Assembly: GCF_016765655.2 (NCBI RefSeq)
Contig: NZ_CP086109.1
Span: 124,001 to 188,000, forward strand
Length of the DNA: 64,000 nt
Direction: 5' to 3'
Source of the DNA: Skermanella mucosa
GTDB lineage: Bacteria > Pseudomonadota > Alphaproteobacteria > Azospirillales > Azospirillaceae
Shown: in pieces, positions 1 through 64,000 of the stretch
How positions within the stretch are numbered: the first letter of the stretch is position 1
How the letters are laid out: every line of letters starts with the position of its first letter
The notes under the pieces: generated by a model
Told to the model about the DNA's origin: nothing
What the model saw: only the letters and a program-made list of their open reading frames with translations
Databases searched by the model: none
Position numbers and translations under genes: made by a program

Positions 1-1095
1 TCGCTCTACATGGCGGCGACGCTGGCCAGCGCGCTCACCTTGACGCGCCTGGGGCAGGTGGTGGACCGCTACCGCGCCCGGCAGGTGGTGGCCTTCACGG
101 TGCCGATGCTGGCCTTGGCGTCGGCCTCCATGGCGCTGTCCGGGCATGTCGCCCTGCTGCTCGGGTCCCTGTACCTGCTCCGCCTGTTCGGCCAGGGAAT
201 GATGTCGCACACCGCCTTCACCGTGATGGGGCGGTGGTTCTCCGCCCAGCGCGGCCGGGCGGTGTCGTTGACGACGCTGGGCATGAACATGGGCGAGGCG
301 CTTCTGCCGCTGAGTTTCGTGGCGCTGTCCGGCTCCATCGGGTGGCGCAATGCATGGTGGCTCGTGGCCTTCGCGCTGGTCGCGCTGGCCCTGCCCGCCG
401 TCACGGCCCTGTTCGCGGTGGAGCGCGATCCGCAGGCATCCGATCCGGTCACCCGCGCCGTCACGGCGCGCGACTGGACCAAGGCGGAAATGTTGCGGGA
501 TCCCTTTTTCCCGCTCGTGATGCTCGCCATGGCACCGCCGGCCTTCATCGGCAACACCATCTTCTTCCATCAGGTCCACCTTGCGGAACTGAGGGGCTGG
601 CCGCCGGAGGTCTTCGCCTCCTCCTTCACGCTTTATGCCGCGATGACGATCGTCTTCACGCTGGTGTCGGGACAGCTGATCGACCGGATATCCGGCATGG
701 CGCTGCTGCCGTTCTACCTGATTCCGCTCGGACTCGGCTGCGTCCTGCTCGGCAGCGGCGGGGAACCCTGGATCTGCTTCGCCTTCATGGCGCTCTACGG
801 CCTGTCCAACGGCTTCTCGTTCACGCTGTTCGGAGCGCTCTGGCCGGAGATTTACGGTACGAGGCACCTGGGCTCGATCCGGGCCGTGATCATAGCGATC
901 CTGGTATTCGCGTCGGCGGCCGGCCCCGGCCTCGCCGGGCTGCTGATCGACGGAGGCATCGGCTATCCGTCGCAGGTCGTCGCGATGGGGATCTACTGCC
1001 TGCTGGTCTCCGCGGCGATGATCCCGGTATCGGGCCGGTTGAAGGCACGGCGTACCCGGGCGGCGTCGGGCGTCGCCGGCCCCGGTAGCGCCTGA
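1..1095 (+). CDS. MFS transporter, 5'-truncated by the window edge
   Basis: This is a multi-pass inner-membrane secondary transporter of the major facilitator superfamily; the substrate cannot be read from the sequence. The reading frame is open from base 1, with codons before the first ATG at 10, so the true start lies upstream and at least 364 residues are present against about 400 for the family. Hydrophobic helices recur through the whole length, and a central charged loop (around residues 135-155) separates the two six-helix halves. The N-terminal part carries the basic A-loop style stretch DRYRARQ expected between helices 2 and 3. It ends in a basic tail at 1095, only a few bases from the convergent VOC gene. 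The family call is firm; the substrate is unknown. Confidence 0.8.
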   Translation, partial: SLYMAATLASALTLTRLGQVVDRYRARQVVAFTVPMLALASASMALSGHVALLLGSLYLLRLFGQGMMSHTAFTVMGRWFSAQRGRAVSLTTLGMNMGEALLPLSFVALSGSIGWRNAWWLVAFALVALALPAVTALFAVERDPQASDPVTRAVTARDWTKAEMLRDPFFPLVMLAMAPPAFIGNTIFFHQVHLAELRGWPPEVFASSFTLYAAMTIVFTLVSGQLIDRISGMALLPFYLIPLGLGCVLLGSGGEPWICFAFMALYGLSNGFSFTLFGALWPEIYGTRHLGSIRAVIIAILVFASAAGPGLAGLLIDGGIGYPSQVVAMGIYCLLVSAAMIPVSGRLKARRTRAASGVAGPGSA

Positions 1096-1101
1096 AGCCG
1101 C

Positions 1102-1542
1102 CTACTTGGCGAAAAGCCGCCCCATGTCGGCGAACGCCTTGAATTCGAGGGCGTTGCCGGACGGGTCGTAGAAGAACATGGTCGCCTGCTCGCCGGGCTG
1201 GCCCTTGAAGCGGATGGTCGGCTCGATCACGAAGCGGATGCCGGCATTCCGCACCCGGTCGGCCAGCGCATGGAAGTCCGCCATCGCCAGCACCACGCCG
1301 AAATGAGGGACCGGCACGTCATGACCGTCAACCGGGTTGGTATGGGCCGGGTTGGTATGGGCATCCGCGCGGGAAACGCCGGGGTTGAGATGGGCGACGA
1401 TCTGGTGGCCGAACAGGTCGTAGTCGATCCACTGGTCGGAACTGCGTCCCTCGGGGCAGCCCAGTATTTCCCCGTAGAAACGCCGCGCCGCGTCCAGGTC
1501 GTGGACGGGAAAGGCGAGATGGAATGGCGTGATGCTGTTCAT
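1102..1542 (-). CDS. VOC family (glyoxalase/bleomycin-resistance fold) protein
   Basis: A 146-residue single-domain vicinal-oxygen-chelate protein. The N-terminus has the typical beta-strand and helix with [15 protein letters not shown], and the C-terminus has the paired half ending in [15 protein letters not shown], where the Glu is the usual metal ligand. An early His (HLAFPVHD) and the HFGVVL histidine are the other candidate ligands. Such proteins act as dioxygenases, glyoxalases or small-molecule binding proteins in the cytoplasm, and the substrate is unknown here. The start ATG at 1542 fits the family N-terminus. An in-frame 15-bp tandem duplication adds a repeated [10 protein letters not shown] in a loop. 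It is convergent with the MFS gene. Confidence 0.85.
1333..1362. repeat. 15-bp perfect tandem duplication inside the VOC gene
   Basis: The unit CGGGTTGGTATGGGC occurs twice in direct succession. It is in frame and adds five residues (HTNPx twice) to a surface loop of the VOC protein. It looks like a recent slippage product. Confidence 0.85.
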
Positions 1543-1602
1543 TGGATCTCCGAAGGCAAGGACGAATGGCCGGGCTGGGCGACCCGGCCATGTCCGGACG
1601 GC

Positions 1603-2148
1603 TCAACCGCCGGCCCGGGCGGGCGCATCATAGCGCAGGCGCCGTTCCACGCCAGGGGTGGCGGCAGGCCCGGGCCGGATGATCAGGAGGCTGTCGAACT
1701 CGGCCGGCGACGGCGGTTCCCAATGGGACCGCATCTGCCGGAGGAGCCATGGGGCGACATGCTTTCCGCCCGCTTCCCCACGGGCCCGCAGGCGATCGAC
1801 AAGCTGCGGTTCGGGAATGTCGAAGATCACGCCCACCCGCTTCCAGCCCCGGGGCACGCGGCCGAGGATCCGGCGGCGCGCCTTGGCCGTGAGGTTGGTG
1901 TTATCGACCACGACATCACGGTCCAGGGTGAAAGCCTCCGCGAGGCGGCGGCGGAACTCCTTGTCGATGATCCTGGAGAAGGTGCGCCATGCCTCGGCAT
2001 AGGTGATCCGGTGGATGGCGGCCAGCTCCTCGACGATGTCGTCGCGGCCGACCGCGTGGGCGGTGCCCGGGCGCTCCGCCAGGAAGCCGCGTCGCCACGT
2101 CGTCTTGCCGCTGCCGGGAAGTCCCATCAGGACAAGGACGACGGACAT
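1603..2148 (-). CDS. AAA/zeta-toxin-like P-loop kinase
   Basis: A 181-residue protein of the small P-loop kinase type (gluconate kinase/polynucleotide kinase/zeta fold). The Walker A motif GLPGSGKTT lies within the first 20 residues, a DNTNLT segment that is typical of this kinase group lies near residue 85, and a basic lid (RLRARGE) follows. The frame is open to an ATG at 2205, but the ATG at 2148 is preferred. It places the hydrophobic strand VVLVLMG right after the start, as in relatives, and it avoids overlap with the upstream stress gene that ends at 2174. The phosphoryl acceptor is unknown. It lies 25 bp behind the YflT-like gene, so the two may be cotranscribed. Confidence 0.75.
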   Translation of the reverse strand: MSVVLVLMGLPGSGKTTWRRGFLAERPGTAHAVGRDDIVEELAAIHRITYAEAWRTFSRIIDKEFRRRLAEAFTLDRDVVVDNTNLTAKARRRILGRVPRGWKRVGVIFDIPEPQLVDRLRARGEAGGKHVAPWLLRQMRSHWEPPSPAEFDSLLIIRPGPAATPGVERRLRYDAPARAGG

Positions 2149-2173
2149 CCGGGACGCGTGGTCGGCCCGCTGG

Positions 2174-2530
2174 CTACGAGTTGCGCACGGGATTGTGCCG
2201 GCCATAGATGTCCCGGACCTCCTGGCCCCTGCTGCCGTCGACCTGGCCGATCAGAAGCACGCTCCCCTGCCCGACGGCTTTCATGTAAGCCTGCGCTTCC
2301 TCTTCGGCGATACCGACGCGGGTGAGAACCTCCGTTTCCGAGGTGGCGCCGTCATACTGCGATTTCGAGCTGTTGAAGGGGTTGGTGCCGGCCGATTCGT
2401 TGCCCCACCCCTCGGTAGTGTCGCCGATAACCCAGAATTCATTCTTGAACCCGACTTCGTACAGCTCCTTCAGGACCTGCCGCGACGAGTCGGTGTCTTT
2501 GAACAGGGCAACAATGGTCTCGATGCTCAC
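2174..2530 (-). CDS. YflT-like general stress protein
   Basis: A 118-residue soluble protein with the layout of the general stress protein 17M/YflT family: an N-terminal TIVALFKDTDSSRQVLKEL strand-helix, followed by a mid segment LTRVGIAEEEAQAYMKAV and a VLLIGQVDG strand. The function of the family is not known, and members are usually induced by general stress. The start is a GTG at 2530 with a clear Shine-Dalgarno (AGGGAGA) 6 nt upstream. An EcfG-type promoter candidate sits about 80 bp upstream, and the leader contains an 8-bp GC hairpin (2555-2574). Confidence 0.75.
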   Translation of the reverse strand: MSIETIVALFKDTDSSRQVLKELYEVGFKNEFWVIGDTTEGWGNESAGTNPFNSSKSQYDGATSETEVLTRVGIAEEEAQAYMKAVGQGSVLLIGQVDGSRGQEVRDIYGRHNPVRNS

Positions 2531-2589
2531 GATCGTCTCCCTTGGGGATTGAACGCGCGCCGATGACGGCGCGCGAAAGGTCGAATCCC

Positions 2590-2615
2590 AACAGAAGCGC
2601 GATGATCATGGTTCC
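2590..2615 (-). promoter_or_regulatory. Candidate EcfG (general stress sigma) promoter for the YflT-like gene
   Basis: Read on the minus strand this is GGAAC, 17 nt, then TGTT. This fits the alphaproteobacterial EcfG consensus GGAAC-N16/17-cGTT, and the implied transcript would start about 50 nt before the GTG at 2530. It is a motif match only, but the gene type agrees with it. Confidence 0.5.
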
Positions 2616-2635
2616 CGGTTGTCAACCGGCGGCGT

Positions 2636-3847
2636 TCAGCCCGCGCCGATCGCGGCGGAAATCGAGGTGACCGACGGATGGAGCGACAAGGGCGAAACGT
2701 CCACCACCGCCCGCTCCCCCGATTTGACCGGCCTGGACGCATTGACCATCACTTCGATCACCAGCGGGTTGGCCGGTCCGGGCTCGATGTCCAGCTCCAG
2801 GTCGAGCGGCTGTCCCGGAGCGACCGTGAACCGCCTGGACCTGGCGACCGTCCTGCTCTCGTTCCACGTCCTGACGGTCAGATCAACCGGCAGGGAGTCC
2901 GCGACCGGGCACTTGATCGAGCCGCTCAGATGGTGCGAGCCGGAGATCCGGAGGCCCGCCCAGCGCAGCACCGCGGAGGTGCGGTCCGGATCGGGGCCGT
3001 GGAGGCGGAAGACGTCCCCAACGGTCCGGCACCACTTGCCGCCGTTCAGCAGCGCGGCCGTCCCGGCCCGGGGTGTTTCGGGGATCGGGATCTCCGTCCC
3101 GTCGGGTCTCGCCTTGGGAAATTCGAGGTGGATCGCGGCACCGGCACCGGAAACGTCCAGGGACGCCAAGCGGTCCGCCCACTGCGGGCACGGGAACAGC
3201 TCCAGCGCACCGGCGAGGATCGACGTCCAGGCGGGCATGTCGACGTCGTCCGCGCGCTCGTAAGGCGCGAAGCGGGATACGAAGCCTCTGAGCAATCCCG
3301 GACGAACCCAGTCCACCGTTCCCACCGCCGGGGTTTCGTCCGTCGAGCGGACTTCCAGCAGGGCGAACTCCGCGCCTCCCGAAATCCTGCGCAGCTGCTC
3401 GTGTATGCCGTCTACCGTCGCCGGATCGATGCCGTCGTTGGACTTGATCACGAACAGGACGCCACCCAGCCGGGTCCGGGCGATGAACTTGGATACCAGG
3501 TACTGGACCTTCCGCATCTCCTTCAGGTGGATCCTGCGGCGGTTTTCCTCGTCGTCGCGGAAGGCGAGGCGTCCGGCGACGGGCTCCGACTTCAGCTCGG
3601 TGTGCCAGCCGATGCCGTACCGGCTGTCCAGCACCATGGCCGGCCGCAGCGGGCTGAGATTGTCGAACTCGTACATGCCGGCGAAATCGGCCCGCAGCTT
3701 CGACAGCAGCCGGTCCGGCTTCATGGATGCCCACCGGAACACGCTGCCGGCCTTGCAGCCGAGATTGCCCAGGACGAAACCGAGTTCGCAGTTGTCGCCG
3801 AGGCTCTCCATCCTCAGGAGCTGATCCGGGCCGATGGGGTTGGTCAC
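2636..3847 (-). CDS. Uncharacterised protein with N-terminal SLGDNCELG motif
   Basis: A 403-residue protein with no signal peptide or membrane helix. The N-terminus carries MESLGDNCELGFVLG, followed by a segment with FRWASMKPDRLLSKL. This start is typical of a group of alphaproteobacterial proteins annotated as DUF1796-like putative cysteine peptidases and often found near polysaccharide genes. The Cys of GDNCE would be the candidate nucleophile. The C-terminal third (from about residue 260) looks like a separate beta-rich domain with alternating hydrophobic residues. The actual activity is unknown. It lies upstream of a glycan-type cluster, which is compatible with surface carbohydrate metabolism, but this is inference. 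Confidence 0.6.
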   Translation of the reverse strand: MTNPIGPDQLLRMESLGDNCELGFVLGNLGCKAGSVFRWASMKPDRLLSKLRADFAGMYEFDNLSPLRPAMVLDSRYGIGWHTELKSEPVAGRLAFRDDEENRRRIHLKEMRKVQYLVSKFIARTRLGGVLFVIKSNDGIDPATVDGIHEQLRRISGGAEFALLEVRSTDETPAVGTVDWVRPGLLRGFVSRFAPYERADDVDMPAWTSILAGALELFPCPQWADRLASLDVSGAGAAIHLEFPKARPDGTEIPIPETPRAGTAALLNGGKWCRTVGDVFRLHGPDPDRTSAVLRWAGLRISGSHHLSGSIKCPVADSLPVDLTVRTWNESRTVARSRRFTVAPGQPLDLELDIEPGPANPLVIEVMVNASRPVKSGERAVVDVSPLSLHPSVTSISAAIGAG

Positions 3848-3958
3848 GCTGGGTCTCCAGGCTCAAGTCGGGGGCATGGAAACGATGTTGACCGAACACC
3901 GTTTAATCAAATCTGAATTTTCCATTCCGGAGACAAGGCGGGTCACCCGATCGGCCAC

Positions 3959-3983
3959 GGAACCGTCGGCCGGCCCATGGGTT
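3959..3983 (+). promoter_or_regulatory. Candidate EcfG promoter for the lipoprotein gene
   Basis: GGAAC at 3959-3963 is followed after 16 nt by GGTT, matching GGAAC-N16/17-xGTT. A transcript would begin roughly 40 nt before the ATG at 4030. Motif match only. Confidence 0.4.
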
Positions 3984-4029
3984 GCAGCTTGAGCCCGCGA
4001 CGGCACCGCCGGGCGGAAAGGAGAGCCCC

Positions 4030-4575
4030 ATGCGACAGCGAACCGCGACGACACTGATTGCAGCGACGCTGCTCCTCTCGGCCTGCGCCGCACCGGCCGA
4101 CCGCGCCGCCATGGCGGTCCCCTACTCCCCGGCCCTCGCCGAGCCGGACGACAGGAGCCTGGTCGGCAGCATCGCCGTCGCTTCCATCGAGGGCGGGCGG
4201 GAAACCGGACCGCTCTCGAAATCCCAGGTCGGCAACGAGGATTTCCAGGGCGCCCTGACCGACAGCCTACGCGAGCACGGGCTGCTTGCCGAGGGAACGG
4301 CCCCGAGCTACATCCTCTCGGCCCGGCTGGTCGATCTTCGGCAACCCATCATCGGCCTCAGCATGACCGTCCGCGCCACCGTGGAGTATGAGTTGGTCGA
4401 CGCGGTCAACGGCCGGCCGACCTTGGCCCGCGCGGTCGAGACCAGCCACACCACCGCCTTCGGGGAAGCCTTCGGGGCGGACGACCGGACCCGCCTTGCC
4501 ACCGAGGGCGCCATCCGCGAGAACATCCGGCAGTTCCTGGCCTGGCTGAGCCGGAAGCCGGCACCGATGACCTGA
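4030..4575 (+). CDS. Predicted outer-membrane/periplasmic lipoprotein
   Basis: A 181-residue lipoprotein. The ATG at 4030 is preferred over an in-frame ATG at 3982 because it gives a compact signal peptide (basic start RQR, hydrophobic core, lipobox LLSAC at about residue 18) and is preceded by a Shine-Dalgarno AAAGGAGA. The mature part resembles small lipoproteins of the YajG/DUF4410 type, with a periodic beta pattern and a segment (LTDSLREHGLL ... YILSARLVDL) typical of that group. No enzymatic motif is seen. It is followed at 4588 by a convergent gene. Confidence 0.65.
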   Translation: MRQRTATTLIAATLLLSACAAPADRAAMAVPYSPALAEPDDRSLVGSIAVASIEGGRETGPLSKSQVGNEDFQGALTDSLREHGLLAEGTAPSYILSARLVDLRQPIIGLSMTVRATVEYELVDAVNGRPTLARAVETSHTTAFGEAFGADDRTRLATEGAIRENIRQFLAWLSRKPAPMT

Positions 4576-4587
4576 CCGATGACCCGA

Positions 4588-5403
4588 TTACCGCCCGGCC
4601 GGCAGCGGGAGCCCGACGCGGGCGTACAGTTCCGGGCGGTGGCGCTCCCAGTTCTCGACCAGGCACTCCCGTGCCGGCCTGTCGTACCAGTTCCACGGCA
4701 GCTCGCGGGTGTTCAGGCCGACGAAGTGGGCTCCGACCCGGCCCAATTCCGGGATCTGCGGCCAGAACGGCGAGCAGATCGTCACGTCGGCGGTCGAGAC
4801 CACGTGGGCCGGCCGGCCCAGGTCCAGCGCCACCACCTGGAGCCCCTGCTCGTCCAGTTCGGAGCGCAGCGGCACCGGATGGCTTTCCAGGACGGACAGC
4901 AGGGCCTGCCCCAGGTCGTGGCCGGGCGGCAGGCCGCGGATGCCGGTGTTGCGCGGCTCCGGCCTCGTCAGGTCGGCGAAGGCGCCGTGGGCCAGTGTCA
5001 CGTCGGCGGCGATCAGGCAGCGCGGCTCCGGCTCGGCCATCCAGGCGCGCGCCGCCTCGGGCAGGTCCCACAGGATGCAGTCATTGTCCAGTGACAGCTC
5101 GAACCTGTCGGGAAACGCGCGGAGCGGCGCCAGCTTCCACGCCACCCCTTCGGCCATCGCACCGTCCAGATGCGCCTCCAGGAAGCTTGGCAGACCGCCG
5201 GCGGTCTGCCAGACGACACCGTCCGGCAGGTCGCCGGTCCGGGACCGCGCCTCGTCGAGGCCGATGCTGTTGACATAGACGACGTAGGCGCCCTGTCCTC
5301 CGAAAATGCGCCATGCCCCCCAGATCGACAGGCGCAGGGCTTCGAAGCCGAGCGGATCGACGTCGCCGATCGTCCAGCGGATGCCGGTGGGCGGCAGGGG
5401 CAT
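4588..5403 (-). CDS. Uncharacterised protein, possibly GT-A-like glycosyltransferase
   Basis: A 271-residue soluble protein without close recognisable family. Features that suggest a nucleotide-sugar-binding GT-A fold are an N-terminal WTIGDVDPLGFEALRLSIW strand-helix region and a central FELSLDNDCILWD, in which DND could act as the DxD metal site. A late aromatic NWYD and RHRPELYARVGL tail follow. It is divergent from the six-gene glycan cluster beginning at 5628, so a role in the same pathway is plausible. The start ATG at 5403 follows a Shine-Dalgarno-like GAGGAGA on the minus strand. The glycosyltransferase reading is tentative. Confidence 0.55.
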   Translation of the reverse strand: MPLPPTGIRWTIGDVDPLGFEALRLSIWGAWRIFGGQGAYVVYVNSIGLDEARSRTGDLPDGVVWQTAGGLPSFLEAHLDGAMAEGVAWKLAPLRAFPDRFELSLDNDCILWDLPEAARAWMAEPEPRCLIAADVTLAHGAFADLTRPEPRNTGIRGLPPGHDLGQALLSVLESHPVPLRSELDEQGLQVVALDLGRPAHVVSTADVTICSPFWPQIPELGRVGAHFVGLNTRELPWNWYDRPARECLVENWERHRPELYARVGLPLPAGR

Positions 5404-5505
5404 GGTTTCTCCTCAGGGTGATCCGGAGCGGGCGGCGTTTTGGAACGGAAGCCGTGACGTCCGGCTTCCGCAACAGTGAAGTCGGCCACCGGTTCCTGAG
5501 TGTCT

Positions 5506-5537
5506 GGAACTCCGGAGGGTTTCAACCGGTTGGAACC
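5506..5537 (+). promoter_or_regulatory. Divergent promoter region with 20-bp palindrome and weak EcfG match
   Basis: The 224-bp space between the divergent genes at 5403 and 5628 contains a near-perfect 20-bp palindrome at 5518-5537 (GGTTTCAACCGGTTGGAACC, one mismatch). It overlaps GGAAC-N17-GGTT starting at 5506, an EcfG-like spacing. The palindrome is a candidate operator for the glycan cluster; no regulator is identified. Confidence 0.35.
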
Positions 5538-5627
5538 AGGGGCTCTTATCGGAGCCGGCTGTCGCCCGTCCGCGGCCGTCCCACATCCTGAGCACCAGCG
5601 AGACCATCCCGGAATGAGCGGAAACGC

Positions 5628-6758
5628 ATGAAAATCGTCGTCTTCGGGCTTTCGATCAGCTCCACCTGGGGCAACGGCCATGCCACCCTGTGGCGTGGAT
5701 TGTGCCGGGCGCTGGCCCGCCGCGGTCACCGCGTCGTGTTCTTCGAACACGATGTTCCCTACTACGCCGGAAACCGCGACCTGTTCGAAATTCCCGGCGG
5801 CGAACTGGTCCTGTACCGGGACTGGGCCGATGCCATCCCCGCGGCCGAGCGCCACCTGGCCGATGCCGACGCCGGCATGGTCACCTCCTATTGTCCCCAC
5901 GGCATCGAGGCGACGGAACTGGTGCTGGGATCGCCCGCCGCCTGCAAGGCGTTCTACGACCTGGACACCCCGGTGACGCTGGAACGGCTGGGCGCCGGGG
6001 AAACCACGACCTATATCGGGCCGCGTGGGCTCGGCGATTTCGACCTGGTGCTCAGCTATACCGGCGGGCCGGCGCTCGACGCGCTGCGCGACCTGCTGGG
6101 CGCCCGCCGCGTGGCGCCCCTCTACGGCAGCGTCGACCCGGAAGTTCACCGGCCGGTCGAACCCGCTTCGCACTACCGCGCCGACCTGTCCTATCTCGGC
6201 ACCTATGCCGAAGACCGTCAGGCGGCGCTGGAGGCGCTGCTGGTCGAACCCGCGCGGCGCATGCCGGACCGCAGGTTCCTGATCGGCGGCGCGCTTTATC
6301 CCGAGGCGTTCCCCTGGAGCGACAACATCTTCTTCGTCCGCCACCTGCCCGCCGCCGAGCATCCGGCCTTCTACAGCTCGTCGCGACTGACGCTCAACGT
6401 CACCCGGCAGGCCATGGCGCGGATGGGCTTCTGTCCGTCCGGGCGCCTGTTCGAGGCGGCGGCGTGCGGCGTTCCGATCCTGAGCGACATGTGGGACGGG
6501 CTGGACCATTTCTTCGAGCCGGGCAGCGAGATCCTGATCGCGTCGGACACGCCGGGCGCCGTCGAGGCGATAGGCCGGAGCGATGCCGACCTGCGGCGCA
6601 TCGCCGACCGGGCGCGCGAGCGAACCCTGGCCGAGCATACCGCCGACCGCCGCGCCGCCGAACTGGAGGTCGAACTGGAAGCCGCCGTGAACGCCGGAGC
6701 CGGATCCGCCGCCCCCCGCGGGGCCGACGCGGCGTTGCCGGCCGTGCTGGAGGGCTGA
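5628..6758 (+). CDS. CgeB-type glycosyltransferase
   Basis: A 376-residue GT-B glycosyltransferase of the spore-maturation CgeB group. It opens with a Rossmann strand KIVVFGLSISSTWGNGHA, followed by CRALARRGHRVVFFEHD. The C-terminal half has FSSSRLTLNVTR-like and GFCPSGRLFEAAACGVPILSD elements (the latter at about residues 270-290), the typical donor-sugar site of the glycosyltransferase group 1/PF13524 family. It would transfer a sugar from a nucleotide donor in the cytoplasm; the acceptor is unknown. It is the first gene of a run with intergenic gaps of 3-10 bp or overlaps, so it is very likely the head of an operon. Confidence 0.8.
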   Translation: MKIVVFGLSISSTWGNGHATLWRGLCRALARRGHRVVFFEHDVPYYAGNRDLFEIPGGELVLYRDWADAIPAAERHLADADAGMVTSYCPHGIEATELVLGSPAACKAFYDLDTPVTLERLGAGETTTYIGPRGLGDFDLVLSYTGGPALDALRDLLGARRVAPLYGSVDPEVHRPVEPASHYRADLSYLGTYAEDRQAALEALLVEPARRMPDRRFLIGGALYPEAFPWSDNIFFVRHLPAAEHPAFYSSSRLTLNVTRQAMARMGFCPSGRLFEAAACGVPILSDMWDGLDHFFEPGSEILIASDTPGAVEAIGRSDADLRRIADRARERTLAEHTADRRAAELEVELEAAVNAGAGSAAPRGADAALPAVLEG

Positions 6759-6761
6759 ACC

Positions 6762-7487
6762 ATGTGGGGCATCATTCCCGCCGCGGGCAGCGGCACCCGC
6801 ATCCAGCCGCTGGCCTTCTCCAAGGAACTGCTGCCGGTCGGCAGCCGGTTCGACGAGGGGGTGGAGCGCCCGAGGGCGGTCAGCGAGTATCTGGTCGAAC
6901 GGATGGTGCGCGGCGGGGCGGACAAGATCGCCTTCGTCATAGCGCCGGGCAAATGCGACATCCTGCAATACTATGGCGACCGGTTCGGCGACGCCGCCAT
7001 GACCTATGTCGTCCAGCCCCGTCCCGGCGGGCTGTGCGATGCCGTGTTCCGCGCGGTTCCCTTCGTCCACCCATCGGAGCCGGTGATCGTCGGGCTGCCC
7101 GACACCGTCTGGTTCCCGGAAGACGCCCTGCGGGCGCTGCCGGACGACCGGCTGTCGTTCCTGCTGTTCCCGGTGGAACGGCCGGAATTCTTCGACGCCG
7201 TCATCACCGACGGCAAGGACCGGGTGCTGGAGATCCAGGTCAAGCGGGCCAACGCCGAGTCCCCCTGGATCTGGGGCGCCTTCAAGATGCCGGGCGCGGT
7301 CCTGCACGAATTGCACGCGCTGTGGTGCGCGCGCGGACGCAGCGACGAATACATCGGCACCCTGGTCAATGCCTGGCTCGCCCAGGGCGGCGAGGCCGTC
7401 GGCGTCCGCGCCGGCCGGTCCTATGTGGATGTCGGGACCATCCACGGTTACCGGGAAGCCATCGGACTGCTGCGCGGACAGGAATAG
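6762..7487 (+). CDS. Sugar-phosphate nucleotidyltransferase
   Basis: A 241-residue protein of the RmlA/GalU nucleotidyltransferase family, which activates a sugar 1-phosphate with NTP. The N-terminus has the signature IIPAAGSGTRIQPLAFSKEL with the catalytic Arg and Lys. GLPDTVWF is the metal-binding Asp segment, and the C-terminal YVDVGTIHGYREAI is the usual end of the family core. At about 240 residues it is shorter than RmlA (290) and lacks an oligomerisation tail. It starts 3 bp after the CgeB gene stop and probably supplies the activated sugar for the two glycosyltransferases around it. Confidence 0.85.
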   Translation: MWGIIPAAGSGTRIQPLAFSKELLPVGSRFDEGVERPRAVSEYLVERMVRGGADKIAFVIAPGKCDILQYYGDRFGDAAMTYVVQPRPGGLCDAVFRAVPFVHPSEPVIVGLPDTVWFPEDALRALPDDRLSFLLFPVERPEFFDAVITDGKDRVLEIQVKRANAESPWIWGAFKMPGAVLHELHALWCARGRSDEYIGTLVNAWLAQGGEAVGVRAGRSYVDVGTIHGYREAIGLLRGQE

Positions 7488-7496
7488 GAGGCTTCC

Positions 7497-8306
7497 ATGT
7501 TCCCGGATGACGCCGTCGCCGTGGTCGTCGCCCATCCCGATGACGAGGTGATCGGGATCGGCGGCCATCTGGGCCTGCTTCCGTCGGTCCGGCTGATCCA
7601 CGTCACCGACGGCGCGCCGCACGATATGTCGGACGCCCGCCGCCACGGTTTCCAGACCCGCGAAGCCTATGCCGAGGCGCGCCGCCGGGAGCTGGATCGG
7701 GCCATGGCCCTGGCGAACGTCACGCCGGACCGCGTGCAATGCCTCGGCCTGGCCGATCAGGAAGCTTCGCTCCACCTCGCCGCGACGGCGCGTCGGCTGG
7801 CCGGCTGGTTCGCCGAGCACAGGATGCGACTGGTCCTGACCCATCCCTACGAGGGCGGGCATCCCGACCACGACGCCACCGCCTTCGCGGTGCACGCCGC
7901 CGCCCGGCTGCTGCTGCCGCGCCGGGAAGGGGAGGAGATCCGTATCCTGGAAATGGGCTCGTATCATGCCGGGCCGAACGGAGAACTGGTCACCCAGACC
8001 TTCCTGCCGCCCCCCTGCCCTCCCGAAGGAGTCGGCGCCGGCGACGAGATGGTCATGCCCCTGTCCGAAGCGCAACGGGCGATGAAGCGGCGCATGCTGG
8101 AGTGTCACGCCACCCAGGCGGAGGTGTTGTCGCCTTTCGCGGTCGATGTCGAGCGGTTCCGTCCCGCCCCGTGCTACGACTTCACCGCCCCGCCCCATCC
8201 CGGCACCCTGTGGTACGACAGGTTCGACTGGGGCATGGGGGGCGAGCGCTGGCGGGAACTGGCGAGCAAGGCGCTGGACGAACTCGGGATCAGCGCATGC
8301 CGTTGA
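7497..8306 (+). CDS. PIG-L family N-deacetylase
   Basis: A 269-residue zinc deacetylase of the PIG-L/LmbE family, acting on N-acetylglucosaminyl-type substrates (as in GPI, mycothiol and bacillithiol pathways). The zinc motif AHPDDE lies at about residues 13-18, and the second ligand region THPYEGGHPDHDA is at about 115-130. A Shine-Dalgarno AGGAGG immediately precedes the ATG. Its stop overlaps the start of the GT4 gene by 10 bp, which suggests translational coupling. Together with glycosyltransferases and acetyltransferases it forms a deacetylate/re-acylate unit. Confidence 0.88.
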   Translation: MFPDDAVAVVVAHPDDEVIGIGGHLGLLPSVRLIHVTDGAPHDMSDARRHGFQTREAYAEARRRELDRAMALANVTPDRVQCLGLADQEASLHLAATARRLAGWFAEHRMRLVLTHPYEGGHPDHDATAFAVHAAARLLLPRREGEEIRILEMGSYHAGPNGELVTQTFLPPPCPPEGVGAGDEMVMPLSEAQRAMKRRMLECHATQAEVLSPFAVDVERFRPAPCYDFTAPPHPGTLWYDRFDWGMGGERWRELASKALDELGISACR

Positions 8307-9328
8307 CGGTCCTCAGCGTCGCCTACCCTTTCGCCCCGGTCGGCCCTGACTCGGTCGGCGGTGCCGAGCAGGTGCTGAGCCACCTCGACAGGGCATTGGT
8401 CCAAGCGGGCCACCGCTCCCTGGTCGTCGCCCGCGAGGATTCGGCGGTCGCCGGCGAGCTGTATCCGGTGCCCGCCGCTCCCGGTCCGATCGACGAGGAT
8501 ACCCGCGCCGGTATCCACGGCCATCAGCGCCGGGCCATCGAGACGGCCCTGCGGGACAATGCGGTGGACCTGGTTCATCTCCATGGCATCGATTTCGACC
8601 GCTACCTGCCCCCGCCGGGTGTTCCGGCGCTGGTCACGGTCCACCTGCCGCCGGACTGGTATCCGGAGGCCGCCCTGCGCCCTGCCCGTCCTCGCACATA
8701 TCTTCACGGCGTCTCGCAGTCCCAGCACGGGCGGTTTCCCCCGGGAGTGCCCGTGCTGCCGCCGATCCCGAACGGCGTGCCGGTGGAAGCGCTGGCCGCG
8801 CGCCACGCCAAGCGCGGCTTCGCCCTGTGCCTGGGCCGGATCTGTCCCGAGAAGGGCTTTCATCACGCGCTCGATGCGGCGAAGCTGGCGGGATCGCCGC
8901 TTCTTTTGGCCGGCGAGGTCTTCCCCTATCCTGTCCACGAGGACTATTTCCGCTCGGAGATCGAGCCGCGCCTGGACCGGTCTCGACGCTTCATCGGGCC
9001 GGTCGGGTTCCGGCGGAAGCGGCGTCTCCTGACCGCGGCACGGTGTCTGGTGGTGCCCAGCCTGGCGCCCGAGACCAGTTCGCTGGTGGCGATGGAAGCG
9101 CTGGCCTGCGGAACGCCGGTGGTCGCCTTCCCGGCCGGAGCTCTGCCCGAAGTGGTGGAGCATGGGCGGACCGGCTTCCTGGTGGCCGACGAACGCGGGA
9201 TGGCGGACGCGATCCGTGCCGCCTCCGGACTTTCCTCCGACGACTGCCGCGCGGCCGCCCGCGAGCGCTTCGACCTCAAAGGCATGATCGCCCGCTATTT
9301 CGACCTCTACCGCCAAGTGGCCGCATGA
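8297..9328 (+). CDS. GT4 family glycosyltransferase
   Basis: A 343-residue GT-B glycosyltransferase. The start ATG at 8297 gives the family N-terminus TVLSVAYPFAPVGPDSVGGAEQVL, with the GGAE glycine loop. Longer in-frame extensions upstream are only the shadow of the PIG-L gene. The C-terminal donor domain has LCLGRICPEKGFHHAL and the E-x7-E region ETSSLVAMEALACGTPVVAF (about residues 255-275). The overlap with the PIG-L stop (10 bp) and with the next start (ATGA) shows an operon. Sugar and acceptor are unknown; order and family resemble MshA/BshA partners of PIG-L deacetylases. Confidence 0.85.
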   Translation: MPLTVLSVAYPFAPVGPDSVGGAEQVLSHLDRALVQAGHRSLVVAREDSAVAGELYPVPAAPGPIDEDTRAGIHGHQRRAIETALRDNAVDLVHLHGIDFDRYLPPPGVPALVTVHLPPDWYPEAALRPARPRTYLHGVSQSQHGRFPPGVPVLPPIPNGVPVEALAARHAKRGFALCLGRICPEKGFHHALDAAKLAGSPLLLAGEVFPYPVHEDYFRSEIEPRLDRSRRFIGPVGFRRKRRLLTAARCLVVPSLAPETSSLVAMEALACGTPVVAFPAGALPEVVEHGRTGFLVADERGMADAIRAASGLSSDDCRAAARERFDLKGMIARYFDLYRQVAA

Positions 9329-10299
9329 CCTTCACGTTCGATAGCTCAATTATCAATATCGATAATGAACTGATCGGGTTGGAGCCGGAATGGTGGGAAT
9401 TGTGGTCCGCCTGTCCCGGCGCCACCCCGTTCCAGTCGCCCGCTTGGCTGATTCCCTGGCGCCGCCATTTCCGCGACGGCGACCTCGTCGTCGTCACGCT
9501 GCGCAGGTCCGGCCGCCTTTGCGGCCTGCTGCCGCTGTTCCATTATCGCGGGCCGCCGGAACCTCGCCTGCTACCGCTGGGGGCCGGTAACACGGACTAT
9601 CTGGACGGCTTGTTCGCTCCCGATGTCGGGCCGGCGGAGGTCACGGCACTGCTGGGCCGGTTGGTGCCGTGGCGTGTCCTCGACCTGCCGCAACTCGCCC
9701 CCGGATCGGTTCTGGCCGACATCCCGGCGCCGCGAGGCTGGACCGGGCAGGGCCGGGCCGAGGAGCCCTGCCCAATCCTGCCGCTGCCGGCCACCCTGCC
9801 CCGCCGCATGCAGCAGAACCTGCGCTACTATCGCCGGCGCGCCGAACGGGCCGGAACCCTTCGGTTCGAAACCGCCACACCCGACCGGGTTGCACCGCTG
9901 CTCGACAGCCTGATCCGATTGCACGGGGCGCGCTGGACGACCAAGGGAGAGTCCGGCGTCCTGGCCGATGCCACGGTCGAACGGTTCCACCGCGACGCCG
10001 CGCCTGCCCTCGCCCGCGGCGGCCTGCTGCGCCTCCACGCGCTCCACCTCGACGGGCAGGTTGTCGCGGTTCTCTACGGGATGCAGGCCAAGGGGCGATG
10101 CCACTATTACCTCAGCGGGTTCGAGCCCGACTTTGCGGAGCTTGGCCTGGGCACCTTGATCGTCGGCCACGCGATCGAGACGGCCACGTCCGAGGGTGCC
10201 TTCGAGTTCGACTTCCTGCGCGGGACCGAAGCCTATAAATACCGCTGGGGCGCCCTGGACAGGACTACCCAGGGACGCCTGCTCCGTCATGGGGCATGA
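9325..10299 (+). CDS. GNAT acetyltransferase of the BioF2/CelD-like type
   Basis: A 324-residue double-GNAT protein (PF13480 type), often found in exopolysaccharide loci. Early residues carry WELWSACPGATPFQSPAWLIPW, a standard feature of the family. The C-terminal GNAT core includes LHALHLDGQVVAVLYG, then YYLSGFEP and the diagnostic EFDFLRGTEAYKYRWG near the end. It presumably acylates an amino group, perhaps the one exposed by the PIG-L enzyme. The ATG overlaps the GT4 stop (ATGA at 9325-9328). The region around the start (9330-9370) is locally AT-richer than the neighbours. Confidence 0.82.
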   Translation: MTFTFDSSIINIDNELIGLEPEWWELWSACPGATPFQSPAWLIPWRRHFRDGDLVVVTLRRSGRLCGLLPLFHYRGPPEPRLLPLGAGNTDYLDGLFAPDVGPAEVTALLGRLVPWRVLDLPQLAPGSVLADIPAPRGWTGQGRAEEPCPILPLPATLPRRMQQNLRYYRRRAERAGTLRFETATPDRVAPLLDSLIRLHGARWTTKGESGVLADATVERFHRDAAPALARGGLLRLHALHLDGQVVAVLYGMQAKGRCHYYLSGFEPDFAELGLGTLIVGHAIETATSEGAFEFDFLRGTEAYKYRWGALDRTTQGRLLRHGA

Positions 10300-10308
10300 G
10301 GAATCGAA

Positions 10309-10830
10309 ATGACCATGACCGACAGTTTCACGATGCCCGTCCGGATCACGATCCGGCCCTGCACCGAGGCGGACCTGCCGAACCTCGAATGGTTCGGCAT
10401 GTTCACGGAGCACCGGGAGATCATCCGCCGGACCTTCGACCGCCAAGCCGCCGGCGAGACCGCGATGCTGTTGGCCGATGCCAACGGCTTTCCGGTCGGC
10501 CAGGTCTGGATCGACTATGCCCGGAAACCGGAGGAGGGCTGTGCGCTGCTCTGGGCCGTCAGGGTGATGGCGCCGTTCCAGCGGACCGGCATCGGTGCCC
10601 GGCTGGTCGGGGCCGCCGAGCGGGATATCCGGCGGCGCGCGGTGCCGTCGGCCGAAGTCGGCGTGGAGCGCCACAACGCGGAGGCCCGGCGCTTCTATGA
10701 AAGGCTAGGGTACCGATTCATCGGAACCCTGTCGGAAAGCTACAGCTATACGACGCCGGACGGGGTGAGCATGACGGTGCCGCTGGACGAGTGGATCTTC
10801 CGGAAGGAAGTCGGCGCTCATTCCAGATAG
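10309..10830 (+). CDS. GNAT family N-acetyltransferase
   Basis: A 173-residue single-domain N-acetyltransferase. The acetyl-CoA loop is RVMAPFQRTGIGARLVGAAE (Q/R-x-x-G-x-G/A), followed by the catalytic-strand region VGVERHNAEARRFYERLGYRFIG, typical of RimI-like members. It starts 9 bp after the previous gene and is the last gene of the glycan operon. The C-terminus overlaps the convergent PPC gene by 13 bp. The substrate is unknown. Confidence 0.85.
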   Translation: MTMTDSFTMPVRITIRPCTEADLPNLEWFGMFTEHREIIRRTFDRQAAGETAMLLADANGFPVGQVWIDYARKPEEGCALLWAVRVMAPFQRTGIGARLVGAAERDIRRRAVPSAEVGVERHNAEARRFYERLGYRFIGTLSESYSYTTPDGVSMTVPLDEWIFRKEVGAHSR

Positions 10831-11690
10831 ATTTCGAAGGTGATGCAGACGGAGTTGCGGCCGCGGACCAGCCGTCCCTCATGGATGATGCCGTCGATGT
10901 CCACCATGGCGATGTCGAGAGTCGCCGACGGCCTGGAACCCACGCCGGATTCAACGCTGCCCCGGGTGATCAGCACCTCGCTCGCATGGGACTGGACGGT
11001 TCGCCCGTCCTCGAACTCGGCTCCGACCAGACTGCCGAGCCCCCGTACAGTCGCCGAAGCCAGTCCATGGCGGATGCACAGGGTCTCGATCGCCTCGCAG
11101 ACATCTTCGTTCGGACGGATGCGGGCAAGGACGCCGGACGCTCCGGTTCCCCGCGTGCCGACGGTTGTTTCCATCGGGCGGAACAGGGTGAAGTTGGTCT
11201 CGGGGTCGGCTTCCGCCACGAAGGTCGCGTCGGTCATTCCCCAGGCCCGAGCCTGTACGGGGGCTGCGATCACGGTCTCCGATGGGATCACGTGGCCGGC
11301 ATGCCGCGAGCCGTCCGGCTCCGTCCAGACGCCATGGCAATGTATGAATGGAGCGTCGTCCCGCCGGCCGACGCTGACGCTGGCACGGTGGAGCAGGGAC
11401 AGGCCGTCCACCCTGTAGGTCCGGCTATAGAAGGCGGCATGGTCCAGATCCGGCGACGGGGCCGGCAGCACATAGGTGAAGGGTTCCAGCGCGCCTGCCT
11501 CGATCTCGACCACGGCACCCGCGATCCCCGCCTGGAGGAGCGGCCGCGTGATTGCCTCGTTGATGGTCAGGCCGGGCTCCAACCTGAAGTCCAGCATCCT
11601 GGAGGTTCCCCCGCGGCTCTCGATACGTTCGGCCGAGACGGGACCCGGCTGCAGCAGCCTTCGTCTGGGAAGTGCGGCGTGTGATGACAT
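10818..11690 (-). CDS. PPC/DUF296-domain protein (two domains)
   Basis: A 290-residue protein with two tandem PPC (plants-and-prokaryotes-conserved, DUF296) folds. The first spans about residues 35-150 with PFIHCHGVW and HAGHVIP histidines. The second spans about residues 165-290 with the family core IETLCIRHGLASATVRGLGSL and ends in a VCITFEIYLE strand. PPC folds form trimers and occur in AT-hook DNA-binding proteins of plants, but bacterial members are uncharacterised. The clustered histidines suggest metal or ligand binding. It faces away from parB, and the 16-bp palindrome 36 bp upstream of its ATG could regulate it as well. Confidence 0.72.
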   Translation of the reverse strand: MSSHAALPRRRLLQPGPVSAERIESRGGTSRMLDFRLEPGLTINEAITRPLLQAGIAGAVVEIEAGALEPFTYVLPAPSPDLDHAAFYSRTYRVDGLSLLHRASVSVGRRDDAPFIHCHGVWTEPDGSRHAGHVIPSETVIAAPVQARAWGMTDATFVAEADPETNFTLFRPMETTVGTRGTGASGVLARIRPNEDVCEAIETLCIRHGLASATVRGLGSLVGAEFEDGRTVQSHASEVLITRGSVESGVGSRPSATLDIAMVDIDGIIHEGRLVRGRNSVCITFEIYLE

Positions 11691-11725
11691 GCTTACACCT
11701 GGCCTCGCTTCGAGGTGTGAATCGC

Positions 11726-11741
11726 TATTCGACGTCGAATA
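11726..11741. promoter_or_regulatory. 16-bp palindrome TATTCGACGTCGAATA (copy 1), candidate parS
   Basis: A perfect 16-bp palindrome lies between the parB stop and the PPC gene start. An identical copy lies upstream of parA at 13683. Two identical palindromes bracketing a parAB operon are the arrangement expected for ParB-binding centromere sites. The sequence differs from the chromosomal parS consensus, as is usual for plasmid or chromid ParB. Confidence 0.6.
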
Positions 11742-11778
11742 ACGCCCTGCCCGACCCTGTTCCGATCCCGTCCCCGCC

Positions 11779-12681
11779 TCAGTCGCCGACCAGATCGTTC
11801 AGGAGATCCCGCAGCCTGCGGAATGCCGCCCGTTGCTGGTCGTCCAGCACGGCCTTGTGCCGCGTGAGCGCCGATACGTCGCTGCTGGTCCGCTTGATGC
11901 TCTTGCTGGCGCTGGCGAGCAGCTTGGAAACGTCGTCGGCCGAGGGCGCGCCGGCAGCTTGCCTGCCCTGCGCGCGCGCCTGGGCCACGGCCGGGTTCTT
12001 CTTAGTTTCGCGAAGCCCCCGGATGGTCAGCTTTCCGGCTTTGGCTTCCTCCCAAAGCTGCCTGCGGAGATCGGCGTCGTCGATGAAGGCCAGTTCCTGC
12101 AGGATCGATTTCGAGATCGATTTCCGGAACGCCGGATACTCCTGCAGCATCGCCTCGGGCAGCTTCAGGGTCGCCAGGGTCCGTGCGATCTCTCCCTGGC
12201 TCCTGGAGACGATCCGGCCCAGTTCCTCGTGGGTGTAACTGTGCCGTTCCAGAAGGCGGGCGAACGCCCTGGCCTCTTCCATGGCATCCAGGTCGGCGCG
12301 CTGAAGGTTCTCGATCAGCGCGATCTCGTCCAGGTCTCCGTCGGTGATGATGGCGAAGATTGTGTCGCGCCCGAGAAGCTGATGGGCTCGGAAGCGGCGC
12401 TCTCCGGCGGCGATGATGTATTTCCCGCCGGGAACCTGCTTCACCAGGATCGGCTGCTTCAGGCCCATCCGCTCGATGGAGTCGGCGAGACTTCGCAGTT
12501 CCTCCTCGTCGAAATACTTGCGGGGCTGGTCGGGATTGGGCGTGACCGACGTCAAGTCCACCTCGACCACCCGCGGGAAGTTGGTGCTGGTCCCGAACAG
12601 GACGTCGTTCTGGACCTGGGCCGCCGCCTTGCTCATCATGGACCGGCCTTGCTGGGCCTTCTTAAGCAGCGACATGGCCAT
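11779..12681 (-). CDS. parB: ParB-type partition protein
   Basis: A 300-residue CTP-dependent DNA clamp of the ParB/RepB family for segregation of the replicon. The N-terminal ParB/Srx domain starts near residue 40 (VDLTSVTPNPDQPRKYFDEEEL), and the nucleotide motif GERRFRAHQLLG with ENLQR lies at about residues 93-125. The central HTH (HEELGRIVSRSQGEIARTLATL) would read the parS site. The C-terminal third is charged and lacks a clear RepB extension. The start ATG at 12681 overlaps the end of parA by 20 bp, so both are translated from one message. Confidence 0.9.
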   Translation of the reverse strand: MAMSLLKKAQQGRSMMSKAAAQVQNDVLFGTSTNFPRVVEVDLTSVTPNPDQPRKYFDEEELRSLADSIERMGLKQPILVKQVPGGKYIIAAGERRFRAHQLLGRDTIFAIITDGDLDEIALIENLQRADLDAMEEARAFARLLERHSYTHEELGRIVSRSQGEIARTLATLKLPEAMLQEYPAFRKSISKSILQELAFIDDADLRRQLWEEAKAGKLTIRGLRETKKNPAVAQARAQGRQAAGAPSADDVSKLLASASKSIKRTSSDVSALTRHKAVLDDQQRAAFRRLRDLLNDLVGD

Positions 12682-13669
12682 CCTCCGCAGTCACGTAGTT
12701 GATCAGGGTCCGGGCGATCTCATGGTAGACCTCGGCGCCCGGCGCGTTGGGGGCGGCCTTGAGCAGGGGCAACTGGGCGCGGGCCGACTGGGTGAACTTC
12801 GTGGTCCGGGGGATCGGATCGAAGATCCGGATCACGTGCCCGAAAAGTTCGTGCAGCTCGTCCAAGGTCATCTTCTCGGCCGCATTGCGCGGCGTATACA
12901 TGGTCGGCAGGATACCGAGGATCTGCAAGTCGGGATTGCTGCGGCGGCGCAGCTTGTTCGCCGTTTCCAGCAGCATCGAGACGCCAAGGCCGGCCAGCGT
13001 CTCCGTCTGCACCGGGACCAGAAGCTGGTCCGCCGCGTTCAGGGCATTGACGGTCAGCATCGACAGGGTAGGGCCGCAATCGATCAGGATGGCGTCGTAG
13101 GTCTCCCGCAGGGGAGATAGCCGGTCACGCATCGCCAACGGTCCGCCGTTCACCGGATCGGACGCCAGCTCGATATCCACATTGGCCAGGGCGATGGTGG
13201 AGGGTACCAAGTCGAACAGACCTTCGCAGACCGGAACGATGACGTCGCCGATGGGCTTTTCCTGCCGCAGGACAGGGTAGAGGGTCTTGCCGGCGGCATG
13301 GGCTTCGGCTTGGTCGATGCCCAGGTGGGCCGTGGCGCTCGCCTGCGGGTCGCTGTCGACCAGCACGGTCCTCAGCCCGGCAGTGGCGAGAAGGAAGGCG
13401 AGGTTGACCGCCGAACTCGTCTTGCCGACGCCGCCTTTCTGGTTGGCCACGGCCACGACCACGCTACGCCTCGGCCGGAGCGTCTTGGGCGCCATCTCGG
13501 CCGCGACGAACTTGGCCACCTGGGAAGGGATCCGCTCGGCCCCCGACTCCCACCGGGATATCCGCGCCTTGTCATAGCTGCGCCCGAGCTGGCCGTTCAG
13601 GTGCTCGGCGAATGTGCGCTGGTCCATGCCGCGACCTTCGCGCAGTGTCTTGAGTTCAGGGCCGATCAT
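12662..13669 (-). CDS. parA: ParA-type partition ATPase with N-terminal HTH
   Basis: A 335-residue Walker-type ParA ATPase that moves ParB-parS complexes. The deviant Walker A NQKGGVGKT is at residues 76-84, and the Walker A' SDPQASAT and IDCGPTLSMLT (Walker B) segments follow. Residues 1-60 form an XRE-like helix-turn-helix (LKTLREGRGMDQRTFAEHL ... ISRWESGAE), as in type Ia partition ATPases that repress their own operon. The first 16-bp palindrome upstream (13683-13698) ends 14 bp before the ATG and is a likely operator/parS. No repC or other replication initiator is seen beside it, so the replication origin is not in this segment or uses another system. Confidence 0.92.
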   Translation of the reverse strand: MIGPELKTLREGRGMDQRTFAEHLNGQLGRSYDKARISRWESGAERIPSQVAKFVAAEMAPKTLRPRRSVVVAVANQKGGVGKTSSAVNLAFLLATAGLRTVLVDSDPQASATAHLGIDQAEAHAAGKTLYPVLRQEKPIGDVIVPVCEGLFDLVPSTIALANVDIELASDPVNGGPLAMRDRLSPLRETYDAILIDCGPTLSMLTVNALNAADQLLVPVQTETLAGLGVSMLLETANKLRRRSNPDLQILGILPTMYTPRNAAEKMTLDELHELFGHVIRIFDPIPRTTKFTQSARAQLPLLKAAPNAPGAEVYHEIARTLINYVTAEDGHVAA

Positions 13670-13682
13670 CGAAGCTCTCCGG

Positions 13683-13698
13683 TATTCGACGTCGAATA
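13683..13698. promoter_or_regulatory. 16-bp palindrome TATTCGACGTCGAATA (copy 2), candidate parS/operator
   Basis: This copy is identical to 11726-11741 and lies 14 bp upstream of the parA start codon, where it could serve both as parS and as the autoregulatory operator. Confidence 0.6.
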
Positions 13699-13741
13699 AG
13701 GAGTTCGCCGTCTTGGATTGCGGTGCCGGACCACATTACAC

Positions 13742-13775
13742 AGTTGACGCAACAAGGCAAAGCCGAGTTGACGCA
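13742..13775. repeat. Two direct copies of AGTTGACGCA, 24 bp apart
   Basis: The decamer AGTTGACGCA occurs at 13742-13751 and 13766-13775 between the divergent parA and coxB genes. The spacing is slightly over two helical turns. They may be regulator half-sites or iteron-like elements, but two copies are too few to decide. Confidence 0.3.
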
Positions 13776-13941
13776 CTGTCGAAGAGGGCAGGGGGATGTC
13801 ACATTCCGGCATCACCGCAGGATCCCTCCGCCCTGTCCGAAAGGTGTCTACCCCTTGGCTAGCCAGAACGACACCGGCCGCGGCCTGTTCCGCACATCGA
13901 TTGACTTCTTACCCGCCGGACGCGTTCAGGAGCCTTTTGGG

Positions 13942-16514
<2,573 letters not shown>

Positions 16515-16528
16515 ACCGCGCGAGGCGA

Positions 16529-16556
16529 GGCGAGGTCCCGATCCCGGGACCTCGCC
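16529..16556 (+). terminator. Hairpin after coxA
   Basis: Perfect 12-bp GC stem (GGCGAGGTCCCG / CGGGACCTCGCC) with an ATCC loop, 15 bp downstream of the coxA stop. No clear U-run follows, so it may terminate weakly or stabilise the 3' end. Confidence 0.55.
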
Positions 16557-16644
16557 GCCATCCGTAAAGCGGTTGCTAAATATTAACCAACTTTGGCTAC
16601 GATGGAGGTCAGCACCCGTTCCACAGATCGCGTGACCCCGTCAG

Positions 16645-16872
16645 ATGCAAAACCCTTCCGCCTTCCTGAAGCGCCTGCGTTTCGGTCTGAACACCCTGGC
16701 CATCTCGGTCTGCCTGCTCGGCACCATCGTGACGGCCTGCCTCAACAACGAGACCAGGACGCAGGCGTCAGCGCTCGTGGCGCTCGGCTTCTTCGCCTGC
16801 TTCGTCGTCCTCTGGAGTTTCGTCCGCGAGGATATCGAGGAACGCGAGACCCTCGCCGATCACGACCGCTGA
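16645..16872 (+). CDS. Small two-helix membrane protein
   Basis: A 75-residue protein with a short basic N-terminus, a hydrophobic segment at about residues 14-33 and a second at about 43-60, then an acidic tail (REDIEERETLADHD). It follows the coxBA set by about 130 bp on the same strand and overlaps the convergent DUF2189 gene by 13 bp. Family and function are not recognised. A role as an accessory to the oxidase is possible from position only. No strong Shine-Dalgarno is seen, which lowers confidence. Confidence 0.45.
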   Translation: MQNPSAFLKRLRFGLNTLAISVCLLGTIVTACLNNETRTQASALVALGFFACFVVLWSFVREDIEERETLADHDR

Positions 16873-17759
16873 TCTGAAGAACCCGCAGCACTTCCGCCGC
16901 TCCTGACCGTCTTCCGGTACAAGTGCCAGGTGGCGTGGCCGAGCACCGGCATGACGATGGCGAGGCCGACGAACAGCGGGATCGACCCGACCACGAGGCC
17001 GCACACGATCACCATGCCCCACGCGGCCATGGTGGTCGGATTGGCGGCGGCGACGCGGACCGAGGTATAGATCGCCGTGGCCACGCCAACCTTCCGGTCG
17101 AGCAGCAGCGGGAACGAGATCACGCTGATCGCCAGCACCAGCACGGCGAACAGGAAGCCCACGCCCACGCCGATGACGATCATCGCCCAGCCCGCGCTGG
17201 TCGTGAAGACATCCCGGACGAACGTCCCGAAGCTGTCGGGCGGCTCGGGGCCGAGGGTGGCGGCGTAGATTGCCTGCGCGCTCAGCAGCCACAGCAGGAA
17301 GATCCCGACCAGGATCAGGCCGAGGGCCAGGATGGAGCCGAACGAAGGCGAGCGGAGGACCCCGAAGGCGTCGGCCCAGTTGATCGTGACGCCCTGTTCC
17401 CGGCGCCGGCTCATCTCGTAGAGCCCGATCGCGGCGAACGGGCCGATCAGGGCGAAGCCGGATGCCAGGGGAAACAGCAGCTGGAACATGTCGCGGCCGA
17501 ATGCCACCTGCGCCAGGACGAGGCCGACGATCGGATAGATTATGCAAAGGAAGATGACGTCGGTCCGGTACGCCCCGAAATCCTCGACGCCTTTCCTCAG
17601 AACCTCCCGCAGGTCCTTCGGCTCGATCCGGCAGATCCCCGGTACGAGCGAGTTCAACTCCCCCTTGGTGCCGTAGGCGGCGTGGCCGCCCGATCCGGCC
17701 GCGTGCGTCCCTTCCCTGAACTGGTCGGCTCCCCATTCGACGGGATTTCGGATGGTCAT
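16860..17759 (-). CDS. DUF2189 family integral membrane protein
   Basis: A 299-residue membrane protein of the DUF2189 (PF09955) type, found widely in alphaproteobacteria and often near cytochrome oxidase genes. Six or so hydrophobic helices are visible from about residue 85 on. The family segment LLDRKVGVATAIYTSVRVAAANP lies at about residues 220-245 and is followed by the final two helices. An N-terminal soluble stretch of about 70 residues precedes the first helix. Function is unknown. It is situated between the two oxidase sets and is convergent with the small membrane protein gene. Confidence 0.75.
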   Translation of the reverse strand: MTIRNPVEWGADQFREGTHAAGSGGHAAYGTKGELNSLVPGICRIEPKDLREVLRKGVEDFGAYRTDVIFLCIIYPIVGLVLAQVAFGRDMFQLLFPLASGFALIGPFAAIGLYEMSRRREQGVTINWADAFGVLRSPSFGSILALGLILVGIFLLWLLSAQAIYAATLGPEPPDSFGTFVRDVFTTSAGWAMIVIGVGVGFLFAVLVLAISVISFPLLLDRKVGVATAIYTSVRVAAANPTTMAAWGMVIVCGLVVGSIPLFVGLAIVMPVLGHATWHLYRKTVRSGGSAAGSSDQRS

Positions 17760-18015
17760 GTTCTTTCCTCCCGAACCACGAGCGTTGAATCGAGCATACT
17801 CCCATTGTCGGTGGATGATGACTCAATATGCCCCCGATGGCACTACTCAAATGGTCACGAACTATCGGACAGGATCGGCGCTCGTCCCGGCCCTTGCCAA
17901 TCAGGTTGATCAATCATATTATGGAAAACCTTGACTGACAGAATCCTGAACGGCCTTTTGGGCCGGCGCCGAAAAACCGTCCTTATCCAACAAGAATAAG
18001 CGGGGCGAACAGGCT

Positions 18016-18852
18016 ATGGCCGTGGCGATCGTTCTTGCGGTACTTGTGATCGGTTCCGTTATCTTCAGTCTGGTGAGCCCGTGGTGGTTCACTCCGCTCG
18101 CGTCGAACTGGGGGACGATCGACGATACCCTGATCATCACGTTCCTGATCACCGGAGTCGTCTTCTGCATCCTCGTCCTGTTCATGGCCTATGCGTGTTT
18201 CCGGTTCCGCCACCGGGAGGGAGTGACGGCCGCCTATGAGCCGGAGAGCAAGAAGCTGGAGCTTTGGCTGACCGGCCTGACGTCGGTCGGCATCGCCGCC
18301 ATGCTGGCGCCCGGCCTGGTCGTCTGGGACGACTACGTCTCGGTCCCCGCCGAGGCGACCCCGGTGGAAGTCTTGGGCCAGCAGTGGGGCTGGAGCTTCC
18401 GGTTTCCGGGGACGGACGGCGTCCTGGGCACCGTGGATGCCCGGCGGATCGACGCGGACAACCCGTTCGGCCTCAACCCGGACGACCCCCAGGGGCAGGA
18501 CGACATCCTGGTCGCGGGCGGCGAGCTTCGCCTGCCGGTCGACAGGCCGGTCAAGCTGCTGCTCCGCTCGGTCGACGTGCTGCATGATTTCTACGTTCCC
18601 CAGTTCCGGGCCAAGATGGACCTGGTGCCCGGCATGGTGACCTATTTCTGGCTGACCCCGACGCGGACCGGGACCTTCGAGATCCTGTGCGCCGAACTGT
18701 GCGGGGTCGGCCACTCCGCCATGCGCGGCACGGTCGTGGTGGTCGAGCCGGACGCCCACCGGCCCTGGCTCGAAGAGAACCCGACCTTCGCCCGGACCTG
18801 GAAAGGGCAGGGGGCGGCCGAGGAGTTCGCGGAGAACACCGAGGCGCCATAG
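18016..18852 (+). CDS. coxB: Cytochrome c oxidase subunit II (second set)
   Basis: A 278-residue second subunit II, clearly different from the first copy. Two transmembrane helices (about residues 3-25 and 40-62) lead into a periplasmic cupredoxin domain with GQQWGWSFRFPG as the electron-entry patch. CuA ligands are present as Cys225, Cys229, His233 and Met236 (CAELCGVGHSAM), so it should take electrons from cytochrome c rather than quinol. No lipobox or cytochrome c extension is seen. It opens a five-gene operon, with 48 bp to the next gene. Confidence 0.9.
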   Translation: MAVAIVLAVLVIGSVIFSLVSPWWFTPLASNWGTIDDTLIITFLITGVVFCILVLFMAYACFRFRHREGVTAAYEPESKKLELWLTGLTSVGIAAMLAPGLVVWDDYVSVPAEATPVEVLGQQWGWSFRFPGTDGVLGTVDARRIDADNPFGLNPDDPQGQDDILVAGGELRLPVDRPVKLLLRSVDVLHDFYVPQFRAKMDLVPGMVTYFWLTPTRTGTFEILCAELCGVGHSAMRGTVVVVEPDAHRPWLEENPTFARTWKGQGAAEEFAENTEAP

Positions 18853-18900
18853 AATCGAACGGCAAGGAAGACGGCAAGGAACAAGCGGAGGAAGGGCGTC

Positions 18901-20691
18901 ATGGCTCAAACCGCGATCATCGACACCGGACACGACGAAGAGCACGAACATCCCGAGCCCCGGAGCTTCTTCACGAGGTACATCTGGAGCCAGGACCACA
19001 AGGTCATCGCGATCCAGTATTCCGTCACCGCCATCGGGATCGGGCTGGTGGCCCTGGTCCTGTCCTGGCTGATGCGGATGCAGATCGGCTTCCCCGGCAC
19101 CTTCGGCTTCATCGACCAGGAAGCCTACTACCAGTACGTAACCATGCACGGGATGATCATGGTGGTCTACCTGCTCACGGCGCTGTTCCTGGGCGGGTTC
19201 GGCAACTACCTGATCCCGCTGATGATCGGCGCGCGGGACATGGTCTTCCCCTACGTCAACATGCTCAGCTACTGGACCTACCTGCTGGCCGTCATCGTCC
19301 TGGCCGCGAGCTTCTTCGTGCCCGGCGGGCCGACGGGGGCGGGGTGGACCCTGTATCCGCCGCAGGCGATCCTGCCCGGCACCGCGGGACGGGACTGGGG
19401 CATCATCCTGATGCTGGTCTCCCTCCTTATCTTCGTCGTCGCCTTCACCATGGGCGGGCTGAACTACGTGACCACCATCCTCCAGGCGCGTACCCGCGGC
19501 ATGACGATGATGCGCCTGCCGCTGACCGTCTGGGGCATCTTCGTCGCGACCATCCTGGGGCTCCTGGCCTTCCCGGCGCTGTTCGTCAGCGGCGTGATGA
19601 TGCTTCTCGACCGGGTCCTGCTGACCAGCTTCTTCATGCCGACCATCGTGTCCATGGGCGAACAGCTCCAGTACGGCGGCGGCAGCCCGCTGCTGTTCCA
19701 GCACCTGTTCTGGTTCTTCGGGCACCCGGAGGTCTATATCGTGGCGCTGCCCGGGTTCGGCATCGTCTCCGACCTGATCAGCACGCACGCGCGCAAGAAC
19801 ATCTTCGGCTACCGGATGATGGTCTGGGCGATCCTGGCGATCGGCGTGCTCAGCTTCGTGGTCTGGGCGCACCACATGTATGTCAGCGGCATGAACCCCT
19901 ATTTCGGCTTCTTCTTCGCGACCACGACGCTGATCATCGCCGTCCCGACCGCGATCAAGGTCTACAACTGGGTGCTGACGCTGTGGCGGGGCGACATCCA
20001 CATGACCGTCCCGATGCTGTTCTCGCTGGCGTTCGTCCTGACCTTCGTGTCCGGCGGCATGTCCGGGCTGTTCCTCGGCAACGTCGTCGTGGACGTGCCC
20101 TTGTCGGACACCTATTTCGTGGTCGCGCATTTCCACATGGTGATGGGCGTGGCGCCGGTGCTGGTCATCTTCGGCGCGATCTACCACTGGTACCCGAAGA
20201 TCACCGGCCGCATGCTGCACGACGGGATGGGCAAGCTCCACTTCTGGATCACCTTCCTCGGCACCTACGCGATCTTCTTCCCGATGCATTACCTGGGGTT
20301 CGTGGGCATCCCGCGGCGCTACTACGACTTCGAGGGGATCGAGTTCATCCCGGACTCCGCCCACGACCTCAACGCCTTCATCACGGTCGCGGCGCTGGTC
20401 GTGGGCGCCGCCCAGATGCTGTTCCTGTTCAACCTGGCCTGGAGCGCGTTCCGGGGCAAGCCCGCCGGAGCGAACCCCTGGCGGGCCACCACCCTGGAAT
20501 GGCAGACCCCGGAGACCCCGCCGGGGCATGGCAACTGGGGGCCGAGGCAGCCGGTGGTCCACCGCTGGGCCTACGACTACAGCGTGCCCGGCGCGGAACA
20601 GGACTTCCTGCCGCAGAACCATCCCTGGGAACCCGTCGACGCGCGGAAGCCCGCCGTACCACAGCCGGGCCACGGGGGAGCGCACCCATGA
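18901..20691 (+). CDS. coxA: Cytochrome c oxidase subunit I (second set)
   Basis: A 596-residue heme-copper oxidase core. The usual landmarks are present: [48 protein letters not shown] with the His-Tyr pair and Glu, WAHHMYVSG for the CuB histidines, and VAHFHMVMG for the late heme ligands. It differs from the first CoxA in the GARDM motif and in a longer C-terminal hydrophilic tail (about residues 545-596), which groups it with caa3/SoxM-like relatives. A Shine-Dalgarno GGAGGAAGG is followed by the ATG at 18901. The stop overlaps the next gene (ATGA). Confidence 0.94.
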   Translation: MAQTAIIDTGHDEEHEHPEPRSFFTRYIWSQDHKVIAIQYSVTAIGIGLVALVLSWLMRMQIGFPGTFGFIDQEAYYQYVTMHGMIMVVYLLTALFLGGFGNYLIPLMIGARDMVFPYVNMLSYWTYLLAVIVLAASFFVPGGPTGAGWTLYPPQAILPGTAGRDWGIILMLVSLLIFVVAFTMGGLNYVTTILQARTRGMTMMRLPLTVWGIFVATILGLLAFPALFVSGVMMLLDRVLLTSFFMPTIVSMGEQLQYGGGSPLLFQHLFWFFGHPEVYIVALPGFGIVSDLISTHARKNIFGYRMMVWAILAIGVLSFVVWAHHMYVSGMNPYFGFFFATTTLIIAVPTAIKVYNWVLTLWRGDIHMTVPMLFSLAFVLTFVSGGMSGLFLGNVVVDVPLSDTYFVVAHFHMVMGVAPVLVIFGAIYHWYPKITGRMLHDGMGKLHFWITFLGTYAIFFPMHYLGFVGIPRRYYDFEGIEFIPDSAHDLNAFITVAALVVGAAQMLFLFNLAWSAFRGKPAGANPWRATTLEWQTPETPPGHGNWGPRQPVVHRWAYDYSVPGAEQDFLPQNHPWEPVDARKPAVPQPGHGGAHP

Positions 20692-21344
20692 GCCTGTTCG
20701 GAGCCCTGTCGGCGAAACCCTGGCTGGAGAGCGGAAGCGGCGGGTTCCCGGTGTCCGGCAGGCTGCGGATACCGACCGCGAGGCTGGGCCTGATCTTCTT
20801 CCTGGTCGTGGTGACGGTGCTGTTCCTGCTGCTGACGGTCGCGTACCTGATGCGCATGGGATTCGGCGACTGGGTTCCCCTGTCCGAACCGCCGGTGCTG
20901 TGGCTCAACACTCTGGCCCTGGTCCTGAGCAGCGCCGCGTTCCAATGGTCCTGGGTCAGTGTCCGGAGGGGGCGGCGCGATGCCGCCAGGACGGGATTGC
21001 TGGCCGGAGGGCTGTTCGCCGCGCTTTTCCTTGCCGGGCAGCTGGTGGCCTGGCGGCAGCTCGACGCGCTCGGCTATTTCGTGGCGTCGAACCCGGCCAA
21101 TACCTTCTTCTACCTGCTGTCGGCCCTGCACGCGCTGCATCTGCTGGGCGGACTGGTCGCCTGGGGACGGACCGCCTGGAAGTTCCGCCGCTCCGCCGGC
21201 ACCAATGAACTCCGCCCCAGCATCGAGCTTTGCACTCTCTACTGGCACTTCCTGCTGGCCGTCTGGCTGGCGCTGTTCGGCCTGCTGCTGGCGGACAACG
21301 GTGGGGCGGACGCCATGCTCCAGCCGATGCAGCACATGCATTAG
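20688..21344 (+). CDS. Cytochrome c oxidase subunit III-like protein
   Basis: A 218-residue polytopic membrane protein of the COX3/heme-copper oxidase subunit III family with about five helices. Landmarks are LGLIFFLVVVTVLFLLLTVAY, the FFYLLSALHALHLLGGLVAW stretch with paired histidines, and ELCTLYWHFLLAVWLALFGLLL near the C-terminus. It is translationally coupled to coxA (ATGA at 20688-20691). A second subunit III gene follows directly, so this operon carries two COX3-type genes. Confidence 0.82.
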   Translation: MSLFGALSAKPWLESGSGGFPVSGRLRIPTARLGLIFFLVVVTVLFLLLTVAYLMRMGFGDWVPLSEPPVLWLNTLALVLSSAAFQWSWVSVRRGRRDAARTGLLAGGLFAALFLAGQLVAWRQLDALGYFVASNPANTFFYLLSALHALHLLGGLVAWGRTAWKFRRSAGTNELRPSIELCTLYWHFLLAVWLALFGLLLADNGGADAMLQPMQHMH

Positions 21345-21371
21345 AACCGGAGGCACTTGGGGGAAACGCGG

Positions 21372-22091
21372 ATGGCGCATCAGCAAGTCACCTACACGGC
21401 GGCTCCCGGGGCGGCTCCCGGGTCGGGCACCGTCGGGGAAGGCGTGGGCTGGCAGGGAATGGTCGACGACCTGTCCGCCGACCGGAAGGCCTTCAGGGAC
21501 GTCCCCTGGGGCAAGGCCATGATGTGGTTCTTCCTGCTCAGCGACACCTTCGTCTTCGGCTGCTTCCTGACGTCCTACATGTCGGTGCGCATGTCGACCA
21601 CGGAGCCGTGGCCCAACGCCAGCGAGGTCTTCGCCCTGACCATCGCCGGCGTGCACATACCCTTGATCCTGATCGCCATCATGACCTTCGTGCTGATCAG
21701 CAGCAGCGGCACCATGGCGATGGCGGTCAATTTCGCCTACCGCCGCGACCGCGCCCGGACGGCGGCCCTGATGCTGGCGACCGCGGCGCTGGGCGCGGCC
21801 TTCGTCGGCATGCAGGCCTTCGAATGGTCCAAGCTGATCGCCGAGGGCGTCCGGCCCTGGAGCAACCCGTTCGGCGCCACGCAGTTCGGATCGACCTTCT
21901 TCATGATCACCGGGTTCCACGGCCTGCACGTCACGGCCGGGGTGATCTATCTGACCATCGTCGCGCTGAAGGTCCGGCGCGGCGACTACGAGCGCCGGGG
22001 CAATTACCAGAACGTCGAGATCGCCGGCCTTTACTGGCACTTCGTCGATCTGGTCTGGGTGTTCATCTTCGCCTTCTTCTATCTGTGGTGA
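21372..22091 (+). CDS. coxC: Cytochrome c oxidase subunit III
   Basis: A 239-residue COX3 subunit. It has the family sequence MMWFFLLSDTFVFGCFLTSYMSVR, then GSTFFMITGFHGLHVTAGVIYL and the C-terminal IAGLYWHFVDLVWVFIFAFFYLW, which is diagnostic. The start is uncertain. A TTG at 21357 sits only 3 nt from GGAGG (21349-21353), while the ATG at 21372 has a G-rich stretch at a more normal distance and is used here. The N-terminus holds a short in-frame repeat (AAPGAAPG). It lies in the second oxidase operon. Confidence 0.88.
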   Translation: MAHQQVTYTAAPGAAPGSGTVGEGVGWQGMVDDLSADRKAFRDVPWGKAMMWFFLLSDTFVFGCFLTSYMSVRMSTTEPWPNASEVFALTIAGVHIPLILIAIMTFVLISSSGTMAMAVNFAYRRDRARTAALMLATAALGAAFVGMQAFEWSKLIAEGVRPWSNPFGATQFGSTFFMITGFHGLHVTAGVIYLTIVALKVRRGDYERRGNYQNVEIAGLYWHFVDLVWVFIFAFFYLW

Positions 22092-22116
22092 AAGGAATCG
22101 GGGTGGGAGGAACGCC

Positions 22117-22434
22117 ATGAGCCACGTCGAGGGTCAGCAACATCCGGTCGGGACCTATCTCAAGGTATGGGGACTCCTGTTCGTCCTAAGCACATTATCC
22201 TATCTTGTGGATTTTTTCCAGCTCCAAGGCTATCTGCGCTGGACGTTGATCATCGTTTTCATGCTGCTGAAGGCCGGACTGATCGTCGCGGTGTTCATGC
22301 ACCTGCAATGGGAGAGGCTGGCGCTGCGCTGCGTCGTCCTGGTGCCTCCCCTCGTGCTGCTGGTGCTGGTGGCGCTGATGGCCCTGGAGTCGGACTACGT
22401 CCTGCTGACGCGGGTCCTGTCGATCGGCTCCTGA
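22117..22434 (+). CDS. Cytochrome c oxidase subunit IV family protein
   Basis: A 105-residue protein with three hydrophobic helices of the prokaryotic COX4/caa3-type subunit IV family, including GYLRWTLIIVFMLLKAGLIVAVFMHLQWE, where the K-x4-F-H pattern is typical. It is the last gene of the second oxidase operon, 25 bp after coxC, with a GGGAGGAACGCC Shine-Dalgarno. It likely stabilises the complex. The next gene is convergent. Confidence 0.85.
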   Translation: MSHVEGQQHPVGTYLKVWGLLFVLSTLSYLVDFFQLQGYLRWTLIIVFMLLKAGLIVAVFMHLQWERLALRCVVLVPPLVLLVLVALMALESDYVLLTRVLSIGS

Positions 22435-22443
22435 GCCCCGGGA

Positions 22444-23652
<1,209 letters not shown>

Positions 23653-23802
23653 TCACGAACGGGGCGGAAAAAGTTTCCATGCGAACCGGCAAAGGATCGA
23701 GCGGGAAAGGACCGTCCTTGTCTTGGGCCGCATATCGGGAAATCATGCCGGACCGGCCGGGGACGCCGATCCCCGGCTATTTCCACATTCAAGGAGTACG
23801 AA

Positions 23803-24834
23803 ATGCGACACCGAGCCCTGCGCCTGGGCATCGCCCTTTCCACCCTGCTCATGGCGGGCCTGATGACAGCCGGACCGTCGTCGCCCCTGCGGGCGGAGGA
23901 GCCCGTGAAGGTCAAGGTGTTCGTCGCGGCGATGTTCGAGATCGGCCAAAACACCGGCGACAGGGCGGGGGAGTTCCAGCACTGGTACGAGCGCTACTGG
24001 AAGGACAGCCGGCCGATCGCCGTCAGGGGAGCCCTCAACCCGGTCCATTGCAATGCCGATGGGGTCTGCGGTTCGGTCCTCGGGATGGGCAAGGTCAGTT
24101 CCTCCGCGTCGATGCAGGCCATCCTGCTCAGCCCGCAGCTGGACCTGTCCCAGTCCTATTTCATCCTGTCGGGCGTGGCCGGCACGCCGCCGTCGCGGGG
24201 GACCATCGGCGCGGTGAACTGGGCCACCTGGCTGGTGGACTACGACCTCGGCCATCGCTGGGCGCCGGAGGAGGGCGAGCCGGGCGCTCCGACCTTCATG
24301 CCGCGCAAGGGCTACGAGGCGCTGCGGCTGTTCAAGCTGAATCCCGACCTGGTGCAGTGGGCGATGCGCCTGACCGCCGATACGCCCCTGAAGGATTCGG
24401 AATCCGCCCGCGCCTATCGCCTGCGCTACCCCCAGGAAACCGCCCGGCGCGCGCCGTTCGTCGGCACCGGGACCCACATGACCGGCGACACCTTCTTCCA
24501 CGGCCCCGGCATGTCGGAGCAGGCGCAGTACATCGCCAAGCTCTACGGCGCCGACGATTACGTGATCACCGAGATGGAGGCCGCCGCGATCACGCTGGTG
24601 ATCAAGCGCCTTCAAGGGGACGAGCGCGTGATGAGCCTGCGCGGCGCGGTCAATTACGACCAGGGCAACCCCAACGAAACCACTCTCCAGCATCTCGACC
24701 CGGCGCCGGGCCAGACCGCGGGCGGCTTCGCCGAGACGGTCGAGAACATCGCCCTGGTCGGGACCCGCATGGCCGACCACATCGTCTCCCACTGGAACCA
24801 GTGGCAAGCCGGCGTGCCCGAACCGGTGAAGTAG
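23803..24834 (+). CDS. Purine nucleoside permease (NUP family), exported
   Basis: A 343-residue protein of the purine nucleoside permease family (PF06516), related to nucleoside phosphorylases. A signal peptide covers about residues 1-30, ending near SPLRAEE. The mature protein has KVFVAAMFEIGQNTGDRAGEF at its start, a central FILSGVAGTPPSRGTIGAVNWATW, and the diagnostic EMEAAAITLVIKRL near residue 255. It probably binds or processes nucleosides in the periplasm, although the biochemical role of this family in bacteria is poorly defined. AAGGAG precedes the ATG. It stands alone between an SDR and a phosphoesterase. Confidence 0.85.
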   Translation: MRHRALRLGIALSTLLMAGLMTAGPSSPLRAEEPVKVKVFVAAMFEIGQNTGDRAGEFQHWYERYWKDSRPIAVRGALNPVHCNADGVCGSVLGMGKVSSSASMQAILLSPQLDLSQSYFILSGVAGTPPSRGTIGAVNWATWLVDYDLGHRWAPEEGEPGAPTFMPRKGYEALRLFKLNPDLVQWAMRLTADTPLKDSESARAYRLRYPQETARRAPFVGTGTHMTGDTFFHGPGMSEQAQYIAKLYGADDYVITEMEAAAITLVIKRLQGDERVMSLRGAVNYDQGNPNETTLQHLDPAPGQTAGGFAETVENIALVGTRMADHIVSHWNQWQAGVPEPVK

Positions 24835-24840
24835 CCGGTC

Positions 24841-25578
24841 TCAGACCTCGATCAGGGCATAGGGCTTGCCGGTCGGCTTGGGGATCTGCGCCGCGACGTT
24901 GAAGACGGGCGTTCCCCGGCGGGTCTTGCCCTGGTAGGTGCCGTGGTGGGCGTGGCCGTGGAAGACGGCCCGGATCGTGTCGAACCGGTCGATCGTCTCG
25001 GCAAGGCGGGACGACCCCAGGAAGGGAAAGATCTGTTCCGGCTCGCCGGCCACGGTTTCGGCGATGGGCGCGTAATGCAGCACGACGACGGAGCGCCGGG
25101 TCTCCAGCGACTTCAGCGCATGCTCCAGGCGCATGGACTGCTCGACCGCCTCCTGGACGAAGGCCTTGATCGGGGTCTCGCCGAACGCGTCCAGCATCTT
25201 GCCGTCGAAGCCGCCGCCGAAGCCTTTCACGCCGGCGAACCCGACGCCCTTGATCTCGTGGACCTCGTTCTCCAGGAACTTGACCCCGGCGTCGCACAGC
25301 ACCCGCTCGACGTCCCCGGGGCTTCCGCACTGGTGGTCGTGGTTGCCCAGCACCGCCAGCATCGGGATGGAGCAGGAACCCAGTTCCCCGGCCAGCGCCT
25401 CGGCCTCCTGCGCGGTGCCGATGTTGGTCAGGTCGCCGCACAGGCAGAGCACGTCCGCGACGCCTGAGATTTCGCCGAACAGGTCGCGCCAATGCCCCTT
25501 CGCGGTGGCGGAGACGTGGATATCGCCGATCGCGGCGACGCGGAGGGTTTCGCCGGTCCGCACTTCTTCTGCCATCAT
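24841..25578 (-). CDS. Calcineurin-like metallophosphoesterase
   Basis: A 245-residue cytoplasmic metallophosphoesterase. All metal-binding blocks are visible: GDIHVS (about residue 18), CGDLTN (about residue 47), LGNHDH (about residue 76), VLHYAP (about residue 169) and FHGHAHHG (about residue 213). The substrate may be a nucleotide or a phosphodiester. It lies 22 bp downstream of the nucleotidyltransferase-like gene on the same strand, so the two are probably cotranscribed, and a functional pair (add/remove nucleotide) is possible. Confidence 0.88.
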   Translation of the reverse strand: MMAEEVRTGETLRVAAIGDIHVSATAKGHWRDLFGEISGVADVLCLCGDLTNIGTAQEAEALAGELGSCSIPMLAVLGNHDHQCGSPGDVERVLCDAGVKFLENEVHEIKGVGFAGVKGFGGGFDGKMLDAFGETPIKAFVQEAVEQSMRLEHALKSLETRRSVVVLHYAPIAETVAGEPEQIFPFLGSSRLAETIDRFDTIRAVFHGHAHHGTYQGKTRRGTPVFNVAAQIPKPTGKPYALIEV

Positions 25579-25600
25579 GGACTCTTATTCCTCGACTGTC

Positions 25601-26479
25601 TCATCCGGTTCGGCCCTCGCCCGGCGCCGGGATGGCGGCACCGACCAGGTCGGCGAAGCCCCACTCCATCACGTCCACCCGGTAATCCTCCGGGGAGAAC
25701 AGCCGCCCGCGGCAAACCCGGGTCATGGGAACCGGCAGGTCGGCGTGCATCCGGGCGCGCTGGAGCAGTTCGTCCAGCAACCAGCGGGGCACCCGGTCGC
25801 GTTCGGACGGATAGATGAAGCGGAAGTTCAGCACGTGGATCAGCAGCACTTCCCAGTACTGCTCCATGTGCGACAACAGCCGGTGCCAGTCGATCCGGTC
25901 GCCCTGGCGGAGGATCATGTGGGCGATGTCGGCGCCGTCGTAGCGGTTGCGGTTCTGCAGCAGCGCTTTCGACCAGATCATCTCGGTCGGCGGGGTGAGC
26001 TGGACCGGCACGTCGTACAGCTCGGCCGGGTGGCTCTCGTTGAACCACTGGTCCGTAATGGTGACGACCGCGACCGCCGAGCTGAAGATCACGTCGAAGA
26101 AGCATTTGCCGCGCTTCACCTTGGCGAGCCAGCGTTCGTCGTGGATCTCGGTCTCGAACCCCTGGTCCTTGAAATGCAGCAGGATGCGCGGGAAATCGCC
26201 CGGCTTGCAGAAGATGTCCAGGTCCTTGGTCGCCCGGTTGATGCCGGTGTAGCAGTTCACCGCGAAGGTGCCGGCGACCAGGAACGGGATGCCGCTGTCG
26301 CGGAGGATGTTCAGGCTGTCGGTGTAGAACCGGTCGGCCTCCTCCTGTTCGACGCCGCCGGTCGGTGGCAGGGCTTCCCCGGTCAGCACCGCGTAGGAAG
26401 TGCCGCCGTGATGCCGGCCCGCCGGCGCCGTGTCGGGCGGGGGCAAAGGTTGGGGCTGTGCGGGAGGCTGTTCCATCAC
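25601..26479 (-). CDS. Nucleotidyltransferase-fold protein
   Basis: A 292-residue protein with the pattern of the pol-beta nucleotidyltransferase superfamily. After a Pro-rich 40-residue N-terminus there is IPFLVAGTFAVNCYTG, then RATKDLDIFCKP with the DxD acidic pair, and FFDVIF for the third acidic residue. This is the layout of AbiEii/MNT-like and related proteins. It could be a toxin-type or a house-keeping nucleotidyltransferase; no antitoxin is adjacent. The partner metallophosphoesterase is 22 bp downstream. Family assignment is good, role unknown. Confidence 0.7.
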   Translation of the reverse strand: MMEQPPAQPQPLPPPDTAPAGRHHGGTSYAVLTGEALPPTGGVEQEEADRFYTDSLNILRDSGIPFLVAGTFAVNCYTGINRATKDLDIFCKPGDFPRILLHFKDQGFETEIHDERWLAKVKRGKCFFDVIFSSAVAVVTITDQWFNESHPAELYDVPVQLTPPTEMIWSKALLQNRNRYDGADIAHMILRQGDRIDWHRLLSHMEQYWEVLLIHVLNFRFIYPSERDRVPRWLLDELLQRARMHADLPVPMTRVCRGRLFSPEDYRVDVMEWGFADLVGAAIPAPGEGRTG

Positions 26480-26609
26480 CCTGGGTCTATCGAGGTTCCT
26501 GACTGGTCAGGCGACGCGCCTGTTCCAGGGATCAATAGCCTTCGGGGCAGGAAGTTCCGCGATGCCGCGGGAGCCGGCGACCCTGCCGGCTCCCGCCCAG
26601 GGCGGGGCG

Positions 26610-27410
26610 TCAGAACGCGAAGGCCTGGTACTTCTCGCCCTGCTCGACCTGGTCCAGGCTCTCCACCACCTGGTTGAAGCGCAGCAGGTGGCGGGCGCGG
26701 TCGGACAGGCGCCCATGGACGGCGCGCGGCACCTTGATCGACACTTCCGGCCGGAACAGCCAGCGGCGGCTGTAGCCGATCACCACCATCGGGCGCGGGG
26801 TGTCGGTGGTGTTGGGCGTGCCGCGGTGCAGGTGGCGGACGTCGCGGATCATCACGTCGCCCAGCTTCATGCAGACCTGCTCCAGCGGGATCTCGCCGGA
26901 GTCCACCTTCGCCAGGGCCTCGTCGCGGGGCATCATGTGGGTGCCCTTGGCGATCTCGATCGGGCCGTTCTCCGGGGTGACGTCGCACAGCGGGAAGTTC
27001 ACCGCAAGCTGGTACATCGGCGTCTCGTAGGACAGCTCCGGGAACAGGGAAGGCGTGTCCCGGTGGATCTCCTGGAAATCGGACCCGCGGATCGGCGTGT
27101 CGGTGGCGAGCTGGCACATCACCGGCTCGCGGCCGACCAGCCGCTCGACGATGCCGAGGATGTCGTCGTCCTCGAAGATGGCGGGATCGGCGAACGGGGT
27201 GTCGAACGGCAGGGTGACGTAGAACCGGCCGGAGCCGCGGTTCTGCAGGTGCCCCTCCCGCTCCATGTGGTTCTTGAGCAGCGGGTTGAAGGCCTCGGCC
27301 CACGCCCGCAGGGTGTCCTTCGGCAGATGGTCCTTCAGGACGACGTAGCTGTCCCGCTTGGCGTTCTCGGCGAGGGTGTCCAGGGTGGCGGAGTCGTAAC
27401 GGCCGGTCAT
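26610..27410 (-). CDS. Phytanoyl-CoA dioxygenase (PhyH) family oxygenase
   Basis: A 266-residue Fe(II)/2-oxoglutarate-dependent oxygenase of the PhyH family. The iron-binding HxD appears as IHRDTPSLF (about residue 118), and the distal His as RDVRHLHRGTPN (about residue 200), with a downstream Arg (PRPMVVIGYSRRW) for 2-oxoglutarate. The gene starts 38 bp after the last permease gene of the sugar ABC operon on the same strand, so it is likely cotranscribed and may oxidise the imported compound. The substrate is unknown. Confidence 0.85.
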   Translation of the reverse strand: MTGRYDSATLDTLAENAKRDSYVVLKDHLPKDTLRAWAEAFNPLLKNHMEREGHLQNRGSGRFYVTLPFDTPFADPAIFEDDDILGIVERLVGREPVMCQLATDTPIRGSDFQEIHRDTPSLFPELSYETPMYQLAVNFPLCDVTPENGPIEIAKGTHMMPRDEALAKVDSGEIPLEQVCMKLGDVMIRDVRHLHRGTPNTTDTPRPMVVIGYSRRWLFRPEVSIKVPRAVHGRLSDRARHLLRFNQVVESLDQVEQGEKYQAFAF

Positions 27411-27447
27411 GGTGCGTGCTCCAGTAAGACGGTGGTGATTGCGATGG

Positions 27448-28452
27448 TCACGGGGCCTGCCGGCGGGTCAGCCTGCTTTGCAGGATGACCACGACCAGCA
27501 GGAAGGCGCCGCGGATGACCGATTGCCAGTAGGCGCTCAGGCTGATCACGCCGCGGCCGTTCTCGAAGTTCAGGATGTTGAAGATCAGGCCGAGCAGCAG
27601 GACGCCCGACAGGGTCGCCCCGACCGACCCGACGCCGCCGGTCAGCAGGGTTCCGCCGACCACGACGGCGGCGATGGCGAACAGCTCCCAGCCCGCCCCC
27701 TCGGTCGGCTGTCCGGCGCCGAACTGGGACGCCAGGATCACGCCGGCCAGCCCGGCGAGCGCGCCCGACAGGGTATAGACCGCTATCGTGATCCGCTCGA
27801 CCGGCAGGCCCATCAGCCGGGCCGCCTCCTCGTTGCCGCCGACCGCCAGCGTGTGGCGGCCGAAGCCGGTGTAGTTCAGCGCCAGCGAACCCAGCAGGTA
27901 GGCCGCCGCGGCGATCAGCGCCGGGATCGGCAGGCCGAACAGGTCGCCCTGGCCCAGCTCCACGAACAGCCCGTCCCAGGAGACCGAGACCGACTGGTTC
28001 CCGGCCAGCAGCAGCCCGGTGCCCTGGGCCGCCAGCAGCGTGGCGAGCGTCGTGATGAAGGGCAGGATCCTCAGCTTCGCGATCACCAGCCCGTTGATCA
28101 GGCCGACCGCGGCGCCGGCCGCCACGCCGCCCAGCAGGGCCGGCAGCAGCCCCTGGGGGCTCAGAAGGGCCGATACCACGCTGGCCATCGCGGCGACCGC
28201 GCCGACCGAGAGGTCGATCCCGCCAGTCATGATCACGAAGCACATGCCGAGCGCGATCAGCGCGAACATGGAATTGTAGCGGAGCACGCTCAGCACGTTG
28301 TATTCGCCGAGGAAATTGTCGTAGCGCAGGGCGCCGAACAGGATCAGCAGGACCAAGGCGATCAGCACGCCCTGGCGGCTGAGGGCGGCCCCCGCGCGGG
28401 CGGCGAGGCTGGGGGGCGCCGGCCGGCGCGGCGCAACGGTGTCGGTGGTCAT
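27448..28452 (-). CDS. Sugar ABC transporter permease (YjfF-like)
   Basis: A 334-residue polytopic permease of the ribose/galactofuranose ABC family. The coupling region MTGGIDLSVGAVAAMASV is at about residue 75, and VGGNEEAARLMGLPV and AVVVGGTLLTGGVGSVGATL follow. Its ATG overlaps the stop of the preceding permease (ATGA). Order after the ATPase and the first permease matches E. coli ytfT-yjfF, so this would be the second half of a heterodimeric channel. The start at 28452 excludes a long in-frame extension that is only the antisense shadow of the neighbour. Confidence 0.88.
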   Translation of the reverse strand: MTTDTVAPRRPAPPSLAARAGAALSRQGVLIALVLLILFGALRYDNFLGEYNVLSVLRYNSMFALIALGMCFVIMTGGIDLSVGAVAAMASVVSALLSPQGLLPALLGGVAAGAAVGLINGLVIAKLRILPFITTLATLLAAQGTGLLLAGNQSVSVSWDGLFVELGQGDLFGLPIPALIAAAAYLLGSLALNYTGFGRHTLAVGGNEEAARLMGLPVERITIAVYTLSGALAGLAGVILASQFGAGQPTEGAGWELFAIAAVVVGGTLLTGGVGSVGATLSGVLLLGLIFNILNFENGRGVISLSAYWQSVIRGAFLLVVVILQSRLTRRQAP

Positions 28453-29453
28453 CGGGCGGTCCCTCCCTGTCGCTGGAGCCAGACGGCCAGCAGGATGATG
28501 GCGGCCTTGACCACCAGGGCCGCGGCGTCGGGCACGCCGTTGGCGAGCAGGGTGTAGCGGACGAGCTGTATGATCAGGGCGCCCAGCAGGGTTCCGACCA
28601 CCGTGGCTCGGCCGCCGGTCAGCAGGGTTCCGCCGACCGCCACCGCCGCGATGGCGTCCAGCTCCATGCCCAGCCCGATCAGGTTGGCGTCGGACGAGGC
28701 GTTGATCGCGATCACGATCAGCCCGGCGAGGCCGGAGAGCAGGCCGCTGACGGCGTAGACCGCCAGCTTGACCCGGTTGACCGGAACGCCGGCCAGCCGC
28801 GCCGCCGGCTCGTTGCCGCCGGTCGCCAGCACGTGGCGGCCGAAGATCGTCGCGCGCAGCATCCAGGCGACGGCCAGCACGATCACCAGCATCAGGACCG
28901 CCTGGACCGGCATGCCGAACACCCGGCCCAGCCCGATCCACTGGAAGGACGGGTTGGAGAAGGTCTGCAGGTTGCCGTTGGTCATGACCTGGGCGATGCC
29001 GCGCCCGGCGATGAACAGCACCAGGGTCGCGATGATCGGCTGGATGCCGAAGCTCGTGACCAGGAAGCCGTTGAACAGCCCGAAGCAGCCGGCCACCAGG
29101 ATCGGCACGGCGATCGCCAGGGTCACGCCCAGCGCCGGGTCCAGCGGGCCGAACAGGCTGCCGCCGAAGATCAGCGGGGCGAGCGCGCCGGCGATCGCCA
29201 TCAGCGAGCCGACGGACAGGTCGATCCCGCCGGTCGCGATCACCAGCGTCATGCCGGTCGCCACGATCACGATGGTCGCGACCTGGGTCAGGTTCACGAA
29301 GAAGGTCTGCCAGGTCAGGAAGTTGGGCGTGACCGCGGCGTTGAACAGCAGCAGCGCCACCAGCGCCAGCGGCGCCCCCCAGGTCCGGGCCAGGTCGCCG
29401 ATCCGGCGGCCGGGCGGCCGGGCGGCGGTGCTGTGGATCGCGGTATCAGCCAT
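28449..29453 (-). CDS. Sugar ABC transporter permease (YtfT-like)
   Basis: A 334-residue permease with the family signature VIATGGIDLSVGSLMAIAGA (about residue 75), a glycine-rich ATGGNEPAARLAGVPV cytoplasmic loop and AVAVGGTLLTGGRATVVGTLLGA. The ATG at 29453 overlaps the stop of the ATPase gene by 8 bp; an upstream GTG/ATG (29474) is less likely because it lies within the ATPase coding sequence. It forms a complex with the second permease and the duplicated ATPase. Confidence 0.88.
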   Translation of the reverse strand: MADTAIHSTAARPPGRRIGDLARTWGAPLALVALLLFNAAVTPNFLTWQTFFVNLTQVATIVIVATGMTLVIATGGIDLSVGSLMAIAGALAPLIFGGSLFGPLDPALGVTLAIAVPILVAGCFGLFNGFLVTSFGIQPIIATLVLFIAGRGIAQVMTNGNLQTFSNPSFQWIGLGRVFGMPVQAVLMLVIVLAVAWMLRATIFGRHVLATGGNEPAARLAGVPVNRVKLAVYAVSGLLSGLAGLIVIAINASSDANLIGLGMELDAIAAVAVGGTLLTGGRATVVGTLLGALIIQLVRYTLLANGVPDAAALVVKAAIILLAVWLQRQGGTAR

Positions 29454-31005
29454 GGGACACCTGCTTTCCACCATTCCCGTGGCCGCTCCCGTGCCCGTGG
29501 GCCATGGCGTGCATGACGGCCGGCTCGGTGATGTCGTCGCCGTGCAGTTCGGCGACGTTGCGGCCGTCGCGCATCACCACGACGCGGTCGGCGCCCTCGA
29601 CCAGTTCCTCGATCTCGGAGGAGATCATCAGGACGCCCAGGCCCTGGTCGGCCAGTTCCTGGATCAGCGCCTGGATCTCGGCCTTGGCGCCGACGTCGAT
29701 CCCGCGGGTCGGTTCGTCGAGCAGCAGGGCCTTGGGGTTCATGCACATCCAGCGGGCGAGCAGGACCTTCTGCTGGTTGCCGCCCGACAGCTCCCGGATC
29801 TTCTGCTCAGGCGAGGCGCATTTGACGCCCAGCCGCTTGATGAAGCGGTCCACCACCTCGCGCTGCTTGGCGGTGTCCACGATGCCGGCGCGGGAGATCT
29901 CGGGCAGCAGCGCCAGGGTCAGGTTCTCGCGGACCGACATGTCGGGGATGATGCCCTCGGTCTTGCGGTCTTCCGAGCAGAAGCCGATGCCGGCCCGGAT
30001 CGCGTCGCCGGGACCGCGGAAGCCGGTGATCCGCCCGTTCAGCCTGACGTCGCCGCCGTCCGCCGGGTCGGCGCCGAACAGGACGCGGGCGACCTCGGTG
30101 CGGCCCGAGCCCAGCAGCCCGGCCAGCCCGACGATCTCGCCGGCCCTGACCTCGACGCTGGCATCCTGGACGCGGCGGCCCTGGCGGAGACGGTCGACCC
30201 CGACCACCGGCTCGCGGCCCCGGTGCTCCTTGCCCGCGGCGAAGCCGGTCGTCCCGCCGGCGGCCACGTCGGAAAGCCGGCGGCCCAGCATGGCGGCGAC
30301 CAGGTCCAGCTTGCCCAGGTCGGCCATGGGGCTTTCGGCCACGGTCCGGCCGTCGCGCATCACGGTCACCCGGTCGCAGACCGCGTAGAGCTCGTCCAGC
30401 CGGTGGCTGACGAACACGACCGACACGCCGCCCCGCTTCAGGTTGCGGATCACGTCGAACAGCACCTCCACCTCCTGGTCGTCGAGGGAGGAGGTCGGCT
30501 CGTCCATCACCACCAGCCTGGCGTCGAACGACACGGCGCGGGCGATGGCGACCATCTGCTGGATCGCGATGTTGAAGCTTCCCAGGGGCCGGCGGACATC
30601 CACGTCGATGCCGAACCGGGCCAGCAGGGTTTCGGTCTCCCGGTGGATGCGGCGCCAGTCGATCAGGCCGAAGCGGCGCGGCTCGCGCCCCAGGAACACG
30701 TTCTCGGCGACGGAACGGTAGGGCACCAGGTTGATCTCCTGGTAGATCGTGCTGATGCCGGTCCGCTGGGCGTCCTGCGGCGAGGAGGGATCGATGGCGG
30801 CCCCGTCGAACAGGATGGTGCCGCCGTCGCGCCGGTAGGCTCCCGTCAGGATCTTGATCAGGGTGGACTTGCCGGCGCCGTTCTGGCCGATCAGGGCATG
30901 AACCTCGGCGCGGCCGACGGTGAGGTTGGCGGCGCTGAGCGCGGGTATGCCGGCGAAGCTCTTGTCGATGCCCTGCATCGACAGAAGGGGCGCTGCGTCA
31001 GCCAC
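29446..31005 (-). CDS. Sugar ABC transporter ATP-binding protein (YtfR/RbsA-like)
   Basis: A 519-residue protein with two fused ABC domains. Domain 1 (about residues 8-240) has the Walker A GQNGAGKST and Walker B VVMDEPTSSLD; domain 2 (about 265-505) has the degenerate Walker A GLLGSGRTE, the signature LSGGNQQKVLLARW and Walker B LLLDEPTRGIDVG. This is the normal pattern for RbsA/MglA/YtfR. The GTG at 31005 is the best start: it follows an AGG-containing Shine-Dalgarno and gives the conserved N-terminus LLSMQGIDKSFAGIPAL. The frame is open much further upstream, but that part overlaps the binding-protein gene. Confidence 0.92.
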   Translation of the reverse strand: MADAAPLLSMQGIDKSFAGIPALSAANLTVGRAEVHALIGQNGAGKSTLIKILTGAYRRDGGTILFDGAAIDPSSPQDAQRTGISTIYQEINLVPYRSVAENVFLGREPRRFGLIDWRRIHRETETLLARFGIDVDVRRPLGSFNIAIQQMVAIARAVSFDARLVVMDEPTSSLDDQEVEVLFDVIRNLKRGGVSVVFVSHRLDELYAVCDRVTVMRDGRTVAESPMADLGKLDLVAAMLGRRLSDVAAGGTTGFAAGKEHRGREPVVGVDRLRQGRRVQDASVEVRAGEIVGLAGLLGSGRTEVARVLFGADPADGGDVRLNGRITGFRGPGDAIRAGIGFCSEDRKTEGIIPDMSVRENLTLALLPEISRAGIVDTAKQREVVDRFIKRLGVKCASPEQKIRELSGGNQQKVLLARWMCMNPKALLLDEPTRGIDVGAKAEIQALIQELADQGLGVLMISSEIEELVEGADRVVVMRDGRNVAELHGDDITEPAVMHAMAHGHGSGHGNGGKQVSHG

Positions 31006-31090
31006 GGTCTGCCTCGCGGAATGCGGAAAATCTGGCGGTTCGGTCTGGGTAGGGTGGGGCGGGACCGGCCAAGGTCCCGCCCGGCCCCGG

Positions 31091-32077
31091 TCAGTAGGCC
31101 GAGGACACCGACTGGGCGGCGTTGGACTTGTCGTAGAAATTGTCCGGCACCTTGATCCAGGTGTCGATCTTCTCGCCGGCGGCGTAGCGCTTGGCGGTCT
31201 CGAAGGCGTTGGGGCCGAAGCGCGGGTTGCTCTCCACCACGGCGCCGATCTTGCCGTCCACGATCGCCTGGAGGGCGTCGCGGGTGCCGTCGATCGAGAC
31301 GACGGTGATGTCCTGGCCCGGCTTGCGGCCCGCCGCTTCGAGCGCCGCGAGGGCGCCCATCGCCATCTCGTCGTTGTGGGCATAGACGGCCGTGGCTTCC
31401 GGATGGGCCTGGAGCAGGGTTTCCATCACCTGGCGGCCCTTGTCGCGGGCGAAGTCGCCGCTCTGCGCCGCGACGATCTGCATGCCGGGGGCCTTGGCGA
31501 TCGCGTCGGCGAAGCCCTTGTGGCGGTCGTTGGCGGGGGACGAGCCGACGGTGCCCTGGAGTTCGATGATCTTGGCGTTGCCGCCGGTGGACTTGACCAG
31601 CCATTCGCCGGCCCGGCGGCCCTGGTCGATGAAGTCGGAGCCGATGAAGGTGACGTAGTCGCGGCCCGCCTTGGCGACGCTGTCATCGACGCGGCGGTCC
31701 AGCAGGATCACCGGGATGCCGGCGCGCTTGGCCTTCATCACGGCGGGGATCAGCGGCTTCTCCTCGCGAGGCGCCAGGAAGATCAGGTCGACGCCCTGGG
31801 CGATCATGCTGTCCACGTCGGCGACCTGCTTGGCGGCCGATCCGGCGGCGTCGGTATAGACCAGCTGCCAGCCCTGCTTCTTGGCCTCGGACTGCATGCT
31901 CTCGGTCTGGGCGATGCGCCAGGGGTTGTTGCTCTCGGTCTGGGCGAAGCCGACCTTGTAGCTGTCCTTCTGCTTCATGGGGGGCAGGCCGTCGGCCGCC
32001 ATCGCCGCCGTTCCGGCCATCGCCGTCGCCATGAGCATCAGGCCCATGGTCAGGGCGCGCCTGTCTAGCTTGAGCAT
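31091..32077 (-). CDS. Sugar ABC transporter substrate-binding protein (YtfQ-like)
   Basis: A 328-residue periplasmic binding protein (Peripla_BP_4 type). The signal peptide ends at about residue 27 (AMAADG), and the ATG at 32077 follows GGAGGAGA; the frame is open to 32161 but that start gives no signal peptide. Landmarks are KVGFAQTESNNPWRIAQTES, the hinge-region IAQGVDLIFLAPRE, ELQGTVGSSPANDRHKGFADAI and VYAHNDEMAMGAL. These closely follow E. coli YtfQ, a galactofuranose-binding protein, so a furanose or related sugar is the best guess. It heads a five-gene operon with the LacI gene divergent. Confidence 0.9.
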   Translation of the reverse strand: MLKLDRRALTMGLMLMATAMAGTAAMAADGLPPMKQKDSYKVGFAQTESNNPWRIAQTESMQSEAKKQGWQLVYTDAAGSAAKQVADVDSMIAQGVDLIFLAPREEKPLIPAVMKAKRAGIPVILLDRRVDDSVAKAGRDYVTFIGSDFIDQGRRAGEWLVKSTGGNAKIIELQGTVGSSPANDRHKGFADAIAKAPGMQIVAAQSGDFARDKGRQVMETLLQAHPEATAVYAHNDEMAMGALAALEAAGRKPGQDITVVSIDGTRDALQAIVDGKIGAVVESNPRFGPNAFETAKRYAAGEKIDTWIKVPDNFYDKSNAAQSVSSAY

Positions 32078-32294
32078 CGAACGTCTCCTCCGATCCCTGT
32101 CCGGCGGCTTGATGCCGCCTTTGGTCGTCCCCGGCTGGGGAGTACGGCCGGATGCTCTCATAGCTAATATTATCAGTCAACACCGCTGTTCGATTGCTGC
32201 GCTGCACCCATGGAAACCCGATAAACCCTTATTATTGCAATCTGTTCAGGAGTGGTAATAATCAGCAGAAGCATCGGGTGACGGAGGGCTGAAG
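32078..32294. promoter_or_regulatory. Divergent promoter/operator region of the sugar operon
   Basis: The 217-bp gap between ytfQ-like (minus) and lacI-like (plus) is locally AT-rich around 32161-32175 and 32221-32262. Near-inverted repeats are visible: ATTATT at 32231-32236 against AATAAT at 32257-32262, and a TAATATTATCAG element (32164-32175) that resembles TAATAATCAG (32256-32265). These are candidate sites for the divergently encoded LacI protein. Exact operator unknown. Confidence 0.45.
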
Positions 32295-33392
32295 GTGGCG
32301 GAACGGCAAGACAGGCGGCGGCCGACGATGACCGACGTGGCCAAGGCGGCCGGGGTCTCGCAGTCGAGCGTCTCGCTCGTGCTCAACAACATGACCGGCG
32401 CCCGCATCTCCGAGGCGACGCGGCGGCGCGTGTGGGAGGCGGTGCGCCAGATCGGCTACCAGTTCGAGCCGCGCCGCCAGGAACCGCCGCCGGTGACCGG
32501 GCCGGTGACGCGGAACCTGATCGGCTATCTGGTGGACGAGATCTCGACCAGCGTCCATCCCGCCGTGACCATCGACGGCGCCCGCGACGCGGCCTGGGAG
32601 CATGGCTGCGTCCTGGCCGTCTCGACCACCCGGGGCAACGCGGAGCTGGAGGAGGCGACGATCCGCTCCCTGGTCGCCAACCCGGCGCTGGTCGGGATCG
32701 TCTATTCCACCATCTTCACCCGCAAGGTCGCCGTGCCCGCCGTGATGGCGGACGTGCCGGCTGTCCTGCTGAACTGCTACGCCGCGGACCGGGCGTTCCC
32801 GTCTGTCGTGCCGGGGGAGGTGACCGGGGGGCACACCGCGACGGCCCGGCTGATCCAGGCCGGCCATACCCGGATCGGCTTCATCAACGGCGAGCCCTGG
32901 ATGGACGCGGCGCGCGACCGTTTCAAGGGATACCGCCAGGCGCTGGCCACCGCCGACCTGCCGTTCGACCCGGCGCTGGTCCGCGACGGCGACTGGGCGC
33001 CGACCAGCGGATACGAGCAGACCCGCTCGCTGATGGCGGAGCCCCGGCCGCCGACCGCGATCTTCTGCGCCAACGACCTGATGGCCGTGGGCTGCCTGGA
33101 GGCGCTGCGGGACCTGGGCTTGCAGATCCCGCGCGACGTGGCGGTGATGGGCTATGACGACCAGGAGATGGCCCAGCATACCCGCCCGCCGCTGACCACC
33201 GTGCTGCTGCCCAACTACGAGATGGGCCGCTGGGCGGTGGAGCACCTGATTTCCGACGTGATCCACGGCCATGCCTCGCGGCTCCTTCAGGTCAAGCTGG
33301 ACTGCCCGCTGGTCGAGCGCGGCTCGGTGCGGTCTTTGGTTGAGGAAGAGGCGGTCAGGCCGGCGCCGGTGCCGGCCGGCGGGAGCGCCTGA
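32295..33392 (+). CDS. LacI family transcriptional regulator
   Basis: A 365-residue LacI/GalR repressor. The N-terminal helix-turn-helix MTDVAKAAGVSQSSVSLVLNN lies at residues 12-32, followed by the hinge helix region (TRRRVWEAVRQIGY). A periplasmic-binding-like effector domain occupies residues 65-340, with IFCANDLMAVGCLEALRDLGLQ and DVAVMGYDDQEMAQHTRPPLTTV, typical of LacI. The start is a GTG with GGAGGG 9 nt upstream. Being divergent from the YtfQ-like operon, it very likely controls it. The last 106 bp overlap the convergent glucosidase gene. Confidence 0.9.
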   Translation: MAERQDRRRPTMTDVAKAAGVSQSSVSLVLNNMTGARISEATRRRVWEAVRQIGYQFEPRRQEPPPVTGPVTRNLIGYLVDEISTSVHPAVTIDGARDAAWEHGCVLAVSTTRGNAELEEATIRSLVANPALVGIVYSTIFTRKVAVPAVMADVPAVLLNCYAADRAFPSVVPGEVTGGHTATARLIQAGHTRIGFINGEPWMDAARDRFKGYRQALATADLPFDPALVRDGDWAPTSGYEQTRSLMAEPRPPTAIFCANDLMAVGCLEALRDLGLQIPRDVAVMGYDDQEMAQHTRPPLTTVLLPNYEMGRWAVEHLISDVIHGHASRLLQVKLDCPLVERGSVRSLVEEEAVRPAPVPAGGSA

Positions 33393-35041
33393 CCTCCGGG
33401 TCCGATATGCAGGAAGAGGGCTTCGTGGCCTTCGAGGGGGATGCGGTCCCGGCCGGTCCCGATCACGCCGGGGAGGTCGGCGCCGGCGCGGAACTCCGCC
33501 GGTTCGGCGGACAGGTTGAAGAGGCAGAGGATCGCCGAGTCCCCGTGGCGCCGGACGAAGGCCAGCGTTTCGCCGGGCTCCGGGGCGGCGTTCTCCACGA
33601 AGGTGATGCTGCCCTTGACCAGCGCCGGGTTGTCGCGCCGGAAGCGGAGCAGGCGGCGGTATTCGGACAGCACGGACGTGTCGACGGCCCGCTGGCGATC
33701 GACGGCGCGGGCCAGGTGCGCCGCGGAGACCGGAAGCCAGGGCTTGCCCCCGGTGAAGCCGCCGGCCGGCGAGGCGCCGTCCCAGACCATCGGCGTGCGG
33801 CAGCCGTCGCGCCCCTTGAACTCCGGCCACAGGCGCAGGCCGTAGGGGTCCACCAGGTCCTCGTAGGCCAGCTCCGCCTCGTGCAGGCCCAGCTCCTCGC
33901 CCTGGTACAGGCAGACCGAGCCGCGCAGGGACAGCAGGATCGCGGCGGCCAGGGATGCTAGCTTGCGGTCGTCCTTGGCGTGCCCGCGCCAGCGGCTGAG
34001 ATGGCGGACCACGTCATGGTTGGAGAAGGCCCAGCACGGCCAGCCGTCGGCGGCGACCTCCTCGAACCGGGCGACGTGGGAGCGGAAATGCCCGGCCGAG
34101 AAGGCGGCGCCGAGGAAGTCGAAGGTGTAGGCCATGTGCAGCTTGTCGCCGCCGCCGGTGTAGAGCGCCATCAGCTCCAGCGAGCGCGGCCCCTGGCCGA
34201 TCTCGCCGACCGTGGCCGAGCCGGGATAGAGGTCGAGCAGCGCCCGCAGCCGCCGGAGGAAGCCCGGCACCTCCGGCCGGTTCTTGTCGTAGCGGTGGTC
34301 CTGCCAGTGGTACGCCTCGATCCGCTTATGGTCGGGCACGTCGGGGTCGGGCGGGTTGGACCGCAGCTCGGCGTCGTGGAAATAGAAGTTGGTGGTGTCC
34401 AGCCGGAAGCCGTCCACCCCCCGGTCGAGCCAGAACTTGACCGTGTTGAGCAGGGCTTCGACCACTTCCTCGTTGTGGAAGTTGAGGTCGGGCTGCTCCG
34501 TCAGGAAATTGTGCAGGTAATATTGGCGCCGGCGCGAATCCCACTGCCAGGAACTGCCGCCGAACACCGACAGCCAGTTGTTGGGCGGGCCGCCGTCCGG
34601 CCGGGGATCGGCCCAGACGTACCAGTCGGCCTTGGCACTGTCGCGGCTGGACCGGCTCTCGACGAACCAGGGATGGCGGTCGGAGGAGTGGCTGAGCACC
34701 TGGTCGATCATGACCTTGAGGCCCAGCCGATGCGCCTCCGCGATCAGGGCGTCGAAGTCGGCCAGGGTGCCGTAGGCCGGGTCGATATTGCAGTAGTCGG
34801 AGATGTCGTACCCGAAATCCTTCTGCGGCGAGGTGAAGAACGGCGCCAGCCAGACGGCATCGACGCCCAGGTCCGCCACATAGGGCAGGCGGGCGGTGAT
34901 GCCGCGCAGGTCGCCGATGCCGTCGCCGTCGGAATCCTGGAAGGAGCGCGGATAGATCTCGTAGATGACGGCGCCGCGCCACCAGTCCGGGTCGTTGCCG
35001 GCGATCCGGGACGGGGCGGGGGAGGGCGTCCTTGATGTCAT
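33287..35041 (-). CDS. GH13 alpha-glucosidase/oligo-1,6-glucosidase
   Basis: A 584-residue cytoplasmic glycoside hydrolase of family 13. Catalytic regions are present: DAVWLAPFFTSPQKDFGYDI, GLKVMIDQVLSHSS, the nucleophile region VDGFRLDTTNFYF, the acid/base segment SATVGEIGQG, and FSNHDVVRHLSR with the third Asp. Such enzymes split alpha-1,4 or alpha-1,6 glucosides. It is convergent with and overlaps lacI by 106 bp, giving a plausible link to the adjacent sugar uptake operon. The start ATG at 35041 is 7 bp from the hipA stop. The last 40 residues are low-complexity and may be antisense-driven extension. Confidence 0.9.
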   Translation of the reverse strand: MTSRTPSPAPSRIAGNDPDWWRGAVIYEIYPRSFQDSDGDGIGDLRGITARLPYVADLGVDAVWLAPFFTSPQKDFGYDISDYCNIDPAYGTLADFDALIAEAHRLGLKVMIDQVLSHSSDRHPWFVESRSSRDSAKADWYVWADPRPDGGPPNNWLSVFGGSSWQWDSRRRQYYLHNFLTEQPDLNFHNEEVVEALLNTVKFWLDRGVDGFRLDTTNFYFHDAELRSNPPDPDVPDHKRIEAYHWQDHRYDKNRPEVPGFLRRLRALLDLYPGSATVGEIGQGPRSLELMALYTGGGDKLHMAYTFDFLGAAFSAGHFRSHVARFEEVAADGWPCWAFSNHDVVRHLSRWRGHAKDDRKLASLAAAILLSLRGSVCLYQGEELGLHEAELAYEDLVDPYGLRLWPEFKGRDGCRTPMVWDGASPAGGFTGGKPWLPVSAAHLARAVDRQRAVDTSVLSEYRRLLRFRRDNPALVKGSITFVENAAPEPGETLAFVRRHGDSAILCLFNLSAEPAEFRAGADLPGVIGTGRDRIPLEGHEALFLHIGPGGQALPPAGTGAGLTASSSTKDRTEPRSTSGQSSLT

Positions 35042-35047
35042 GAAACG

Positions 35048-36418
35048 TCAGCCTTTCTCTCCGCCCGCCGGCGGGCCGGAGGTTTTCTCGCGTTGGAAGG
35101 GCAGGGCGGGGGGCGGCTCCTCCGGCTCCTCGTCCCGGGCGTCCGCCTCGACATGGGCGAGATTCAGGACGACGGTTCGGCAACAGGCCTCGATCGCCGC
35201 GGCGAACTCGCCCAGCAGCGGATGGTCCCCGCCCGGCATCGCCCTGACCGCCCCGACCGCCTCCGGCAATTCCCGCCGGACCCGTTCCGCGGCCGTCTCG
35301 ATCCGCCGCAGGAGCATCGTGCGGTTGAAGCCGCACTGGTCGGCCATCCGCTGCCAGTGACGGCCCATCAGGTAGTCGCCGCGGTCCTTGCCGGCGATCG
35401 TCTGCGACAGGTTCTTCGTGACGTTCTCCCACGCGGCCGCGCACATCAGGTCGTAGAGCGGGGCCAGGGACGCGCCTCGCCCGGTGAGCAGGATGCTGTA
35501 GTTCTTGGCATGGGCGTCGGTGTTGCAGATCAGCACGTTGAAGACCACCGCGTCGAGCAGCCGCATGCGGTCGGCCGCCGTCAGGTGGTCGTCCACCACC
35601 CCGAACATGTCCACCAGCCGAGGCCCCTTGATGCCCGAGCGGTTGCGCTCGTACTTCGCCCCGGGCGGCTTGCCCAGCGCCTGGCAGAAGTCCTCCTGGT
35701 GGATGCGCAGCCAGCGCCCGTCCCGCTGCACCCGGTCGTAGCGGGTCACCAGAAGGTAGCTTCGCGCCCCCGCCCTGCCCGTCGTCACCGCCGCGGTCCT
35801 CAGTCCGCAGCGGTGGGCGAGCGTCATGCAGAGGGTTTCGTTCTGCACGCTGCCCCATAGCCTTCGGCGGGCGTCGGGCTTCAGGATATGGGTGGACGGC
35901 GCCCCGTTGAGCGGAACAGCCATCCGTCCGTCCGCCATGACGGCGACGGGCAGCTTCTCCTGCGCGCCGGCCAGCGACATCGACACGCCGTCGTCGCCCG
36001 CCAGGAAGGGCTTCGCCGGCAGCTCCTCGATGATCCGCTCCAACTCGGCCTCCCCCTCGATCGGGCGGTAGCCGGGGGCCTCCCCGGCTACCGCCCGATC
36101 GAGGGGGAGGCGCCCGATGGCCAGCGCCCCCGCCGTGTCGCCGCCGATCCGCTCCAGGATGCCGATCACGTCCTGCGGCGAGACGCCGAGGTTCCGTCCG
36201 ACGGCGAGCAGGTTGGATTCCTCGGGCAGCAGGTTGGCCAGCCACGGCATCAGGACGTCCGGGCCGAAGGCTTCCCCGCCGAGCGGCATCCTGAGCGATA
36301 CCGGGAACGCCCCCCGCGTCTTCGGCCATCGGGGGTCGTAGGCGAAGGCAGGCCCCTCCCCGGCGAGCGTGATCTCGCCGACGACGAAATGTTCGTAGTA
36401 GACGGGAAGCGTGCTCAC
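35048..36418 (-). CDS. hipA: HipA-type serine/threonine kinase toxin
   Basis: A 456-residue HipA-family kinase, the toxin of a HipBA persistence module. The N-1 domain begins with LPVYYEHFVVGEITLAGEG; kinase-fold landmarks are DDGVSMSLAGAQEKLPVAV, LVTRYDR, ICNTDAHAKNYSILL (catalytic Asp and metal Asn) and APLYDLMCAA. The start is the GTG at 36418, which overlaps the hipB stop (GTGA). The open frame runs further to 36784 but is hipB read in another frame. A 29-bp inverted repeat inside the gene (36049-36110) adds about ten unusual residues (RLPLDRAVAG) between the N-terminal and kinase parts. Whether the kinase tolerates this is unknown. Confidence 0.9.
   Translation of the reverse strand: MSTLPVYYEHFVVGEITLAGEGPAFAYDPRWPKTRGAFPVSLRMPLGGEAFGPDVLMPWLANLLPEESNLLAVGRNLGVSPQDVIGILERIGGDTAGALAIGRLPLDRAVAGEAPGYRPIEGEAELERIIEELPAKPFLAGDDGVSMSLAGAQEKLPVAVMADGRMAVPLNGAPSTHILKPDARRRLWGSVQNETLCMTLAHRCGLRTAAVTTGRAGARSYLLVTRYDRVQRDGRWLRIHQEDFCQALGKPPGAKYERNRSGIKGPRLVDMFGVVDDHLTAADRMRLLDAVVFNVLICNTDAHAKNYSILLTGRGASLAPLYDLMCAAAWENVTKNLSQTIAGKDRGDYLMGRHWQRMADQCGFNRTMLLRRIETAAERVRRELPEAVGAVRAMPGGDHPLLGEFAAAIEACCRTVVLNLAHVEADARDEEPEEPPPALPFQREKTSGPPAGGEKG
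36049..36110. repeat. 62-bp palindrome inside hipA (29-bp arms, 4-nt loop)
   Basis: The arm at 36049-36077 is exactly the reverse complement of 36082-36110, separated only by GCCT. The encoded peptide contains the sense stretch APGYRPIEGE and, just before it, the antisense-derived stretch RLPLDRAVAG. Such perfect fold-backs within a gene usually come from template switching or from palindromic element insertion. It would also form a very stable hairpin in the mRNA. Confidence 0.9.
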
Positions 36419-36729
36419 GCCTCGTCTCCCAGGTCGGGGAGGTCCGGGTAGGCGTCGTCGGGTCCGGGCAGCGTGTCGGCGGACGGAACGGCGGCAGTGT
36501 CGGCCATGGGTCCATGACCCGCCGTCCGGTCGGTCAGCCGGATGCCGAGGCCCTTGGCGACGGCGAGGGCTTTGCCGAGCTGGCACGTCGGCTTGCCGCT
36601 TTCCAGATCGACGATGAACCGCTCGCCGACATTGACCGCCAGCGCGAGGTCGCGCTGGGTCATGCCGAGGGCTTGCCGTCGCAAGCGGACGAGGCTGCCG
36701 AAGCGGCCCGGCGTGTCGATGAAGTCCAT
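36415..36729 (-). CDS. hipB: HipB-type XRE antitoxin/repressor
   Basis: A 104-residue DNA-binding antitoxin. The XRE helix-turn-helix covers about residues 12-65 (LRRQALGMTQRDLALAVNVGERFIVDLESGK), followed by LGKALAVAKGLGIRL, and an acidic low-complexity tail (residues 75-104) that would contact HipA. It is cotranscribed with hipA and overlaps it by 4 bp. It should repress its own operon through the operators described at 36742 and 36791. Confidence 0.85.
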   Translation of the reverse strand: MDFIDTPGRFGSLVRLRRQALGMTQRDLALAVNVGERFIVDLESGKPTCQLGKALAVAKGLGIRLTDRTAGHGPMADTAAVPSADTLPGPDDAYPDLPDLGDEA

Positions 36730-36741
36730 GACGATCCCCGT

Positions 36742-36759
36742 TCTTCCCGAACGGGAAGA
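36742..36759. promoter_or_regulatory. Candidate HipB operator O1
   Basis: Inverted repeat with perfect 8-bp arms, TCTTCCCG and CGGGAAGA, separated by AA. It lies 13 bp upstream of the hipB start codon. Confidence 0.65.
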
Positions 36760-36790
36760 TGATGCCGTATCCCTCCCGGATCAAGGCGGT

Positions 36791-36810
36791 TTCTTCCCGA
36801 ACGGTAAGAA
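36791..36810. promoter_or_regulatory. Candidate HipB operator O2
   Basis: TTCTTCCCG AA CGGTAAGAA, the same dyad as O1 with one mismatch, placed exactly 50 bp upstream of O1. A degenerate third copy (CTTCCCG CT CGGGG) occurs another 50 bp upstream at 36843-36856. Confidence 0.6.
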
Positions 36811-36996
36811 ATGCCCGGCTCGGACAGGTCCGGAACCCGGAACTTCCCGCTCGGGGCGATCAGGAAGCCATCTGGAAAGGCCACTACCCGGCCGCGACCC
36901 TGTTCCGGCTTTCGGCCGCATGACCACATGCTGGCTGCCGAACTTGTATTCATCAGGTCCGATCCGACGGCGCGGAGGATGGCGTTTATCTCCCGA

Positions 36997-37013
36997 ATGT
37001 CAGCATTCGTGAT
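36997..37013 (+). repeat. 17-bp dispersed motif, copy a
   Basis: ATGTCAGCATTCGTGAT. It belongs to a family with consensus RYGTCWRCANNYGTSAY, often preceded by a GGGCCGC-like stretch. Further copies at 37073, 37174, 37397, 40197 and 40296. Confidence 0.6.
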
Positions 37014-37072
37014 GGTGCGATCATCATGAGGCGGATCGGGGAGCGTGTCGACGGGGTGGGGCAGGGCCACGG

Positions 37073-37089
37073 ACGTCAACAAACGTCAT
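37073..37089 (+). repeat. 17-bp dispersed motif, copy b
   Basis: ACGTCAACAAACGTCAT, preceded by a 29-bp GC-rich stretch (from 37045) that also precedes the copy at 40296. Confidence 0.6.
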
Positions 37090-37173
37090 GGTCTTCCGGC
37101 ATGGGCGGACCCGGCGGCGCGGCCGGCGGGAGCCCCGATGCGCGGCTATGCCGTGGCATGGGTAAGGCCGCCG

Positions 37174-37190
37174 ATGTCAGCATATGTCAT
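37174..37190 (+). repeat. 17-bp dispersed motif, copy c
   Basis: ATGTCAGCATATGTCAT followed by GACGGCG. It contains TGTCA twice with a 10-bp period. It shows the uninterrupted form of the site into which the IS element inserted at 37413. Confidence 0.65.
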
Positions 37191-37252
37191 GACGGCGTGA
37201 TGCCGGTGCCGCGCCCGGCCGGGGGGCTTCGCACGGCGGTCTGGTCGGTTCG

Positions 37253-37352
37253 CCGTAGGTCGGCCTCGGCCGAAGGCCGACGCCGACGGCGTGGCCGGAG
37301 CGTCGATGCAGGGTGTCGGCGTTCGCCCTGGCGGGCGAAGGCCGACCTACGG
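37253..37352. repeat. REP-like complex palindrome
   Basis: About 100 bp bounded by inverted arms CCGTAGGTCGGCCT (37253-37266) and AGGCCGACCTACGG (37339-37352). Inside are further dyads, e.g. TTCGCCC/GGGCGAA at 37322-37339 and TCGGCCT/AGGCCGA near 37260-37280. The shape resembles intergenic REP/BIME elements; no RAYT transposase gene is in the window. Confidence 0.6.
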
Positions 37353-37396
37353 GACTCCGGGTCGCCGCACCATGAGGGGCCGGGGGAGGGCCGTTT

Positions 37397-37413
37397 ATGT
37401 CAGCATATGTCAT
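37397..37413 (+). repeat. 17-bp dispersed motif, copy d (IS target)
   Basis: ATGTCAGCATATGTCAT; its last five bases GTCAT are the left target-site duplication of the IS element. The continuation GACGGCG is found beyond the IS right end at 39213. Confidence 0.65.
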
Positions 37414-37445
37414 CTCGACTTTGGCCATCCTAAATGGGACTTTGA

Positions 37446-37727
37446 TCAGGCCCTGATCCAGAAGAAGGGTTCCTCGGCGATGAAGTCGAGGGCGTCATCA
37501 AGGGGCATGATGGCGCCGAAGGGACCGGCGGGTCCCCAGGCGTCGCGTCGCCACCAGAGGACCTCGACCTCGTCGTCCTCGCCGGTCGGGCACAGGCGGG
37601 CGACCGGCGCGCCGGTGCGGGTGCTGACCAGCGAGTAGCCGTGACCGGCGCGCCGGGCGCGGACGCCACCTTGCGGCCAGGGGTGGGCGTGGATGCGCTG
37701 GAGCACGGGGTCGGTCTTGGCGGCCAT
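37446..37727 (-). CDS. Hypothetical passenger protein within the IS
   Basis: A 93-residue soluble protein encoded opposite to the transposase, inside the left part of the IS. It starts at the ATG at 37727 (GGAG upstream) and ends 5 bp inside the left inverted repeat. Residues include TDPVLQRIHAHPWPQGGVRARR and a C-terminal PLDDALDFIAEEPFFWIRA. The pattern looks like a small beta-rich domain plus a helix; no family is recognised. Its strict location within the inverted repeats suggests it moves with the IS, and a regulatory role in transposition is possible but unproven. Confidence 0.6.
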   Translation of the reverse strand: MAAKTDPVLQRIHAHPWPQGGVRARRAGHGYSLVSTRTGAPVARLCPTGEDDEVEVLWWRRDAWGPAGPFGAIMPLDDALDFIAEEPFFWIRA

Positions 37728-37785
37728 GGCGATCTCCGCGGGGCGGGACTGTTGGGTCCAACACTCCAACCGCCCGGAGGGGACC

Positions 37786-39150
37786 ATGGACCGCCCTGAC
37801 CCGCCGCTGCCCGAGGCGTTCTGCCGCTGGCTCGCCCCGGCGCTCGCTGTGTTCTCGCCGACCTGCCGGCCCCAGGCCGCCGCGCTGGCGGTCGGCGCCC
37901 TGCTGGCGCTTGGCCCGCGCACCGTGGCCGGCGCGCTACGCGCGCTCGGCCTGGCCGGACGGGCCGATTTCGCCACCTTCCACCGGGTGCTCAGCCGCGA
38001 CGTGTGGTCCGGGCTGGCGCTGGCCCGGCGGCTCACCCGGGCGCTGGTGCGCGTGTTCGCCCCGCTCGGCCCGGTGGTGGTCGGGCTCGACCACACCCTG
38101 GAGCGCCGGCGCGGTCCCCGGGTCCGGCCGGCGGCACACTACTACGACCCGGTGCGCTCCTCGCGCGGGCGCAAGGTCACCAGCCGCGGCCTGCGCTGGG
38201 TCTCGGCCATGCTGCTGGCCGAGGTGCCGTTCGCCCGCAAGGTCTGGGCGCTGCCGATGCTCAGCGCGCTGGCGCCGAGCCAAGCCTTCTGCCAGGCCGA
38301 GGGCCGGCGATACCGGCCGGTCACGGCGTGGGCGCTCAGCCTGCTGCGCCTGGTGCGGCGCTGGCTGCCGGGGCGCGCCATGGTCGCGGTGATGGACGGC
38401 GAGTTCGCCTCGGTCGGCCTGCTGCGCGAGTTGGGCCGCGCAATGACCGTGGTGACCCGGCTCCGCCTGGACGCCCGGCTGTTCGACTTCCCGGCCCCGC
38501 GCCCGCCCGGCCGGGGCGGTCGGCCCGCCACCAAGGGCAAGGCCCAAACCAAGCTGGCCAAGCGGCGGCACGACGCGGGCGAGCCCTGGCAGCGCTTCGC
38601 CCTGCTGGTCCGCACCGGGCGTCGCCACGCGCGGGAGGCGGAGTTCATCTCCGGCACCGCGCTGTGGCACCACCCGGGGGAGCCGCCGGTCGCGGTCCGC
38701 TGGATCCTGGTGCGCTATCCCGGGTCCAAGCGCGACCCCGACGCGTTGGCGTGCACCGACTTGACGGCCGACCCGCTGGTCATCCTCGGCTGGTTCTCCA
38801 GGCGCTGGCTGATGGAACTCACCTATGAAGAGGCGCGCGCCCACCTCGGCGTCGAGACCCAGCGCCAGCACGCCGACAAGGCGGTGTTCCGCACCACCCC
38901 GGTGCTGTTCGGCCTGTACTCGCTGGTCGCGCTCCATGTCCAGGCCTTCGCCGGCCAACTCGACCTGACCCCGCGCCGGGCGGCCTGGTACCCCAAGACC
39001 GCCCCGACCTTCGCCGACGCCCTGGCTGCCGTACGCATCGCCCTGTGGACCGACCTGAATTTCGTCACAGCCCTGGATCCCGGCGAAACCGTCCAAATTC
39101 CTCGCACCGTCTACGTCAGGCTCGTCCAGGCCGCCGCTTATGCCCCCTGA
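37786..39150 (+). CDS. DDE transposase (IS4/IS701-like)
   Basis: A 454-residue transposase. The catalytic acidic residues are likely Asp102 (VVGLDHTLE), Asp204 (VAVMDGEFAS) and Glu348/349 (MELTYEEARAHLGVETQRQ); the last resembles the Y-R-E-K type motif of IS4-related families. The N-terminal part (residues 1-95) is helical with PRTVAGALRALGLAGRADFATFHRVL, as in IS701-like enzymes. GGAGGGG precedes the ATG at 37786. The frame is intact. It cuts and joins the terminal repeats of the element that carries it. Confidence 0.9.
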   Translation: MDRPDPPLPEAFCRWLAPALAVFSPTCRPQAAALAVGALLALGPRTVAGALRALGLAGRADFATFHRVLSRDVWSGLALARRLTRALVRVFAPLGPVVVGLDHTLERRRGPRVRPAAHYYDPVRSSRGRKVTSRGLRWVSAMLLAEVPFARKVWALPMLSALAPSQAFCQAEGRRYRPVTAWALSLLRLVRRWLPGRAMVAVMDGEFASVGLLRELGRAMTVVTRLRLDARLFDFPAPRPPGRGGRPATKGKAQTKLAKRRHDAGEPWQRFALLVRTGRRHAREAEFISGTALWHHPGEPPVAVRWILVRYPGSKRDPDALACTDLTADPLVILGWFSRRWLMELTYEEARAHLGVETQRQHADKAVFRTTPVLFGLYSLVALHVQAFAGQLDLTPRRAAWYPKTAPTFADALAAVRIALWTDLNFVTALDPGETVQIPRTVYVRLVQAAAYAP

Positions 39151-39207
39151 CCTATCAAAACCAATCCGAAGCCGCTCGTAGTCCCATTTAGGATGGCCAA
39201 AGTCGAG

Positions 39208-39304
39208 GTCATGACGGCGCTGCTTTCTGATTCACGATGCAAAGATCCCGCGTCGAGACGCCGGAGGGAGTGTAGCGGGAATTTGTAAAGGAATAATATC
39301 CTGC
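39208..39304. repeat. 105-bp direct repeat, copy 1 (split by the IS)
   Basis: Together with 37397-37413 this is copy 1 of a repeat whose second copy lies at 40296-40402. Shared blocks include CTGATTCACGATGCAAAGAT (39226-39245) and GTGTAGCGG and TTTGTAAAGGA further on; overall identity is high. Copy 1 is interrupted by the IS. The two copies bracket the BrnT/XRE pair. Confidence 0.75.
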
Positions 39305-39429
39305 GAGCAAGGTGCCGGCATACGCCCTTCAATCGGGCACGGCCCCGGAGAAGCCGCATCCAGGCCGGCGCAGCGCCATGTGGTTGCCCGCCATCCTCAT
39401 GCAAGGAAGACCGGATCGCCATCCGACGA

Positions 39430-39708
39430 TCAGGCGGCCTTGTTGAATGCGGCGGCAACAGCGACGGGGTCGTTCAGGATTGCGGTCAGATAGGATGCTG
39501 ACGCATCCGGTGGGACGCTGCGTCCCTGCTCCCAGTCGCGCTGGCAAGTCAGAGGTATCCCGTAGCGCTCGCAGAAGGCGGCTTGTGTCAGACCGGTGAC
39601 CGCGCGGGCTCGCTTGGCGATCGGCATCGGACGCATTCTAGCCAGCATCTCTTCAGTCATTTCGTCTGTCATGGGGGGTCCTTCCACTCGGTTTGGGAGG
39701 CGCGTCAT
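39430..39708 (-). CDS. HTH (XRE-like) antitoxin paired with BrnT
   Basis: A 92-residue protein with a C-terminal helix-turn-helix: LTQAAFCERYGIPLTCQRDWEQGR at about residues 39-62, followed by YLTAILNDPVAVAAAFNKAA. The N-terminal 30 residues are acidic/hydrophobic (MTDEMTEEMLARMRPMPIAK). The ATG at 39708 overlaps the brnT stop by 4 bp, so the pair is coupled. Typical BrnA antitoxins have a ribbon-helix-helix, whereas this one is HTH, as is known for part of the BrnT-linked antitoxins. It likely neutralises BrnT and represses the operon. Confidence 0.78.
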   Translation of the reverse strand: MTRLPNRVEGPPMTDEMTEEMLARMRPMPIAKRARAVTGLTQAAFCERYGIPLTCQRDWEQGRSVPPDASASYLTAILNDPVAVAAAFNKAA

Positions 39709-39974
39709 CGCGCTTGCCTGAAGTAGTGGTCCGTTTCACGTCTGGTTGCGCAACGCAACGAAATGTACCGGAAGCCCTCGACCCGATCCGTGTATGTGAG
39801 GTGATACACTACGCCAGCGACCATACCCAGTACGTTCCAGCGTTCTTCATCGTAGTTCATGCTGTCATCCAAGGCGTGGAGCGCTTGGCCGTCGGCCATC
39901 ACCCGGTCGCCGAACGACAGATCCAGCCCATGGTTGGCGATGTTGGCCGCATTCTTCGCGGGATCGAAGTTCAT
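39705..39974 (-). CDS. brnT: BrnT family ribonuclease toxin
   Basis: An 89-residue toxin of the BrnT family, fold RelE-like, cleaving RNA. Family features are the N-terminal FDPAKNAANIANHGLDLSF, the central DDSMNYDEERWNVLGMVAGVVYHL and the C-terminal RYISLRCATRRETDHY, which carries the conserved Arg residues of the active site. It is the first gene of the pair and starts at the ATG at 39974. The module lies between the two copies of a 105-bp repeat, in line with mobile acquisition. Confidence 0.88.
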   Translation of the reverse strand: MNFDPAKNAANIANHGLDLSFGDRVMADGQALHALDDSMNYDEERWNVLGMVAGVVYHLTYTDRVEGFRYISLRCATRRETDHYFRQAR

Positions 39975-40196
39975 TAATCAAGTCCGGCATTTGAGCATCT
40001 TTAATGTACCGGATTCCGGTATACCCCGCAAGGGAAGCTAGTAGAATGGGAGAAGTGATTTCGGCCTGACCCTTGATGGTTGCCGCTAGCTTTCCCGCAT
40101 TGCGCGCCTTTGAATCATCAAGTTCCGTCGTCGCCCTGGTCCATATCTGTCTTCCTTGGCAGCGAGTGAGGAGTCCCCCTCCCCGCACGGCCGCAA

Positions 40197-40213
40197 ACGT
40201 CTACATTCGTGAC
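40197..40213 (+). repeat. 17-bp dispersed motif, divergent copy f
   Basis: ACGTCTACATTCGTGAC, a weaker match to the motif family of 36997-37413. Confidence 0.4.
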
Positions 40214-40295
40214 GGTGGTGTCATTACGGCCCGTGCGAGTGGGGTGCTATACCGGTGGGACCGTGTTGACGGAGCGGGGTGGGGCAGGGCCGCGG

Positions 40296-40402
40296 ATGTC
40301 AGCATCTGTCATGGTGTCCTGGTTCCTGATTCACGATGCAAAGATCCCGCGCCGATGCGCCGGGGGAGTGTAGCGGATCTTTGTAAAGGAACTCTGTCCT
40401 GC
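40296..40402. repeat. 105-bp direct repeat, copy 2
   Basis: Starts with the 17-bp motif ATGTCAGCATCTGTCAT (40296-40312) and contains CTGATTCACGATGCAAAGAT (40326-40345). It matches the reconstituted copy 1 (37397-37413 joined to 39213-39304). It is preceded by the GC-rich stretch also found at 37045. Confidence 0.75.
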
Positions 40403-41074
40403 CCGCATCGAGGGAAACGGATAGCGACAAAAATACGAAAAGCATGTGCGCGCCAAAACCGCAACCACCGATCATACGCGTTGACACGCGACGCGCTCTC
40501 GCCGCAGAGTCGCCATGCCCAGGTACCCGCCGGGCGGTCGAGCCAGAGAACGGCAATTCCCCAACTCGACCTGACCACCGATGCTACTGCTTAAGGACCA
40601 CACCGATGGCTGATGTCAGGTTTAGCACAACCGGCGCGCTGTTGCGCCAATCTTTGTTCTCCGCCGCCGCAGTGGTTTCGACCGCTGCGGCGGCGGGAAC
40701 ACCCGTCGTCGCCGGCGCCGGAGTCTGAGCCCGGACCAACCTGATCCTCGACAATGAGGGTGTAATCGTCGGTGGCCGATTCACCGGGCATATGGTCCTG
40801 GCGGACGAGGGGCAGCCCAGGTTTGAACAACGTGAGTTCCTCGTAGTAGCGCAACTCCGTTCCGACTATGCCAACCGGTTCCTTACCGAAGCCGGAAGCT
40901 ACGATTTCCGGATCGGCGTGGACTTCTTCAATGCTCCTTCCGATCAAGGACAGGACAAGGGGAATTGACAAGGTTGCCCGACAGAAGGCGCGGCGATACG
41001 GCGGGAAGTTCGGTGGCATGATCGGCCGGCCGGTGCCGGTGAATTCACTCGCTCACCATCCCATTTAGCATGGC

Positions 41075-41497
41075 ATGGTTGACTTTCTTTCGCCTGCCGA
41101 ACGAAGCGCGTTGATGTCGAAGGTTCGCGGTCGCAATACCAAACCGGAACTGCGGGTGCGAAGGCTTCTTCATGGCTTGGGCTATCGCTTCCGGTTGCAT
41201 GACCCTCGGCTTCCCGGACGCCCGGATATCGTTTTCTCCCGTCGCAAGCGCGTCGTTTTCGTTCATGGCTGCTTTTGGCATGGACATGGTTGCCAAAAGC
41301 GCGACGTCGAATCCTTGCCGGCGTTCTGGCGTGACAAGATTACCCGCAATCGCATCCGCGATGCGCAGGTCATGCGGGACCTGACCGAGGCCGGGTGGTC
41401 CGCAGCCGTCATCTGGGAGTGCGAGCTCAAGGTCCGTACATTACCTGCGACCGAGGAGAAATTGGCCTCATTCCTCGGCCCGCCTCGCATATCTTGA
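41075..41497 (+). CDS. vsr: Very short patch repair endonuclease (Vsr family)
   Basis: A 140-residue endonuclease that nicks DNA at T:G mismatches arising from 5-methylcytosine deamination. The whole family core is present: FLSPAERSALMSKVRGRNTKPE, then GRPDIVFSRRKRVVFVHGCFWHGH with the catalytic Asp and the paired His residues, and WRDKITRNRIRDAQVMRDLTEAGW. No cytosine-5 methyltransferase gene is found nearby, so the expected partner is missing from the window. The Shine-Dalgarno is weak. Just upstream the sequence CCCATTTAG-ATGGC is reminiscent of the IS end. Confidence 0.9.
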   Translation: MVDFLSPAERSALMSKVRGRNTKPELRVRRLLHGLGYRFRLHDPRLPGRPDIVFSRRKRVVFVHGCFWHGHGCQKRDVESLPAFWRDKITRNRIRDAQVMRDLTEAGWSAAVIWECELKVRTLPATEEKLASFLGPPRIS

Positions 41498-41505
41498 CGG
41501 CTTCG

Positions 41506-42117
41506 TCACAAGCCCATGGGGACGACGGTCCGATAGGGCGGCACATCGGTGTCGCGGTAGATATCCGCCATCGCGAGTTTCGCATCCGCGTTGGACAGTT
41601 CGATCCTGTCGTCTGGATCGCGGTAGGCCCGGTAGATCCATCCGGCGGGTGCCCGAGAATAGACCTCGACCATCTGCGCGTCCTGGGAAACCAGGACGTA
41701 ATGTTGGCAGAAGGCGGTATCGAGGTAGTTCTGCTGCTTGGGGCCGCGGTCCTTGTGCTCCGTCCCTTCGGAGACGACCTCGACCAGCAGAATCGCTTCG
41801 GCAACGCGGCTGGCGTCCGGCGTCACCGGGGTGCAGGTCACCAGGACGTCGGGATAGGCGGAGAAGGTGTCGGTCTTAAGCTTCACGGTCTCGCTTTGCA
41901 TCCGGCAGCCGCGTGGGCGGAAAATCGGCGTCAGGGCGGTGCGGATGTTGAAGACGATATCGTTGTGCCGGATCGCTCCGCCCTTCATGCCGGCGGGGTC
42001 GGCATCGTGCGGCCATACCCGTCCGTCCAGGAACTCGAACCGCTCGGGCTGGCGTTCCTCCCAGGCGATGAACTCCTCGATGGTGGAAAAGCGGCGTTCC
42101 GCAGGATGTTCCGTCAT
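41506..42117 (-). CDS. Uma2 family (DUF820) putative endonuclease
   Basis: A 203-residue protein of the Uma2/DUF820 family, a PD-(D/E)XK nuclease fold. Typical features are RRFSTIEEFIAWEERQPERFEFLDGRVW at the start, then TFSAYPDVLVTCTP (the PDV acidic residue) and AILLVEVVSEGTEHKDRGPKQQNYLDT, with E-x-VS-x-T-x3-D-x3-K as the catalytic pattern. The role of this family, which is abundant in cyanobacteria and present in alphaproteobacteria, is unknown. The start at 42117 is supported by GGAGG six nt upstream. It is convergent with vsr. Confidence 0.82.
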   Translation of the reverse strand: MTEHPAERRFSTIEEFIAWEERQPERFEFLDGRVWPHDADPAGMKGGAIRHNDIVFNIRTALTPIFRPRGCRMQSETVKLKTDTFSAYPDVLVTCTPVTPDASRVAEAILLVEVVSEGTEHKDRGPKQQNYLDTAFCQHYVLVSQDAQMVEVYSRAPAGWIYRAYRDPDDRIELSNADAKLAMADIYRDTDVPPYRTVVPMGL

Positions 42118-42277
42118 CCGAGCCTCCGGGGCGGAGGATAACAGGCGGGCGTCCAGGGCGCCATTGGCCTCGACCCGCAGCAGTTTCGACGTTTCGGGGG
42201 CGGCCCTGCCATATCCGGTAACGCTTCCTCGCCCATATCCCCATATGCATGCCGGCAGACATTGAACAGAGGGACGC

Positions 42278-42511
42278 ATGACCACCCAGCGGAGAGAACT
42301 TTACCACAGCTCCAACGGCGACAGATGGCTTCTGGCCCGGGATGCCGAGACGGGGGAGGTGTTCGTGCAGCATGAGGCCAACCCCGCGTCGGGCGGGCAC
42401 AGCACGATCATCGGGATCGGGGCTTTCCTCAACCAGCAAGGGCGCGGACCGCAGCATCAGGCCCTGCTTCAATTGATCGGATCGCTGGTGGGAGGTCCGA
42501 TGTACGACTGA
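42278..42511 (+). CDS. Small conserved hypothetical protein
   Basis: A 77-residue soluble protein that follows a pattern seen in many alphaproteobacteria: ELYHSSNGDRWLLARDAETGEVFVQHEANPASGG, then IGAFLNQQGRGPQHQALLQLIGSLV. The first half looks like a beta-hairpin sheet, the second like one helix. It has no known function. It stands alone, divergent from the Uma2 gene by 160 bp. Confidence 0.7.
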   Translation: MTTQRRELYHSSNGDRWLLARDAETGEVFVQHEANPASGGHSTIIGIGAFLNQQGRGPQHQALLQLIGSLVGGPMYD

Positions 42512-42682
42512 CGGCGCGCAAGCGGGCCGGTCTCAGGCTCGCGCAGCGTCTTTCCGGGGCTTCCATGGTTCCGTCCAGGGATGGCCGGAGCGGCGGGGAG
42601 GTTCCCATGCCGGGCGAGCGTCCCCGTGCCCCGCATCGTCGCCGCCCTGGCCGCACGGCATGACCGGGTCGGACCCGGAGGG

Positions 42683-42997
42683 TCACGACCTGCTGAACGT
42701 GATCTTGTAATCGCCCCCGGCGATCGAGAACAGGTCGGAAGCGGTGTTCGAGATCCATGTGAGGCTCAGCGGAGCTATCTGCACGGTTTCGGTGGAGCCG
42801 GGCGCCGTGATCGTGCACACGGTGGTCGTGTCGCACTGCTGCGTGGTGTTGACGTTCCATTGGGCGGAATCATCGCCCAGGGTGAAGGTGTGCGCTCCAC
42901 TGTATGAAACGAACGTCAGATTCAAAGTGCTTTCTTCTTGGTCTTCGTCGTCCAGTACTTGCAAATAGATTACTTCGAGTTTGACGGATGTAGCCAT
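42683..42997 (-). CDS. Hypothetical beta-rich protein
   Basis: A 104-residue protein with alternating hydrophobic/polar residues (KLEVIYLQVLDDEDQEESTLN, TFTLGDDSAQWNVN, TVQIAPLSLTWISN), suggesting an all-beta domain. No signal peptide is seen. Two cysteines (QQCDTTTVC) might form a pair. The start ATG at 42997 follows AAGGAAAA. No family is recognised; the surrounding 42998-43214 stretch is AT-rich and shows no gene. Confidence 0.55.
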   Translation of the reverse strand: MATSVKLEVIYLQVLDDEDQEESTLNLTFVSYSGAHTFTLGDDSAQWNVNTTQQCDTTTVCTITAPGSTETVQIAPLSLTWISNTASDLFSIAGGDYKITFSRS

Positions 42998-43214
42998 GGC
43001 GATTTTCCTTTTTCGAAGAATGTTTTACCGCTGAGCTGATCGGCGCTAATGGGTTAGCGGAAGCGCAAGGTACCCAAGCGCCGCGCGTGATACAAGCAAT
43101 AAGATATAATATCGAACGAAATATTATTAAAAAGGGTATTTCTGAATCCGTTTCTACCTTAGGGTTGGGCGAGGAACGCCGGCGCGGGGCTGCCGATCGG
43201 CAGCCCCGGTTCCA

Positions 43215-45014
43215 TCACCGCTTCGGCTTGTCGTGGCCGGGGAGCACTCCGCTCAAGACTTCCTTGGCGGTGTTGACCAGGACGCTGCCCTGTTCCGGAT
43301 CGCCGGTCAGCAGGGTCGAGGTCAGGCCCTTGGCCTGGGCGAAGGTGATGTGCGGCGGCAGCGGCGGCACGTTCGGGTCGGTCTTGAACTCCAGCACCAC
43401 GGGACGGTCGGCGGCCAGCGCCTCCTCCCAGCCGGCCGCGACCCTCTCGGCCCGGTCGACGAAGATGCCCTTGAGGCCGATCAGCTCGGCGAAGCGGTGA
43501 TAGGGCACGTCGGGCAGCCGCTGCGACGCCTCGAATTTCGGGTCGCCCGCCTGGACCCGCTGCTCCCAGGTCACCTGGTTCAGGTCCTCGTTGTTGAAGA
43601 CGCAGATGATCCACTGGGGATTGGACCAGCCTTTCCAGTATTTGGCGACGGTGATCAGCTCGGCCATGTTGTTCATCTGCATGGCCCCGTCCCCGACCAG
43701 TCCGATCACCGGCCGGTCGGGATGGGCGAACTTGGCGGCGATGGCGTAGGGCACCGCGGCTCCCATGGAGGCGAGGCCGCCGGACAGCGAGCACATCATG
43801 CCGCGTTGCATCCGGATGTCGCGGGCGAACCAGTTGGCGCAGGAGCCGGAATCGCTGGTGACGATGGACCGGGGGGGCAGCCTGGGCGACAGCTCCCACG
43901 CGACCCGCTGGGGGTTCACCGGATCGGCGGAGTGCATGGCGCGGGCTTCCAGGGTCTGCCACCAGCCGGCGACGTTCTCCTCGATCCCCTTGCGCCAGCC
44001 CTGGTCCGGCTTCTGCTTCAGCAGGGGCAGCAGTGCCCGCAGCGTCTCGGCGCTGTCGCCGACCAGGTTGACCTCCATGGGATAGCGGATGCTCAGCATG
44101 TCGGGCTTCAGGTCGATCTGGACGCCGCGGGCGTTGCCCTCCTTGGGCAGGAACTCCGAATAGGGGAAGCCGGAGCCGATCATCAGGAGCGTGTCGCACT
44201 CCATCATGAGGTCCCAGCTCGGCTTGGTGCCCAGCAGGCCGATCGAGCCGGTCACCCACGGCAGGTCGTCGGGCAGCGCCGCCTTGCCGAGCAGCGCCTT
44301 GGCGGCGCCGGCGTCAAGCCGGTCGGCGACAGCGATCACCTCGTCGGTCGCGTTCAGCGCGCCGGCGCCGACCAGGATGGCCACCCGCCGGCCCTCGTTC
44401 AGCACGTCGGCGGCGCGCTGAAGGTCCGCCTCGTAGGGCACCACCTTCGGCGCGCTGAACCCGACGCCGGAGAACACCGCGCCGTGCTTGCGCGGCGGTT
44501 CCTCGTAGGGTTCCTCCTGGAGGTCGTTGGGCAGGATCAGCGCGGTGACCCGCCGCTCGCCCAGCGCCGTGCGGATCGAGCGGTCGATCAGGTGGCGGAC
44601 CTGGGCCGGAACCATCGCCTGCTGCACGAAGGCGCCGGCGACGTCCTTGAACATGCTCTGGAGGTCGATCTCCTGCTGGTAGTGCGAGCCCACGGCGGTG
44701 CGGGCCTGCTGGCCGACCACCGCAAGGACCGGCATATGGTCCAGCCGGGCGTCGTACAGCCCGGTGATCAGGTGCGAGGCGCCGGGGCCGGAGGTCGCCA
44801 GGCAGACGCCCAGCTCGCCGGTGAACTTGGCATGGGCGGAGGCCATGAAGGCCGCCATCTCCTCGTGCCGGACCTGGATGAACTCGATCCCCTCGCCGAA
44901 CCGGTTCAGCGCCCCGAGCAGTCCGTTGATGCCGTCGCCCGGGTAGCCGAATACCCGCCGCACGCCCCAGTCGTGCAACCGCTGCCAGAAGAAATCGCCG
45001 ACCGTCTGGGCCAT
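43215..45014 (-). CDS. Thiamine-pyrophosphate enzyme, pyruvate oxidase/acetolactate synthase-like
   Basis: A 599-residue TPP enzyme. It has the three domains expected: PYR domain with the catalytic Glu in QVRHEEMAAFMASA, a central domain (about residues 190-330) and a PP domain with the metal-TPP motif GDGAMQMNNMAELI ... VFNN. It resembles PoxB-like pyruvate oxidases (about 570 residues) more than biosynthetic acetolactate synthases, because no small subunit gene is near and the C-terminus is extended. Its start lies 345 bp from the divergent alcohol dehydrogenase. Reaction: probably oxidative decarboxylation of pyruvate or a related 2-oxo acid. Confidence 0.85.
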   Translation of the reverse strand: MAQTVGDFFWQRLHDWGVRRVFGYPGDGINGLLGALNRFGEGIEFIQVRHEEMAAFMASAHAKFTGELGVCLATSGPGASHLITGLYDARLDHMPVLAVVGQQARTAVGSHYQQEIDLQSMFKDVAGAFVQQAMVPAQVRHLIDRSIRTALGERRVTALILPNDLQEEPYEEPPRKHGAVFSGVGFSAPKVVPYEADLQRAADVLNEGRRVAILVGAGALNATDEVIAVADRLDAGAAKALLGKAALPDDLPWVTGSIGLLGTKPSWDLMMECDTLLMIGSGFPYSEFLPKEGNARGVQIDLKPDMLSIRYPMEVNLVGDSAETLRALLPLLKQKPDQGWRKGIEENVAGWWQTLEARAMHSADPVNPQRVAWELSPRLPPRSIVTSDSGSCANWFARDIRMQRGMMCSLSGGLASMGAAVPYAIAAKFAHPDRPVIGLVGDGAMQMNNMAELITVAKYWKGWSNPQWIICVFNNEDLNQVTWEQRVQAGDPKFEASQRLPDVPYHRFAELIGLKGIFVDRAERVAAGWEEALAADRPVVLEFKTDPNVPPLPPHITFAQAKGLTSTLLTGDPEQGSVLVNTAKEVLSGVLPGHDKPKR

Positions 45015-45294
45015 GGTTCCCTACCTTTTCCGTTGCCGTTGCCGTTTCCTGCCGGGACGGGAGTCCCGCGCCAAGGCATGGCTGGTCAACAGGGTCCCGC
45101 CGGGTGGGTTTCCAGGGACCTGACGAATCTTTCTCCCGGGTCGCGGGGGGCACGCCGCCCTCGTGCTTTCCCTGCTTGCTCCGGGCAAGGGAAGGGCATG
45201 ATCCGGAACGATGATGACGGACCCGCCGGGGCGGAGGGATAATGGAAGCGGGCGGACGCCACGAAGGGGGGTAGTCGATCGGCTGCGGTTTCCC

Positions 45295-45319
45295 GGAACG
45301 ATCGATGCGAGGCCCTGTT
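45295..45319 (+). promoter_or_regulatory. Candidate EcfG promoter for the alcohol dehydrogenase
   Basis: GGAAC at 45295-45299, then 16 nt and TGTT, a good fit to the EcfG consensus. The ATG at 45360 would follow a leader of about 35 nt. The rest of the 345-bp divergent region (45015-45359) shows no gene. Confidence 0.55.
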
Positions 45320-45359
45320 TGGGTCGGGAGGTTCCCGCGAAAATCGCTAGGAGTTCTGC

Positions 45360-46574
45360 ATGAAAGCCGTCGTATTCCATGGCGTGGGCGACATTCGACT
45401 GGATGACGTTCCCGAGCCGAAGATCCAGGATCCCACGGACGCCATCGTCGAGATCACCGCCAGCGCCATCTGCGGCACCGATCTCCACATGATCCGGGGC
45501 ACCATGCCGGGAATGCAGCCCGGCACCATCCTGGGGCACGAGGGGGTCGGCGTCGTCCGGGAAGTCGGCGCAGAGGTGCGCAACTTCAAGCCCGGCGACC
45601 GGGTCGTCATCCCCTCCACCATCGGCTGCGGCTCCTGCAATTACTGCCGCTCCGGCTATTTCGCCCAGTGCGACGAGGCCAATCCCAACGGCAAGCTGGC
45701 CGGAACGTCCTTCTTCGGCGGCCCGAAGCAGACCGGCCCGTTCGACGGCTTGCAGGCGGAATATGCCCGCGTGCCGCACGCCAATGTCGGCCTGGTCCGG
45801 CTGCCGGACAACGTCACCGACGATCAGGCGATCATGCTTTCCGACATCTACCCGACGGGCTATTTCGGCGCCGACATCGCGGAGATCCGCGACGGCGACG
45901 TGGTCGCGGTGTTCGGCTGCGGCCCGGTGGGACTGTTCGCCATCCTCAGCGCCTACCAGTTCGGCGCGGCCCGCGTGATCGCGGTCGACGGCATCCCGTC
46001 GCGGCTGGACATGGCGCGCAACCTGGGGGCCGAGGTCGTCAACTACAACGAGGAGGACCCGGTCGAGGTGATCCGCAGCCTGACCGGCGGCTCGGGCGCC
46101 GACCGGGTGATCGACGCCGTCGGCGTGGACAGCGAGCGGCCCAAGGTCGGTCCCGCGGCCGAACAGGCGGAGCAGCAGGCCGGGCAGTTCGAGAAGGAGC
46201 GGCAGCAGATCGCGCCGGAGACCAACACCGACGGCAAGGTCTTCAAGCCGGGCGACGCGCCGTCGCAGGCCGGCACCTGGGCGGTCCAGGCCTGCGCCAA
46301 GGCCGGCACGCTGTCGATCATCGGCGTCTATCCGCAGACCGACCAGTTCTTCCCGATCGGCATGGCGATGAACAAGAACCTGACCCTGACCATGGGCAAC
46401 TGCAACCATCGCAAATATGTCCCCACGCTGGTCGGCATGGTGGAGTCCGGCGCGATCGACCCGATCGGCGTCCTGACCAACGTCGAGCCCATGACCGACG
46501 TGCTCACGGCCTACCGGGAGTTCGACCAGCGCAAGCCGGGATGGGTCAAGGTCGAGCTGGTGCCCGGCGTCTAG
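45360..46574 (+). CDS. Zinc-dependent alcohol dehydrogenase, formaldehyde-dehydrogenase-like
   Basis: A 404-residue medium-chain dehydrogenase. Catalytic zinc ligands: ICGTDLH (Cys), GHEGVG (His-Glu) and a later site. The structural-zinc lobe GCGSCNYCRSGYFAQC is complete. The NAD-binding loop is VFGCGPVGLFAI. The insert around residues 260-300 (rich in Gln and Glu) and the length match the glutathione-independent formaldehyde dehydrogenase-like subgroup. It is preceded by a Shine-Dalgarno TAGGAG and by an EcfG-type promoter candidate, so a detoxification role under stress is likely. Substrate not proven. Confidence 0.85.
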   Translation: MKAVVFHGVGDIRLDDVPEPKIQDPTDAIVEITASAICGTDLHMIRGTMPGMQPGTILGHEGVGVVREVGAEVRNFKPGDRVVIPSTIGCGSCNYCRSGYFAQCDEANPNGKLAGTSFFGGPKQTGPFDGLQAEYARVPHANVGLVRLPDNVTDDQAIMLSDIYPTGYFGADIAEIRDGDVVAVFGCGPVGLFAILSAYQFGAARVIAVDGIPSRLDMARNLGAEVVNYNEEDPVEVIRSLTGGSGADRVIDAVGVDSERPKVGPAAEQAEQQAGQFEKERQQIAPETNTDGKVFKPGDAPSQAGTWAVQACAKAGTLSIIGVYPQTDQFFPIGMAMNKNLTLTMGNCNHRKYVPTLVGMVESGAIDPIGVLTNVEPMTDVLTAYREFDQRKPGWVKVELVPGV

Positions 46575-46631
46575 CACCTTCCGCCACGGGAAACCTCCCC
46601 CGCCGGGAACCCCCACCGGGAATTGGCGCCG

Positions 46632-46656
46632 GGAACTGCCGATGGCGGTTCCTGTT
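46632..46656 (+). promoter_or_regulatory. Candidate EcfG promoter for the SDR gene
   Basis: GGAAC at 46632-46636, 16 nt, then TGTT. It overlaps a near dyad (GGAAC-TGCC/GGCG-GTTCC). It lies 59 bp before the ATG at 46715. Confidence 0.55.
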
Positions 46657-46714
46657 GCGGGGGACGGTTCATGGGGTGGCCGACACACCCCGCAGGAATT
46701 CAGTGGAGACCAGC

Positions 46715-47587
46715 ATGGTGACCGATCCGAAGAACGACGCCCCCCAGCCGCCGCAGCCAAAGCAGCAGCAGGACATGCCGGGCTCGACCGCCAAGATGAC
46801 GCCGACGCCGGATCATGGCGAGGAAAGCTACAAGGGCAGCGGCCGGCTGGACGGCCGCGCGGCCATCATCACCGGCGCCGATTCCGGCATCGGCCGGGCC
46901 GTCGCGATCGCCTATGCCCGGGAGGGCGCCGACGTCCTGATCTCCTACTACAACGAGCACGATGACGCGCGGGAAACGGCGCGCTGGGTCGAGCAGGCCG
47001 GCCGCAAGGCGATCGTCGTGGCGGGCGACATCAAGGAGGAGGCCCACTGCAAGGAGCTGGTCCAGAGGGCCATGAAGGAGTTCGGCAAGCTGGACATCCT
47101 GGTCAACAACGCCGCCCACCAGGCGACCTTCGAGAGCATCGAGGACATCAGCGCCGAGGAGTGGGACGTCACCTTCCGGACCAACATCTACAGCCAGTTC
47201 TACCTGTGCAAGGCGGCGATCCCGAACATGAAGCCGGGCAGCGCGATCGTGAACACGACCTCGATCAACGCCAAGAACCCGACGCCGACGCTGCTGGCCT
47301 ATGCCACCACCAAGGGGGCGATCGCCAACTTCACCGCCGGCCTGGCCGGGCTGGTCGCGGAAAAGGGCATCCGGGTCAACGCCGTGGCGCCGGGGCCGAT
47401 CTGGACGCCGCTGATCCCCTCGACCATGCCGGAGGAGAAGGTCGAGAGCTTCGGCGGGAACACGCCGCTCGGCCGCGCCGGACAGCCGGCGGAACTGGCG
47501 CCGGCCTACGTCATGCTGGCTTCCACCGAGTCCAGCTACATCACCGGCGCGGTCATCCCGGTCACCGGCGGCCGGCCGATGCTCTGA
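46715..47587 (+). CDS. SDR family oxidoreductase, general-stress type
   Basis: A 290-residue short-chain dehydrogenase with a long Pro/Gln-rich N-terminal tail (residues 1-40) typical of the YhdF/YghA stress SDR group. NAD(P) motif AAIITGADSGIGRAVAIAYA (about residue 50), NNAA (about residue 130), and the catalytic YATTKGAI (Tyr-x3-Lys) at about residue 193. The C-terminal ITGAVIPVTGGRPML closes the fold. It follows adh by 140 bp with its own promoter candidate. Substrate unknown. Confidence 0.88.
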   Translation: MVTDPKNDAPQPPQPKQQQDMPGSTAKMTPTPDHGEESYKGSGRLDGRAAIITGADSGIGRAVAIAYAREGADVLISYYNEHDDARETARWVEQAGRKAIVVAGDIKEEAHCKELVQRAMKEFGKLDILVNNAAHQATFESIEDISAEEWDVTFRTNIYSQFYLCKAAIPNMKPGSAIVNTTSINAKNPTPTLLAYATTKGAIANFTAGLAGLVAEKGIRVNAVAPGPIWTPLIPSTMPEEKVESFGGNTPLGRAGQPAELAPAYVMLASTESSYITGAVIPVTGGRPML

Positions 47588-47611
47588 CCCGGCCGGCCGG
47601 GGAGGGGGTGG

Positions 47612-47725
47612 TCAGTGCTTGCCGGGGGCGTCCTTAGTCCGGGTCATCGCATAGAAAACCGAGGCGCTGAAGCTGGAAAAGCCGGCAAGCACCAGCAGCA
47701 GGTACATCACTTCACCGGTCGACAT
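47612..47725 (-). CDS. Small single-helix membrane protein, 37 residues
   Basis: Reading the minus strand from the ATG at 47725 gives a 37-residue protein starting MSTGEVMYLLLVLAGFSS, with one hydrophobic helix (about residues 6-25) and a basic C-terminal tail ending in DAPGKH. The preceding sequence has a weak purine stretch (GGTAAAGAC). The gene follows, on the same strand, the 48-residue membrane protein at 47809. The similar size, topology and shared PGK near the C-terminus suggest related roles as small subunits of a membrane complex. No family is recognised. Confidence 0.55.
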   Translation of the reverse strand: MSTGEVMYLLLVLAGFSSFSASVFYAMTRTKDAPGKH

Positions 47726-47766
47726 GTCTTTACCTGTCCGTTGGAAGTCGGGGAAACCGTGCGGAA

Positions 47767-47801
47767 GGAGCCCGCGGGGGACGCTTTCCCCCGCGGGCTC
47801 C
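47767..47801 (-). terminator. Strong hairpin between two small membrane-protein genes
   Basis: Perfect 15-bp GC stem (GGAGCCCGCGGGGGA / TCCCCCGCGGGCTCC) with a 5-nt loop, directly after the 48-residue gene. There is no long U-run, so it may also act as an mRNA stabiliser between the two small genes. Confidence 0.65.
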
Positions 47802-47808
47802 GGCGCGT

Positions 47809-47955
47809 TCAGGCGGTGGGAAGAAGCTTGCCGGGGGCGGCCGGCTTGAATATCCTTCGCGCCACCGCGATGATGGCCGTCAGGACCAGGCCGGCGAAAG
47901 CCAGGCCCGAACCGAAGACCAGAAGTCCGAGTAGGACGAAAAGGAACGTTTCCAT
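47809..47955 (-). CDS. Small membrane protein, 48 residues
   Basis: A 48-residue protein, starting METFLFVLLGLLVFGSG, with one long hydrophobic segment (residues 3-31), then AVARRIFKPAAPGKLLPTA. An AGGTGG Shine-Dalgarno sits 6 nt before the ATG at 47955. The size and topology are like those of small oxidase subunits or transport accessory proteins, but no homology is recognised. A putative FNR/FixK box about 64 bp upstream of the start suggests oxygen regulation. Confidence 0.6.
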   Translation of the reverse strand: METFLFVLLGLLVFGSGLAFAGLVLTAIIAVARRIFKPAAPGKLLPTA

Positions 47956-48012
47956 CTTTCCACCTGTCTTCATGGGATGAGGAAACGCTATGCCGTCGGG
48001 CGGATGGATGCT

Positions 48013-48026
48013 TTGATACAGGTCAA
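48013..48026. promoter_or_regulatory. Candidate FNR/FixK box
   Basis: TTGATACAGGTCAA, a near-perfect fit to TTGAT-N4-ATCAA. Placed at -41.5 it would give a transcript start about 20 nt upstream of the 47955 small gene. It also overlaps the ATG of the ECF sigma gene at 48027. Confidence 0.5.
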
Positions 48027-48623
48027 ATGAGAGCTCGAACGACCGCTCCGGATGGACCGTCCGCAGGAGGAGGCGCCTTGACGCCGCCGGACCAGGGCCG
48101 GCTGCTGGCCGCCGTCGCGCGCGGCGACCGGGCGGCCTTCGGCGCCCTGTTCCACCATTTCGCCCCGCGCGTGAAGGCCCAGCTGATCCGGGCCGGTGCC
48201 CTGGCCGACGTGGCGGACGAGATTTCCCAGGACGTCATGCTGGCGGTCTGGCGGAGGGCAGGGGAGTACGATCCCCTCCGCGCCAGCCCGGCCGCGTGGA
48301 TCTTCACCATCGCCCGGAACCGGCGGATCGACAGGCTGCGGCGGGAGCGGCGGCCCGAGATGGACCCGAACGATCCCGAGCTTCGCCCGGCCGAAACGGA
48401 GGACGCCGAAGCCGCGCTGAGCCGTATCCAGATGAGCGCGAGGCTGCGGGGCGCCGTCGGCGCGCTTCCGAAAGAACAGGAAGAAGCCCTGGTCGCGACC
48501 CTTTTCAGCGATAGGTCCTATGGGGATTATGCCGAGGAGAGCGGGTTGCCGCTCGGGACGGTGAAATCCCGGCTGAGGCTCGCGTTCGCGCGGCTGCGGT
48601 CGGAGCTGAAGGAGGCGCTTTGA
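48027..48623 (+). CDS. ECF RNA polymerase sigma factor
   Basis: A 198-residue extracytoplasmic-function sigma factor. Region 2 covers about residues 30-100, with LFHHFAPRVKAQLIRAG, ADEISQDVMLAVWRRAGEYDP and WIFTIARNRRIDRLRRERR. Region 4 covers about residues 140-195, with ALVATLFSDRSYGDYAEESGLPLGTVKSRLRLAFARL, the promoter -35 reading HTH. It is followed by its anti-sigma gene with overlapping start/stop. The alternative starts at 48078 and others are possible. It belongs to the RpoE/ChrR type, which in relatives responds to singlet oxygen or similar stress. Confidence 0.9.
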   Translation: MRARTTAPDGPSAGGGALTPPDQGRLLAAVARGDRAAFGALFHHFAPRVKAQLIRAGALADVADEISQDVMLAVWRRAGEYDPLRASPAAWIFTIARNRRIDRLRRERRPEMDPNDPELRPAETEDAEAALSRIQMSARLRGAVGALPKEQEEALVATLFSDRSYGDYAEESGLPLGTVKSRLRLAFARLRSELKEAL

Positions 48624-49282
48624 ACAAGTTGACGCATCATCCCCCGGCGGATCTGCTGGTGTGCTACGCCGCGGGCAGCCTGGGCGAACCCCAGGCGCTG
48701 GCGGTCGCGACGCACCTCGCCTATTGCCCGGCATGCCGGCGGGAGAACGAGCGTCTGGACGAGATCGGCGGCGTGCTGCTGGAGGAACTGCCTCCCGAGC
48801 CGCTTTCCGACGGCGCGCTGGCGTCGCTGCTGGCACGCCTGGACGGCGGCCGCGCGGAAACGCCGGCGGGTGCCTGCCGTGACGCGGGTCCGGGAATTCT
48901 CGGGGATGTGCGGGTCCCCGAGCCGCTGCGCGGTTACCTTCGGGACAGGGCGGGCGGCAGCGGCTGGACCGTGCTGGCCGAGGGGGTGAGGTCGCTTCGC
49001 CTCGACGTCGGCAGGCCACCCCAGGTGGCCGAGATCCTGAAGATGGCGCCGGGGGCGGCATTGCCGGCCCACCGCCATTCCGACCAGGAGCTGATCCTGG
49101 TGCTCCGGGGCAGTTTCTCGGAGGAGGGCGGGCCTCTCTGTGCCGCGGGCGAGCGCTACGCCGCGGGCGACCTGGGCGAGTTCGAGGGAGGATCGGTCCA
49201 CACGGTGGTCGCCGGCGCGGATGGATGCGTCTGCTACCGCGTGCTGGCCGGGCCGGTGGAAAGGCTGGCCGCGCAGCCGTGA
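48620..49282 (+). CDS. ChrR-type cupin anti-sigma factor
   Basis: A 220-residue zinc anti-sigma factor. The N-terminal anti-sigma domain (residues 1-85) has the zinc motif HLAYCPACRREN, with an upstream His (NKLTHHPPADLL). The C-terminal cupin domain (residues 110-205) has the metal ligands PAHRHSDQELILVLRGSF, with EFEGGSVHTVVAG. ChrR holds its sigma factor until an oxidative signal is sensed. The start is a TTG at 48620 sharing TTGA with the sigma stop (translational coupling). The sigma/anti-sigma target genes are not identified. Confidence 0.9.
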   Translation: MNKLTHHPPADLLVCYAAGSLGEPQALAVATHLAYCPACRRENERLDEIGGVLLEELPPEPLSDGALASLLARLDGGRAETPAGACRDAGPGILGDVRVPEPLRGYLRDRAGGSGWTVLAEGVRSLRLDVGRPPQVAEILKMAPGAALPAHRHSDQELILVLRGSFSEEGGPLCAAGERYAAGDLGEFEGGSVHTVVAGADGCVCYRVLAGPVERLAAQP

Positions 49283-49794
49283 GGCCGCGGGCGTGGTTCC
49301 TCGCGGCGGATTTTCGCAGGGGACTTTAAGGGGACGGCGGCCATTGAACGGGACGGGGGAGACATTACATCTGGTGTCCCGGCGGGCTTGGCCACGAAGA
49401 GCGGTGCCGGAAGACCCCTGAAAAGTAATGTCCTGAAAGTATTGGCGTGATCTTGAAGCTGCGGACGGCGTGACCATATAAATGACTGTTCCGAGGGCGA
49501 CTTGGCCTCGCTGAAAAGGCTTGAGGCCCGGTTCATCAGATCCCGGCATGAAATCTCCTCCTCATTCTTGAAGACATGAGCTTGTAGCTTACGAATTGGC
49601 CGCGCGCCGCGCGGTCCCGCCTTCCTCCCCGACCCGGGGACCGGCAGCCTCGACTGTTCCCCCGTCTTGGCGCCGACCTCGGGTCCGGGGAGGTCCCACC
49701 TTTCCCAGCTTCGCGCCGATCCGCGGTGCACGCTTCTCCGGCAGCGTCGAATGCCGGCCCAAGAACCAAGAAAACGACTGAAATGGTATATTCA
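49283..49794. other. Gap of about 510 bp between chrR and the RNase J-like gene
   Basis: No convincing gene. Short inverted arms GACATTAC (49361-49368) and GTAATGTC (49425-49432) are visible, together with a stretch (49331-49400) resembling the ends of degraded transposable elements. No transposase frame is found. Confidence 0.45.
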
Positions 49795-51285
49795 ATGAAC
49801 CGGCGCCGCCGCGCGCCGATGGCACGCCCGCGCTCCGTCGCCCGGCGTCAACACGGCCCGGTGCCGGGTACCGACGAGGTGCTTTTCCTGCCGCTCGGCG
49901 GCACGTCGCGCATCGGAATGAACATGGCCCTCTACGGCCATGCCGGAAAATGGCTGATCGTGGACGCCGGCGTCGCCTTCATGGGCGACGAGGCTCCGGG
50001 GATCGAGGCCGTCATGGTCGATCCCGCCTTCATCGAGGAGCGCATCGACGATGTGGTAGGACTGGTCGTCACCCATGCGCACGAGGACCATATCGGCGCG
50101 ATCCATCATCTCTGGCCGCGCCTGAGCTGCCCGATCCATGCCACCCCCTTCGCCGCCCACGTGATCCGCGAGCGCCTGAAGGAGAACCGCATCGCCCGGG
50201 AAGTCCAGGTCCGGACCTACCGGATCGGCGAGGAGCTGGTGCTCGGCCCGTTCCGGGTCGAGAGCATCGCGATGACCCACTCGGTGCCCGAGCCGGTCGC
50301 CCTGGCGATCCGCACGGCCGCCGGGACGGTGCTCCACACCGGCGACTGGAAGTTCGATCCCGACCCGCTGGTCGGCCGCCCGGCCGACCTGGAGGCCCTG
50401 AAGCGCCTGGGCGACGAGGGCGTGCTGGCGATGATGTGCGACAGCACCAACTCCATGGTGGAGGGTTCCACCGGGTCCGAGGCGGATGCCCGCGACGGCC
50501 TGATGAAGGCCTTCGCCGGCCGCAAGGGCGCCATCGCCGTGACCTGCTTCGCCAGCAACGTGGCGCGCATGAAGGCGGTGGCCGAGGCGGCCGCGGCCAA
50601 CGGGCGCCGGGTCGTGCTGGCCGGGCGCTCGCTGCTGAAGATTGAGAAGGCGGCCCGCGCCTGTGGCTATCTGGACGGGGTGCCCGAGTTCCTGGGCCTG
50701 GACGAGGCCGCCGGCCTGCGCCGGCGCAAGCTGGTGCTGATGTGCACCGGCAGCCAGGGCGAGGAGCGTGCGGCGCTGAGCCGGATCTCCCGCGGGGAGC
50801 ATCGCTCGCTGGCCCTGCACCGCGGCGACACGGTGATCTTCTCCGCCCGGGCGATCCCCGGCAACGAGGAGGCCGTGGACGGGATCCGCACGCTGCTGGA
50901 GGCTCGGGGCGTCGAGGTGCTGTATCCGGCCGACGCCAGGGAGGCGGGAGCCACGGTCCACGTCTCGGGCCATCCGGCCCGCGACGACCTGGTCCAAATG
51001 TACGGGCTGGTCAGGCCGCGCTTCGCGGTGCCGGTCCACGGCACCCTGCCGCACCTGGAGGCCCATGCCCGGCTGGCCCGGACCTGCGGCGTCGAGCGCG
51101 CCCTGGTGCCGGAGGACGGCGACATCATCCGCCTGGGCCACGTCGGAACGGCGGTGGTCGGGCATGTCGAGCCGCGGCGCCTGGCCCATGACGGGCAGAA
51201 GCTGCTGCCCTGGGCGGGGACGCGGCCGGCCGAGATCGAGATCGAAGAGGAACATGCCGCGCAGCCGGTGCTTCTGGCGGCGTAG
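49795..51285 (+). CDS. RNase J-like metallo-beta-lactamase ribonuclease
   Basis: A 496-residue protein. The beta-CASP metallo-beta-lactamase fold is clear: FLPLGGTSRIGMNMALYGH at the start, the metal motif VTHAHEDHIGAIHHLWPRL (HxHxDH), MTHSVPEPVALAI, HTGDWKFDPDP and the CASP histidine in VHVSGHPARDD, followed by VPVHGTLPHLEAH. Length is shorter than RNase J (about 550) and the C-terminal domain seems reduced. It processes RNA 5' ends in relatives. The start could also be the ATG at 49783. It is followed by hflX after only about 20 bp. Confidence 0.85.
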   Translation: MNRRRRAPMARPRSVARRQHGPVPGTDEVLFLPLGGTSRIGMNMALYGHAGKWLIVDAGVAFMGDEAPGIEAVMVDPAFIEERIDDVVGLVVTHAHEDHIGAIHHLWPRLSCPIHATPFAAHVIRERLKENRIAREVQVRTYRIGEELVLGPFRVESIAMTHSVPEPVALAIRTAAGTVLHTGDWKFDPDPLVGRPADLEALKRLGDEGVLAMMCDSTNSMVEGSTGSEADARDGLMKAFAGRKGAIAVTCFASNVARMKAVAEAAAANGRRVVLAGRSLLKIEKAARACGYLDGVPEFLGLDEAAGLRRRKLVLMCTGSQGEERAALSRISRGEHRSLALHRGDTVIFSARAIPGNEEAVDGIRTLLEARGVEVLYPADAREAGATVHVSGHPARDDLVQMYGLVRPRFAVPVHGTLPHLEAHARLARTCGVERALVPEDGDIIRLGHVGTAVVGHVEPRRLAHDGQKLLPWAGTRPAEIEIEEEHAAQPVLLAA

Positions 51286-51306
51286 TGCTTGGGGAAAGAA
51301 CAGGTA

Positions 51307-52638
51307 ATGGGAAGTCAGTATCTTAATGCCGACCGGCGCGACCGCAACAGCCGCGCCCTCATCATTCATCCCGTGCTCCAGGGCGATTCGCAGACGCGCT
51401 CGCCGGAAGCCCGCCTGGAGGAGGCCGCCGGCCTCGCCCGGGCGATCGACCTGGACGTGGCCCACGCCCGCGCGGTCAAGGTCAACCGGCCGCAGCCGGC
51501 GACCCTGCTGGGCGGCGGCATCGTGGCCGAGCTGGCGGCGCTGGTCGCCGACGCCGACGAGCGGGGCGAGCCGATCGACCTGGTGGTGGTCGACCACGCG
51601 CTGTCGCCCGTGCAGCAGCGCAACCTGGAGCGGGAGTTCAAGGCCAAGGTGATCGACCGCACCGGCCTGATCCTGGAGATCTTCGGCGCCCGCGCCCGGA
51701 CCCGCGAGGGTCAGCTCCAGGTCGAGCTGGCGGCGCTGAGCTACCAGCGCTCGCGGCTGGTCCGGTCCTGGACCCACTTGGAGCGGCAGCGCGGCGGCTT
51801 CGGCTTCATCGGCGGTCCCGGCGAAAGCCAGCTGGAGATCGACCGCCGGCTGATCGGCGAGCGCATCGTCAAGCTGAAGCGGCAGCTGGAGGAGGTCCGC
51901 CGGACCCGCGGCCTGCACCGCAAGGCGCGCGCCCGCGTGCCCTATCCGGTGGTGGCGCTGGTGGGATACACCAACGCCGGCAAGTCCACGCTGTTCAACC
52001 GCATGAGCGGGGCCGACGCCTTCGCCAAGGACCTGCTGTTCGCGACGCTCGATCCGGCCATGCGGTCGATCCGGCTGCCGTCGGGCAGCAAGGTGATCGT
52101 GTCCGACACGGTCGGGTTCATCTCGGACCTGCCGACCTCGCTGGTGGCGGCGTTCCGCGCCACGCTGGAGGAGGTGCAGTCGGCCGACGTGATCCTGCAT
52201 GTCCGCGACATCGCCCATCCCGACACCGAGGCCCAGAAGGCCGACGTGGAGGCGATCCTGAGGGACCTGGACATCGATCCCGAGACCGATCCGCGGGTGG
52301 TCGAGGTCCTGAACAAGACCGACCTGCTGGAGCCGGCCGAGCGCGAGGGCGTGCTGGCCCGGAACGACAGGGCGACGGCGTCGGTGCCGGTCTCCGCGGT
52401 CACCGGCGAGGGCCTGGAGCGGCTGTTCCAGGTGCTCGACGGGCACCGGACGGCGGGGCGCCAGGTGATCGACGTGGACGTGGACCTGGCCGACGGGGCC
52501 ACGCTGTCCTGGCTCTATGCCCGGGGCGAGGTGCTGGACCGGCGCGACGACGAGGACCAGGCCCATCTCCGCGTCGCCATGGAGCCCGCCCATCTGGCCC
52601 GGTTCGCCGGGATGACCGGGCAGGCGGCCCGCGCCTGA
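51307..52638 (+). CDS. hflX: GTPase HflX
   Basis: A 443-residue GTPase of the Obg-HflX superfamily that binds the ribosome and rescues stalled or stressed subunits. HflX domain: ALIIHPVLQGDSQTRSPEARLEEA, then the glycine-rich linker RQRGGFGFIGGPGESQLEIDRRLI. GTP-binding motifs: G1 GYTNAGKST, G3 DTVGFI, G4 NKTD. The ATG at 51307 is taken as the start, an alternative being 51289. It pairs with the RNase J-like gene 22 bp upstream. In most alphaproteobacteria hflX sits next to hfq; here it does not. Confidence 0.88.
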   Translation: MGSQYLNADRRDRNSRALIIHPVLQGDSQTRSPEARLEEAAGLARAIDLDVAHARAVKVNRPQPATLLGGGIVAELAALVADADERGEPIDLVVVDHALSPVQQRNLEREFKAKVIDRTGLILEIFGARARTREGQLQVELAALSYQRSRLVRSWTHLERQRGGFGFIGGPGESQLEIDRRLIGERIVKLKRQLEEVRRTRGLHRKARARVPYPVVALVGYTNAGKSTLFNRMSGADAFAKDLLFATLDPAMRSIRLPSGSKVIVSDTVGFISDLPTSLVAAFRATLEEVQSADVILHVRDIAHPDTEAQKADVEAILRDLDIDPETDPRVVEVLNKTDLLEPAEREGVLARNDRATASVPVSAVTGEGLERLFQVLDGHRTAGRQVIDVDVDLADGATLSWLYARGEVLDRRDDEDQAHLRVAMEPAHLARFAGMTGQAARA

Positions 52639-52683
52639 GGGTCGGCCGCTAGGGAACTGGTGAAAAAACCTGGCCGGGCAGTC

Positions 52684-52712
52684 TTGCACCGGTCCCGGGC
52701 AGGTTCCACATA
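52684..52712 (+). promoter_or_regulatory. Promoter of mini-gene copy A
   Basis: TTGCAC (52684-52689), 17-nt spacer, CACATA (52707-52712). The same arrangement with TACATA recurs at copy B, so it is conserved in both position and sequence. Confidence 0.6.
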
Positions 52713-52749
52713 ACAGTTACTGTCGCAACAACAGAAAGGAGGTGATCTT

Positions 52750-52824
52750 GTGTCTCATTGTTCAAAGCCGCGGTCGTCGTTCACAGTGACCAAGGTCTTC
52801 GCCTCCGGCGGGATCTACGCGTAA
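52750..52824 (+). CDS. 24-residue peptide of the duplicated mini-gene (copy A)
   Basis: A GTG-started 24-codon ORF (52750-52824). The Shine-Dalgarno region AGAAAGGAGGTGATC (52733-52747) is complementary to the terminal 15 nt of alphaproteobacterial 16S rRNA, with GGAGG 7 nt before the GTG. The peptide begins VSHCSKPRSSFTVTKV. Copy B (58557) shares 17 of 24 residues, including Cys4, KPRSS and ASG. Eight nucleotide differences exist between copies, seven of them changing residues, so peptide-level selection is not clear. Its function is unknown; translation initiation at this site should be extremely strong, and a role of the RNA itself is possible. Confidence 0.6.
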   Translation: MSHCSKPRSSFTVTKVFASGGIYA

Positions 52825-52871
52825 TACTGCGTCGCATCGTGGTCCTTGACCGGGCCGTGGTTTGACAATTG

Positions 52872-52897
52872 AAAGGCCGCCCTTCGGGGCGGCCTTT
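52872..52897 (+). terminator. Terminator of mini-gene copy A
   Basis: Perfect 11-bp stem (AAAGGCCGCCC / GGGCGGCCTTT) with a TTCG tetraloop, 47 bp after the stop codon, followed by a short pyrimidine run. Confidence 0.75.
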
Positions 52898-52979
52898 CTG
52901 TTTCGGGGCGCTACGGATGATCATGCGCACGCAATGCGGTTCGGATCGGATGATCCCGGCAGGACCGGCATCCTTCCTG

Positions 52980-53216
52980 TCATCCGCCACGCAGTTCCGG
53001 AGGTTGGCTGTCCGCACGAAACACGTTCAGGTCTGCGTAGGCCAGAGCAAGGTCGCATTGGAAGTCCTTCAACAGCTTCCTGGCCCGTGCCGCTGCCATT
53101 TCATTGCCTTTCCGCTCCAATCCCCTGATGGTCTCGGACAGGCGGGCGATCTGCTCCTCGCCTTCGCGGACACTACGCTCGGCCATGGCGAGCCGAACCC
53201 TTTCATACTGGTTCAT
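52980..53216 (-). CDS. Small coiled-coil protein
   Basis: A 78-residue protein, highly charged, with heptad-like pattern (LAMAERSVREGEEQIARLSETIRGLERKGNEMAAARARKLL), so mostly one or two long helices. The start is the ATG at 53216, with AGAAAGGATC upstream; a longer frame from 53261 lacks support. No family is recognised; small helical proteins like this are common in Rhizobiales/Rhodospirillales and may be regulatory. Confidence 0.6.
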   Translation of the reverse strand: MNQYERVRLAMAERSVREGEEQIARLSETIRGLERKGNEMAAARARKLLKDFQCDLALAYADLNVFRADSQPPELRGG

Positions 53217-53472
53217 GATCCTTTCTCCCGGCAGTTGGTCCATCCCGAGATCGCTGGACAAGCCGCAACAGTACAGCCGGCGATTAAGACATGATCGTCT
53301 AGATGTATATCCTCGGGACAGTGGCCATCCCGGCGCGGTGGAAGGATCGTTCCGCCGGAGCGGGCCATGCCCCTATGTCGCCGCGTGCCCTCTGCATGAA
53401 ACCACGTTGCTTGCCGAGGACCCTCCCGCCGGACCGTTCGTCCGGTGAAGCTGCCATGCGGTCGATGTCTCA

Positions 53473-53871
53473 TCACGTACTCTGAATCCAGGCAAGCTGA
53501 CTTTCCCGGACGACCCGTTCATGGTTGTCGTCAAGGCTCCGGACCCGGTACAGGTTTTCCGAACCGTCCGGTGGCAGGTGGCGCACGATTTCATAGCGGC
53601 CTGGCGAAATTTCGGGGTTTGACCTACCCGGCGTGAAATCCACCACCTGTTCGACCGCGTATTTATGATCCTTGACTGCGGACAGGGGCTCGGCCGGCAT
53701 CTGAGCGCGCCGGATTGCCCGACGATCGTCGCCTCGGCTGGCGGGAGGCATTTCGGCCCCCAGTCCTTGGGCTGAACCCCGTCCGACGAGAGACGCGATC
53801 ACCGAAATATCCGATTGCGTCGATGGTCCCTTCCTCGTCGCGGGACGACCTCGTTCGTGTTGAGCCGTCAT
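53473..53871 (-). CDS. Hypothetical protein with C-terminal YEIVRHLPPDG motif
   Basis: A 132-residue protein. The last 45 residues carry PGRYEIVRHLPPDGSENLYRVRSLDDNHERVVRESQL, a short motif common to many small alphaproteobacterial proteins, here at the usual C-terminal position. The N-terminal 85 residues are low-complexity and poorly conserved in appearance. The start is the ATG at 53871 with GGAGAA upstream; upstream in-frame codons lack a Shine-Dalgarno. Function is unknown. Confidence 0.6.
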   Translation of the reverse strand: MTAQHERGRPATRKGPSTQSDISVIASLVGRGSAQGLGAEMPPASRGDDRRAIRRAQMPAEPLSAVKDHKYAVEQVVDFTPGRSNPEISPGRYEIVRHLPPDGSENLYRVRSLDDNHERVVRESQLAWIQST

Positions 53872-54178
53872 GGCAGTTCTCCAGGGTGTTCGGAAGCTAT
53901 CCGGATGGGTCGGCATGCATTGGATCAGGACCGCCGCGCTTTCGACCCTCAAGGCGATGCCCTTATTGACGCATGGACAAAGGCAGGATGCTGTACGAAA
54001 CCGCACTCTCGATGCGTCTCGGCGTCAATAAATCCTCGAGGTTTCAAAAGCCGTCGTTTCCTGGCCGCATCTTGCGGGAACCGTCAGCACGTACCAAATA
54101 GAGGTGGTTACCCACCACGATCGTGGCTGTGGGCGATTGAGAGATGTGTGTGCTCCCGCTGAACCAAAGGGGACACAT

Positions 54179-54891
54179 ATGTCTCAGATCAAGCAATCCG
54201 CTGTTCGCAACCGGCTCCTGGCCGCCCTGCCGCCCGCCGACTTCGGGCGTCTGGCAAATCTACTGACACCTGTCTCCTTGCCGCTGAAGCAGGTTCTCCT
54301 TGAAGCGGACGAGCCGATCGAGGTCGCCTACTTCGTCGAGACGGGCATGGTGTCGAACCTGGCCTATCTGGTGAACGGCGATGCCATCGAGATCGGACTC
54401 ACCGGGTCCGAGGGCATAGTCGGGGCACCGCTCGTCCTGGGCGTCGATACCGCGCCCGCCGGGGCGCTGGTCCAGATGGAAGGCACGGCCCTGCGCATCG
54501 GCGCGGCGGCCTTCAGGCAGGTATTCAACGAGAGCGAGGCGTTGCGCACCTGGCTGCTGCGCTATATGCAGGCGCTCTACACCCAGGTGTCGCAGACGGC
54601 CGTGTGCAACGGCAGCCATTCACTCGAAGAGCGTCTGGCCCGCTGGCTGCTGATGGCGCATGACCGCGCGGGGGGGGGGGGGATCAGTTCCCGATGACGC
54701 ACGAGTTCATGGCGATGATGCTGGGCGTGCGCCGGGCCGGCGTGACCGTCATCGCCGGCTCCCTGAAGCAGGCCGGCCTGATCAGCTATACGAACGGCAG
54801 CATGACCATCCTTGACCGTCCGAGCCTGGAGAGCGCCTCTTGCGAGTGCTACGGCATCGTCCAGCGGCATCTCAAGCAATTGCTCGGGTAG
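54179..54891 (+). pseudogene. Crp/Fnr-type regulator, frameshifted at a poly-G tract
   Basis: The first frame (54179-54697) encodes a cyclic-nucleotide-binding-like domain (LPPADFGRLANLLTPVSL, VAYFVETGMVSNLAYL) and ends 15 residues after the frame leaves its family at 13 consecutive G. The second frame continues the same family (FPMTHEFMAMMLGVRRAGVTVIAGSLKQAGLI, winged helix-turn-helix) to 54891. One more G (14) or two fewer (11) would restore a single protein of about 237 residues. The tract could be a phase-variable switch, a genuine mutation or a sequencing artefact. An intrinsic terminator follows at 55021. Confidence 0.85.
54670..54682. repeat. 13-nt G homopolymer
   Basis: Uninterrupted run of 13 G within the Crp/Fnr-type gene, exactly at the junction where the reading frame shifts. 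Homopolymers of this length slip readily in replication. Confidence 0.85.
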
Positions 54892-55020
54892 TGATCTGCG
54901 CATTGGTGTGGGTGAGTCGAATTCTCCCATCTCCGGTACGGTAGCGTACAATCATAACCGGTTCCTCGTGCTCTCCTATGCACGGACAAACTGCTTTCAG
55001 GAATTTTCCTCCCTGATCTG

Positions 55021-55057
55021 ATGGCCATCCGAGCTCCTGCGGGTGGCCATTTTTTTG
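55021..55057 (+). terminator. Intrinsic terminator downstream of the Crp/Fnr gene
   Basis: ATGGCCATCCG / CGGGTGGCCAT stem (one G-U pair) with an 8-nt loop, followed by eight T (55050-55057). This is the clearest rho-independent terminator in the window. Confidence 0.85.
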
Positions 55058-55393
55058 TTGCAAGGCTATGGCACAGGACGGCATTTCCGCTTGATCATCT
55101 TGACGGCCCGATCTATCTGGCCGATCAGGCATGGCGGCTTCCACCGGGCGGAAGCAAATACCTCATACACACCTTCCGGGGCCTTGGTGAGGCGTATCGG
55201 AATGCCGCCCCGGCGCAGCGGGAGGAGCGGTCTGGACGGTTACGTGGTTCGTATGACCACGTCCTGACATAGCTCTCCTCGGTACCAGTCCTGCTGCTGC
55301 CGGCGGTTGACAGGAAGGAATGCAGCCTGGTTTGGCGTATGATCGTGCGTGTTCCATGGCGTCACCGCCTATCAACGCTCCAGCGTGTCACGG
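55058..55393. other. Gap without recognised gene
   Basis: Only short ORFs with no family pattern are present, on both strands. No repeats or operators of note are seen. Confidence 0.5.
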
Positions 55394-55627
55394 ATGACAG
55401 ATGCGGTGCATGAGTTCGCGGTATTTCAGGAGGTCGGCGGGAAGATCCTGCCGGTCTACGGGCCTGCCGTGCGGCTCGACCTGCGGGAGGTCTTCAACTT
55501 TGGCAGTTGCGACGGCGTGTTCGGCGGCCGGGCAAGCTGCACGCGGGTCATCATGAACGACGGGAGCGTCTATGCGCTCGACGTTCCGGAGGAAGCGTTC
55601 AGGGCCATGATAGATGCGGTCGAATGA
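55394..55627 (+). CDS. Small hypothetical protein
   Basis: A 77-residue soluble protein (start ATG at 55394) with MTDAVHEFAVFQEVGGKILPVYGP and a second part ASCTRVIMNDGSVYALDVPEEAFRAMIDAV. The pattern of alternating strands and a final helix is compatible with a small alpha/beta fold. No family recognised; no strong Shine-Dalgarno. Confidence 0.5.
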   Translation: MTDAVHEFAVFQEVGGKILPVYGPAVRLDLREVFNFGSCDGVFGGRASCTRVIMNDGSVYALDVPEEAFRAMIDAVE

Positions 55628-55678
55628 TGCCCGGGTCTGGTCCCGGGCACTCACAGCGGTCGGTGCGGACCGAATTCC

Positions 55679-55951
55679 CTATTCATCCCGACCCTCGCCG
55701 CCGAAACGGGTGACTCGGTCAGGGGTGCACTCGTTCGTCCCCTTGCCGATCTCTTCGATGTTGGGTTTACGGCCGGGCAGGCACGGGGCCGGCCGAGTTC
55801 CCACGGCTCCTCCAAGCAACGGCTTGTACGCCGGCACCGGGCGGGAAGGGGCCTTTTTCAGGGACAGGGGATCCCAGTCCGGCGGGGGGACCACCGAGCA
55901 CGACGATGTCATCAGGGTGACGCAGAACAGGATCGAGAAAAGCCTACGCAA
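55679..55951 (-). CDS. Small predicted lipoprotein
   Basis: A 90-residue protein with a signal peptide (basic start LRRLFSILFCVTLM) and a lipobox-like TSSC followed by SVVPPP. The rest is Pro-rich and unstructured (APSRPVPAYKPLLGG). The start is a TTG at 55951 with GGATGAAG upstream. It is convergent with the gene ending at 55627. Function unknown. Confidence 0.6.
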   Translation of the reverse strand: MRRLFSILFCVTLMTSSCSVVPPPDWDPLSLKKAPSRPVPAYKPLLGGAVGTRPAPCLPGRKPNIEEIGKGTNECTPDRVTRFGGEGRDE

Positions 55952-56142
55952 GATACTTCATCCGGAACAATCATGTGATCGAAACTCTGAGGGCGGGGCG
56001 GTTCCCCTTCGCCGATGTCCGCGCCACCCCTTCAATGTCTCGTCACATGCTCCTGTTCCTGAAATTCATGTTCGGCGATGTTCAAGCTTGCTGGCCCGAT
56101 TGATTCTGAAGGGCAGCCGTCGGCAAGGAAGGGCCTGTCGGG

Positions 56143-58350
56143 TCACCAGCGATACCGCAGCCCGGCGGTCACCGTCCTCTCGTAGCCATAGGCGCACCAC
56201 TCGCCGAAGTAGCAGGACGCGACATATTCCTTGTTGAACAGGTTCTTGGCGTTGAGCGAGACCTCCGCCCCTTCCAGCTTGGGGGAGAGCGACCCCAGGT
56301 CATAGGTGACCGCCGCATCGACCAGCGTGAAGGACGGCACCTTGAAGGTGTTGGCCGCGTTCACGGTGCTGCCGGTGTAGCGGACACCGCCGCCGAGGCT
56401 GAGTCCTTCCAGGGCCGAGCCTTCCGGCATCCGGTACAGGGCCCAGCCCGACGCCTGGTGGCGCGGCACGGCGGCAAGCCGGAAGCCTTCCCGCCCGTCG
56501 TTGTCCTCGGTGTATTCGGTATCGAGGAAGGTATAGGCGCCGATGACGTCCAACTGGTCGGTGACGGCCATCTTCGCTTCGAGCTCGATGCCGCGCGACC
56601 GCGCCTCGCCGCTCTGGACGGAGAATCCCGGACGCTCCGGGTCGCTGGTCAGCAGATTGCTGCGGGTGATTTCGAAGGCGGCCGCCGTGAACAGGCTGTC
56701 CGTTCCCGGCGGCTGGTACTTGACGCCGACCTCGTACTGGGTTCCTTCCTCCGGGTCGAAGAGGTTGCCGGCGAAATCGGTCCCGCTCTGCGGATTGAAG
56801 GACTCGGCGTAGCTGACGTATGGCGCGATGCCGTTCTCGAAGACGTAGGTCAGGCCGGCGCGGCCGGTCAGCGCCTGGTCGGACTGGCTGGCCTCCCCGG
56901 CTGCGGTGGTCCGTTCGGTTTCCACCCAGTCATGGCGGCCGGCGAGCGTCAGCACGAAACCGCCGAACCGGATCTGGTCCTGGAGATAGATCCCGTACTG
57001 ATTGCTCTTCAGGTCGGTGCGGCTGGTGTCCGGCCGGACGATCGGCTGCCCGTAGACCGGCGCGAAGACATCGATCGACGGCGCCACGCCGAAGCCGGGG
57101 GTGTAGTTGCCGTCCAGCCGCTGATAGTCGAAACCGGCCAGGACCGTGTGCTGGACCCGCCCGGTGGCGAGGCGCCCCTGGATCTGATTGTCGAAGGTAT
57201 AGGAGTCCATCTCCTCGCGCGAGGTCGCGACGCCCCGGTTGAGGGTGCGGAAGTCCGGCTGGAGGCCGTTGGCGTAGACGCTGTCGTAGTCGGCCTCGGT
57301 GCGCAGCCAGCGGCCGTTCAGGCGCAGGCTCCAGGTGTCGTCGAACCGCTTGTCGAAATCATAGGCGACCGATGTCTGCGTGCGGTCGAACTTCTCGAAA
57401 TCCGGCTCGCCGTCATAGAAATCGACCGGAATCCTGCCGAACGGGTTGGGCAGCACCGTTCCCTGGGGCGGCACTCCGCCATAGGAGTTGGACTTGGGAT
57501 CACGCTGATAGAAGCCGAACAGCGTCAGGCCGGTATCGGCGTCCGGGCGCCAGGTGAAGGAGGGCGCCAGGGCGACGCGCTCGTTCTCGGTCGTGCGGAA
57601 CTGGCCGTCCTCGCTGAGCCCGACGGCGCTGAGGCGATAGAGGAACTTGCCCTCCGCGTCGATCGGGCCTGAGAAATCGGCCGTGCCGCGCAGGTGGTTG
57701 CCGGTGCCGAATTCGAAGCCCACCTCGCCTTGGGGCGTCGCGGTCGGCCGCTTGCTGACCTGATTGATCAGGCCGCCGGCCGGGGACTGGCCGTAGAGCA
57801 CCGACGTCGGCCCCTTCAGCACCTCCACCCGTTCCAGCAGGAAGGGATCGATCTGGGGCGCCGCGTAGTACAGCGACTGGAGCTTCAGCCCGTTCCAGTA
57901 AGTGTCGGCGTCGAAGCCGCGGATCGTGAGCTGGTCGTAGCGAGTCGATACCGCGCCGCGGGTTTCCGGCGTGACGCCGGCGGTATAGCGGACGATCTGG
58001 TTCAGGGTCTGGGCGTTCTGGTCCCGGATCTGGTCGGCGGGAATCACCGAGATGGACTGCGGCGTCTCGATCAGCGGCGTATCGGTCTTGGTGCCGGTCG
58101 CCTGCCGGTTGGCGACATAGCCCGTGACCGGCGTCAGCGCCGTCTCTCCCTGGCCGGTCACGGTCAAGGCCGGCAGTTCGACCGGCGCATCGGCCGCGCT
58201 CGGACCGCCCTCCTGGGCACTCGCCAGCGCCGGCACTATGAACCCGGTCAGCACCAGGGCGCCCAGCGCCGTCCCCTTCGGCCGCCGGCCTCCAACTCCT
58301 CGTCTGCGCACTCTATGCCCCCACTTAATAAGAATGCGACTTACTCTCAT
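56143..58350 (-). CDS. TonB-dependent siderophore receptor
   Basis: A 735-residue outer-membrane receptor. A signal peptide ends near LASAQEG. The plug domain has PLIETPQSISVIPADQIRDQNAQTLNQIVRYTAGV and the box FDADTYWNGLKL, and VEVLKGPTSVLYGQSPAGGLINQVSKRP is the typical plug end. The 22-strand barrel runs to the final aromatic GLRYRW. This is the FhuA/FpvA-like subfamily for ferric siderophores. The GTG at 58311 is an alternative start that gives a compact signal peptide; the ATG at 58350 adds a basic leader. A Fur-box-like element lies at 58366. No partner ABC transporter is adjacent. Confidence 0.9.
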   Translation of the reverse strand: MRVSRILIKWGHRVRRRGVGGRRPKGTALGALVLTGFIVPALASAQEGGPSAADAPVELPALTVTGQGETALTPVTGYVANRQATGTKTDTPLIETPQSISVIPADQIRDQNAQTLNQIVRYTAGVTPETRGAVSTRYDQLTIRGFDADTYWNGLKLQSLYYAAPQIDPFLLERVEVLKGPTSVLYGQSPAGGLINQVSKRPTATPQGEVGFEFGTGNHLRGTADFSGPIDAEGKFLYRLSAVGLSEDGQFRTTENERVALAPSFTWRPDADTGLTLFGFYQRDPKSNSYGGVPPQGTVLPNPFGRIPVDFYDGEPDFEKFDRTQTSVAYDFDKRFDDTWSLRLNGRWLRTEADYDSVYANGLQPDFRTLNRGVATSREEMDSYTFDNQIQGRLATGRVQHTVLAGFDYQRLDGNYTPGFGVAPSIDVFAPVYGQPIVRPDTSRTDLKSNQYGIYLQDQIRFGGFVLTLAGRHDWVETERTTAAGEASQSDQALTGRAGLTYVFENGIAPYVSYAESFNPQSGTDFAGNLFDPEEGTQYEVGVKYQPPGTDSLFTAAAFEITRSNLLTSDPERPGFSVQSGEARSRGIELEAKMAVTDQLDVIGAYTFLDTEYTEDNDGREGFRLAAVPRHQASGWALYRMPEGSALEGLSLGGGVRYTGSTVNAANTFKVPSFTLVDAAVTYDLGSLSPKLEGAEVSLNAKNLFNKEYVASCYFGEWCAYGYERTVTAGLRYRW

Positions 58351-58365
58351 GATGTCGGGCAGAAA

Positions 58366-58386
58366 TGCAAACGATTCTTAATATCA
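58366..58386 (-). promoter_or_regulatory. Fur-box-like element
   Basis: TGCAAACGATTCTTAATATCA just upstream of the receptor start. It resembles Fur-type sites (TGCAA-x-GATTCT...). A related TAAGAATGCG lies at 58328-58337. Match by eye only. Confidence 0.4.
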
Positions 58387-58490
58387 TGCCGAGGGATGTC
58401 GGAAGGAGTGGGGGTGGGTCGCGATGGGTAACCGGGAGGGCGCCCGGGAGAGCGTCCAGGAAAAGATGAAAAAATCCCGGCCTTGCAGGC

Positions 58491-58519
58491 TTGCACCGGT
58501 TCCGGGCGGGTTCTACATA
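58491..58519 (+). promoter_or_regulatory. Promoter of mini-gene copy B
   Basis: TTGCAC (58491-58496), 17-nt spacer, TACATA (58514-58519). It is the same arrangement as copy A. Confidence 0.6.
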
Positions 58520-58556
58520 GTAGTCACTGTCGCAACAACAGAAAGGAGGTGATCTT

Positions 58557-58631
58557 GTGTCTAATTGTTCCAAGCCGCGGTCGTCGGTCACAGTGACCAG
58601 GGTCATCGCCTCCGGCGAGACCAACGCGTAA
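58557..58631 (+). CDS. 24-residue peptide of the duplicated mini-gene (copy B)
   Basis: GTG-started 24-codon ORF (58557-58631). The leader has AGAAAGGAGGTGATC at 58540-58554, identical to copy A and complementary to the 16S rRNA 3' end, with GGAGG 7 nt before the GTG. The peptide begins VSNCSKPRSSVTVTRV and ends in SGETNA. Position 15 is Arg (Lys in copy A). This copy lies between the TonB receptor and AapJ genes, 5.8 kb from copy A, with the same strand and promoter. Neither copy is associated with a constant neighbour, suggesting an autonomous mini-gene. Confidence 0.6.
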   Translation: MSNCSKPRSSVTVTRVIASGETNA

Positions 58632-58679
58632 TACAGCGTCTATCGTGGTTCTTGACCGAACCGTGGTTTGACAATTCGG

Positions 58680-58705
58680 AAAGGCCGTCCTTCGGGGCGG
58701 CCTTT
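58680..58705 (+). terminator. Terminator of mini-gene copy B
   Basis: AAAGGCCGTCC / GGGCGGCCTTT stem with a TTCG loop (one G-U pair), followed by CTTCTT. Homologous to the copy A hairpin. Confidence 0.72.
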
Positions 58706-58747
58706 CTTCTTGTGCGGCGCAAGGAATTGACATCGAGGGCAAGAGAA

Positions 58748-58778
58748 AAGCCCGCGCCACGGGCGGTGGCGCGGGCTT
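58748..58778 (-). terminator. Strong terminator downstream of aapJ
   Basis: 13-bp GC stem (AAGCCCGCGCCAC / GTGGCGCGGGCTT). On the minus strand it is followed by TTTTC, consistent with termination of the aapJ transcript, whose coding end is at 58939. Confidence 0.75.
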
Positions 58779-58938
58779 GGAGTTTTCGGTTTCGTGCAAG
58801 ACCATGTTCCCAGCGACAGGAAAGCCGGGACACACATTCCGCAACAGGCCGCGGGGCGGCGATCACGCGGTCTCGTCGGGTATAGGCGGTCCGGGTATTC
58901 CGGGCTTTCCTGGTTGGAGCGTCCTCGCCCGATCGCCG

Positions 58939-60006
58939 TCAGCGAATGGGCGGGGCGTACATCAGGCCGCCCTCGGTCCACAGGGCGTTGAGGCCGCGTT
59001 CCAGCTTCAGCGGGGAGCCCTGGCCGAGGTTGCGTTCGAACAGCTCGCCATAGTTCCCGACCTGCTTGACGATGTTGTAGGACCATTTCGCATCGACGCC
59101 GAGCATTTGGCCGGTGTCGCCGGAAACGCCTACGAAGCGCTGGACGTTGGGATCGGGGTCGTCCAGCCGCTTGTCGATGTTGTCGGAGGTCAGGCCAAGC
59201 TGTTCGGCCTGGATCAGGGCGAACACGGTCCATTTCAGATAGTCGAACCACTGGTCGTCGCCATGAACGACGGCCGGGGCCAGCGGCTCCTGCGAGACAA
59301 GGTCGGGCAGGATCACATAGTCGTCGGGGTTGGTGGCCAGGGTGGCGCGCACCCCCGCCAGGCCCGACGCGTCGGTGGTATAGGCGTCGCAGCGCCCGGC
59401 GAAGAAGGCGGCGTTGATCTCGTCGAAGGCCTCGATCACCACGGGTTCGAAGCTGATCTGGTGGCGGCGGAAGAAGTCCGTCAGGTTCTGCTCGGTGGTG
59501 GTTCCGGGCTGCACGCAGACGGTCGCGCCGTCGAGTTCCGTCGCCGAGGTGACGCCCAGCGACTTCGGCACCATGAAGGCCTGGCCGTCATAGAAGGTGA
59601 TCGGCCCGAAATTGAGCCCGACCGCGGTGTCGCGGCTGAGGCTCCAGGTCGTGTTGCGCGAGAGCAGGTCGACCTCGCCCGACTGGAGGGCGGTGAAACG
59701 CTGCTGCGGCGACAGCGCGGTGAAGGTCACCTTGCTCTTGTCGCCGAACAGGCCGGCCGCCAGGGCGCGGCAGATGTCGGTGTCGATCCCCGACCAGCTG
59801 CCGGTGCTGTCCGGCGTCGAGAATCCGGAAACGCCGGTGCTGACGCCGCACCGGATCGAGCCGCGCTGCTTGATCGCGTCGAACAGCTGGCCGGCCTGGG
59901 CGGGCACCGGGGCCGAGGCCAGCAGGAGCGCCGCCAGCGCCATCATGGCCGGCAGGCACCGGGCACCTGGCGCCGGGGCGGCGCGCTTCTTGGTCTGGGC
60001 GAACAT
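58939..60006 (-). CDS. aapJ: General L-amino acid ABC transporter binding protein (AapJ-like)
   Basis: A 355-residue periplasmic binding protein. The signal peptide ends at PAQAGQ. Family landmarks are LFDAIKQRGSIRCGVSTGVSGFS, GIDTDICRALAAGLFGD, LSRNTTWSLSRDTAVGLNFGPITFYDGQAFMV and the end WTEGGLMYAPPIR. This is the AapJ/BztA group for general amino acids. The partner genes aapQMP are not adjacent; the gene is solitary here. A run of T-rich sequence precedes the ATG. Confidence 0.88.
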   Translation of the reverse strand: MFAQTKKRAAPAPGARCLPAMMALAALLLASAPVPAQAGQLFDAIKQRGSIRCGVSTGVSGFSTPDSTGSWSGIDTDICRALAAGLFGDKSKVTFTALSPQQRFTALQSGEVDLLSRNTTWSLSRDTAVGLNFGPITFYDGQAFMVPKSLGVTSATELDGATVCVQPGTTTEQNLTDFFRRHQISFEPVVIEAFDEINAAFFAGRCDAYTTDASGLAGVRATLATNPDDYVILPDLVSQEPLAPAVVHGDDQWFDYLKWTVFALIQAEQLGLTSDNIDKRLDDPDPNVQRFVGVSGDTGQMLGVDAKWSYNIVKQVGNYGELFERNLGQGSPLKLERGLNALWTEGGLMYAPPIR

Positions 60007-60121
60007 CGGGGCTCTTCTCCTCCTCCTGGACTGAACGGCTCTCCCTTAACGGGCGGGAGGGCGGTTCGGGGCAGGGAGGCGGCAGAAATCAGCCCCGGCG
60101 GGTTCAGTCGTACCGGCGGGG

Positions 60122-60748
60122 TCAGTCGTAGTAATAGTCGCGCGTGTAGGCTTCCTCGTCGTCGTAATCGTCGAAATCCTGATCGCGCGTCCGATAGGAC
60201 GAGCCCTGGGTGCCGCGGGCCAGCAGGGCACCGAGGACGAGCCCGGCGGCGAGGGCGCCAAGAAGGCTGGCCGTCGGGTTTTCCCTCACGAACGATTCCG
60301 CCGTGCTCAGGCCGCGCCGTCCCTGGTCACGCGCATAGTTGCCGGCCCGCATGGCGTTCAGCCGGGCGCGCTCCGCGATCTCGTTCGCCTGGTCGCTGCG
60401 TCGCTGGTACTGGGAGGCGACGCTGCCGGAGCGGATGCCCGCGTCGCTTCCGGAGGAAGAGGCGGCGGGCGAAGAGGTGGTCAAAGGAGCGGACGAGCGG
60501 GGCGGCAGGCTGGGCTCGACCACGCCGCCGATGCCGCTGGAGCCGGACATGGTGCCCGTGCCGGTGCCCGTGGCGGGGCTGACGGGGGATCTGGCGGCCG
60601 GGGTGGGCGCGCCGACTTCTTCCGTTCCGGTTTCCAGGACTTTCTCGGCGGACGGCCTTGCCGTCTCCGTGGTCGCGGCGGAGGCCTTGTCCGGCTGCGA
60701 CGTGGCGGGCTTGGTGGTGGTTGACGGCGTCCCCGCGGAACCGGTCAT
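60122..60748 (-). CDS. ElaB/YqjD-like (DUF883-type) membrane-anchored protein
   Basis: A 208-residue protein. A low-complexity Ser/Thr/Pro-rich N-terminal half (residues 1-110) precedes a helical segment RRSDQANEIAERARLNAMRAGNYARDQ, a hydrophobic glycine-rich segment ENPTASLLGALAAGLVLGALLAR, and an acidic tail with a run of Asp/Tyr (DDYDDEEAYTRDYYYD). The C-terminal pattern matches YqjD/ElaB stress proteins, which bind the inner membrane and ribosomes. The ATG at 60748, with GGAGG 7 nt before it, is the likely start. An EcfG-type promoter candidate lies upstream. Confidence 0.72.
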   Translation of the reverse strand: MTGSAGTPSTTTKPATSQPDKASAATTETARPSAEKVLETGTEEVGAPTPAARSPVSPATGTGTGTMSGSSGIGGVVEPSLPPRSSAPLTTSSPAASSSGSDAGIRSGSVASQYQRRSDQANEIAERARLNAMRAGNYARDQGRRGLSTAESFVRENPTASLLGALAAGLVLGALLARGTQGSSYRTRDQDFDDYDDEEAYTRDYYYD

Positions 60749-60784
60749 GGGCATTCCTCCGATGTTTATAAAGTCTGTGCGGAC

Positions 60785-60809
60785 AACAGGGCGGGGCGAC
60801 GGTGGTTCC
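60785..60809 (-). promoter_or_regulatory. Candidate EcfG promoter for the ElaB-like gene
   Basis: Read on the minus strand: GGAAC (60809-60805), 16 nt, TGTT. The distance to the start codon at 60748 is about 37 nt. Confidence 0.55.
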
Positions 60810-60944
60810 GTAGCCACCGTTGCGATGCCGACCGGAAGCAGCCAGCCAGGAGTGCCTTGGCGAGAAAATCACTCTGACCCTATTTTGTTTGGCGTATTGG
60901 ATGGCCACTTCACACCGTTCGGCCGCCGATCCGGAGGATTGCCG

Positions 60945-61349
60945 TTATGTTCGTGGAGCGATCAGGGTGAGGCCGGGAAAGTAGCTCTGGTAGCGCTGAA
61001 GGTCGCGGGGCAAGAGAGCCATGCCGGAAACGGCGGCATGGGCGCCGATGAAGAAATCGGGTAGGACGCCGGTGCGAGTGCCGCCGGCAGAGCGGTACCG
61101 CTTGAATGCCTTGCCGGCGAGGAACAGTGCGTCGCGGGGTATTTCCGTCAGAAGGATCCCGGACTCATCGAGAACGGCGTCCAGATCCTCAATCCTTTCA
61201 AAACGCACCGACAATTCCGCATAGATGACGCCGTTGATCGCGAGCGGCCCCCGGAAGCTTGCGGCATCCAGTTGCAAAATCGACCAATCCGCCCAGGCGG
61301 GATCGTCGGTGACGATATCCAGCAGGACGTTGGTATCGATCAGTGTCAT
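60945..61349 (-). CDS. vapC: VapC-type PIN-domain toxin
   Basis: A 134-residue PIN ribonuclease. The acidic catalytic residues are in LIDTNVLLDIV (Asp), NGVIYAELSV (Glu) and LPDFFIGAHA (Asp), and the C-terminal LPRDLQRYQSYFPGL is typical. It is separated by 1 bp from vapB upstream, so they form a VapBC toxin-antitoxin operon. It cleaves specific RNAs, probably tRNA or rRNA. Confidence 0.88.
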   Translation of the reverse strand: MTLIDTNVLLDIVTDDPAWADWSILQLDAASFRGPLAINGVIYAELSVRFERIEDLDAVLDESGILLTEIPRDALFLAGKAFKRYRSAGGTRTGVLPDFFIGAHAAVSGMALLPRDLQRYQSYFPGLTLIAPRT

Positions 61350-61350
61350 C

Positions 61351-61584
61351 TCAGCCTTCGCCGCGCGTCAATGCCATGATCTGGTCGGTGGTAGGGCCGG
61401 GTCCGGCGCGGCCACGCAAAGCTTCGAACCGCCTCGCAGGGTTGGAGGCATCCACCTTTACCAAGACGACGCGACCGTCTGGGTCCAGCTTGAAATCCAC
61501 CATGCTCCCGGGTTCAATGCCCAGACGATCGCGGACCAGCTTTGGAATGGTAACCTGTCCTTCGATGGTTACGGTGGTAGCCAT
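61351..61584 (-). CDS. vapB: VapB/AbrB-type antitoxin
   Basis: A 77-residue AbrB/MazE-fold antitoxin. The first 45 residues (TTVTIEGQVTIPKLVRDRLGIEPGSMVDFKLD) form the swapped-hairpin DNA-binding domain, and the tail (RFEALRGRAGPGPTTDQIMALTRGE) binds VapC. The ATG at 61584 with GGAG upstream is preferred over the open frame up to 61692. It autoregulates the operon. Confidence 0.85.
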   Translation of the reverse strand: MATTVTIEGQVTIPKLVRDRLGIEPGSMVDFKLDPDGRVVLVKVDASNPARRFEALRGRAGPGPTTDQIMALTRGEG

Positions 61585-62257
61585 GGCTCGCTCCGTATTA
61601 CCTGCACATAGGTTGGTATCACATAGCATGCACGACATTTTCCAGCCAGTGGGTTGGAGCCTCGAGATGCCGTGCGGTTTCGATTGTCGCATCGCGCCGA
61701 CTGGTAACTTTCAGGTTAGCAAGTATCGAAAGTACATATATCCGCACTATCCTAGAGTATTTAACCGATCAAGTTTATCATTGATGTAATATCGCTGCGG
61801 GGAAACAAAAAGTAATAATTTGGACTGGGTTCCCTCGCAGTAGAAAACGAAGATCCGAAATCAATGAGGCTGAAGAAGAAACTTTGAATTCGGACGCCGT
61901 CTCATTTTGCAAGAAAATCTAGAATTGGAACATCATAATCATAACGACAGTACCATAAGAAAGTGATTGCTCACCTCCCTGACAACCGGTAACGCATTGA
62001 TACCGCTGGATTTGGGCGACGCTCCGCATAAGCGGTATCAAATAACGATTTGCCCTGCTCTTCGGCGGATCAGCTGATCAAGTAAAACAAATACTTGTGG
62101 CGAGACCAGCCGCGAGCCGTTACTTCACTATGGGGTATGGCTGCAGAACCCGAAAACCAGCATAGTTTCAGCATGTTACCGGCTAAAGCCAGGGGGGTGA
62201 GTAGTTACATAAGAAAACTCCATCCCTATAGATGAGAGACGAAGAGGAGCTTCGGGG
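61585..62257. other. AT-rich non-coding region of about 670 bp
   Basis: This stretch has markedly lower GC than the rest of the window (with runs of T and A around 61700-61960). No ORF of convincing character is found on either strand. It includes an 11-bp inverted repeat at 61997-62041. It may be a regulatory region of the following large gene or an old integration scar. Confidence 0.55.
61997..62041. repeat. Inverted repeat with 11-bp arms
   Basis: TTGATACCGCT (61997-62007) and AGCGGTATCAA (62031-62041), 23-nt spacer. Candidate operator or hairpin upstream of the 62258 gene. Confidence 0.6.
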
Positions 62258-64000
62258 ATGCGTATGCCGGCATGGTTCGGGACCAGGCTTTTCGATGCGC
62301 TCGGAACCCTGGTTCTTCTCTCCCTCCTGGTCCTGTCCGGTGTCGCCGGCCTGCCGTCGGCTTCGCGGGCGACGCCGCCTCCGGGCTTCGTGAACGAGGT
62401 CTATACGACCGGGCTGGACCAGCCCTTGCAGGTCGTGCCGGCTCCGGACGGGCGGATCTTCGTCGTCCAGAAGGCAGGGATTATCCGGGTCCTGCCGACG
62501 GGTTCGCCGACGCCCCTTGCCCAACCCTTCCTGAGCATCACCAACCTCTATACCGAGCACGAGGCCGGCATCCTCACCATGGCCCTGGCACCCGATTTCG
62601 CGACGACGCGGCAATATTACGTCTATTACACCAGCCTGACACCGAAGCGGAACAGGATCTCCCGGTTCACGGCGAGCGGGAACACGACCTCCCTGGCAAC
62701 GGAAACCGTGATCTGGCAGGACACGGTGGACGCGTCGAACGCCCACCATGGCGGCGGGATGCTGTTCGGCAACGACGGCAAGATCTACCTGACCACGGGC
62801 GACCAGTTGACTCCGGCCGACTCCCAGCTCCTCACCAACACGCGGGGCAAGGTGCTGCGGATCAACCGGAACGGCACGATCCCGGCGGACAATCCCTTCC
62901 ACGACGGGGCGGGACCGAACAAGGACGAGATCTGGGCCTACGGGCTGCGGAACCCCTACCGCGCCAGCATCGATCCGGTGACGGGGCGGATCTTCATCGG
63001 CAATGTCGGCGGCAATCTCCAGGCGACGGCGGTGGAGCAGGTCCACATCCTGGCGCGCGGCGCCAACTACGGCTGGCCGACCTGCGAGGCGAGCTGCGGC
63101 CCGGGCGTCGCCGCTCCCCTTTACGCGTACCCCCATGACGGCGTCCAGGCCGCGGTGATCGGCGGCTTCGTCTATCGCGGACGGCAGTTTCCCGCCGAAT
63201 ATGTCGGCAGTTACTTCTTCGCGGACTATGCGCGCAACACGATCAAGCGCCTGACCGTGGACGCGATGAACCAATTGACCGGAGTCTTCAACTTCGAACC
63301 GGCCAACGGCGCCATAAACGGGCCGTACGGCAATATCAACGACCTGGCGATGGGCGTTGACGGGGCGATCTACTATGTGGATTTCGCGGGTGGCCAGCCG
63401 GGCGCGGGCAAGCTCCGGCGCATCCGGGCGACCGCGAACCAGCCTCCCGTCGTCGTCGCGTCGGCCAGGCCGCAGGCGGGCGACGCACCGCTCACGGTGG
63501 CCTTCTCCAGCGCCGGGTCGTTCGACCCGAGGGGGGCCAGCCTCACCTATTCCTGGGATTTCGGGGACAATTCCAGGTCCACGGCCGCCAACCCGTCGCA
63601 TACCTACAATGTCCGGGGACCTTACAGCGTCCGCCTGACGGCTTCCAACGGGACCAATTCGGTCGTCTCGGACCCGATCACCATCAATGTCGGCGTGCCG
63701 CCGGTCGCGACCGTCACGGCCCCGGTCTCCGGCGCGCAGTTCGCCGCCGGCGACACGATCACCTTTTCCGGTACCGGCAGGGACCCGACCCTGGGCAACC
63801 TTCCCGCCGCAGCCCTGGAGTGGACGGTGAGTTTCCGCCACGAGGGCCATGTCCATCCCGTGGTCAGCGGCCTGAAGGGAACGACGGGCAGCTTCGCGAT
63901 CGGCAGGACGGGGCACGACTACACCGGCAACACCTCCTACGAGATCACGCTGACGGCGACCGGGGCGAACGGGCTCAAGGCGTCGCAGACGGTCTCCGTG
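62258..64000 (+). CDS. PQQ-dependent sugar dehydrogenase-like protein with PKD domain, 3'-truncated
   Basis: The frame starts at the ATG at 62258 (GAGGAGC Shine-Dalgarno) and is still open at 64000, so at least 581 residues are present. After a signal peptide (residues 1-38) it has a soluble glucose/sorbosone dehydrogenase beta-propeller: GLDQPLQVVPAPDGRIFVVQKAG, NAHHGGGMLFG (with the catalytic-type His), EIWAYGLRNPYRASIDPVTG and YYVDFAGG. From about residue 395 a PKD domain follows (YSWDFGDNS ... PYSVRLTASNG) and another Ig-like region. The product is secreted or surface-exposed and may oxidise sugars or bind glycans. Only the first part is within the window. Confidence 0.85.
   Translation, partial: MRMPAWFGTRLFDALGTLVLLSLLVLSGVAGLPSASRATPPPGFVNEVYTTGLDQPLQVVPAPDGRIFVVQKAGIIRVLPTGSPTPLAQPFLSITNLYTEHEAGILTMALAPDFATTRQYYVYYTSLTPKRNRISRFTASGNTTSLATETVIWQDTVDASNAHHGGGMLFGNDGKIYLTTGDQLTPADSQLLTNTRGKVLRINRNGTIPADNPFHDGAGPNKDEIWAYGLRNPYRASIDPVTGRIFIGNVGGNLQATAVEQVHILARGANYGWPTCEASCGPGVAAPLYAYPHDGVQAAVIGGFVYRGRQFPAEYVGSYFFADYARNTIKRLTVDAMNQLTGVFNFEPANGAINGPYGNINDLAMGVDGAIYYVDFAGGQPGAGKLRRIRATANQPPVVVASARPQAGDAPLTVAFSSAGSFDPRGASLTYSWDFGDNSRSTAANPSHTYNVRGPYSVRLTASNGTNSVVSDPITINVGVPPVATVTAPVSGAQFAAGDTITFSGTGRDPTLGNLPAAALEWTVSFRHEGHVHPVVSGLKGTTGSFAIGRTGHDYTGNTSYEITLTATGANGLKASQTVSV

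Follow-up and report, generated by a model that had tools for sequence, protein, structure and literature searches.

A CC2171-related alphaproteobacterial RNA joins a leader that complements the 16S rRNA tail to a conserved open frame whose translation, rather than its peptide, may be what is selected

Why would a short, self-contained gene place, ahead of a reading frame of 24 codons, a stretch that complements the 3' end of 16S rRNA far beyond what a usual Shine-Dalgarno sequence needs? The window, by which we mean the whole 64,000-nucleotide stretch of Skermanella mucosa DNA analysed here, raises this question twice. It contains two units of ~215 bp, each of which runs, 5' to 3', from promoter-like sites through a leader complementary to the 16S rRNA tail and a GTG-started ORF to a terminator (Table 1). 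Direct reading confirmed the layout that an earlier, sequence-only reading had given for both loci: a -35/-10 pair spaced by 17 nt, the leader, a GTG-started 24-codon ORF and a terminator with a TTCG loop. Its comparison of the two peptides also held on recounting by hand, with 17 of 24 residues identical and eight codons different, seven of them non-synonymously. We regard the two loci as paralogous, self-contained genes for an alphaproteobacterial RNA whose homology to CC2171 is nearly certain.

Table 1. Positions of the two units and of their features in the window
Feature	Position	Strand	Basis and remarks
Copy 1, whole unit	52684-52898		
Copy 1 promoter-like pair, TTGCAC-17-CACATA	52684..52712	+	By eye; -10 weak; copy 2 similar
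Copy 1 RF01867 (CC2171) homologue, model 1-159	52726..52896	+	69.6 bits, E 3.2e-13; gathering score of 75 missed
Copy 1 leader, 15-nt complement of the 16S rRNA 3' tail, AGAAAGGAGGTGATC	52733..52747	+	Motif search
Copy 1 ORF, 24 codons, GTG start, TAA stop, peptide VSHCSKPRSSFTVTKVFASGGIYA	52750..52824	+	Locus L236
Copy 1 helix P1, 5' arm AUUGUU, within codons 3-5	52757..52762	+	Rfam model; covariation
Copy 1 helix P1, 3' arm GACAAU	52864..52869	+	Paired in centroid; minimum-energy structure pairs the region differently
Copy 1 intrinsic terminator, C(UUCG)G loop	52871..52898	+	Sequence and predicted fold
Copy 2, whole unit	58491-58707		
Copy 2 promoter-like pair, TTGCAC-17-TACATA	58491..58519	+	By eye; -10 weak
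Copy 2 RF01867 (CC2171) homologue, model 1-159	58533..58704	+	64.9 bits, E 4.7e-12; gathering score of 75 missed
Copy 2 leader, 15-nt complement of the 16S tail, AGAAAGGAGGTGATC	58540..58554	+	Motif search
Copy 2 ORF, 24 codons, GTG start, TAA stop, peptide VSNCSKPRSSVTVTRVIASGETNA	58557..58631	+	Sequence reading
Copy 2 helix P1, 5' arm AAUUGUU	58563..58569	+	Rfam model; predicted fold
Copy 2 helix P1, 3' arm GACAAUU	58670..58676	+	Rfam model; predicted fold
Copy 2 intrinsic terminator, C(UUCG)G loop	58678..58707	+	Sequence and predicted fold

The sequence-only reading knew of no described family with this form. This was wrong: in a scan by E-value, both copies match the covariance model of RF01867 (CC2171, a Caulobacter sRNA) end to end (E 3e-13 and 5e-12). 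At gathering scores, scanning the window with Rfam gave zero matches, and neither copy reaches the RF01867 gathering score of 75 bits; therefore, we call them homologues rather than formal members. They have in common with CC2171 the leader sequence, the GUGUCUCAUUGUC start region, the long-range helix and the terminator. Over these units, 11 of 18 related sources pass the RF01867 cut-off and seven fall below it. Across the class, matches at E<=1e-3 occur in 94 of 387 genomes (14 reach the cut-off) in a scan whose filters lose weak matches, and among 14 control genomes only Caulobacter vibrioides has one. Of 40 weaker matches that we inspected, 33 have both leader and ORF; the seven without the leader are likely false. 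The leader plus start-region pattern is present in 59 of the 387 class genomes, and the reversed control pattern in none among the matches listed. A pattern scan of named genomes matched at least 120 stretches, at least 80 of them with names, and yields no prevalence figure; among the matches listed are records from Sphingomonadales, Hyphomicrobiales, Rhodospirillales, Acetobacteraceae, Caulobacterales and Azospirillum. The unit, on whose presence in relatives the earlier reading depended, is thus found in many of them.

The leader is also found on plasmids. At its place, the PLSDB gene tables, which are incomplete, list no gene in eight plasmid records (Skermanella, Azospirillum, Methylobacterium and Sphingobium). 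Two partial leader matches in Azospirillum plasmids are annotated there as 'hypothetical protein' and probably belong to the type with a long ORF described below. Phage records gave partial leader matches only, none above 80% of the query. The window itself lies on a 308-kb contig, and 76% of a 2.5-kb query from it aligns with a plasmid of Skermanella rosea at 94.2% identity. Another genome of the genus carries three copies on one contig (G002:C4:179920, 192932 and 201088), so the unit seems to multiply in Skermanella.

How unusual is the leader? With up to three mismatches allowed, AGAAAGGAGGTGATC has two matches in the window, both exact (0.82 expected by chance), and with at most one mismatch it has three in the genome. 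No 16S gene was found in this genome assembly, and the complement was compared with the 16S of relatives instead. Records of Azospirillum, Sphingomonas, Rhodobacter, Bosea and others contain the typed 16S 3' end, ...GGATCACCTCCTTTCT, with no mismatch; this stretch is the tail left free beyond helix 45. We then compared 63 leader rows that had been found by the Rfam model, not by the leader, omitting the seven weaker matches that lack it. Positions 2-16 carry 44 changes, of which 29 keep pairing by G.U and 15 break it, in a set that is not fully blind because the Rfam model scores the leader as well and the rows share ancestry. The change seen most often, A to G facing a U, accounts for 15 of the 44, and position 1, the first A of the 15-mer, is not conserved, being able to pair in 15 of the 63 rows.

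Two further samples were drawn with the leader itself. Among 143 class genomes, 33 contain AAAGGAGGTGATCNNNTG, with 36 occurrences in all and CTG in none of them. At 29 of 30 of these loci the ORF is complete, with 14-57 codons, and at the remaining one a contig end cuts it; TCT, the usual second codon, is missing from a few (e.g. L288, L294 and L302). In a sample of the phylum, AAGGAGGTGATCNNNTG is found in 42 of 71 Alphaproteobacteria (46 matches, none with CTG) compared with 9 of 128 others (11 matches, five with CTG). Family-type ORFs of 14-56 codons follow it at 28 of 30 loci from this sample; at the exceptions, L321 (52 codons, untypical) and L336 (187 codons), the leader pattern stands ahead of other frames. 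Judged from sequence, almost all of the free 16S tail has its complement in the leader, and this complement is exceptional and conserved. The earlier claim of a 15-base match beyond a usual Shine-Dalgarno sequence is upheld by the 16S ends of relatives, the conservation in the 63 rows and the phylum sample.

The second shared element is a long-range helix, P1, in which codons 3-5 pair with a stretch just before the terminator. P1 is already contained in the RF01867 model. Its arms change with the subfamily: CATTGTC/GACAATG in the main group, CATGGTTCAGC/GCTGACCATG in sphingomonads, and CATCGC/GCGATG, AATGAGATT/AATCTCAT and others besides. With terminators located independently of P1 pairing, the mean duplex energy over 168 units (four further units being omitted by the pattern, as were units without a located terminator) was -12.4 kcal/mol with the unit's own 3' arm compared with -7.6 kcal/mol with the arms of other types. 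The own arm was better than every mismatched arm tried (up to 30 each) in 57 of the 168 units. P1 also covaries: when each arm type was represented by one unit, own arms beat the median mismatched pair in 51 of 55 types. The predicted folds of the two copies have z values of -3.6 and -6.4; that of copy 2 contains P1 and a rod around the ORF, and for copy 1 the centroid has P1, whereas the minimum-energy structure does not form it as drawn. Over 155 units, the predicted mean unpaired fraction is 0.31 for codons 3-5, which are mostly paired, 0.47 for the leader and 0.54 for the start codon.

From leader and helix we infer a simple course of events. 30S subunits with a mature 16S tail would dock on the leader, from which the start codon stands at a normal distance, and because P1 starts at about nt +7, initiation would have to melt it. 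If P1 does melt on initiation, the RNA would have a closed, unloaded state and an open, ribosome-loaded one.

Would such an RNA be translated, or would it only hold the subunit? The same features could make a non-coding 30S trap, in which leader and start codon imitate an ideal initiation site while the downstream helix prevents accommodation, so that 30S subunits are held or counted and the RNA stays untranslated. The near-complete tail complement with its mostly G.U-tolerant variation, the start of the helix at about nt +7 and the Rfam class 'sRNA' all suit such a trap. However, the frame and its stop codons do not. Among 143 units deduplicated at 90% (eight long-ORF units and the contig-cut L069 omitted; L209, cut after 16 codons, included), a stop falls within 15 codons of the start in one unit in frame 0 compared with 61 and 30 in the other frames (Fisher p 9e-21 and 6e-9), and letter shuffling predicts about 58 of 143 (20.2 of 43 and 37.7 of 100). 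In the G464 family, which is presumably from Rhizobiaceae, frame 0 and the others have 0, 11 and 33 early stops in 37 rows that were not deduplicated. Moreover, the ORF of the sphingomonad type has exactly 18 codons before its stop in 39 of 43 units, and that stop may be TAA (21), TGA (18) or TAG (4). A conserved open frame with interchangeable stops is unexpected of an untranslated RNA. At the other end of the ORF, 170 units start with GTG (84), ATG (81) or TTG (5), with no CTG in the samples examined, and codon 2 is TCT in 156; since most of this collection was gathered by the pattern RTGTCT, the evidence on start codons proper comes from the 63-row, AAAGGAGGTGATCNNNTG and AAGGAGGTGATCNNNTG samples. 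Reading frame and stop are, on these alignments, conserved, and a translated RNA accounts for the open frame better than a passive titrator does. We therefore consider the trap unlikely and hold that the ORF is very probably translated.

Rather improbable, too, is that the RNA is a base-pairing regulator or sponge, for example of sRNAs with CCUCC (anti-Shine-Dalgarno) loops, and that the ORF protects or times it. CCUCC motifs are described in alphaproteobacterial sRNAs in the accessible text of two reports (PMC3927594, PMC12559287), and a suhB/mmgR-like sRNA match lies between the two copies (54989-55063, + strand), at 29.3 bits below its cut-off of 41 (E 0.005). However, pairing with a CCUCC loop would need a shorter stretch than the one conserved here, which fits the 16S tail, and the P1 arms change sequence between subfamilies, so they cannot present a single fixed target site.

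If ribosomes dock and translate, as we favor, does the peptide matter? The sequence-only reading had counted a highly expressed micropeptide among the possible roles, and an open frame is what one would expect of a small mRNA for a micropeptide with a cellular function. We compared differences by codon position in disjoint nearest pairs, at most 25% different, of the short type, the type with 56-59 codons being too small a sample. From codon 6 to the end, first, second and third positions differ 35/35/36 times in the main group (18 pairs), 17/24/14 times in the sphingomonad type (18 pairs) and 31/25/26 times in the G464 family (13 pairs). The control from neighboring genes, which covers the main group and the sphingomonad type and not the G464 family, gives 1485/1012/4584 (16 of 18 pairs usable) and 826/582/2208 (11 of 18 pairs usable). 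The third-position share is thus 0.34 in the ORF versus 0.65 in neighboring genes for the main group (p 1e-10), and 0.25 versus 0.61 for the sphingomonad type (p 1e-7). The short type shows no sign of selection on peptide sequence past codon 5 in the codon-position test of three lineages, although the few pairs and the structured ORF leave room for weak peptide selection. The codon-position tests support the suggestion of the sequence-only reading that the RNA may matter more than the peptide. With frame 0 kept open and no amino-acid constraint seen, it is an open, presumably translated frame that appears to be under selection, and the peptide sequence is probably largely irrelevant.

Some members nevertheless have peptide ends that recur. 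A GGAGCAACCTTC-like motif lies late in the ORF of L246, L260, L270, L351, L361 and others, and the frame in which it is read differs between members. Read in one frame it gives EQPS-like peptide ends and in another it gives other residues; a similar, GGCAGCCCTTGG-like stretch lies past the stop in other members. Since the EQPS-like ends arise from a nucleotide motif read in several frames, it looks like an RNA motif.

A different case is the long type, in which 8 of 167 units have ORFs of 56-59 codons that resemble secreted proteins; in some branches, therefore, the product may matter. A third relative in the S. mucosa genome (G000:C1:2630574; L003, L031) has the same leader and long-range helix ahead of a secreted-like 56-codon ORF, and ORFs similar to it occur in Azospirillum loci. 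For the family at large, these exported-looking relatives and the open frame are what a micropeptide has in its favor. Against it stand the lack of a third-position excess in three lineages when that excess is strong in the neighboring genes of two, and the EQPS-like end that traces to a nucleotide motif read elsewhere in another frame. We find a micropeptide as the purpose of the gene unsupported and quite improbable, and prefer a frame that is translated for the sake of translation.

Copy 1 lies 46 nt behind the stop of hflX, on the same strand (52638-52684), a gene identified by database match as well. HflX is a ribosome-splitting GTPase. Around copy 2 are what we take to be TonB-dependent receptor-like and solute-binding protein-like genes, both on the opposite strand, so the two copies do not share neighbors, as had been claimed. 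As judged from the ORFs of the window, the next likely genes downstream of both copies are on the opposite strand. Neighbors also differ among 19 related loci that we read, where the gene names are putative. No conserved downstream gene was seen in relatives across these 19 loci and the clusters of neighboring ORFs, which were built from rough ORF calls with orders not assigned systematically; the clusters show linkage that could be placed within single lineages. The largest, of 46 loci, was rejected as a linked gene, its frame looking like a shadow ORF. A leader-peptide attenuator of a downstream gene, which the short ORF followed by a terminator might suggest, is highly improbable given the opposite-strand genes after both copies, the differing neighbors at the 19 loci and the lack of runs of one amino acid.

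What, then, is the output of this RNA? Our preferred reading, to which we assign a probability of about 0.5, is that the RNA is engaged and translated by ribosomes and that the peptide would not be its output. What would count is that ribosomes load on it or translate it, most likely so that it can gauge or buffer the free 30S subunits that are competent for initiation. That particular role is the more tentative part, and we would not bet on it at even odds; we infer it from a leader that matches nearly the whole free 16S tail and a helix that would melt at initiation, which together suggest that the RNA may report or buffer free mature 30S subunits. Several findings count against this reading. 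In the leader, 15 of the 44 changes break pairing and the first base can pair in only 15 of 63 rows. In the predicted folds, the leader is only about half unpaired (0.47), and the minimum-energy structure of copy 1 does not form P1 as drawn. The leader pattern also stands ahead of other frames at L321 and L336, the long type has ORFs that resemble secreted proteins, and ribosome profiling of Caulobacter is reported to show its intergenic ncRNA regions as untranslated (Schrader et al. 2014, PMC4117421). More doubtful still is its fullest form, a class-wide RNA with a message-free ORF, mostly of 18-26 codons, on which 30S subunits would dock through almost all of the free 16S tail and whose translation would report or buffer the mature 30S pool. 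If the reading is true, RNAs that are catalogued as an sRNA gene and occur throughout much of a bacterial class would in fact be translated, with selection on the act of translation rather than on the product. It would offer a natural content-free ORF and a candidate sensor of ribosome availability, with a homologue in the model organism Caulobacter.

CC2171 is said to have entered the record as a Caulobacter sRNA with Landt et al. 2008. RF01867 is listed as an sRNA gene, whereas our comparison indicates a translated ORF. In the accessible text of the sources, Rfam 15 names CC2171 among the families improved by covariation (PMC11701678), a predicted copy is listed in Mesorhizobium (PMC5596092), and ribosome profiling of Caulobacter describes intergenic ncRNA regions as untranslated and two previously predicted ncRNAs as translated (Schrader et al. 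2014, PMC4117421). Our literature search for CC2171 and RF01867, outside of which most subscription papers lie, found no paper on a translated CC2171. One lead comes from Sinorhizobium, where SEP1 is described, in the part of the report available, as a product of 23 aa with a pI of 4.18 that ranks first in translation efficiency among the new sORFs (PMC10117765). The G464 family includes members with 22-25 aa and a predicted pI of 4.05-4.56, which is compatible with SEP1; on size and pI only, SEP1 might be the product of a CC2171-type RNA.

Other small RNAs resemble this one in part, as far as the accessible portions of the reports describe them. Dual-function or coding small RNAs, such as Pos19 of Rhodobacter (PMC5036791), likewise join a short transcript to a short ORF, but in the present RNA the peptide sequence shows no sign of being conserved past the first codons. 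The Sinorhizobium trp attenuator RNA, peTrpL/rnTrpL, is also a small alphaproteobacterial RNA with a short ORF (PMC10117765, PMC7298713). However, it is leaderless, whereas the RNA of the window has a 16S-complementary leader and no adjacent downstream gene on the same strand. Finally, the extended Shine-Dalgarno sites of Staphylococcus aureus (PMC13009471) also pair beyond the core anti-Shine-Dalgarno sequence. There, the extension is two extra base pairs in ordinary genes; here, the complement is about 15 nt long and, in our samples, nearly confined to CC2171-type genes.
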